Part shown: positions 1 to 31,702 of the stretch, piece by piece | How the letters are laid out: each line of letters begins with the position of its first letter | How positions within the stretch are numbered: position 1 is the first letter of the stretch | Assembly: GCA_934295165.1 (NCBI GenBank) | Contig: CAKRAT010000023.1 | Location: 1 to 31,702 of the forward strand | Reading direction: 5' to 3' | From: an uncultured Dorea sp. | GTDB lineage: Bacteria; Bacillota; Clostridia; Lachnospirales; Lachnospiraceae | Length of the DNA stretch: 31,702 nt | Position numbers and translations under genes: made by a program | The notes under the pieces: generated by a model | What the model was told of the DNA's origin: nothing | Database searches by the model: none | The model's input: the letters and a program-made list of their open reading frames with translations, nothing else

Positions 1-305
1 TTTTTGCATGCTTTTTTGAGAAGCTTTTCAATCTTGTGGATTCTGGATTTGAACACGTATTCCGGATAGGCGATCTGAACGCTGACATTTGCAGATGATT
101 CATGCGTATCCTTCAAATCCTCACTCGGGATATCTGGTTCCTGTTCCTCGTCCTCTGTTATATCAGGGCAGACAGAAAACACCGCACCCTGTGCCGCCAG
201 TGCGTTCACAGTCTGTGCAAGTGCGTGGACACCGATCTGCGGAGACAAACCGTACACGGTAACTGTTTCGCTTATAAGCTGTTCTGTCTGTGTCTCTAAC
301 TTCAT
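1..305 (-). CDS. Unrecognised protein, N-terminal 101 residues (cut by window edge)
   Basis: An open reading frame runs from an ATG at 305 leftward off the window with no stop. The start is supported by an AGAGGGG ribosome binding site about 11 nt upstream. The visible part begins MKLETQTEQLISETVTV, has a short acidic stretch (EDEEQEPDIPSED) near residues 50-63, and ends in a basic helix-like segment (SRIHKIEKLLKKACK). No signal peptide or membrane segment is visible, so it is probably cytosolic. I do not recognise the family and give no function. It follows the 33-residue membrane protein on the same strand with a gap of about 140 nt that is very A/T rich. Confidence is for it being a real gene. 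Confidence 0.6.
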   Translation of the reverse strand, partial: MKLETQTEQLISETVTVYGLSPQIGVHALAQTVNALAAQGAVFSVCPDITEDEEQEPDIPSEDLKDTHESSANVSVQIAYPEYVFKSRIHKIEKLLKKACK

Positions 306-447
306 ACTTGTTATGTTCCCCTCTTATTTTTATTTTAATTTTTCTATTTTTTATTTTTTTGTCTTCTTCATTCCCATATTCCGCGTTCTTCTAGCGACAC
401 TATATAATAAACAATTGCATTTTTATAGCATCGTTTCTGCCTTCTCC

Positions 448-549
448 CTACACAAGATACGGAATAATCATCGTTGCCACCATGGCAATGATGACGATAA
501 GCACAACAATTGATACAATCCTTTTTGTTCTTTTATCGTTGAAATTCAT
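448..549 (-). CDS. Small single-span membrane protein, 33 aa
   Basis: A short ORF, easily missed by a length cutoff. The ATG at 549 has a good ribosome binding site (AAGAAGGT, 6 nt away), and the frame ends at TAG 448-450. The protein starts MNFNDKRTKRIVS, with a positively charged N-terminus, followed by one hydrophobic segment (about residues 11-32: IVSIVVLIVIIAMVATMII), and ends PYLV. By the positive-inside rule the N-terminus should face the cytosol. It resembles the small one-helix proteins of Firmicutes (the DUF4044-like group comes to mind), but I cannot confirm a family. An 8-bp inverted repeat (576-583 and 621-628) lies upstream. Function unknown. Confidence 0.65.
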   Translation of the reverse strand: MNFNDKRTKRIVSIVVLIVIIAMVATMIIPYLV

Positions 550-575
550 TCTTTTACCTTCTTTGAACATATTTC

Positions 576-628
576 CGTTACTGGTTATTTTATGAATGAT
601 TTTATTAATATTTGCATAAACAGTAACG
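576..628. repeat. Inverted repeat upstream of small membrane protein
   Basis: CGTTACTG at 576-583 and CAGTAACG at 621-628 are exact inverted copies, 37 bp apart, between the end of nth and the start of the 33-residue protein. The minus-strand sequence between them is A/T rich and contains two TAAAAT hexamers that could be -10 boxes, so the repeat may be an operator. No promoter is clear enough to call. Confidence 0.3.
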
Positions 629-635
629 TATTTCT

Positions 636-1262
636 CTACATTTTATACTTTTTACAATATTTTTGCAAGAAACAATCCTCACATTTCGGACTTCTTGCAC
701 TGCAGATGGTCCGTCCAAATGTGATAATGTGAATGTTCCACAAAATCCAGTGATCCTCCGGCAATTCTTTCATCAGATCCTGCTCTATCTTGTCCGGATC
801 CTGGTTTTCCGTAAGTTCCAGACGATTGGATATACGCTTTACATGTGTATCCACGACCACACTCGGCTCGTGATAGATATTTCCGCGGATCACATTGGCT
901 GTCTTTCTTCCTACTCCTGCCAGGCTTAAAAGATCTTCCAGATCCGATGGAACTTCACCATTATACTTGTCCCGGATGTCTTTCATACAAGCTATGATAT
1001 TCTTCGCTTTATTATGATAGAATCCGGTTGGTTTGATATCCTGCTCTAATTCTTTCAGATCTGCATCCGCAAATGCTTCAACAGACGGATATTTCCGAAA
1101 CAGATCTTTTGTCACGATATTAACTCTTGCATCGGCACACTGTGCGCTTAGCATCGTGGCGATCAAAAGCTGCCACGGGGTTTCGTAATTCAGATAGCAG
1201 AGAAATTCTGTTCCATATTTCGCATCCAGAAGTTCGAGGATTTCTCCTGTTCTTTTTTTCAT
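636..1262 (-). CDS. nth: Endonuclease III (DNA glycosylase/AP lyase)
   Basis: Base-excision repair enzyme that removes oxidised pyrimidines and cleaves the abasic site. The HhH-GPD fold is visible: helix-hairpin-helix LAGVGRKTANV with the catalytic lysine K120 and the catalytic aspartate D138 in VVVDTHVKRISNRL; both numbers match E. coli Nth when the ATG at 1262 is used. A C-terminal [4Fe-4S] motif C-X6-C-X2-C-X5-C lies at C187, C194, C197, C203. Length is 208 aa, normal for the family. The frame is open upstream to a TTG at 1301, but the ATG at 1262 has an AAAGGAAA site at proper spacing. It follows the radical SAM gene by about 35 nt and is probably co-transcribed. Confidence 0.95.
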   Translation of the reverse strand: MKKRTGEILELLDAKYGTEFLCYLNYETPWQLLIATMLSAQCADARVNIVTKDLFRKYPSVEAFADADLKELEQDIKPTGFYHNKAKNIIACMKDIRDKYNGEVPSDLEDLLSLAGVGRKTANVIRGNIYHEPSVVVDTHVKRISNRLELTENQDPDKIEQDLMKELPEDHWILWNIHIITFGRTICSARSPKCEDCFLQKYCKKYKM

Positions 1263-1297
1263 GATTCTATTTCCTTTTATTCTCATTGCATTTTTGT

Positions 1298-3136
1298 TCA
1301 AATATTTCTATATCCATGATCCTGTTCTGACATCTGTTCTGTCCCGGCTTTCACTTTACAGACTCTTGCTTCCTGATTCAATGGATTTCTGTTCTGATAA
1401 TCAAACAAAATATAAGTGTCTGCCAGTTTAAAATATTCCAGATGAGTCATCTTCCGCATCTGGTTTCTGTCATATTTTCCATAATCCGAAAGGTACATAT
1501 GTGTCTCTTCTTCTTTTTCGTAAAATGCTCTCGCCACGTCTTTTGCCACCAGAGATTCTCCGGCGAATTCCGGTCGGCTCTTGGCATTTTCCCGGAGGTA
1601 ATAATCATAAGTAAGTACTTCCCGGAACACGTCTTCTTTTTCATTATGATATTGTCTGACATAATCCAGCAAAATCTGGTATCTTGCACTACGCTTGTGC
1701 TGAACAGCATTATAATTATGTGCTTCGTAGTATGCGGCAAGCCGGTCATACATAGAAAATGAAGAATCGTATTCTTTTTCCAGTTCTTCCATCGTATTTG
1801 TGAACTGGCGGCTGTTATAATAGACTTCCACCATCTCTTCAATACCTTTCAGACGCAGTACGTCTTCATAGGAAATCCATTTTGTATACAGTACTTCATA
1901 CGGTGGATGTGCTTTATGAACTATACCGTATTCTTCCTGATGTTCCTGCATAAAGGATCCCTTCAGTACTTTCAAAAATCCGAGTTGGAGCTGTTCCGGC
2001 TTTAATGCATAGACGTCGTCAAAAGAATGTGCGAAACTTTTTACGTCTTCGTATGGAAGCCCGGCAATCAGATCCAAATGTTCGTGCACATTTCCCTTAT
2101 CCTGAATTCTCCTTACAATTCTGGACACTTTTTCAAAATCCATAACTCTGTGGATCTCTTTGATCGTCTTTGGATTCGTTGACTGCACACCAATCTCAAG
2201 CTGTACCAGCCCCGGACGCATCTGTTCCAGAAGTTTTAGTTCTTCTTCATTCAAAATATCCGCAGCAATTTCAAAATGGAAATTCGTAATGCCATTATCA
2301 TGCTCCATGATATATTTCCAGATAGCAATACTGTGATCATGTTTACAGTTGAATGTACGGTCGACAAATTTTACCTGCGGGACTTTGTGATCCAGGAAAA
2401 ACTGCAATTCTTTTTTCACCAGTTCTATATCCCGGAAACGCAGACGCTTATCTACCGATGACAGACAATAACTGCAGGAGAACGGACATCCCCTGCTGGT
2501 CTCATAATAGATAATCTTGTGCTCAAAATCTTCCATGTGATTGTAGACAAATGGAACTTCACTCAGATCCATGATCGGGCGCCATGGGGTATCAATAAAT
2601 GCATCTTCCATACGGAAAGTGATTCCCATAACACCTTTTAACTGCTTATCCACATTCTCTGATTTCTTCCATAAATTATCCACATTTTCCGATTGATATC
2701 CACATGGGTTTTTTTCTGTTTCTGTGGATAATTCTCCTGTGCTCTCTTCATATTCCTTCCTGTATATCTGGCAGATTTCCTTAAAGGTCTTTTCCCCTTC
2801 ACCCTTCATCACCCCTTTAACACATGGAAGCCGTCTTAATACTTCCTGTGCATCGTAAGACACCTCTGGTCCTCCAAGCCAGATTGGCATATCCGGACGT
2901 AATTTTCCGATTTCTGTCACGATCTCCTCTATATAATCCAAATTCCAGATATAACAGGAAAGGCAGAGAATGTCCGGTCTCCTCTTATAAATATCCATCA
3001 GGATATCATCTTTTTGCTGATTAATCGTGTACTCCCCGATCTCCACCGCCGGATCTCCTGCATAAGCTTTCAGGCTATAAACCGCCAGATTGGAATGTAT
3101 ATATTTTGCATTAACTGCTGCCAGTAATATCTTCAT
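1298..3136 (-). CDS. B12-binding radical SAM protein (DUF4080-type)
   Basis: 612-residue predicted radical SAM enzyme of unknown substrate. The N-terminal ~120 residues form a cobalamin-binding-like Rossmann domain (MKILLAAVNAKYIHSNLA, LGGPEVSYD). The radical SAM core has CxxxCxxC in TSRGCPFSCSYCLSS, followed by sequence typical of the SAM barrel (FVDRTFNCKHDH, LEIGVQSTNP). The C-terminal ~170 residues match the DUF4080 pattern (FDYQNRNPLNQEARV). The ATG at 3136 is chosen because GGAGG lies 8 nt upstream; the frame is open further to 3199 without a comparable site. The stretch at about residues 130-165, between the two domains, looks like a low-conservation linker and carries a DnaA-box cluster in its DNA. 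Probably transcribed from a consensus promoter at 3210-3238. Confidence 0.85.
   Translation of the reverse strand: MKILLAAVNAKYIHSNLAVYSLKAYAGDPAVEIGEYTINQQKDDILMDIYKRRPDILCLSCYIWNLDYIEEIVTEIGKLRPDMPIWLGGPEVSYDAQEVLRRLPCVKGVMKGEGEKTFKEICQIYRKEYEESTGELSTETEKNPCGYQSENVDNLWKKSENVDKQLKGVMGITFRMEDAFIDTPWRPIMDLSEVPFVYNHMEDFEHKIIYYETSRGCPFSCSYCLSSVDKRLRFRDIELVKKELQFFLDHKVPQVKFVDRTFNCKHDHSIAIWKYIMEHDNGITNFHFEIAADILNEEELKLLEQMRPGLVQLEIGVQSTNPKTIKEIHRVMDFEKVSRIVRRIQDKGNVHEHLDLIAGLPYEDVKSFAHSFDDVYALKPEQLQLGFLKVLKGSFMQEHQEEYGIVHKAHPPYEVLYTKWISYEDVLRLKGIEEMVEVYYNSRQFTNTMEELEKEYDSSFSMYDRLAAYYEAHNYNAVQHKRSARYQILLDYVRQYHNEKEDVFREVLTYDYYLRENAKSRPEFAGESLVAKDVARAFYEKEEETHMYLSDYGKYDRNQMRKMTHLEYFKLADTYILFDYQNRNPLNQEARVCKVKAGTEQMSEQDHGYRNI
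2646..2731. other. DnaA-box cluster inside radical SAM gene
   Basis: Three exact copies of the 9-bp DnaA box TTATCCACA lie within 86 bp: 2646-2654 and 2676-2684 on the plus strand, and 2723-2731 on the minus strand (as TGTGGATAA). A one-mismatch copy (ATATCCACA) is at 2696-2704. The first two sit in a 30-bp-spaced imperfect direct repeat, which makes the encoded peptide repeat (SENVDNLWKK / SENVDKQ). Binding by DnaA is inferred from the consensus only. Confidence 0.5.
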
Positions 3137-3209
3137 TATGCTTTCCTCCAGATTAGAATTTCTCTTTTCGTATATATGCCGGATAAGATAAATTCTCATA
3201 TATCTAGGT

Positions 3210-3238
3210 ATTATAAAGTGGTATCGTCTTTTTTACAA
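3210..3238 (-). promoter_or_regulatory. Sigma-A promoter for radical SAM/nth
   Basis: Minus strand: -35 TTGTAA (3233-3238), 17-bp spacer, -10 TATAAT (3210-3215). Predicted start near 3203, giving a leader of about 65 nt. It is back to back with the SRP RNA promoter, with 8 bp between the two -35 boxes. Confidence 0.7.
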
Positions 3239-3246
3239 TATTTCCA

Positions 3247-3275
3247 TTGACTTTTTGCCCGGAACACGTTAAAAT
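3247..3275 (+). promoter_or_regulatory. Sigma-A promoter for SRP RNA
   Basis: -35 TTGACT (3247-3252), 17-bp spacer, -10 TAAAAT (3270-3275). The predicted start at about 3281-3283 coincides with the 5' end of the SRP RNA closing stem. Confidence 0.75.
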
Positions 3276-3280
3276 GTTGA

Positions 3281-3543
3281 GCTGTGCAGCCGGGGTGTTA
3301 GCGGTACCTTGCACCTGCAATCCGCTATAGCAGGGGTGATATTGCGCAGAGGGCTTGTTTTTGCAGAGCTGCCCTTGGAAAGTGGCGTTGATGTTTGGGT
3401 CTTACGCGACGGGACTCCATGAACCATGTCAGGTCAGGAATGAAGCAGCATTAAGTGGAACCTTCCGGGTGCCGTAAGGGTGCCTGGGCTGAGTTAACTA
3501 CCAAGGTAACGTCTGTGAAAGCTCGTTCGAAGCGCAATGCACA
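3281..3543 (+). ncRNA. ffs: Signal recognition particle RNA, large bacterial type
   Basis: About 263-nt RNA that pairs with Ffh protein to target membrane and secreted proteins co-translationally. Recognised by long stretches shared with B. subtilis scRNA: the Alu-domain segment TAGCGGTACCTTGCACC and AATCCGCTATAGCAGGG near 3299-3337, TGTTTGGGTC near 3390, CCATGTCAGGTC at 3424-3435 and TGCCTGGGCTGAG near 3481. The Ffh-binding helix 8 has the GGAA tetraloop at 3437-3440. Its closing pair is A-U here rather than C-G as in B. subtilis, a pairing-preserving change. The ends pair as TGTGCA (3283-3288) with TGCACA (3538-3543). The Alu domain shows it is the long form, as in Bacillus and Clostridia. 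Confidence 0.95.
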
Positions 3544-3562
3544 TAAAAAAGTTATCAACACG

Positions 3563-3597
3563 ATCCACTGTGGTTTTCCACATGTGGATATTTTTTT
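3563..3597 (+). terminator. Terminator of SRP RNA
   Basis: Hairpin with arms ATCCAC (3563-3568) plus GTGG, loop TTTT, then CCAC plus GTGGAT (3584-3589), followed by a run of seven T at 3591-3597. The arms also resemble DnaA boxes (TTTTCCACA at 3574-3582), which may be coincidence. Confidence 0.75.
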
Positions 3598-3601
3598 ATA
3601 T

Positions 3602-3645
3602 TAAATGGGGACGGAGGATTCCTGGGAATCCTCCGTCCCCATTTA
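3602..3645. repeat. Perfect 20-bp-stem palindrome
   Basis: Bases 3602-3621 are the exact reverse complement of 3626-3645, with the 4-nt loop CTGG. The GC-rich part reads GGGGACGGAGGATTC. There is no T run on either side, so it is not a standard terminator. It lies between the SRP RNA terminator and the end of the hydrolase gene (stop at 3648-3650), where it could act as a convergent transcription barrier or be a REP/MITE-like interspersed palindrome. Only one copy is seen in this window. Confidence 0.85.
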
Positions 3646-3647
3646 CA

Positions 3648-4571
3648 TTATGGTATATATTTACTTATAAATTGCTCAACAACATCCATATTTTTCTCTG
3701 TCCAGAATGCCGGATCACCATGTTTCGCATTTTCTACCAGATAAAATTCCACTTCTTTTTCTTCTTCCCGAAGTTTTTTATATAGTCGTATACTCTGCTC
3801 TGGTGCTACCAGATCATCGGCCAGTCCATGCATCAGCAACACCGGTGGCATCAGGACATCTTTCTTTACATAGTTCATACATGTAACCAAACCAGAAAGT
3901 TCCGGATGATCGTATACATTCTTTCCACCAATCAGCATCCCTTCCGGGCTGTCCGGTTCTCCCTGATTCAGAGTCGTCGGAAAATCTTCTTTGATTTGCA
4001 CACAGCTGACTCCATAGAAATCCACGATTGCTTTCACCTTGCAGGAATATTCACCGTATACATCTGTATCCATCAGATCCTGGTCTGCGGTAACTCCAGC
4101 AAGAAATGCCGTATTTCCACCACTGGAATCTCCCATAATGAAAATCTCATCTGAATTGATCTTATATTCTTTTGCATGTTTCCTTAAAAATCTTACTCCC
4201 GTCTTCGCATCCTGTACCGGTGCCGGAAATGTAGCAAGTCCACTTTCTCTATACTGAAGGATTGCCGTTACGAATCCCCGGCTTGCAAGATCCGCCATTG
4301 CACCAAGACGTTTGTAATTGTCTTGTTTTCTCCATGCTGATCCCTGTACATACAAAATCGCCGGATATGTCTTCTGCTCTTCTGAGTTGGTCTCCGGGAC
4401 AATCATCTGAAGTGTCCGTTTAATCCCATCACGGTTTACATAAACCACATCGTGTTTATATAATCCATACATTTCTGTTCCGTCTGCGGTAATTTTATGG
4501 ACTTCTTTCATATTCTCAACCTGAGTTCTAAATTTCTCAAAATCCATGCTTTTTATTTCTTCATTTGTCAC
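3648..4571 (-). CDS. Alpha/beta hydrolase (esterase-like)
   Basis: 307-residue predicted cytosolic carboxylesterase-type hydrolase. The nucleophile elbow G-D-S-S-G-G (MGDSSGGNTAFLAGV) gives the catalytic serine, HGLADDLVAPEQS holds the likely catalytic aspartate, and ENAKHGDPAFW holds the histidine. The usual oxyanion segment HGGG is replaced by YVQGSAW. No signal peptide. The start is GTG at 4571, with GGAGG 9 nt upstream. It lies 63 nt after tadA on the same strand and may be the last gene of the dgt-tadA unit. The family is related to the BD-FAE/acetyl-esterase group. Substrate unknown; an acyl or acetyl sugar ester is only a guess. Confidence 0.85.
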   Translation of the reverse strand: MTNEEIKSMDFEKFRTQVENMKEVHKITADGTEMYGLYKHDVVYVNRDGIKRTLQMIVPETNSEEQKTYPAILYVQGSAWRKQDNYKRLGAMADLASRGFVTAILQYRESGLATFPAPVQDAKTGVRFLRKHAKEYKINSDEIFIMGDSSGGNTAFLAGVTADQDLMDTDVYGEYSCKVKAIVDFYGVSCVQIKEDFPTTLNQGEPDSPEGMLIGGKNVYDHPELSGLVTCMNYVKKDVLMPPVLLMHGLADDLVAPEQSIRLYKKLREEEKEVEFYLVENAKHGDPAFWTEKNMDVVEQFISKYIP

Positions 4572-4634
4572 TTTATATGACCTCCAACTATTTCATCCTG
4601 TTTCTTTTTCTCCGTTTCTGTTTTCACCTTGATC

Positions 4635-5189
4635 TTATATCTCTTTTTCACCTCTTCCATCTTGATCCTGTACTTCTTTTTCCATTTTTCCGCACTCCTG
4701 AATTTCTTTTTCCAGTTGTTTTTTCTTTTTTCTTGCCTCACGCAATTCCTTAAAAAATGACTTCATCATCTGGCTGCATTCTTCTTCCATAACTCCAGTT
4801 GTCAGTTCTACCTGATGATTGAACTCTGGCATGTCCAGAAGATTTAAGATTGATCCTGCACATCCGGCCTTTGGATTCATACACCCTACCACCACACGTG
4901 TCATGCGGGATTGCACGATTGCACCAGAACACATCTGACATGGTTCCAGGGTTACATACATCGTACAATCCTCCAGTCTCCAGTCATTCATTTTTTTACT
5001 TGCCTTTTTGATTGCGATCAATTCTGCATGTGCCAGCGTATTATTGTCAATCGTTCTCCTGTTATATCCTCTTCCGATAATTTTATCCTGATATACGATT
5101 ACACAACCAATCGGTACTTCCCCGGTCGCATAGGCTTTTTTCGCCTGTTTGATCGCCTCTTTCATATATTTTTCATCTGTACTTTGCAT
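4635..5189 (-). CDS. tadA: tRNA(adenine-34) deaminase
   Basis: Converts adenosine 34 to inosine in the anticodon of tRNA-Arg(ACG). Zinc deaminase motifs are intact: H54-A-E56 (TLAHAELIAI) with E56 as proton shuttle, and PC84-QM-C87 as the other zinc ligands. The family signatures EVPIGCVIV and FFKEL near the C-terminus are present. The ATG at 5189 is preferred to the in-frame one at 5201 because GGAG lies 7 nt before it. Length is 184 aa; a charged tail after about residue 150 (REARKKKKQLEKEIQE) extends beyond the usual ~150-160 residues. It sits 42 nt after the repeat-linker protein gene. Confidence 0.93.
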   Translation of the reverse strand: MQSTDEKYMKEAIKQAKKAYATGEVPIGCVIVYQDKIIGRGYNRRTIDNNTLAHAELIAIKKASKKMNDWRLEDCTMYVTLEPCQMCSGAIVQSRMTRVVVGCMNPKAGCAGSILNLLDMPEFNHQVELTTGVMEEECSQMMKSFFKELREARKKKKQLEKEIQECGKMEKEVQDQDGRGEKEI

Positions 5190-5231
5190 TACCCACTCCA
5201 TCTAATTATTTACTGTCTCTATTTTTATATT

Positions 5232-6413
5232 TTATACTTCGGCACAACTTACAGATCCACGAACGTTTCTGCACCAGTATCCAAATGTTTCTCTGTCATT
5301 TTTCTCTTCTTCTGTAAGTGTAAGTTCCAGCTCCGAAGCCGGCAGAAATTCCGAAAATCCAAAGCTTTGTGCAGCTCTGGCTTCCTGCGGATGGTATATC
5401 CCCGGCACTCCTAATTTTAACTGACCGTCACATACTGTCAATATCAAGTGATGATAATTGTAATATCCATGAACCAGAAAACTATTATTCGCATGCTTCC
5501 ATTCACATCTTGGCAGGCATACCATATCTTTTCTCTGGATTTTTCTGACCTTGTATCTATTCTTAACACTGTTATTTTCCTTATGTCTATGACCGTTTAT
5601 ATCACAGTTGCTTCCGTTGCTATACTTTTCTTCTTGTTCACCTGAAGCTTCTTCTCTATCCTTCGTTTTCATATTACATTTCTCGTCTTCTCTTACCGGT
5701 ACTTCTACACTTCTCTCTGCGTCTTCTCTTACCAGTACCTCTGCACTTCTCTCTGCATCTTCTCTTACCGGTACTTCTGCACTTCTCTCTGCATCTTCTC
5801 TTATCGGTACTTCTGCACTTCTCTCTGCGTCTTCTCTTACCGGTACTTCTACTCTTCTCTTCGCTTCTTCCTCAACTTCCACTCGTTCTCCAACAGCCAC
5901 TTCTGCCGCTTCAGCTTCCTTCTTCTTTCCTGCAGCCTCATTGCTCATCGCATCCTCTGCGGTCTCATTGCTCATCGCATCCTCTGCAGTCACATTCTCC
6001 ATATTTTGCAAGGTCTTTTCTTCTTCCATATCCCACGTCAGCATCCGGCACACATTTACCACGTCATCATTCCAGACTGCAGCATACCAGTGTCCGTTCA
6101 CGTCCTTCAATATGATTCCGTTAACAAGATCATAATTTTCTTTCTTACCCATATCTTCCGGCGTATAACACAATTGATAATTCAGTCCGGGCGCAGGCGG
6201 CTCTGTCACTCCCTGATGGATTCCGATACAGCTTCCTTCCTGGTTCCAGAACAAATACACTTCCAGTCCCTGCATGTGTTCTTCCATCCGAAAGCCTTTT
6301 CCGTGCACATGGATCACACACTGCTCCATATCCCTTTCCACTTTCACAAAACCGACATTCCGCATTTTTTTCTCTTCTTCATATTCATACAGATACCGAA
6401 TAAATCGTCTCAA
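5232..6413 (-). CDS. Two-domain protein with tandem-repeat linker (possibly DUF6128)
   Basis: 393 residues, function unknown. The N-terminal domain (about 1-125: RRFIRYLYEYEEEKK, FVKVERDMEQCVIHVHGKGF) and the C-terminal domain (about 295-393: LVHGYYNYHHLILTVCDGQLKLGVPGIYH) look conserved and folded. I associate this arrangement with a Lachnospiraceae-restricted family (DUF6128), not verified. Between them is a charged linker with two 10-residue TAEDAMSNE-type units and five 12-residue REDAERSAEVPV-type units. The start is TTG at 6413, with AGGGAG upstream; the next ATG (residue 17) would cut into the conserved N-terminal segment. No signal peptide or membrane span. It is 55 nt downstream of dgt and 42 nt upstream of tadA. 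Confidence 0.8.
   Translation of the reverse strand: MRRFIRYLYEYEEEKKMRNVGFVKVERDMEQCVIHVHGKGFRMEEHMQGLEVYLFWNQEGSCIGIHQGVTEPPAPGLNYQLCYTPEDMGKKENYDLVNGIILKDVNGHWYAAVWNDDVVNVCRMLTWDMEEEKTLQNMENVTAEDAMSNETAEDAMSNEAAGKKKEAEAAEVAVGERVEVEEEAKRRVEVPVREDAERSAEVPIREDAERSAEVPVREDAERSAEVLVREDAERSVEVPVREDEKCNMKTKDREEASGEQEEKYSNGSNCDINGHRHKENNSVKNRYKVRKIQRKDMVCLPRCEWKHANNSFLVHGYYNYHHLILTVCDGQLKLGVPGIYHPQEARAAQSFGFSEFLPASELELTLTEEEKNDRETFGYWCRNVRGSVSCAEV
5686..5865. repeat. Five 36-bp tandem repeats (coding)
   Basis: Five contiguous units start at 5686, 5722, 5758, 5794 and 5830, each close to TCTTCTCTTACCGGTACTTC followed by TGCACTTCTCTCTGCA. They encode 12-residue repeats. Period is a multiple of three, so copy-number change keeps the frame. 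A second direct repeat of 30 bp (two copies) is at about 5936-5995. Confidence 0.95.
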
Positions 6414-6468
6414 AAATATTCTCCCTGTTTTCGGTTATTTACCACAATCTATTCGTAAAAATTTTCTT

Positions 6469-7917
6469 TTATGCCATAATTGCATTCAATTCCTGATACA
6501 GCCTCTTCGCATAACTGTCCGTCATTCCGCAGATATAATCCGTAACCAACAGAAGTCTCAGATACAACCGGTAAATGTCCGGTTGTCCCTCTGCGTGATA
6601 ACGGTATGCCTTTTTATAATTATTGGAAATGAATGAGATCAACCTTTCTTCTATTGAATTCAGCTTCTGTTTCGGATCATCATATTTGATTGCTGCCCCT
6701 ATAAAGCGGTCCATCAGATTATCAAGCATTACCGCTTCTTTCACTTCCATCCGATAGATTGTCTCCGACTTAAATACACATTTACAGGCTATCTCACCGA
6801 GCAGTTTCACAAGTCCTTCCGCCGGTGTATCAGCAAATAAATCTGTCTTATATGTTCCATTCATAATTTCTTCATAACGAGTGGTAAATCCTTTCGTTGC
6901 ACATCCGATCAAAAATCCCTGCGCCTTTACAATCCAGTTTTTCACTGCATAGTCTCCCGGATTATCCACACCGTTTTTCTTTGCGCGTTCATATAACTCC
7001 ACCAGTTTATCCGCCGGCCGGAACCACTTCTGTTCTTCCTCTTCATTGATCACACGCTTCTTTTCACGATTCTGAAGCTTTCTCAATTCATCCCGAAGGC
7101 TGTGATAAGTAACAAATCCCTTTACAAATGCGTCTTCTATATCCGCAGTCTTATAGGCAATGTCATCTGCTGCCTCCAGAATAAATGTCAGCGGATGCCT
7201 GTAATTCCCAGTGCCTGTCTCTGTCACGATATCCTCAAACAGCTCCCGGTCTGCATAATAATATCCCATCTTCTTCTCTCTGATATCTCCCGAACCAGGC
7301 CGGATATGCGTCGAATCCACCGGATATTTTATAATGGTATTCAAAAGTGCATACGTCAGATTCATTCCATTCTCATCCACGAGAAAATGTAGTTTGCTCA
7401 CCAGGCGGAGTGCCTGCGCATTTCCCTCAAAATGGTAGAAATCCTCCCGCATCTGAGGTTCAAGCAGGTGTTCTACCGGTGTTCCATGATATCTTAACAC
7501 CGGTAGATTCCGTTCAAACCATTCTCTGATTGCAGCCTCCCCGTAATGTCCGAATGGCGGATTCCCAATATCATGAATCAGTCCCGCACACTGAAGGATA
7601 TTACAGATGTCTTCTTTCATCTCCGGAGTAAAACTTTCATCTTTTCCATGTACTAATATACTTTCTCCTATATTCTGTCCCAGAGATTTTGCCAGCGAGG
7701 ACACCTCCATGGAATGCGTCAGCCTGGTTCGTATAAAATCGCTCTTATCCAGTGGAAATACCTGGGTTTTGTCCTGCAGTCTCCGGAACGAAGCACTTCC
7801 GATGATCCGGTGATAATCCTTTTCAAACTCACTTCTCAAATCGGCATCACCGGAACCGGTATTCTGATATTTTCTCTGCCTTTGTCTCTTTGTAGATAAA
7901 AGTCTGGTCCACTCCAT
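6469..7917 (-). CDS. dgt: Deoxyguanosinetriphosphate triphosphohydrolase
   Basis: HD-domain hydrolase that splits dGTP (or dNTPs) to deoxynucleoside and triphosphate. Metal-binding residues visible: H68 (TRLTHSMEV), H115-D116 (LIHDIGNPPFGH) and the late aspartate in EAADDIAYKTADIED. The family N-terminal signature YHRIIGSASFRRLQDKTQVFP is present. The ATG at 7917 has an AAGGAGG site 8 nt away; the frame is open to 7941. Length is 482 aa, in the range of the longer Dgt type. It follows the terminator of the HTH gene (7998-8030) by about 80 nt, so it probably has its own promoter, though none is clear. It likely heads a dgt-linker protein-tadA-hydrolase unit. Confidence 0.93.
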   Translation of the reverse strand: MEWTRLLSTKRQRQRKYQNTGSGDADLRSEFEKDYHRIIGSASFRRLQDKTQVFPLDKSDFIRTRLTHSMEVSSLAKSLGQNIGESILVHGKDESFTPEMKEDICNILQCAGLIHDIGNPPFGHYGEAAIREWFERNLPVLRYHGTPVEHLLEPQMREDFYHFEGNAQALRLVSKLHFLVDENGMNLTYALLNTIIKYPVDSTHIRPGSGDIREKKMGYYYADRELFEDIVTETGTGNYRHPLTFILEAADDIAYKTADIEDAFVKGFVTYHSLRDELRKLQNREKKRVINEEEEQKWFRPADKLVELYERAKKNGVDNPGDYAVKNWIVKAQGFLIGCATKGFTTRYEEIMNGTYKTDLFADTPAEGLVKLLGEIACKCVFKSETIYRMEVKEAVMLDNLMDRFIGAAIKYDDPKQKLNSIEERLISFISNNYKKAYRYHAEGQPDIYRLYLRLLLVTDYICGMTDSYAKRLYQELNAIMA

Positions 7918-7997
7918 TTTTGTATCCTCCTTCTTGCACATACTTTGGTATACAAAAGAACTTGCCGCTCACAGCTTCTCCTGCATACTCAGGTATC

Positions 7998-8030
7998 AAA
8001 AAGTGCCCAGCCGGATTTCCAGCTGAACAC
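7998..8030 (-). terminator. Terminator of the HTH gene
   Basis: On the minus strand, a 12-bp stem (with some G-U pairs) between 8019-8030 and 8003-8014, loop AAAT, is followed by five T (complement of 7998-8002). It lies 20 bp past the stop of the HTH gene. Confidence 0.85.
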
Positions 8031-8050
8031 CTTATCAAGTTTATTTCATT

Positions 8051-9556
8051 TTAATCGAGATAGATCGGCGGCTCATAATCTTTGCCAAGTAATGCTTTCT
8101 TACGCTCCTGATATCCAAGAAATGCCCACTCTGTCATATCTGTCCACTGATGATTTCCACGGTCATACACCTGTACATAACCGATTCTCGCAGGATGCAT
8201 TCTTACACTATTCGATTCATATTCATGCCCGGTATATGGATTAAGTTCACCTTTACTTAAATCCTCCTCTGTGGATGTAAATAATTCTTCCTCATGTTCC
8301 TGCGCATACTTGCTCTGATATCCTGTATCATAACTTGCATTTCCATTATCTGCATTCTCATAATCAGCTGTCTCTTCTGCTGCATATGTCTCTTCTTCCG
8401 ATTCGTCCGGAAGTAATTCTTCTGCTAATTTGTCAGACTCTCCACCTTCGGAATAATCAAATTCATGATATTGGATTTCTGGTTTTTCTTCTTTTTTCTC
8501 TTCCTTTACCGGTTCCTCATGTTTTTTACGGATTCCAAAAAATGCTCTCCATCCATGCGCCTTTTTCTCCGGATCTTCCTTCTTCGGTTCCGATTCTTCC
8601 TCTTCTTCCGATTCGTCTTCCTCCGGTTCGTCTTCTTCCGGTTCATCCGCTTCCGGCTCTTTCTCCAGATCTTCCTCATACTCTGATTCTTCTATATACT
8701 CCGGCTCTTCCTTATACTCTGATTCTTCTGCATATTCCGGCTCACTCCCGTATACCGGCTCTTTCTCATACTTCGGTGCCGTTTCTATCTCAATCGCCAG
8801 TTCTTCCTCATGCTCCGGCTCTTCTTCATACTCCGATACACCTTCTATCTCAATCGCCAGTTCTTCTGTCTGTCCTTCCTCTATTTCCGGCTCATACACA
8901 GGTGCTTCTGCCTCTGGTACTTCCTCTGCCGATGCTTCCTCCGCTGCGTCTGGTTCATATACAGCTTCTTCTTTGGCAGGCACTTCCTCTTCCACTTCTT
9001 CCACCGACTCCGGCTCTTCTGCTACAGCTTCTTCCACCGGCTCCGGCTCTTCTGCTACAGCTTCTTCCACCGGCTCCTCCAGCCCTTCTGACGCTTTCTC
9101 ATTTACGAAAAAGTCAAAGATTGTCTCCTGCACATATTCCGGATCTTCCTTTACGACTTTCTTTGATTTCTTCTTACTTTTCTTCTTCTCGATCGCATCT
9201 AACTCTTTATGAATATCGACCAGTTCCCCGATCGTTATATCTCTTTCTCCCGCTCCTGTATGCGCTTCCGGCTTCTCCGGTTCCGCCGGCTTTGCGGTCT
9301 TCTGCACTTTTACAGTTTTCTCGTCACGGTCTTCATGTTCCTCTAATATATCTAAATAAAACGGGCATTCCAAGATCTTTGCGATCATACGCATATCCTG
9401 CTCCTGGAAATTATCTCTTCCGAGGCGCTGTGTCAGATTCTGACGCGACATCTTTTTTCCCGTCTGTTTTTCTATCTTTTCTGCAAGTTCTTTGATCGTC
9501 ATTCCCTTACGACTCAGGATGATCTTGACCTGTTCTCCAAATGTTAATTCCAACAT
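8051..9556 (-). CDS. XRE-type HTH protein with long acidic disordered region
   Basis: 501 residues. Residues 1-70 form a Cro/CI-like helix-turn-helix (FGEQVKIILSRKGMTIKELAEKIEKQTGKKMSRQNLTQRL). Residues about 105-430 are extremely rich in Glu, with Pro, Ala, Ser and Tyr, including PVEEAVAEEPE and EYxEEPEY repeats, and are surely disordered. The last ~60 residues (LNPYTGHEYESNSVRMHPARIGYVQVYDRGNHQWTDM) look conserved. No membrane segment. The start has AAGGAGG at ideal spacing. It is transcribed from its own promoter (9663-9691). Role unknown; one HTH plus a long acidic tail could mean a DNA-binding scaffold, but this is speculation. Large acidic content makes strong antisense pseudo-ORFs. Confidence 0.88.
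   Translation of the reverse strand: MLELTFGEQVKIILSRKGMTIKELAEKIEKQTGKKMSRQNLTQRLGRDNFQEQDMRMIAKILECPFYLDILEEHEDRDEKTVKVQKTAKPAEPEKPEAHTGAGERDITIGELVDIHKELDAIEKKKSKKKSKKVVKEDPEYVQETIFDFFVNEKASEGLEEPVEEAVAEEPEPVEEAVAEEPESVEEVEEEVPAKEEAVYEPDAAEEASAEEVPEAEAPVYEPEIEEGQTEELAIEIEGVSEYEEEPEHEEELAIEIETAPKYEKEPVYGSEPEYAEESEYKEEPEYIEESEYEEDLEKEPEADEPEEDEPEEDESEEEEESEPKKEDPEKKAHGWRAFFGIRKKHEEPVKEEKKEEKPEIQYHEFDYSEGGESDKLAEELLPDESEEETYAAEETADYENADNGNASYDTGYQSKYAQEHEEELFTSTEEDLSKGELNPYTGHEYESNSVRMHPARIGYVQVYDRGNHQWTDMTEWAFLGYQERKKALLGKDYEPPIYLD
9001..9080. repeat. 33-bp tandem repeat in the HTH gene
   Basis: Two full units (9001-9033, 9034-9066; they differ at one base) and a partial third encode the 11-residue repeat PVEEAVAEEPE. 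The period is a multiple of three. Confidence 0.9.
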
Positions 9557-9662
9557 CGTGTTCCTCCTTAATTATTCTTACGCTCCCATACTCTCCTCAT
9601 ATGTTTTTCATGGTTTTGTAAACAATTTTCTATCTTGATAAATCTTTATTTTTCCTTTATAT

Positions 9663-9691
9663 ATTCTAACAAATCACCGAAATCACGTCAA
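9663..9691 (-). promoter_or_regulatory. Sigma-A promoter for the HTH gene
   Basis: Minus strand: -35 TTGACG (9686-9691), 17-bp spacer, -10 TAGAAT (9663-9668). Predicted start near 9656, giving a leader of about 100 nt before the ATG at 9556. Confidence 0.75.
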
Positions 9692-9725
9692 CTACGCTTC
9701 TCATCAATTTGCCCGGAATTCCACT

Positions 9726-11480
9726 TTAAAAATGAAGTTTTTCGTTCATTTTTTTTACGACATTTTCATCAATTTTTACTATTTTCCTGTCATAAGAAAG
9801 GATTCCATTTACCTCTTCTTCTATATCCGATAACTGCGTGTAGATTGTCGCACTTAAACCACGGCCGATATTCGGGATAACGAGCTTTTTTATCAATTTC
9901 TCATAGCCTCTGGTGAGCTCTTTTCTTCTTTTAAAGATCTTATAGCCGTAAATATCTTTCTCATACATGCTGTGTTTCGGAATCTGCAGTGAATACCCAC
10001 CGAACTCGGTAAGTGCCATCACACGTTTTTCCGGTGTTACATGCAGCGGAAAGAAATAATCATGGATACTTCTGATGTCACCGCATCCCTGATCAAACCA
10101 TCCACTTGCAGAGTCGGTCAATCTGCTATGATCTTCTGCCATGGCAATATCCGTCATCTTCTTCGTCTTGAACTGTCCCCATCCCTCGTTAAATATTACC
10201 CATGTCACAATGGACGGATGATTATATAAGCACCGGATCGTTTCTTTCATTTCACTTTCAAATTGTTTTTGTCCGGCCGTATCCTGCCGTCCCATCAGAT
10301 GAAGCCTCGTATCCTTTGCACGGATATGTGCTCCTTCCATAGCCGTTGCCATATAGGTAACATACCAGCTTTTGTATTCACGTCCTCCATTTACCATATC
10401 CTGCCATACCAGCATACCGATACGGTCACAGTGATAATACCATCTCTGCGGTTCGATCTTGATATGCTTCCTGATCATATTGAATCCCAGATCCTTCATC
10501 TTCTGGATATCATAGATCATCGCTTCGTCACACGGTGGAGTATACAATCCATCCGGCCAGTAGCCCTGATCCAGAACTCCTTTCTGGAAATATGGTTCAT
10601 TGTTCAGAAAGATCCTCGGGATTCCACATTTATCATTCTTCACTTCTATCTTACGCATGGCAAAATAACTTTCTACCGCATCTCCACCCATCTTTATATG
10701 CACATCATATAAAAAAGGATCCTCCGGACTCCAGCTCCGCATACGTGGAATCTTCACTATACACGGCACTCCCGTCCGGCCTGCAGTTTTTAACGGCCAC
10801 ATCTTTCTTGCCGTTACTGTCACTTCATAATCAACATCTTTTCTTCCGAATGCATCTTCCAGCTGTATCATCACTGATGACTGGTCATAAAGCGGTGTGA
10901 CCTTCAGATCACTGATATGATACTCCGGGACTTTTTCCATCCATACTGTCTGCCAGATACCACTCTGTGCTGTATAGAACATCCCGCCATTTTCCAGCTT
11001 CTGTTTTCCCCTGCTGTAATAATATGTGTCGGAATAATCTTTTACTTTTACCGTCAGTGAATTTTTCTCTTCTTTCAATGCCTCTGTAATATCGAATGAA
11101 AATGGCAGATATCCTCCCACATGCTTCCCCTGCTTCTTTCCATTTACATAGACCACCGCACACTGATCCACTGCTCCAAAATGAAGCAGCCAACGGCTTC
11201 CATTTTCCGGCTTCACCTCTTCCGGAAGTCTTCTCTTATACCATAAGAATTCATCTGGCTTCAACTGCCTTCCGACTCCGGATAACATTGCCTCCGGTGA
11301 AAATGGAACCAGTATGTCGCCATCCATTTTCTTTGGAAAGCCTTTCGTATCTTTGATCGCATATTTCCATATGCCATTCAGATTCACATAGCTTTTCCGG
11401 CGCATCAGTGGTCTTGGGTACTCCCCTAATATATTCTTTTCATTTATATGCTCTGCCCATTTCGTCTTTAATTGTTTCAT
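9726..11480 (-). CDS. Glycoside hydrolase family 2 enzyme
   Basis: 584-residue predicted retaining beta-glycosidase. Order of domains: N-terminal jelly-roll sugar-binding domain (about 15-185: YVNLNGIWKYAI, VYVNGKKQGKHVGGYLPF), an Ig-like domain (about 190-285) and a TIM barrel to the end. Catalytic acid/base is the Glu of WVIFNEGWGQF (about 432) and the nucleophile is the Glu of ALTEFGGYS (about 492). No signal peptide, so it acts on imported oligosaccharides. The second ATG (11480) is chosen: the AAAGGGG site is 9 nt from it but only 3 nt from the one at 11486. It starts 15 nt after the phosphopantetheinyl transferase gene. Specificity (galactosidase, glucuronidase, mannosidase, arabinofuranosidase) cannot be told. 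Confidence 0.9.
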   Translation of the reverse strand: MKQLKTKWAEHINEKNILGEYPRPLMRRKSYVNLNGIWKYAIKDTKGFPKKMDGDILVPFSPEAMLSGVGRQLKPDEFLWYKRRLPEEVKPENGSRWLLHFGAVDQCAVVYVNGKKQGKHVGGYLPFSFDITEALKEEKNSLTVKVKDYSDTYYYSRGKQKLENGGMFYTAQSGIWQTVWMEKVPEYHISDLKVTPLYDQSSVMIQLEDAFGRKDVDYEVTVTARKMWPLKTAGRTGVPCIVKIPRMRSWSPEDPFLYDVHIKMGGDAVESYFAMRKIEVKNDKCGIPRIFLNNEPYFQKGVLDQGYWPDGLYTPPCDEAMIYDIQKMKDLGFNMIRKHIKIEPQRWYYHCDRIGMLVWQDMVNGGREYKSWYVTYMATAMEGAHIRAKDTRLHLMGRQDTAGQKQFESEMKETIRCLYNHPSIVTWVIFNEGWGQFKTKKMTDIAMAEDHSRLTDSASGWFDQGCGDIRSIHDYFFPLHVTPEKRVMALTEFGGYSLQIPKHSMYEKDIYGYKIFKRRKELTRGYEKLIKKLVIPNIGRGLSATIYTQLSDIEEEVNGILSYDRKIVKIDENVVKKMNEKLHF

Positions 11481-11495
11481 ATTCATATACCCCTT

Positions 11496-12125
11496 TTAAG
11501 CAAGTCTGACTTCATGTAATCTCCCCTCGATTTCCTTATCCGTCGTAATTACCGCAACCCTTGCGTCCCCCCGCCCCGGTTCGTATTCCCTGCACATATA
11601 TATTCCCGGATATTCCTCCGGCTGCTTTCTGATATACGGTATTCCATCCGGTCCCCAGGCAAATTCATACGTCCGCATATCCAGACCCATTCCCCGCCTG
11701 GTGGCCTTCATAAAGCTTTCTTTTAATACCCAGAAACGATAGAACCATTCTGTCTGTTCTTTTTCATCTTCACCTGCACGGATGATTTCACACTCAGCCG
11801 GACAGAAATAGCGCTCAGCCACTGCCATACGCAACACGCCGGTCATCTCTACATCACATCCGACCTGCACGCCTTCCCGGTCACTGCAGGCACATAATAC
11901 ATATTTTCCCGAATGTGACAGATTGAATACAGCATGTTTCGGAAGTTCCATCATCTCCTGTATCTTCTCCCACAGAATCCAGGCTCCGATACTCCTTGCC
12001 CGGTCCTCCGTATTCCGCAGCTTATCCGCTTTTTCCTGTCTCCACTCCGGCACCTTGTTATAATATGCCTGATATGTTTCTTCTATTAATAATGGTGTAA
12101 TATCTGCCGCCCATACGCTTACCAT
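11496..12125 (-). CDS. 4'-phosphopantetheinyl transferase, Sfp type
   Basis: Transfers phosphopantetheine from CoA to a serine of carrier proteins. Signature residues are present: VGCDVEM (G-x-D-x-E, Mg binding) and W-x-x-KESFMKA in FWVLKESFMKATRRGMGLD, plus FNLSHSGKYVLCA. Length is 209 aa from the ATG at 12125, which has an AAAGGAG site at good spacing; the open frame upstream to 12173 lacks one. The Sfp type usually serves polyketide or nonribosomal peptide carriers, or replaces AcpS; no such synthase is in the window. It is followed directly by the GH2 gene, with no obvious shared function. Confidence 0.9.
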   Translation of the reverse strand: MVSVWAADITPLLIEETYQAYYNKVPEWRQEKADKLRNTEDRARSIGAWILWEKIQEMMELPKHAVFNLSHSGKYVLCACSDREGVQVGCDVEMTGVLRMAVAERYFCPAECEIIRAGEDEKEQTEWFYRFWVLKESFMKATRRGMGLDMRTYEFAWGPDGIPYIRKQPEEYPGIYMCREYEPGRGDARVAVITTDKEIEGRLHEVRLA

Positions 12126-12201
12126 TTTCCCACTCCTTTTACTATACAGTTTTAGTCTAACACACTTTTTCAAAAATGAAAGAATTTATCCAATAAAAGT
12201 G

Positions 12202-12230
12202 TTGACATTCAAATACAGTTGCGGTAGACT
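12202..12230 (+). promoter_or_regulatory. Sigma-A promoter of aro operon
   Basis: -35 TTGACA (12202-12207), 17-bp spacer, -10 TAGACT (12225-12230). Predicted start near 12237, leaving a leader of about 140 nt before the DAHP synthase start. Confidence 0.8.
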
Positions 12231-12245
12231 ATCATTAGTTTCATG

Positions 12246-12290
12246 CTTTAAACACTTAAAGTTTTGCAGTGCGAATATTTTACAGTGCGA
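12246..12290 (+). promoter_or_regulatory. Operator-like repeats in aro leader
   Basis: Just after the predicted start lie a perfect palindrome CTTTAA-ACAC-TTAAAG (12246-12261) and two direct repeats TTTTrCAGTGCGA (12262-12274 and 12278-12290, 16 bp apart). The position suits a repressor site or a leader RNA element controlling aromatic synthesis. No T-box signature is present. Function inferred from position only. Confidence 0.4.
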
Positions 12291-12376
12291 CCACAATCGT
12301 TCCACACGGGGAAGAAATATCACACAGGCATAAGTTATTTATACAATCACACATTTACGTTTGGAGGAAATGAATT

Positions 12377-13390
12377 ATGATTATCGTATTAAAACCACGT
12401 AGTACAAAAGATGATGTTTCTCGTGTAGAGGGCATGGTCAAAAAAAGAGGTCTGAACACCCACGTTGTAGAAGGTACAGGGATGACAATTATCGGTTGTA
12501 TCGGTGATACAGCCAAGATTGATTCCAAATTATTCGAGATTGACTCTGCCGTAGACAAAGTCATGCATGTTCAGGAGCCATACAAACTGGCCAACCGTGC
12601 ATTTCATCCGGAAGATTCCACCATTGATGTATCCGGTGTAAAAATCGGAAGCAATCATCTGGCAATGATCGCAGGTCCTTGTTCGGTAGAATCTTACGAG
12701 CAGGTTCTTGAAATCGCCAAAGCTGCCAGAGCGTCCGGCGCTAACTTACTCCGCGGCGGTGCTTTTAAACCAAGAACAAGCCCATACTCATTCCAGGGAC
12801 TTGGTCTTGAAGGACTCGATATTTTAACTGCAGTCAAAGAAGAAACCGGTCTTCCGATCGTTACAGAACTGATGTCAGAGAAATATCTGGATGTTTTCAA
12901 CGAAAAGGTAGACCTGATCCAGATTGGTGCACGTAATATGCAGAACTTCGATTTGTTAAAAGAATTAGGACAGCTTGACCGTCCGATCCTCTTAAAGAGA
13001 GGTCTGAATGCTACATACGAAGAATGGATCATGTCAGCAGAATACATCATGGCATCCGGTAATGAGAATGTCATCCTCTGCGAACGTGGTATCCGTACTT
13101 TCGAAAGCTATACAAGAAATACTCTGGATCTTCAGAGTATCCCGGTACTTCGTAAACTGACACACCTTCCGATCATCATTGACCCAAGCCATGCCGGGGG
13201 AAAATGGTGGCTCGTAGATTCCATGGCAATGGCTGCTATAGCCGCAGGAGCCGATGGATTAATGATTGAAGTACACAACGATCCTGAATCCGCACTCTGC
13301 GACGGAGCTCAGTCATTAAAACCTAAGAAATATGACGAATTAATCAAAAAGGTTTCACAGATTGCCAATGTAGTCGGAAAGACGATCTAA
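12377..13390 (+). CDS. aroF: DAHP synthase, type I-beta with N-terminal regulatory domain
   Basis: First step of the shikimate pathway: condenses phosphoenolpyruvate and erythrose 4-phosphate. The 337 residues divide into an N-terminal ferredoxin-like domain (1-70, MIIVLKPRSTKDDVSRVEGMV) and a KDPG-aldolase-type barrel. Active-site segments: AGPCSVES, LRGGAFKPRTSPYSFQG, ILLKRG, DPSHAGG and MIEVH. The N-terminal domain is the type seen in Thermotoga DAHP synthase, where it mediates tyrosine/phenylalanine feedback. GGAGG precedes the ATG. First gene of an operon with aroB (34-nt gap). The symbol is the common one for this family (also annotated aroG/aroA in other genomes). Confidence 0.95.
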   Translation: MIIVLKPRSTKDDVSRVEGMVKKRGLNTHVVEGTGMTIIGCIGDTAKIDSKLFEIDSAVDKVMHVQEPYKLANRAFHPEDSTIDVSGVKIGSNHLAMIAGPCSVESYEQVLEIAKAARASGANLLRGGAFKPRTSPYSFQGLGLEGLDILTAVKEETGLPIVTELMSEKYLDVFNEKVDLIQIGARNMQNFDLLKELGQLDRPILLKRGLNATYEEWIMSAEYIMASGNENVILCERGIRTFESYTRNTLDLQSIPVLRKLTHLPIIIDPSHAGGKWWLVDSMAMAAIAAGADGLMIEVHNDPESALCDGAQSLKPKKYDELIKKVSQIANVVGKTI

Positions 13391-13424
13391 CACATACAAT
13401 CTTATACCTTACAGGAGCTTTATT

Positions 13425-14486
13425 ATGAAACTTACAGTTAATCTGGGAAAAGACAGTTATCCTATTTATATTGAAAATCATATATTGTCAAAAGCCGGAG
13501 ATTATATCCGTGAGATGTATCATGGCAAACGCATTATGATCGTTTCGGATGATAATGTATTTCCTCTATATGGCGGCAGACTGATCCGTACACTGGATCC
13601 GGATTATGAATGCCACTATCTGGTACTTCCTCACGGAGAAGCCACCAAAGATTTCCAGACACTTCCAATCGTTTACAAGGCTATGCTGGAAGCAAAGATT
13701 TCCAGAAGTGATCTGGTCATCGCGCTTGGCGGCGGTGTCATCGGAGATCTCACCGGTTTCGCAGCAGCAAGTTATCTGCGCGGTGTCAAATTTGTACAGA
13801 TTCCTACTTCTCTTCTGGCTCAGGTGGACTCTTCCGTTGGTGGAAAAGTCGCTGTAGATCTTCCTGAAGGTAAGAATCTGGTAGGTGCATTCTACCAGCC
13901 TGCACTGGTGCTGATCGATCCAATGGTTCTTGATACGCTGAACGAACGATTTATCAACGATGGTATGGGAGAGGTTATCAAATACGGCTGCATCAAAGAT
14001 GCAGATTTATTTAAAACCTTGGAATCACACAGTTCTTTTGAAGATTTAAAAGAAGAACTACCTGCCATCATCACACGCTGTGTAGACATCAAACGAATGG
14101 TTGTAGAGAATGATCAGTTTGACACAGGCGAACGTATGCTTCTAAATTTCGGACATACACTTGCACACACAATTGAACAACATTTCCATTATCAGCGGGA
14201 AAGTCATGGAGAAGCCGTTGCAACCGGCATGTACCAGATCACAAAGCTTGCGGAGGAAAAGGGATTAACCCCTCAGGGAACTGCCGGGAAGATTAAGAAC
14301 GTCCTTCATACTTACGGCCTTCCTTCCGAATGCGGTCTCACACTCGGAACCCTGACCGAAGCAATTGCTTTAGACAAGAAGAATCTGAATGGGAACTTAA
14401 ATGTTATATTACTCCATGCAATCGGTGACAGCTACATCGAATCTACAGACATTCAATTCTTTGCAGAAAATGCAAGATTGGTATAA
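13425..14486 (+). CDS. aroB: 3-dehydroquinate synthase
   Basis: Second step of the shikimate pathway, NAD- and metal-dependent cyclisation of DAHP. Motifs: glycine-rich NAD site ALGGGVIGDLTGFAA, IPTSLLAQVDSSVGGK, and zinc ligands in GEVIKYG, FGHTLAHTIE and SHGEAVATGM. Length 353 aa is standard. An AGGAGC site lies upstream of the ATG. Operon with the DAHP synthase and the dehydrogenase that follows (39-nt gap). Remaining shikimate genes (aroC, aroE, aroA, aroK, aroD) are not in the window. Confidence 0.96.
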   Translation: MKLTVNLGKDSYPIYIENHILSKAGDYIREMYHGKRIMIVSDDNVFPLYGGRLIRTLDPDYECHYLVLPHGEATKDFQTLPIVYKAMLEAKISRSDLVIALGGGVIGDLTGFAAASYLRGVKFVQIPTSLLAQVDSSVGGKVAVDLPEGKNLVGAFYQPALVLIDPMVLDTLNERFINDGMGEVIKYGCIKDADLFKTLESHSSFEDLKEELPAIITRCVDIKRMVVENDQFDTGERMLLNFGHTLAHTIEQHFHYQRESHGEAVATGMYQITKLAEEKGLTPQGTAGKIKNVLHTYGLPSECGLTLGTLTEAIALDKKNLNGNLNVILLHAIGDSYIESTDIQFFAENARLV

Positions 14487-14525
14487 AATAAAATAGAAAA
14501 TGAATGTAAATGGAGAATATATATC

Positions 14526-15272
14526 ATGGGTAAATTAGAAGGAAAAATCGCAATTGTAACAGGATCAGGAAAAGGACTCGGACGTGACGCAGCACTTGCT
14601 ATCGCAGCAGAAGGTGCTACCGTCGTAACCGTAGCAAGAACACAGTCTGATCTGGACGAAACAGTAAAAATGATCGAAGATGCCGGCGGAAAAGCCATCT
14701 CTGTTGCCAGAGACTTAACAGACGGTGAACAGGTCGCAGATATGGTAAAAACTGTTATGGATAAATTCGGAAGAATTGATATCCTCGTAAACAATGCAGG
14801 TGGTTACCCGAAGGAAATCTACAAAAATATCGAACATCAGGCAATCAAAATCTGGGAGTGGTCAGAAGAACAGTGGGATCAGATCATTAAAACAAACTTG
14901 AGAATTCCATTCCTTGTAACTAAAAATGTTGTTCCTGTAATGATAAAACAGGGAAAGGGAGACATTGTCAATGTCTCTTCCAGAATGGGTCGTATCGCCT
15001 CTCAGATGGGCGCATACGCCATTGCCAAAGCCGGCATTGTAACAATGACCAAAACTACAGCCATCCAGACCAAAGAATACGGCATCAAATGTAATGCCGT
15101 GGCACCTGGAATCACAGATACACCGGGACAGAGAGTCTACAATCATTCAGTCGGACAGGACGGATGTGAAATGGGCGATTCTAAGGAAGTTGCAAAAGGA
15201 GTTGTATACCTTCTTGCAGATTCACCGGCACCGATGACCGGACAGGTAATTGATATGTTCACAACTGTATAA
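14526..15272 (+). CDS. Short-chain dehydrogenase/reductase
   Basis: 248-residue classical SDR. NAD(P) site TGSGKGLG (12-19), NNAG (89-92), catalytic Ser in NVSS (151/152), and Y164-x-x-x-K168 in GAYAIAKAG. The segment after Asn-Ala-Gly (GYPKEIYKNIEHQAIKIWEW) is longer than usual and probably shapes substrate specificity. The fold resembles FabG and hydroxysteroid dehydrogenases, but context gives no acyl carrier or bile-acid genes. As third gene of the aro operon, followed by the terminator, it may act on a cyclic hydroxy/keto intermediate, though it is not an AroE-type shikimate dehydrogenase. The weak GGAG site upstream is about 9 nt from the ATG. Substrate unknown. Confidence 0.88.
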   Translation: MGKLEGKIAIVTGSGKGLGRDAALAIAAEGATVVTVARTQSDLDETVKMIEDAGGKAISVARDLTDGEQVADMVKTVMDKFGRIDILVNNAGGYPKEIYKNIEHQAIKIWEWSEEQWDQIIKTNLRIPFLVTKNVVPVMIKQGKGDIVNVSSRMGRIASQMGAYAIAKAGIVTMTKTTAIQTKEYGIKCNAVAPGITDTPGQRVYNHSVGQDGCEMGDSKEVAKGVVYLLADSPAPMTGQVIDMFTTV

Positions 15273-15284
15273 TAAAATATACAA

Positions 15285-15329
15285 GGGCTTCATGATCCCG
15301 GAACATTCCGGTTCATGAAGCCCTTTTTT
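15285..15329 (+). terminator. Terminator of aro operon
   Basis: Eleven-bp arms GGGCTTCATGA (15285-15295) and TCATGAAGCCC (15313-15323), with a further CCGGAA/TTCCGG stem inside (15298-15311), then six T (15324-15329). Confidence 0.95.
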
Positions 15330-15390
15330 CATATTAAAATTCTTAACAATTCGTTCGTCTTTTCATCACACTTTCATCACAAATTGCTTC

Positions 15391-15484
15391 TATACTATTA
15401 ATTGTTCGAAAGAACAACACTTTAAATCTTTTTCATAACTTTTTCCTCAGGACTGCACTCCTCCCAAACAATGCAGTCCTTTTT
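15391..15484 (+). ncRNA. Candidate small RNA or orphan terminator unit
   Basis: A TATACT -10-like box (15391-15396) precedes a hairpin TTGTTC-GAAA-GAACAA (15402-15417) with a GNRA tetraloop. It is followed by a terminator: AGGACTGCA (15449-15457), TGCAGTCCT (15472-15480) and T run to 15484. This would make an RNA of about 80 nt with a structured 5' end. No good -35 box is seen and no ORF is present, so transcription is unproven; the second hairpin could simply be a backup terminator. Confidence 0.35.
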
Positions 15485-15513
15485 AATGCCAAAATATATA
15501 AGAGACGTTGCCA

Positions 15514-16383
15514 TTATTCTTCCAACGCTTTCTCAACTACATCCACTGGCACTTTTAAAATTTGAGAAATTGTTTTTTTATCTTTTATACTTTCATACGC
15601 ATTTTTTATCATCTGCATTGTTACCTGTTCTGTTACCTGCTCTGTTACCTGTTCCGTTACTTGTTCCGTTACTTGTTTCCCATATGCCTGAAATTCATCA
15701 TCCATCAGCTCTCTTAATGCTTCACACATATTTTCCTTCACCTCCATCATCGCTGTCCAGTTTGCACGTGTTATCACATTCATTGCTGCCTGATACAACT
15801 TTGAATGCTTCTTCTCTTCATATGTCTTTAACAAGAATTCTATTTCCTGCTTATCCCTTATATCTTTCCGCAGACTTTGAAGCCACAAATTTTCTTCCTG
15901 ATCTAATTCTTTTGTAATCAATAACTGTATCGGAAATTCATCTCCGATTATGTAATATATCCCGGCATCTTCCTTACGAATTTCCAGATTACGATGTTTC
16001 TTCAAATGTTGTATCATCGTTCTTGGATAATGATTACATATAAAAGTAATTGTTAATTCCTGCGGAGAAATTTCAAGCACATTTTCCGTATCAGCCTGAT
16101 AAAAACAACAATAACCATAGACTTTATAAAAATCATTCACGGTCAGATAATCATCCGGACTTTTATATTCTATTATGTTGTACTTTCTAAATATTCTTCC
16201 TATGTTTTTCTGAATGGTCTCATTATCCTTTACTTTTATAATGAGTTCATCAATCTGCATTGGCTTTTTTGACAACAAATGTTCTGATTCAAATGTCAGT
16301 TTCTCACATTCCTCTTCAAATTCAATCTGTATCGACGCCTGAAATGCTGGATGCCATTCAATTCTTTTTATAGTTTCTTTCAT
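15514..16383 (-). CDS. PD-(D/E)XK-like protein with VTEQ repeats
   Basis: 289 residues. The N-terminal half resembles the Rpn/PD-(D/E)XK transposase-nuclease superfamily: D45 in MQIDELIIK, then E72-x-K74 in IIEYKSPDDYLTVNDFYKVYGY. The weaker C-terminal half is helical and charged. Four exact VTEQ repeats (about 238-253) precede a short C-terminal segment (ISQILKVPVDVVEKALEE) that resembles the end of Rpn-type proteins. Nuclease activity is inferred only. The ATG at 16383 has AAAGGAG 7 nt upstream. It stands alone between the aro and ara loci, beside a MITE-like element. Often annotated as hypothetical in Lachnospiraceae, and present in many copies. Confidence 0.75.
   Translation of the reverse strand: MKETIKRIEWHPAFQASIQIEFEEECEKLTFESEHLLSKKPMQIDELIIKVKDNETIQKNIGRIFRKYNIIEYKSPDDYLTVNDFYKVYGYCCFYQADTENVLEISPQELTITFICNHYPRTMIQHLKKHRNLEIRKEDAGIYYIIGDEFPIQLLITKELDQEENLWLQSLRKDIRDKQEIEFLLKTYEEKKHSKLYQAAMNVITRANWTAMMEVKENMCEALRELMDDEFQAYGKQVTEQVTEQVTEQVTEQVTMQMIKNAYESIKDKKTISQILKVPVDVVEKALEE
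15621..15676. repeat. 12-bp tandem repeats (VTEQ)
   Basis: Four to five units near TTACCTGTTCTG run through 15621-15676 and encode VTEQ repeats. Variants differ at C/T positions, so the array is old enough to have diverged. Copy change keeps the frame. Confidence 0.9.
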
Positions 16384-16743
16384 CCAGTTCTCCTTTCATT
16401 ATAAATTCATAAGTTACCATTTGCAATAATAATTCATGCCTTAAGTTTTATTATTTGATTACTATTGCTTGCATTTCGGGTATTTGTTTCAGAATATGAA
16501 ACTATTACCGACAGCCCTTTCAGGCTTTAGATTCCTTAGAGATGAGATTTTCTCTTGAAATATAGTATACTTTAACATATTTTGATGCATATGTAAAGAG
16601 ATATTACTTACTAGTTAGATTTATCATTGCGTACTCAAGCTACCTGATCTTTCTCATATCACAATTGAAAAATGATAATAAACCTTCCGATACCACTAAT
16701 GTTCCGATTCTCATATTTACTCATTATGGCATATGAACACCCA
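16384..16743. other. Noncoding stretch, nothing definite
   Basis: A/T-rich 360-bp region upstream of the PD-(D/E)XK gene. The minus strand has a TTGCAA, 17 bp, TATAAT match, but its -10 box almost touches the ribosome binding site, so a start there would remove it. A small AGAGA/TCTCT hairpin is near 16540. I see no gene, RNA or long repeat. Confidence 0.5.
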
Positions 16744-16955
16744 GGAATAAAAATACAAGGTACATTCCTGTGCATTCGGAACCATGGTTGGTAATTCTTA
16801 AGTAAAAAAGTTGACCGTTTGCTCGCAAAAAATCCACTGTCTGAGACGCATGTCGAGTTTGGATTTTTTGTGAGCTCGTTTTTAGGTCAACTTTTTTGCT
16901 TTAGAATTTCCCCATGGTGGAGTCAGCACAAGAATGTACCTTGTATTTTTATTCC
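16744..16955. mobile_element. 212-bp MITE-like palindromic element
   Basis: The ends are perfect 24-bp inverted repeats (16744-16767 and 16932-16955). Inside, further arms pair symmetrically about the same centre: 16794-16816 with 16885-16907 (two mismatches) and 16821-16836 with 16860-16875 (one mismatch). The sequence could fold into one hairpin of about 100 bp. There is no credible coding capacity. These are features of a miniature inverted-repeat transposable element. No clear target duplication is seen. A/T runs next to the inner stem could terminate transcription either way, and the element begins 38 bp past the araD stop. Confidence 0.8.
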
Positions 16956-16993
16956 GGTCGGTGACAGCCGCCATGATGAACTAAATATTCACC

Positions 16994-17695
16994 TTATTTC
17001 CCCGGCTGTCCATAATAAGCATTCGCTCCATGTTTTCTAAAGTAATGCTTATCCTGTAACTCCTGTGGTGCAGGTTTTACGTCCGGATTGATCTGTTCGC
17101 ATCTTGCTGCCATCTTGGCAACTTCTTCTAATACAACTGCATTATGAACTGCTTCGTGAGCATCTTTTCCCCATGTAAATGGTCCGTGGTTTTTGCAAAG
17201 TACTGCTGGTGTTGCAACATAATCCAGATCATCTTCATCGAATCTGTCTGCGATCAGGACTCCTGTGTTCTTCTCATATGCTTCATCAATCTCTTCTTTT
17301 GTAAGATTTCTTACACATGGAACTGTTCCATACAGATAATCTGCATGTGTAGTTCCATAACAAGGGATTCCTCTTCCTGCCTGAGCCCAGCTTGTTGCCC
17401 ATGGAGAATGTGTATGTACAACTCCACCGATGTTCGGGAATCTGTTGTAGAGTTCTACGTGTGTTGCTGTATCAGAAGATGGATTTAATTCTCCTTCTAC
17501 TTTATTACCCTGAAGGTCTACAACTACCATATCTTCCGGTGTTAACTTGTCATACTCAACTCCACTTGGTTTGATAACGAAAAGACCTTTTTCACGGTCG
17601 ATTCCGCTTACATTTCCCCATGTAAATGTGATCAGTCCATATTTTGGAAGAAGCATGTTTGCTTCATATACTTCTTTTTTTAATTCTTCCAGCAT
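16994..17695 (-). CDS. araD: L-ribulose-5-phosphate 4-epimerase
   Basis: Converts L-ribulose 5-phosphate to D-xylulose 5-phosphate, the last arabinose-specific step. Class II aldolase fold: [11 protein letters not shown] at the start, zinc ligands H94 and H96 ([12 protein letters not shown]) and H170 (KNHGPFTWG); E. coli AraD uses H95, H97 and H171. Also typical is [11 protein letters not shown]. Length 233 aa is normal. The ATG has AAAGGAG about 10 nt upstream. Third gene of araA-kinase-araD. A stable hairpin in the 83-bp gap (17724-17757) may affect its mRNA. Confidence 0.95.
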
Positions 17696-17723
17696 TTCTT
17701 TTTATCTCCTTTATATTTCATAT

Positions 17724-17757
17724 GCAGATATGGGGACATAGCTTATGTCCCCTCTGC
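17724..17757 (-). other. Intercistronic hairpin, kinase-araD
   Basis: GGGGACATA (17732-17740) pairs with TATGTCCCC (17744-17752) across a 3-nt loop, with an outer GCAGA/TCTGC pair at 17724-17728 and 17753-17757. No T run, so it is more likely an mRNA stability or processing element than a terminator. Confidence 0.7.
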
Positions 17758-17778
17758 TTTCATACAATATAATATCTC

Positions 17779-19371
17779 TTACAGATCCGCACAAGCTCTG
17801 CGCTCTACATCCAGACCTTTCTTATATGTTTCCATAAATGCTTCGTATCCAGCTACGCCTTCCGGATCCGGATCGATTCTGCTTCCGGCGTCACTTCCGA
17901 ATACCTTGTTCTTCAGGTAATCTTCCAGCTTTTCGTCTTCTGTACGTTTTACCATGTATTCAGCCAGTATAGCCATTCCCCATGGACCGCCTTCTCCTGC
18001 AGTCTCCATAACTACAACCGGTGTGTTGATTGCATCAGCAAGAACCTTCTGTCCGACACCTTTTGTCTTGAAAAGTCCACCATGTCCGAGAACGGTATCA
18101 ATTGCAACACCCTCGTCTTTTGTTAAGATATCCATTCCGACTTTGATAACACCAAGTGCTGTGTACAGATGTGATCTCATGAAGTTAGCCAGATTGAATT
18201 TTGTCTCTGGTGTTCTTACTACCATTGGACGTCCTTTTTCTACATTTGTAATAGGCTCTCCTGCATAGTTACCGTAAGAAAGGATTCCACCACAATCAGC
18301 ATCACCTTCCAGTGCTTTATTGTAAAGTGTACCATACATCTGGTTCATGTCTACGTCTGCTCCGATAGAATCAGCGAATTCTTTGAACAGATTTACCCAT
18401 GCATTCAGGTCAGTTGTTCCGTTATTAGAATGTACCATGGCAACCAGGCTTCCGTCAGGTGTTGTAACCATATCGATCTCTGTATGTAAATCTTTCAGAG
18501 GTTTCTCAAGTACAACCATAGAGAAGAATGATGTACCTGCGGAAATGTTGCTTGTACGCTGTGCTACACTGTTTGTAGCTACCATACCTGTTCCTGCATC
18601 TCCTTCTGGCGGGCAAAGTGGAATTCCTGCTTCCAGGTTACCTGTAGGATCAAGTTTCTTTGCTCCTTCTTCTGTCAGAATACCTGCTGCGTCTCCAGCT
18701 ACCAGAACCTTAGGAAGAATTTCTTTTACTGTCCATGGATAGTTCTCACCTTCGATCAGCTTATCAAACTTCTGGATCATCTCTTCGTCGTAATCTTTTG
18801 TATTCATGTCGATTGGGAACATTCCGGATGCGTCTCCTACGCCCAGAACCTTCTCACCTGTCATCTGCCAGTGAATATATCCTGCAAGAGTTGTCATGAA
18901 TGCGATATCTTTTACATGATCTTCTTTGTCCAGGATACACTGATACAGATGTGCGATACTCCATCTCAGTGGAATATTATACTGGAACAGATCTACCAGC
19001 ACTTCAGAAGCTTTTCCTGTATTGCTGTTTCTCCATGTCTGGAATGGTGCAAGAAGTTTTCCTTCTTTATCAAATGCCATATATCCGTGCATCATAGCAC
19101 TGAAGCCGATTGCTCCGAGTTTCTTAATTGTTACTCCGTATTCTTTCTGTACATTTTCTGCCATATCGCGGTAGCTGTCCTGAAGTCCTGTCCAGATATC
19201 ATCCAGGGAATATGTCCACAATCCGTTCTCATAACGGTTCTCCCATGTGTGGCTTCCGGATGCGATTGGATTATGTTCCTCATCAATCAGTACTGCTTTA
19301 ATTCTTGTAGAACCAAATTCGATTCCAAGATACGCTTTCCCGCTTTCAATGATCTCTTTTACATTGCTCAT
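17779..19371 (-). CDS. FGGY carbohydrate kinase, probable L-ribulokinase
   Basis: 530 residues. Motifs of the FGGY family: phosphate-1 site [18 protein letters not shown] at the start, catalytic Asp in [22 protein letters not shown] and the adenosine site [12 protein letters not shown]. Located between araA and araD, so it should phosphorylate L-ribulose. Sequence differs from the classical E. coli/Bacillus AraB; non-canonical ribulokinases (for example AraK of Clostridium acetobutylicum) are known, so I give the role but no symbol. The start has AGGAGG upstream. The araA-kinase gap holds a hairpin at 19430-19466. Confidence 0.85.
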
Positions 19372-19424
19372 TGTACGCTTCCTCCTAAAAATATATTTTA
19401 AGCTTTCTTAATATCTTCATTATA

Positions 19425-19471
19425 CTATTTTTGCAGGGAAATATCTATTTCGATATCCCCTGCAAATAGTT
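19425..19471 (-). other. Intercistronic hairpin, araA-kinase
   Basis: TTTGCAGGG (19430-19438) and CCCTGCAAA (19458-19466) form a stem, with an inner ATATC/GATAT pair (19441-19445, 19452-19456) and an outer ACTAT/ATAGT. There is no T run after it in the operon direction, so it is probably an mRNA processing or stability element between the isomerase and the kinase. A TATAAT lies downstream (near 19420), but no -35 partner is seen. Confidence 0.65.
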
Positions 19472-19498
19472 TTTAACACTTATAATTCATGCCTGTAA

Positions 19499-20998
19499 TT
19501 ATTTACGGAATGCAACGTTGTTCCACAGGAGTTCATTCTTGAACTGTCTGATTGTTGTATCCTTATCAATGTAAACAGCTTCGATTCCCATGCATGCTGC
19601 CCAGTCGCCCATCTGTTCTGCTGTTAAGTCATAAGAGAATGCTGTATGGTGAGCTCCACCTGCCAGGATCCATGCTTCTGTTCCAACCTTTAAGTTCGGC
19701 TGTGGTGTCCAGAATGCTGTTGCTACTGGAAGTTTTGGCATTGGTTTTTCTGTCTTCTTGCAGTCTACGTCGTTGATGATCAGACGGAATCTGTCGCCAA
19801 GGTCGATCAGAGATGTTGCGATAGCCGGACCTGTCTTAGATGTGAATACAAGTCTTGCAGGATCTTCTCTGTCACCCATGCTAAGTGGCTGCTCTTTGAT
19901 GCTGATCTTTCCATCTGCGATAGATGGGCAAACTTCCAGCATATGAGCTTCCAGAACGCCTTCTTTTCCTGGTACAAGGTTGTATGTGTAATCTTCCATG
20001 AATGAAGTTCCCTTAGCATCCTTCATTCCCTGAGTCATAATCTTCATAACACGAACCATAGCAGCTGTCTTCCAGTCACCTTCTGCTCCAAATCCGTATC
20101 CTTTTTCCATCAGTCTCTGCATTGCAAGTCCTGGGAGCTGTTTCAGTCCGCCAAGATCACCGAAGTGTGTTACAACTGCCTGATAATTCTTTTCATCCAG
20201 GAATCTTTCAAATCCAAGTTCGATTCCAGCCTGTACTGCTACATGCTCACGGAATTCTTTCTCATCTCTTCCTTCAAGAAGGATGTCATATTTATCATAG
20301 TATTCTTCTACTAATGTATCAATATCAGCCTGAGATACTGCGTTAACAGCTTCTACAACTTCATTTACCGGATAAGCATCTACTTCCCATCCGAATTTGA
20401 TCTGAGCTTCTACTTTGTCGCCCTCTGTTACGGCTACGTTTCTCATGTTATCAGCTACACGCATAACTCTGACATGGCTGCTTTCTACAACACCTACTGC
20501 TGTACGCATCCATGATCCGATCTGTTTCTGAACGTCTTCGTCTTCCCAGTATCCTGCTACAACTTTACGTTCCATGTTCAGACGGCTGAAGATGTGTCCA
20601 TATTCTCTGTCACCATGTGCTGCCTGGTTCTCATTCATGAAGTCCATATCAATTGTGTCGTATGGGATTTCACGGTTGAACTGTGTATGTAAGTGAAGTA
20701 ATGGTTTTCTGTACTCCTGTAATCCTAAGATCCATGATTTTGCAGGTGAGAATGTGTGCATCCATGTGATAACACCAGCACAGTTCTCATCTGTATTAGC
20801 TTCATTGAATGTCTTTCTGATTACTTCATTTGTAATCATGGTTGGTTTCCATACAACTTCATATGGAAGGTTTCCTGATTTATTCAATGCATCTACGATA
20901 ATCTTTGAGTGCTCTGCTACGTGTGCAAGACACTCATCTCCATAAAGATCCTGTGATCCTGTGCAAAACCAAAACTGATAATTTTTTGTTTTTAACAT
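19499..20998 (-). CDS. araA: L-arabinose isomerase
   Basis: Converts L-arabinose to L-ribulose. 499 residues, as usual. Recognised by the N-terminal FWFCTGSQDLYGDECL, GVITWMHTFSPAKSWI, HLHTQFNREIPYDTIDMDFMNENQAAHGDREYGHI and the metal-site segments SFMEDYTYNL, MLEVCPSIA and HHTAFSYDL. The ATG at 20998 is chosen because AAAGGAG is 9 nt away; a TTG two codons upstream is too close to it. First gene of the ara operon, divergent from an AraC-type regulator, with promoter at 21058-21087. Confidence 0.97.
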   Translation of the reverse strand: MLKTKNYQFWFCTGSQDLYGDECLAHVAEHSKIIVDALNKSGNLPYEVVWKPTMITNEVIRKTFNEANTDENCAGVITWMHTFSPAKSWILGLQEYRKPLLHLHTQFNREIPYDTIDMDFMNENQAAHGDREYGHIFSRLNMERKVVAGYWEDEDVQKQIGSWMRTAVGVVESSHVRVMRVADNMRNVAVTEGDKVEAQIKFGWEVDAYPVNEVVEAVNAVSQADIDTLVEEYYDKYDILLEGRDEKEFREHVAVQAGIELGFERFLDEKNYQAVVTHFGDLGGLKQLPGLAMQRLMEKGYGFGAEGDWKTAAMVRVMKIMTQGMKDAKGTSFMEDYTYNLVPGKEGVLEAHMLEVCPSIADGKISIKEQPLSMGDREDPARLVFTSKTGPAIATSLIDLGDRFRLIINDVDCKKTEKPMPKLPVATAFWTPQPNLKVGTEAWILAGGAHHTAFSYDLTAEQMGDWAACMGIEAVYIDKDTTIRQFKNELLWNNVAFRK

Positions 20999-21027
20999 GT
21001 TCAATTACTCCTTTTTAATAAAATTTC

Positions 21028-21042
21028 CTGTTTCGTTTACAG
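21028..21042. promoter_or_regulatory. Possible operator in araA leader
   Basis: The imperfect palindrome CTGTTTCGTTTACAG sits about 10-25 bp after the predicted araA start. Its minus-strand reading begins TGTAAACG, a good half-site for CcpA, but the second half does not fit. A roadblock role is possible. Confidence 0.25.
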
Positions 21043-21057
21043 CTTCATTATGTTTTT

Positions 21058-21087
21058 ATTATAAAAAATACGGACCTGCTTTCTCAA
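21058..21087 (-). promoter_or_regulatory. araA: Promoter of araA operon
   Basis: Minus strand: -35 TTGAGA (21082-21087), 18-bp spacer, -10 TATAAT (21058-21063). Start expected near 21051. Confidence 0.7.
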
Positions 21088-21142
21088 TCTCTTAACTCTG
21101 CACTTTTAGGAAAATAGTTACCTATTCCGACCTCTGTTATGG

Positions 21143-21148
21143 TATAAT
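21143..21148 (+). promoter_or_regulatory. -10 box of AraC-type regulator
   Basis: TATAAT preceded by TGG (extended -10). No good -35 box is visible. The AAGGAGG site and the ATG at 21176 follow. Divergent with the araA promoter about 80 bp away. Confidence 0.6.
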
Positions 21149-21175
21149 CTTAGTAGCATTCAAGGAGGTATTTGT

Positions 21176-22222
21176 ATGAATTTATCCGATTTTTGCCGCC
21201 GGATCACAGGACCCAACACAAGGCTTCTCCCGGAAAACCATAAATTAGGCGCAAGGCTTGTCTGTCCGGAATATTCCAAGTCCGTCCAGGAAGTCAAAAC
21301 CTATCCGTTACTCGGTCAGGACCGCAGTTTCTTATTATGCTGGAACTTCGATTCTCCCGGCAATCTCTATGCAACGATGATGCCGTCCCCGGAGAACTTC
21401 TGTTATCATTATTCCTTTTCCGACGGGGAATACACACAGCTTCATACCCATGATTATCTGGAGCTTTCTTACGTTGTAGAAGGGGAATTTCATCAGAGGA
21501 TACTGAATAAGGACGTTGTATTCCACAAAGGAGACCTCTGTCTCATCGACAAGAACTGTCTGCATCAGGACTGTCTGACAGACCAGTCCGGAGTCGTTCT
21601 TTTTATTGGAATTGCCAATGATATGTTCACAGAGATCATGAACGAGAACAGCACCCCGCAGAAATTACTTTCTTTCCTGCAGTCTGCCTTGTTAAAGCAA
21701 AAAGACGTTCAGCAGTTTCTCCATTTCAGACCGTCCGCCGGATCCAGCGAGTTTCTCGATGACAGTCTGTTATTGCTTTTAAAAGAATCATATTCCCCGG
21801 ACACTGGTTCCAGATATATTACGAAAGGGTTATTGTTCCGAATCTTCCGGATCTTAAGTACACAATATGATTTCTCGCTTTCCAAAGAGCAGAAGCAGAC
21901 TATGAACTGGATCGTATTTGAAGAAATTTCCGATTATATCCGGACACATTACAAGGACATTGCAATTCAGGATCTTGTGAATGAATTTCACTACCAGGAA
22001 GATTATTTCAACCGGCTGATCAAGCGTAAGACAGGACTTACCTATTCCGCATATGTCCAGCAGATCCGTCTGGAGAAGGCCGAACATCTGCTGGTATCTA
22101 CAGACAAAAGCATCGAGGAGATTGCAGATTCTGTCGGCTATCATAACAAAGGTTATTTTTATAAATTATTTCAGGAAAAATACGAACAGACACCTGCAAA
22201 TTACAGGCGTCATACAAGATAA
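21176..22222 (+). CDS. AraC-family transcriptional regulator
   Basis: 348 residues. A cupin sensing domain is at about 85-150: HTHDYLELSYVVEGEFHQRI and FHKGDLCLIDKNCLHQD. C-terminal double helix-turn-helix of the AraC type (about 250-348): IAIQDLVNEFHYQEDYFNRLIKRKTGLTY and IEEIADSVGYHNKGYFYKLFQEKYEQTPANYRR. Divergent from araA, so it probably controls the ara operon in response to arabinose. It differs from the GntR/LacI-type AraR of Bacillus. A strong AAGGAGG site precedes it. Followed by a bidirectional terminator. Confidence 0.9.
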   Translation: MNLSDFCRRITGPNTRLLPENHKLGARLVCPEYSKSVQEVKTYPLLGQDRSFLLCWNFDSPGNLYATMMPSPENFCYHYSFSDGEYTQLHTHDYLELSYVVEGEFHQRILNKDVVFHKGDLCLIDKNCLHQDCLTDQSGVVLFIGIANDMFTEIMNENSTPQKLLSFLQSALLKQKDVQQFLHFRPSAGSSEFLDDSLLLLLKESYSPDTGSRYITKGLLFRIFRILSTQYDFSLSKEQKQTMNWIVFEEISDYIRTHYKDIAIQDLVNEFHYQEDYFNRLIKRKTGLTYSAYVQQIRLEKAEHLLVSTDKSIEEIADSVGYHNKGYFYKLFQEKYEQTPANYRRHTR

Positions 22223-22241
22223 TTCACATATCCGTTACACG

Positions 22242-22272
22242 AAAAAGGACTCTGGAATCCAGAGTCCTTTTT
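22242..22272. terminator. Bidirectional terminator
   Basis: GGACTCTGG (22247-22255) and CCAGAGTCC (22259-22267) with a 3-nt loop, flanked by five A on the left and six T on the right. It can end the AraC gene (plus) and the importer operon (minus). Confidence 0.92.
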
Positions 22273-22325
22273 TGTGCAACAATTAATTATACATATCATA
22301 TAAGAGATTGTGTCAGTTCTCTTTA

Positions 22326-23354
22326 TTAGTCCTTTTTCTTCATACTTCCGATTACTGACTGTAATACAATGAAGAAGCACAGTAATGCGGAAAGTGCGAT
22401 ACGTACCCACCAGCTGGAAAGTGTTCCCTGTGTGGTGATAAGACTTGAGATTGTTCCTTTGATCAGTACACCAAAGACTGTACCGAATGGTGTTCCTACA
22501 CCACCACTTAACAGTGTACCACCGATAACGGAAGCTGAGATTGCATCCATCTCAAGACCTTTTGCCTGCTCTACGAATCCGGAACAGCTGTTTAAGCAGA
22601 AGAGGAATCCACCGCATCCTGCAAGAAGTCCGTCCAGAACATATGCTTTGAATTTTGTTTTCTTTACATTTAATCCCATCATCATAGCACTCTGTGCATT
22701 TCCACCGATGGCATATACTTCACGTCCGAATTTTGTAAATTTCATGATAACCGCAATGATAATAAAGATCAGTATTGCGATAATAACAGTCGGATATATG
22801 TACGCCGGAATGAATTTTCCACGACGGCTGTAAGATCCGATTGGAAGGTAAATCTTATAGTTAGCCCATGCAAGGAATGTCTTATTCTTGATAGAGATCA
22901 TATCTGTACTGATGATTGATGTCATACCACGTCCGAAGAACATACCTGCAAGTGATACGATGAATGGCTGGATCTCAAGATAAGATACCAGGAATCCCTG
23001 AACGATACCAAAGAGGAGGCCGATCAGAAGTGCAATAGCAACTGCCATGTAAGCACTCATGCCTTTCTTTTCCATATCATATGCACAAAGCATACATACC
23101 AACGCTGTTACTGAACCGACAGAGATATCAATACCGCCTGTGATCATTACGATCGTCTGACCCATTGCGATAACCAGAAGTCCCGCATTGGAAATGAACA
23201 GGTTCAGGAACATCTGTGGTTTTGCGAATCCTTTGTCAGCAAATACAATCATACCTGCTGCATACATTACGATGAATAAAAGGACAGTTACCATAAGAAG
23301 GAAACTATTTCCGTTAATTTTCATTCCCGGTTTGTTTAATGATTTCTTTTTCAT
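22326..23354 (-). CDS. yjfF: Sugar ABC transporter permease (YjfF-like)
   Basis: 342-residue integral membrane permease of the RbsC/AraH class with 8-10 predicted spans. Motifs: MITGGIDISVGSVTAL, the family's conserved loop, and GGNAQSAMMMGL. Last gene of the importer operon, matching the second permease of the E. coli ytfQRT-yjfF galactofuranose importer. The start codon overlaps the stop of the upstream permease (TAATG) and GGAGG lies 9 nt upstream, so translation is coupled. Symbol is by family and position. Confidence 0.88.
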   Translation of the reverse strand: MKKKSLNKPGMKINGNSFLLMVTVLLFIVMYAAGMIVFADKGFAKPQMFLNLFISNAGLLVIAMGQTIVMITGGIDISVGSVTALVCMLCAYDMEKKGMSAYMAVAIALLIGLLFGIVQGFLVSYLEIQPFIVSLAGMFFGRGMTSIISTDMISIKNKTFLAWANYKIYLPIGSYSRRGKFIPAYIYPTVIIAILIFIIIAVIMKFTKFGREVYAIGGNAQSAMMMGLNVKKTKFKAYVLDGLLAGCGGFLFCLNSCSGFVEQAKGLEMDAISASVIGGTLLSGGVGTPFGTVFGVLIKGTISSLITTQGTLSSWWVRIALSALLCFFIVLQSVIGSMKKKD

Positions 23355-24421
23355 TAGTTATTTCCTCCTTCCACTGCTGCTTTATTTGCACGTTTCATTT
23401 TCTGGTTTGTCATAAATTTCTGGAATACAGGGCTCTGTAAAGTAACAATGATAATAACTACGATTGCCTTGTAAACCGGCAGCTGGTCAGCTGATACATT
23501 CATTGCATATAAAGTTGTTGTAAGTGCCTGAATCGTATATGCTCCGATTACAGATCCCATTAAGCTGAATTTACCACCGCCAAGAGCGTTACCACCAAGA
23601 GCAACTGCCAGGATGGCATCCATTTCAAGGTTCAGACCAATGTTGTTGGCATCTGCGGAATAGATACGGCTGGATGCTACGATTCCGGCAATACCTGCTA
23701 ATACACCACAGATTACATATGTAAGGAACTTAATCATTGTTGAGTTAAGACCTACCAGTCTGGATGCTGTACCGTTGATACCTACACTTTCAATATACAG
23801 ACCAAGTGCTGTTTTCTTTAATACAAGATACGTAATCACTACAACAATAATTGCAATAAAGATTGGTGTCGGAACCGGGCATTTTCCAATATATCCACCG
23901 TATACTTTATAAGAGTTTACACGGATATATGTAATCTGTCCGTCTGTGATCAGCTGTGCAACACCACGGCCTGCTGTATACAGGATCAAGGTAGCTACCA
24001 TCGGCTGGATGTTCAGCTTCGCTACGAGGAAACCATTGAATGCTCCGCATAATGCAGATGCGGCAACCGCCGCTAACATAGCAACAATAATCGGTGCTGC
24101 AAGTGAGTTAACAGATACCTCTCCACCTGAAAGGATCTGACAGCATACAGCTGCTGCAACCGCCATGACTGCACCAACACTGATGTCCTGTCCTCCGGAT
24201 GCTGCTGTAACCAGCGTCATACCTACGGCAAGGATTACTAATTCTGATGCACGGTTTATAACGTCTACGATGTATCCGTACAAAACTCCGTTGTTAATTG
24301 ATACTTTGAAGAAGCCCGGAGTTGTGATTACGTTAACCAAAAGTACAGCTATGAGGCACACGATTGGCAGAAACAGTCTCATAGATGTAAGCTTTTTCCA
24401 TCCTGACTTTGTATTACTCAT
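23354..24421 (-). CDS. ytfT: Sugar ABC transporter permease (YtfT-like)
   Basis: 355-residue integral membrane permease with a hydrophobic first span (LFLPIVCLIAVLLVNVITT) and the family segments SGGQDISVGAVMAVAAAVC and VGINGTASRLVGLNS. First of the two permeases. The ATG at 24421 is chosen because AGGAGGTGG stands just upstream; it overlaps the ATPase stop by 8 nt, indicating coupled translation. A GTG at 24430 is in frame but too close to that site. Forms a heterodimer channel with the YjfF-like permease. Confidence 0.88.
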   Translation of the reverse strand: MSNTKSGWKKLTSMRLFLPIVCLIAVLLVNVITTPGFFKVSINNGVLYGYIVDVINRASELVILAVGMTLVTAASGGQDISVGAVMAVAAAVCCQILSGGEVSVNSLAAPIIVAMLAAVAASALCGAFNGFLVAKLNIQPMVATLILYTAGRGVAQLITDGQITYIRVNSYKVYGGYIGKCPVPTPIFIAIIVVVITYLVLKKTALGLYIESVGINGTASRLVGLNSTMIKFLTYVICGVLAGIAGIVASSRIYSADANNIGLNLEMDAILAVALGGNALGGGKFSLMGSVIGAYTIQALTTTLYAMNVSADQLPVYKAIVVIIIVTLQSPVFQKFMTNQKMKRANKAAVEGGNN

Positions 24422-25931
24422 TATCTCCACCTCCTGCGATTGCTTTCATAATGCCTTCCTGAGACAGCTCATCTCCGCTGATCTCTCCGACTTTCTTTCC
24501 GTCTCTTAATACACCCATTCTTGAACATGTACGGAGCATCTCTTCCACTTCGGAAGAAATGAATGTAACTGCCATTCCCTGATCCGCAAGATCAAGAACC
24601 AGTTTCTGAATCTCTGTCTTTGTTCCGATATCAATACCACGTGTCGGCTCATCAAGAATCAGATAATCAGGATTTGTAAGCAGCCATCTTCCGATGATTA
24701 CTTTCTGCTGGTTACCACCTGAAAGACTCTTAATAGGAGTTTCACGGCTTGCTGTCTTAATCTGCAGCATTTCGATATATTTATCTGCTGCGTCTTCCAT
24801 TTCTTTCTTACTTAATGGATGGAACATACCTCTTTTTGCCTGTAATGCAATGATGATATTCTCTCTTACTGACAGGTCAGCAATGATTCCATCTTTTTTA
24901 CGGTCTTCCGGAAGATATGCCATACCAAGTTTCATGGCATCCAGTGGAGAATTGATCTTCACTTCTTTTCCGTTTACTTTTATTTTTCCGCTGTCTGGTT
25001 TATCTGCACCATAGATTGCACGAACCAGTTCGGAACGTCCTGATCCAAGAAGTCCTGTAAGTCCGACAACTTCTCCCTTATTTACAGTGAAGTTGAATGG
25101 ACGGATGCTTCCTTTTCTTCCGATTCCTTCTGCTTCAATAACCGGAACAAATTCTTTCAGTTCTGCATGCTCGCCCTTGATATCAGCAAGATCATCGAAA
25201 TCTTTACCCATCATCTTAGCAACCAGCATAACTCTTGGAAGGTCTTTTGTTGTATATTCTCCAACCAGTTCACCATTTCTGAGAACTGTGATACGGTCAC
25301 ATACTGCATATACCTGCTCCAGGAAATGTGTAACGAAGATGATTCCAACACCCTGGGCTTTCAAACGGTTCATCAATACGAATAATTTTTCTACTTCATC
25401 ATCATCCAGAGATGATGTAGGCTCATCAAGAATCAGTACACGACAGTTCATATCAACCGCACGTGCGATAGCGATCATCTGCTGTTTTGCAAGTGAACAC
25501 TCTTCCAGTTTGTCTGTAGCCTTTGCATCAATCTGCAGATCCTTTAACAGCTCTGTAGATTTCTTGTTCATTGTCTTCCAGTCGATAAACCCTGCTTTTC
25601 TCGGTTCACGTCCGATAAACAGATTTTCTGCAACTGTCAGGTTTGGACAAAGATTGACTTCCTGATATACAGTACTGATTCCATTGTCCTGTGCGTCCTG
25701 TGGAGATCTGTTAACGATCGGTGCATCTTTTCCTTCCATTTTAATCTCTCCAGACTCAAATGGATGCACACCGGTAAGTACTTTAATCAAAGTAGACTTT
25801 CCTGCACCATTTTCTCCCATCAGAGCGTGGATTTCTCCTTTACGGAGAGTAAAATCAACATGTTGTAAGGCTTTGACACCTGGAAACGTCTTTGAGATAT
25901 CTCTCATTGTTAATACAACATTATTTTCCAT
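24414..25931 (-). CDS. ytfR: Sugar ABC transporter ATPase (YtfR-like), two NBDs
   Basis: 505 residues, two fused nucleotide-binding domains as in the RbsA/AraG class. First domain: Walker A GENGAGKST (about 38-46), Walker B VLILDEPTSSLD. Second domain: degenerate Walker A GLLGSGRSELVRA, signature SLSGGNQQK, Walker B YLILDEPTRGID. The ribosome binding site is weak (GGTGA). It follows the binding protein gene by 134 bp, which contain a GC-rich hairpin likely to lower read-through. Confidence 0.93.
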   Translation of the reverse strand: MENNVVLTMRDISKTFPGVKALQHVDFTLRKGEIHALMGENGAGKSTLIKVLTGVHPFESGEIKMEGKDAPIVNRSPQDAQDNGISTVYQEVNLCPNLTVAENLFIGREPRKAGFIDWKTMNKKSTELLKDLQIDAKATDKLEECSLAKQQMIAIARAVDMNCRVLILDEPTSSLDDDEVEKLFVLMNRLKAQGVGIIFVTHFLEQVYAVCDRITVLRNGELVGEYTTKDLPRVMLVAKMMGKDFDDLADIKGEHAELKEFVPVIEAEGIGRKGSIRPFNFTVNKGEVVGLTGLLGSGRSELVRAIYGADKPDSGKIKVNGKEVKINSPLDAMKLGMAYLPEDRKKDGIIADLSVRENIIIALQAKRGMFHPLSKKEMEDAADKYIEMLQIKTASRETPIKSLSGGNQQKVIIGRWLLTNPDYLILDEPTRGIDIGTKTEIQKLVLDLADQGMAVTFISSEVEEMLRTCSRMGVLRDGKKVGEISGDELSQEGIMKAIAGGGDNE

Positions 25932-25970
25932 TTCTAATGTTCACCCGCTTTCTTTGATATCAAAAAGGGC

Positions 25971-26021
25971 ATAGAAAACGCGGCAGCATATCCGGCTTTC
26001 CGTTCCGTTTATTCCGCCGCG
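25971..26021 (-). terminator. Possible partial terminator between ytfQ and ytfR
   Basis: Minus strand: CGCGGC (26016-26021) pairs with GCCGCG (25979-25984), with smaller G+C stems in between and TTTTC after it (25974-25978). Such a leaky hairpin would favour binding-protein mRNA over the ATPase and permeases. Confidence 0.5.
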
Positions 26022-26064
26022 CCTTCTCACCTCTTTTTTATGTTACTTTAGTTCTGTCTGTATC

Positions 26065-27132
26065 TTAGTATGCACGTTTGTCAAGAATATCCTGTGTGAT
26101 CTTTGTTACATCATAATCAGTACCATCTACTGTTACTTTCTTAACTGTATCATCAAATGCGAACATTTCTTCATCTACATATGCTTTCTTGTCAACATCT
26201 TCGCCGTTTTCAAGTTTCTTGATGATTTCTTCTACACGTGGTCCGTGTAATGGGTTACACTCTGTATCGCAGATGATCTTTCCAGATAATGTATCTGTCA
26301 GACCAGCGTTTGTTGTATCGAATGACATTACAAGGATATCTCCATCTGGTCCTACTGTCTTACCAGCAGCTTCGATTGCATCGATTGCTCCGAATGCTTC
26401 GTTATCATTCTCACAGTAAACTACGTTGATGTTGTCGTGCTGTTTCAGCATAGACTCCATAACTTCCTGTCCTTTAGCCTGTGTGAATTCACCTGTCTGC
26501 TGTGCTACGATGTTCCATCCATATTCTTTAGCAGCTGCTTCAAGACCTTCTGTACGTCCAATCTGAGCTGAAGCTCCGATTGTTCCCTGAATGTGAGCGA
26601 TGTTAACTTCTTTCATTCCCTTAGCTTCTGCATAAGCATTCAGCCATTCGCAAGCTTTCTGACCTTCCATCTTGAAGTTAGATCCTACCCATGCTGTGTA
26701 AAGACTGTCATCAGATACATCGATCATACGGTCAACGATGATTACCGGGATATCAGCATCTTTTGCTTCTTTCAGTACTGTGTCCCATCCTGTCTCTGTT
26801 ACAGGTGCAAGTACGATGTAGTCAACATCCTGCTGGATGAAGTTACGGATTGCTGTGATCTGATTCTCCTGTTTCTGCTGAGCATCATCAAAGATCAGTT
26901 TGTATCCGTTCTTTTCACTGAATGTGCTCTTCATTGATTCAGAGTTTGCTGTACGCCAGTCAGATTCAGCACCTACCTGTGAGAAACCAATTGTAATTTC
27001 ATCACTTGAACTTGAGCTTGAGCTTGATTTTGAGCTGTCAGAGCTGCTGTCCCCACCTTTGTTTCCGCATCCAACTGCTAATGATGCTACCATTGTAGCT
27101 GCGAGTAACGCTGTAATCACTTTTCTTTTCAT
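26065..27132 (-). CDS. ytfQ: Sugar-binding lipoprotein of ABC importer (YtfQ-like)
   Basis: 355 residues. Signal peptide with a lipobox at LAVGC (about residue 22), then a Ser-rich linker (about 28-47). Periplasmic-binding-protein-like fold with family segments IGFSQVGAESDWRTANSESM, FIQQDVDYIVLAPVTETGWDTVLKEA, VIIVDRMI, VYCENDNEAFGAIDAI, MSFDTTNAGL and ECNP. Resembles E. coli YtfQ (galactofuranose), and also the AraU type described as arabinose binding. In the ara locus, arabinose in its furanose form is the likely ligand. An AGGAGG site precedes the ATG. Very similar to the anchored sensor protein at 30403-31479. Confidence 0.9.
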   Translation of the reverse strand: MKRKVITALLAATMVASLAVGCGNKGGDSSSDSSKSSSSSSSSDEITIGFSQVGAESDWRTANSESMKSTFSEKNGYKLIFDDAQQKQENQITAIRNFIQQDVDYIVLAPVTETGWDTVLKEAKDADIPVIIVDRMIDVSDDSLYTAWVGSNFKMEGQKACEWLNAYAEAKGMKEVNIAHIQGTIGASAQIGRTEGLEAAAKEYGWNIVAQQTGEFTQAKGQEVMESMLKQHDNINVVYCENDNEAFGAIDAIEAAGKTVGPDGDILVMSFDTTNAGLTDTLSGKIICDTECNPLHGPRVEEIIKKLENGEDVDKKAYVDEEMFAFDDTVKKVTVDGTDYDVTKITQDILDKRAY

Positions 27133-27156
27133 TTTTCATATCCTCCTCGGTTTTTT

Positions 27157-27219
27157 TTGATTGTTTGTCTCTCAATCATTTGTTGATTATATATTAATGA
27201 ATTTTGGACAAACAATCAA
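27157..27219. promoter_or_regulatory. 13-bp inverted repeat around ytfQ promoter
   Basis: TTGATTGTTTGTC (27157-27169) and GACAAACAATCAA (27207-27219) are exact inverted copies 37 bp apart. The right copy covers the -35 box; the left lies after the predicted start. A candidate binding site for the YesN-type regulator encoded upstream or for another sugar regulator. Confidence 0.55.
27186..27215 (-). promoter_or_regulatory. ytfQ: Promoter of ABC importer operon
   Basis: Minus strand: -35 TTGTTT (27210-27215), 18-bp spacer, -10 TATAAT (27186-27191). Predicted start near 27180, leader about 48 nt. A weak -35 suits an activator-dependent promoter. Confidence 0.6.
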
Positions 27220-27252
27220 CCGAAGATTCTTCTTAATTGTTAGAATTTCTTT

Positions 27253-27264
27253 TGAAACGTTTCA
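27253..27264. promoter_or_regulatory. LacI/CcpA-like palindrome upstream of ytfQ
   Basis: TGAAACGTTTCA is a perfect 12-bp palindrome with the central CG typical of LacI-family operators. It is 2 bp shorter than the CcpA cre consensus. It is about 40 bp upstream of the -35 box and 16 bp past the kinase stop. Confidence 0.4.
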
Positions 27265-27279
27265 TAAAAGTTAGTTTTT

Positions 27280-28767
27280 TTATGAAAAAGGTTGATTTTT
27301 TTGTGCTGCCATTACAACGGTTATTTTTGTACCGTCATTTTCCACACTTTCCAGAGACAATCCATACTGTTCTCCGTAATAATAGCGGATTCTGCGGTTT
27401 ACATTGCCAATTCCAAATCCATCAATATTTTTATCACCTTTTTCTTTTTTGATACTTTCCTGCAGCTTTTTCAGCACTTCTTCTGTCATACCTTTTCCGT
27501 CATCCTGCACAACGAATACCAGGCACTCCCCATCCAGCTTTCCGGTAATCTTTATGGTACCTCCGCCGCGCTTATTCTTCAATCCATGGTAAAGTGCATT
27601 CTCGATCAGCGGTTGTAACGTCAGCTTTGGAAGCATGAATTCTTCCATATCTTCTGCAATGTCAATCTCATACTTCATGATATCCTGATATCTGAATTGC
27701 TGGATCTTCAGATAACTTTCAATATGAGACCGTTCTTCCCTTACCGTGATAAAATCCCGGCCTTTACTCAAGGTCGTTCGGAAAAAGTCCGAAAGTGCCG
27801 TAACCATTGATACAACTTCATCCTTACGGTTTTCCTCTGCCAGCCACACGATCGCATCCAGCGTGTTGTACAGAAAATGAGGATTGATCTGTGCCTGTAA
27901 CAGTTTCGTCTCCGCAATATGCAGATTCTTCTGCTGCTGCTTGATATCTTCCACCAGTTCACCGATTTCCTGCGTCATATCATTAAAACTTCTGGTCAGT
28001 ACTGCAATTTCATCCGTATTGCTTTCTTTTGTCTGGACTGTAAAATCTCCTTCCGCAACCTTCTGCGTCATCTTACACAACTTCTGTATCGGTCTGGTTA
28101 CACTTTTCGCCGCCTGCATTGTCAGGAAAAATGCCAGAAGTATTGCAGCAACCGATATCCCGATACATATCATAAAAGTTCTGGTATTTCTGGCATCCAG
28201 TTCTGATTTTACATTTGCATAATTCGTTGTCTCTACATATATGTAATCCTGTATCCCCTGTTGGATCAGAGATGTCAGCATATAGACATTATCATTCAGA
28301 TAGATCATCTTGTCTTCATATGCTGCGCCGGTTTTGATTGCATGATCCATCTCTTCTACACAGCCTTTTAATGATTTCAGACTGTTCTTCAGACGCTTGA
28401 TCTGGTTCCTGTTACTGTCTACAGTTGCCATATCCGATAATTTATCACATGTTTCCGACAACTCCTTAATATATTCATACGGATTAACCGTCAGAATACC
28501 ATTTACGGTTGTCTCGCCGTCCCCGAGGTTTTCCATATCTTTCTTTCCGATCACTGCCAGATACATACTGTAGTCCATGCGCTCTTTAAAGTCTCTCGCA
28601 TACATATTCGCATACGCTACACTTTTTGTGATCTGCGCATATGCCGAAGTTGCGTTCGTAAGTGATGCCAGCAGGTATGTTACTACTAATATCATAGGAA
28701 TGAATACCGCCAGTGATATCCCTGCCAGTCTCTGGTTTAGCGAAACATTTCCATATATCTTTTTCAT
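27280..28767 (-). CDS. Sensor histidine kinase, YesM/LytS type
   Basis: 495-residue membrane kinase. First span at about 15-36, extracellular helical sensor to about 197, second span about 198-220, HAMP linker, then His_kinase with the phospho-accepting His in NPHFLYNTLDAI (about 297) and HATPase with NALYHGLKN, VQDDGKGM and GFGIGNVNRRI. The ATG at 28767 is 2 nt after the response regulator stop (TAA), so the two are coupled. In known three-component systems the extracellular domain contacts the sugar-loaded anchored binding protein. No terminator is seen after the gene, so read-through into the importer operon is possible. Confidence 0.9.
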   Translation of the reverse strand: MKKIYGNVSLNQRLAGISLAVFIPMILVVTYLLASLTNATSAYAQITKSVAYANMYARDFKERMDYSMYLAVIGKKDMENLGDGETTVNGILTVNPYEYIKELSETCDKLSDMATVDSNRNQIKRLKNSLKSLKGCVEEMDHAIKTGAAYEDKMIYLNDNVYMLTSLIQQGIQDYIYVETTNYANVKSELDARNTRTFMICIGISVAAILLAFFLTMQAAKSVTRPIQKLCKMTQKVAEGDFTVQTKESNTDEIAVLTRSFNDMTQEIGELVEDIKQQQKNLHIAETKLLQAQINPHFLYNTLDAIVWLAEENRKDEVVSMVTALSDFFRTTLSKGRDFITVREERSHIESYLKIQQFRYQDIMKYEIDIAEDMEEFMLPKLTLQPLIENALYHGLKNKRGGGTIKITGKLDGECLVFVVQDDGKGMTEEVLKKLQESIKKEKGDKNIDGFGIGNVNRRIRYYYGEQYGLSLESVENDGTKITVVMAAQKNQPFS

Positions 28768-28769
28768 TT

Positions 28770-30401
28770 TTATTCTTTTCCTCTTGCCCTGAATTCTTTT
28801 GGTGTACAATTTTGTGTCTTCTTAAATATATAGCTGAAATAATGTGGATCTTTATATCCTACTTCATATCCGATTTCCGATGTTTTCATAGCGGAACACA
28901 TCAAAAGTTCTTTTGCTTTATCCATTCGTATCTCTGTAAGGTATTCCACGAATGTTTTTCCTACTTCCTTACTGAAAATAGAGCTGAAATAACTCGGACT
29001 CATCCCGACTTCTGCCGCTATTGTATTCAGTGATATTTCATCCGACATATAAGTTTCCCTGATCTGGCCTTTTGCGACCTCTATGATATCCGAATACCTT
29101 CTTCCGCTTACCGCATCACGTACGCCGATGACTTTCTTCAGAAGCATCTTCATATAATTTTTGATTTCCTCCGGTGTCTGAATAATCTTCATGCTGTTTT
29201 TCAGTTCTTCTGACTGATCTTTCATTTCCGATTCTGCACCTTCGATCCTTTCACAGAACGACATCATCACTATATATGCATCCATAATGATATACTGCCG
29301 CATCAGCACAGATTTCAGATTATCTTCCGGCAGTTCGTTGACATATACTTCTACAAATTCATCAATCTCATTTTCTACCCCGTTATTCAGGAATTTTTCC
29401 AGCATCGTTCTGGTATTTTCTATCTCACCGAAGCTTTTAATCTCTATATTATCCAGTTCATCTACACTTTGCACCACACGGATATCTTTCACAGATATGA
29501 TCTGATTAAGTTCCATTGTGAATCTTGCGGACAATGCATGCTCCGCTTCCCGGAATGATTCCTGCAATTCTCTGAGTCTTGCTACCGGCCGGCCGACTCC
29601 GCCGAAATATGCGACCACCGGATATTTCCCCATAATATTCTCCAGTGCGGCCGACAGTTCTGTTACTCTTCCTTCCATCTGCTCTTCATTATCAGCTGTC
29701 AGAAGAAAGGCCCATCCTTCTACACCTCTCTGGAACTCGAATACATACTCCAGTTTTTCCATCAGCACCTCAATCGCATGCTCCGCCTCTACTAACAACT
29801 CTCCGACTTTTCTATCTCCTTCTTCCAGAGTGAAGCGGAACAGAAGCAGGTTATACATTCCCGCACTAAGATTCATCCCATACTTTTTTCCTGTTTCCAG
29901 CGCTTCCGCCATCGACAGGTTACCCGCCATGATCTGCTCAAAGAATTTTTGTTTTTCATGTTCTACGTTTTCACGCATTTCTTCCATATATTTGTGAACC
30001 AGATCTTTGTCTTCTTTTTCCTGACGTATGGATTCGCTTACACCATTTAATACCTCCAAAAGCTTGCCCGAAGATATTGGTTTTAACAGATATTCAACAA
30101 CACCTAGTCTTATCGCCTTCTTTGCATAATCAAAATCATCATATCCGCTTAAGATCAGTATCTTAATATTCGGAAGTTCTTTTTTCACCAGCTCACACAG
30201 TTCCAGTCCGTCCATGAACGGCATACGGATGTCTGTGATCAGAATATCCGGCTTCTCTTTTACGATCATCGGATATGCCAGCTCTCCGTCACTTGCTTCC
30301 CCGCAAAATATGTATCCTTCATTCTCCCAGTCAATACTGTTCTTTATTCCTCTTCTTATAACCAGTTCGTCTTCCACAAGAAATACTTTTATCTTACTCA
30401 T
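28770..30401 (-). CDS. Response regulator, YesN/AraC type
   Basis: 543 residues. N-terminal receiver domain (E10-D11, phospho-acceptor D57 in ILITDIRMPFMDGLEL), a long middle region with coiled-coil character (about 125-430), and a C-terminal AraC helix-turn-helix (about 435-543: LNTIAAEVGMSPSYFSSIFSKEVGKTF and IGYEVGYKDPHYFSYIFKK). Begins 1 nt after the stop of the anchored binding protein and is followed by the kinase. Likely activates the importer promoter near 27200, inferred from the paralogue relation and gene order. Confidence 0.92.
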   Translation of the reverse strand: MSKIKVFLVEDELVIRRGIKNSIDWENEGYIFCGEASDGELAYPMIVKEKPDILITDIRMPFMDGLELCELVKKELPNIKILILSGYDDFDYAKKAIRLGVVEYLLKPISSGKLLEVLNGVSESIRQEKEDKDLVHKYMEEMRENVEHEKQKFFEQIMAGNLSMAEALETGKKYGMNLSAGMYNLLLFRFTLEEGDRKVGELLVEAEHAIEVLMEKLEYVFEFQRGVEGWAFLLTADNEEQMEGRVTELSAALENIMGKYPVVAYFGGVGRPVARLRELQESFREAEHALSARFTMELNQIISVKDIRVVQSVDELDNIEIKSFGEIENTRTMLEKFLNNGVENEIDEFVEVYVNELPEDNLKSVLMRQYIIMDAYIVMMSFCERIEGAESEMKDQSEELKNSMKIIQTPEEIKNYMKMLLKKVIGVRDAVSGRRYSDIIEVAKGQIRETYMSDEISLNTIAAEVGMSPSYFSSIFSKEVGKTFVEYLTEIRMDKAKELLMCSAMKTSEIGYEVGYKDPHYFSYIFKKTQNCTPKEFRARGKE

Positions 30402-30402
30402 A

Positions 30403-31479
30403 CTAATACATCCTTCCCTCTACAATCTTGTCCGTAACCACTGTCACATTCCATCTTGCCCTTTCTATTGCAATTATCGGAATTGATTTGTCCCGGGTAT
30501 ATATTCTGTCGCCGATGTAATTCTCTTTATTCACATCTCTTTTATATTCCAGTTTTCTGATAATCTTTTCTATCTTATCTCCAAACTCCGGATTACACTC
30601 TACATCTACTGCAATCTTTCCTTTTTGTACTGCCGCAAGACCTTCCTTTGTCGCATCAAATGAGATCACCTGTATACCATCTTCTCCGACCTTCCCACCG
30701 CTTTCTTCTATTGCATTGATCGCACCAAGTGCTTCGCTGTCATTTTCACAGTATACCATATCGATATTATCGTATTTCTTTAAAAATTCTTCCATTACTT
30801 CATGACTTTTTGCCTGTGTAAATTCTCCGGTCTGTTGTTCCAGAATGTTCCATCCATTCTTTTCGGCTGCTTCCTCCAGTGCTCTTGTTCTGCCTATCTG
30901 TGCTGTCGCTCCTTCCGTTCCCATAATATGTACAATGTTTACTGTTTTATAATTATGATTCTCTATATACTGTTCCATCCAGTTGCAGGCTTTCTGTCCT
31001 TCCTGATAAAAATCCGCACCGATCCAGGCCGTATATAAGCTTTCATCCGATACCCTGATCTGTCTGTCCGCAATAATTACCGGAATACCGGCTTGCTCTG
31101 CTTCTTTCAGTACAGTCTCCCATCCGGTCTCTACGATTGGTGCAAGGACAATATAATCCACATCCTGTTGTATGAATTCACGTATCGACTTGATCTGCTG
31201 TTCCTGTTGCTGCTGTGCATCTTTGAAGATCAGATCATATCCTTTTTTCGTAGTAAATGTCTTTTTCATGGAGATGGAATTGCCCGTCCTCCACTCTGAT
31301 TCTGCTCCCAGCTGTGAAAAACCAATGGATATCAGAGACTGACGTTCATCATCTTTCGTTCTGTTCAGTACTTTATTTCTATCCGCAAGAATGAGTCCTC
31401 CTATAATTGCCATTATCGTCAATCCTATCGTAATAATAACCCATAACCACTCTTTCTTCTCATTCTCCGTTTTTTCCAT
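30403..31479 (-). CDS. Membrane-anchored sugar-binding sensor (AraP/XylFII-like)
   Basis: 358 residues. One N-terminal span (about 11-32: WLWVIITIGLTIMAIIGGLIL) without a lipobox Cys keeps it on the membrane. The rest aligns along its length with the importer lipoprotein (IGFSQLGAESEWRTGNS, FIQQDVDYIVLAPIVETGWETVLKEA, VYCENDSEALGAI, VECNP), so the two probably bind the same sugar. The ATG at 31479 has GGAGGG 8 nt upstream; an in-frame start at 31527 lacks one. First gene of a unit with the response regulator and kinase, separated by 1 and 2 nt. The layout matches Geobacillus AraPST (arabinose) and Clostridium XylFII-LytS-YesN (xylose). Confidence 0.85.
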   Translation of the reverse strand: MEKTENEKKEWLWVIITIGLTIMAIIGGLILADRNKVLNRTKDDERQSLISIGFSQLGAESEWRTGNSISMKKTFTTKKGYDLIFKDAQQQQEQQIKSIREFIQQDVDYIVLAPIVETGWETVLKEAEQAGIPVIIADRQIRVSDESLYTAWIGADFYQEGQKACNWMEQYIENHNYKTVNIVHIMGTEGATAQIGRTRALEEAAEKNGWNILEQQTGEFTQAKSHEVMEEFLKKYDNIDMVYCENDSEALGAINAIEESGGKVGEDGIQVISFDATKEGLAAVQKGKIAVDVECNPEFGDKIEKIIRKLEYKRDVNKENYIGDRIYTRDKSIPIIAIERARWNVTVVTDKIVEGRMY

Positions 31480-31518
31480 AAAAAAAGCCCTCCTATAATT
31501 AGTAAACAGCTTATGGTT

Positions 31519-31548
31519 ATTATACACTAATTATAGAAGAACTTCTTC
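31519..31548 (-). promoter_or_regulatory. Promoter and palindrome of the sensor operon
   Basis: Minus strand: -10 TATAAT at 31519-31524. The -35 position has no consensus hexamer and is covered by a palindrome GAAGAA-C-TTCTTC (31536-31548, given on the plus strand). This suggests an activator-dependent or repressed promoter. Confidence 0.45.
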
Positions 31549-31598
31549 ATTACTTATATATTTTTATTTTTGAAAATAGTTCATTTTTTTGCGATGAT

Positions 31599-31702
31599 CT
31601 AAATATCCCCGCGTCTGTTTCTGGTCGCTTTCAGTCTTGTCATGGCACGGGCCATAGAAGCCTGTGACAGATAATACTCCTGAATGCTCTGCTTCTGACG
31701 AA
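31599..31702 (-). CDS. Unrecognised protein, C-terminal 33 residues (cut by window edge)
   Basis: A frame enters from the right edge and ends at TAG 31599-31601. It encodes RQKQSIQEYYLSQASMARAM, then TRLKATRNRRGDI, a basic helix-like tail. Gene-like composition in one frame and good codon pattern suggest a real C-terminus, but the family is not recognised. No clear terminator follows. Confidence 0.5.
   Translation of the reverse strand, partial: RQKQSIQEYYLSQASMARAMTRLKATRNRRGDI

Follow-up and report, generated by a model that had tools for sequence, protein, structure and literature searches.

What is the function of a second sugar-binding protein that is anchored in the membrane and encoded beside a furanose importer already possessing its own, and where did it come from? 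The question is raised by a locus of an uncultured Dorea sp. (GCA_934295165.1, contig CAKRAT010000023.1, positions 1-31,702), and "the window" refers here to this whole stretch of 31,702 nt. The best overall explanation, to which we assign a probability of about 0.62, is that the locus encodes a three-component sugar sensor, in which a receptor of GafA type, an old duplicate, has been kept together with a response regulator (RR) and a sensor kinase (HK). The parts of the locus are given in Table 1.

Table 1. Features of the sensor and arabinose locus (positions within the window)
Feature	Position	Strand	Evidence
Receptor, TM-anchored GafA/YtfQ-type sugar-binding protein, 358 aa	30403..31479	-	Peripla_BP_4 4.5e-40
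YesN-type response regulator (RR), receiver + AraC-type HTH, 543 aa	28770..30401	-	Response_reg 7.4e-25, HTH_18 2.5e-22, Asp57
YesM-type sensor kinase (HK), 495 aa	27280..28767	-	PF06580 1.1e-27, HAMP 3.9e-11, HATPase_c 6.1e-10
Kinase outer (extracytoplasmic) domain with TM edges, proposed docking surface	28165..28671	-	
Importer binding protein (GafA/YtfQ type), lipoprotein	26065..27132	-	Peripla_BP_4 4.8e-39; Cys22
Importer ATPase (YtfR/GafB type)	24414..25931	-	YtfR model 680 bits, cut-off 850, best among models listed
Importer permease 1 (YtfT type)	23354..24430	-	YtfT model 293 bits, cut-off 535
Importer permease 2 (YjfF type)	22326..23354	-	YjfF model 314 bits, cut-off 363
Divergent AraC-family regulator with cupin domain	21176..22222	+	HTH_18 7.4e-22, Cupin_2 3.8e-07
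L-arabinose isomerase AraA	19499..21004	-	787 bits, cut-off 622
FGGY sugar kinase, probable ribulokinase by context	17779..19371	-	FGGY_C 7.2e-36; NCBIfam kinase models all below cut-off
L-ribulose-5-phosphate 4-epimerase AraD	16994..17695	-	393 bits, cut-off 257

The receptor gene starts with the ATG at 31479, a GTG lying further out in frame at 31527, and is separated by 1 nt from the regulator gene, which is in turn separated by 2 nt from the kinase gene (ATG at 28767). These gaps on one strand lead us to infer co-transcription, so that a binding-protein gene (SBP) lies in one predicted transcription unit with the two signalling genes in the order SBP-RR-HK. The receptor contains a single hydrophobic stretch, 19 residues long and starting at residue 14 (mean KD 2.63), and lacks any Cys up to residue 60, while the binding protein of the four-gene importer, which is of YtfQRT-YjfF (Gaf) type, carries Cys22 in AVGC. 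The preliminary description was correct in both the spacing of the genes and the membrane-anchored, lipobox-free character of the receptor.

The receptor and the importer binding protein are paralogues, as had been proposed, with 184 of 310 residues identical (59%, E 7e-136). The PDB chains nearest to the receptor are GafA (E 6e-64 to 1e-52), and the top four matches in a structure comparison are likewise GafA entries. The receptor is filed as GafA-type rather than as YtfQ itself because it scores 234 bits against the NCBIfam YtfQ equivalog cut-off of 510 bits, which the importer protein of the window (257 bits) also misses. Nine positions assumed to form the sugar site (F54, W63, R64, D138, R139, R197, N246, D275, and E294) are identical in the two proteins, which upholds the earlier claim of a common ligand site, and also in three solved GafA chains. 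A Phe and a Trp among them, together with the Asp and Arg, belong to the sugar site described for GafA (PMC10191376); the others were presumptively assigned from ribose-binding protein. Across 71 importers and 22 receptors, eight of the nine positions are invariant, and F54 is present in 99% and 100%, respectively. By family, fold, and sugar-site positions, the receptor is thus a GafA/YtfQ-type protein and a predicted sugar binder. Among the sequences collected, P0009, P0010, P0014, and P0015 are candidate receptor-importer chimeras.

The signalling proteins belong to the YesM/YesN families, the kinase combining PF06580 with HAMP and the regulator a receiver with an AraC-type HTH. The kinase has two TM helices (TM-like stretches at 16 and 198), an outer domain, HAMP, His_kinase, and HATPase, and the phospho-acceptors are present in both proteins (His297 and Asp57). 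The fold of the outer domain would fit that of LytSN in the XylFII-LytSN complex, although designed bundles score equally high, and Foldseek gave no match for this domain at an E value of 0.001 or better. From these parts, a pathway can be proposed in which the anchored protein would close on an extracellular sugar and dock on the adjacent kinase at its four-helix outer domain. His297 would then pass a phosphoryl group to Asp57, and the regulator, through its AraC-type domain, could increase transcription of the neighbouring importer genes and perhaps also that of araA and the genes around it. The ligand is most likely L-arabinofuranose, judging from araA and araD, which come after the importer genes. 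Of the GafA systems described in PMC10191376, only those of clade II are linked to araBAD.

The origin of the receptor was addressed by phylogeny. Nineteen receptors, from the window, Dorea, Eubacterium, and metagenomes, form one clade (support 100/100), while the importer protein of the window groups with P0051 and P0041 (100/99). In the preliminary description, the sensor appeared to have arisen by duplication of the binding protein of this same importer; the receptor would then be a recent, local duplicate re-anchored by a TM helix. The 59% identity, the adjacency, and the common sugar-site positions would suit such an event, but AU tests under the model used reject grouping with the window importer group both for the window receptor with P0001 (p 9.9e-59) and for ten window-type receptors (p 0.0006). 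In addition, the longest identical DNA run between the two genes is only 15 nt, and in two other loci (L031 and L019) the receptor-RR-HK unit stands beside another importer; a recent local origin is therefore extremely improbable. The two proteins do branch far apart where a local duplication is concerned, yet both are still inside one family. Grouping all 19 receptors with the window importer group is not rejected (p 0.35), a result compatible with a single, older origin from an importer protein of GafA type. Such a duplication would predate the separation of the lineages leading to the window, Dorea, and Eubacterium, and the receptor line would since have been inherited with the RR-HK pair and combined with different importers.

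The functional alternatives can be weighed against the linkage of receptor and kinase. Distances between receptors correlate with those between kinases (Mantel r 0.74, p 0.0002, 9 pairs), and the correlation is as high for the kinase core (r 0.75) as for the outer domain (r 0.73), showing co-inheritance rather than contact. The kinases of the window, L031, and L019 form one clade in the kinase-only tree, weakly supported (SH-aLRT 80); this clade was not found in the RR+HK tree, where the grouping is not rejected (p 0.42). Retention of the sugar site and the GafA fold would also be expected of a second binding protein serving the importer without any signalling role. Against this stand the position of the gene 1 nt before the regulator and outside the importer operon, the relatives preceding an RR-HK pair beside a different importer, and the tracking of the kinase by the receptor. 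Moreover, of the positions conserved to at least 95% in importers, 25 are retained in fewer than half of the window-type receptors, a relaxation to be expected of proteins that no longer dock on a permease, and a purely transport-related role is very unlikely. It is less improbable, although still unlikely, that the window kinase senses the importer GafA or the sugar directly, with the anchored protein acting just as a modulator that might, for example, keep the kinase inactive until sugar binds. The outer domain is indeed conserved in relatives lacking a receptor gene, and the CuaSR kinase alone is reported to give some response without CuaD (PMC10384115). The receptor-kinase congruence argues against this possibility, though only indirectly, as does the binding of the Cua kinase to CuaD and not to CuaA (PMC10384115). 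We give similarly low odds to a sensor that responds chiefly to a different sugar, in particular D-galactofuranose, or to both furanoses. In favour of such a response, N67 of the receptor and N63 of the importer protein agree with MSMEG_1712, described as binding both L-Araf and D-Galf (PMC10191376), rather than with GafASw, which has a Phe there. Close to the pocket, the window-type receptors also have G66 where importers have A, and G or E62 where they have D. Against it, the neighbouring genes serve L-arabinose catabolism.

Besides the equal correlation of the receptor with the kinase core, the lack of a Foldseek match for the outer domain, and the equally high scores of designed bundles, two observations weigh against the three-component explanation itself. 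The first is that most of the relatives listed have no receptor gene. In 59 of the best 80 loci, a similarity-ranked set and not a frequency, an RR-HK pair precedes a Gaf importer and is not itself preceded by a receptor gene; the count was 60 before L035, where the split regulator is preceded by a diverged binding protein, was removed from this class. A further scan covered 7999 scored candidates and lists 120 of them. For 19 such loci, 17 upstream genes were inspected by eye, and none was binding-protein-like. The kinase family can hence work without a receptor, and in these loci the role of kinase co-receptor may fall to the GafA of the importer. On a larger kinase tree, the receptor label requires 3 changes, counted over the 28 labelled rows of 43; 14 metagenome rows and L035 were left out of the count. 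A tentative history is possible though not favoured by the odds: in the relatives lacking a receptor gene, the importer GafA would be the co-receptor of the same kinase domain, and one kinase lineage would have passed the role to a TM-anchored GafA duplicate, so that the loci would record the stages before and after a dual-use protein was split. The kinase would then have been kept while importers were swapped (L031 and L019), and the receptor lost (L046, L047, and L072) or moved off the kinase (L116 and L061, one genome). The second observation concerns a putative regulator box, TC[TC]GT[TA]T, present in 16 of 20 kinase-importer gaps of relatives, where mononucleotide shuffles lead one to expect 0.48 (L119 and L013, whose gaps are <100 nt, were excluded from the original 22), and absent from the 147-nt gap of the window. 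The window has this box 70 nt before araA, and among the 21 araA upstream regions from other loci it occurs only in L022, at -255; no claim is built on it.

A sensor with a binding protein distinct from that of the importer, here encoded by two genes in separate clades, looks like a kind already known, with a GafA-type receptor and the order SBP-RR-HK. The layout had been equated with those of AraPST and XylFII-LytS-YesN, which is right for the parts and needs qualification for the gene order, SBP-RR-HK in the window. AraPST of Geobacillus stearothermophilus comprises an arabinose-linked binding protein, a kinase, and a regulator beside an arabinose importer, and is likened to the window sensor by parts, not by sequence. 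XylFII-LytS-YesN of Clostridium beijerinckii (PDB 5xsj, 5xss, and 5xsd) has the same kinds of parts, whereas XylFII is only distantly related to the receptor (5xss E 1.3e-07, against 6e-64 for GafA chains), the gene order differs from SBP-RR-HK, and a different sugar is expected. The Geobacillus importer is a CUT2 type encoded by araEGH (PMC4194401), in contrast to the four Gaf genes of the window, and two binding proteins are reported for G. stearothermophilus (PMC10384115). Similarly, CuaDSR of Ruminiclostridium cellulolyticum uses a second binding protein dedicated to sensing, and CuaD with its kinase and regulator acts on the adjoining importer operon (PMC10384115). CuaD is, however, a lipoprotein for cellobiose from a different binding-protein family, and the order, by name, is SBP-HK-RR (PMC10384115). 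The GafABCD and YtfQRT-YjfF furanose importers supply the family of the window importer and the family, fold, and sugar-site positions of the receptor, but GafA is described as a transport protein (PMC10191376), and the titles and abstracts searched contained no GafA-type sensor receptor.

Sensors with a second binding protein used only for sensing are known one by one, and how they arise is not. The kinase of the present locus belongs to one family that, in related gut bacteria, is accompanied by a receptor gene in some loci but not in others, adjoining the same kind of furanose importer. This makes it testable whether, in loci lacking a receptor, the importer protein signals to the kinase, and whether the duplicate took over that role. 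A sensor for the furanose form would be predicted to report arabinose freshly released from plant fibre.

The preliminary description was right about the layout: a binding protein that is anchored and free of a lipobox is followed by a YesN-type regulator and a YesM-type kinase, with spacings of 1 nt (receptor to regulator) and 2 nt (regulator to kinase), and the receptor-regulator-kinase set is likely to be a three-component sensor. The receptor begins with a single hydrophobic stretch and has no early Cys, while the importer protein carries a lipobox with Cys22; for the hydrophobic stretch, a cleavable signal peptide in place of a transmembrane (TM) anchor is possible. The importer ATPase and two permeases come after the importer binding protein on the minus strand, and araA, an FGGY kinase gene and araD form a group beyond the divergent AraC-family gene. 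One study describes GafABCD as an importer, with araBAD linkage in clade II (PMC10191376).

Features of the window, with strand and remarks
Feature	Position	Strand	Remark
Receptor	30403-31479	minus	first in gene order
Regulator	28770-30401	minus	after receptor
Kinase	27280-28767	minus	after regulator
Importer binding protein	26065-27132	minus	147 nt past kinase
AraC-family gene	21176-22222		divergent; between sensor/importer genes and araA
TCCGTAT	21068-21074	minus	70 nt upstream of araA; TATAAT-like stretch 3' of it; resembles box preceding importers of relatives
Kinase between araA and araD	17779-19371	minus	below every NCBIfam kinase cut-off, ribulokinase included; probably a non-classical ribulokinase
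289-aa ORF	15514-16383	minus	no Pfam/NCBIfam match at E 0.001; overlapped by opposite-strand ORF; may not be a gene
501-aa ORF	8051-9556	minus	no Pfam/NCBIfam match at E 0.001

The proposal that the receptor arose by local duplication of the window's importer gene proved wrong. In a 100-row tree, the check proposed for it, the receptor falls within a 22-row clade (97/92) and the importer protein groups with two other proteins, P0051 and P0041 (100/99). Placement with the window importer group was rejected by the AU test for the receptor together with P0001 (p 9.9e-59) and for ten window-type receptors (p 0.0006). It was not rejected for all 19 receptors (p 0.35), which form a single clade (100/100) in a 38-row tree; metagenome rows were counted as receptors by N-terminus and tree position, and two of them, P0020 and P0023, contain SSGC, a possible lipobox. 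These sequence comparisons are consistent with a single early origin of the receptor line, from an importer lineage that the trees do not single out. Twenty-five positions conserved in at least 95% of 71 importers are retained in fewer than half of 12 window-type receptors, including a segment C-terminal to ECNP (importer L295, H296, P298, and R299), and their loss may be read as release from permease contact.

Four metagenome relatives of the window's two binding proteins (P0009, P0010, P0014, and P0015) join a receptor-type N-terminus to an importer-type C-terminus at differing junctions, as expected from either deletion between two paralogues or assembly errors. Further odd forms of the locus (P0126, P0132, P0142, P0209, P0004, and P0006) include a regulator-kinase fusion, a receptor carrying an insert, and a kinase fused to an importer ATPase end or an integrase-like piece; these may be real rearrangements or assembly errors.

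Receptor and kinase distances are correlated (Mantel r 0.74, p 0.0002) over nine pairs, namely the window, L031, L019, and six metagenomic pairs inferred from identical longest-contig sizes in two protein searches (5034, 15168, 17896, 141623, 7445, and 23006 nt). Correlation with the receptor is 0.75 for the kinase core and 0.73 for the outer domain, which indicates co-inheritance, not contact. For importer protein and kinase at 44 receptorless loci r is 0.33, a different, wider set that gives no strict control. In the kinase tree, the nine receptor-bearing rows all lie inside one 28-row clade (95/89) that also contains L046, L047, L072, L061, and L119, each without an adjacent receptor; one gain with losses and a few gains both fit.

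The genome scan found at least 80 loci. Among the 80 matches listed, 59 have regulator, kinase and Gaf protein without an upstream binding-protein gene; the automated count was 60, from which L035 was removed, since the split regulator there does have a binding protein ahead of it, TM-anchored and GafA-like but diverged. This protein (L035:5271-6608, Coprococcus comes), which stands before the split regulator and kinase, is strongly diverged and has a long low-complexity insert, and Asn-Asn replaces its sugar-site Asp-Arg pair. The remaining twenty loci comprise seven with <1 kb of upstream sequence, three with the regulator unseen, five with the kinase unseen, three with other layouts (L003, L077, and L079), and two (L019 and L031) at which a TM receptor, regulator and kinase stand ahead of an importer of another type (L031 importer protein, 124 bits against the YtfQ model). 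In genome G010, a receptor-clade protein adjoins araA (L116), with no regulator or kinase match in the 19.5 kb stretch that contains it, and regulator, kinase and importer occupy a separate locus (L061). GafA-like accessory proteins lie 3' of another importer type, itself following regulator and kinase, at L077, L079, L117, L120, L126, L128, and L135; several contain SQLGAESDWRSAN, and they fall in the wider receptor clade (92/85). GafA matches at E 1e-50 numbered one in 16 and two or three in 3 of 19 whole genomes searched. When importers and receptors are pooled, 96 of 397 genomes sampled from the family contain a match at E 1e-80.

Separate binding proteins for sensing and transport are described in PMC10384115 for C. 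beijerinckii, G. stearothermophilus, and R. cellulolyticum; no GafA-type sensor receptor appeared in titles and abstracts of the open-licence literature searched. Of greater interest is the occurrence of a single kinase family both with and without the receptor gene, alongside the same kind of importer.
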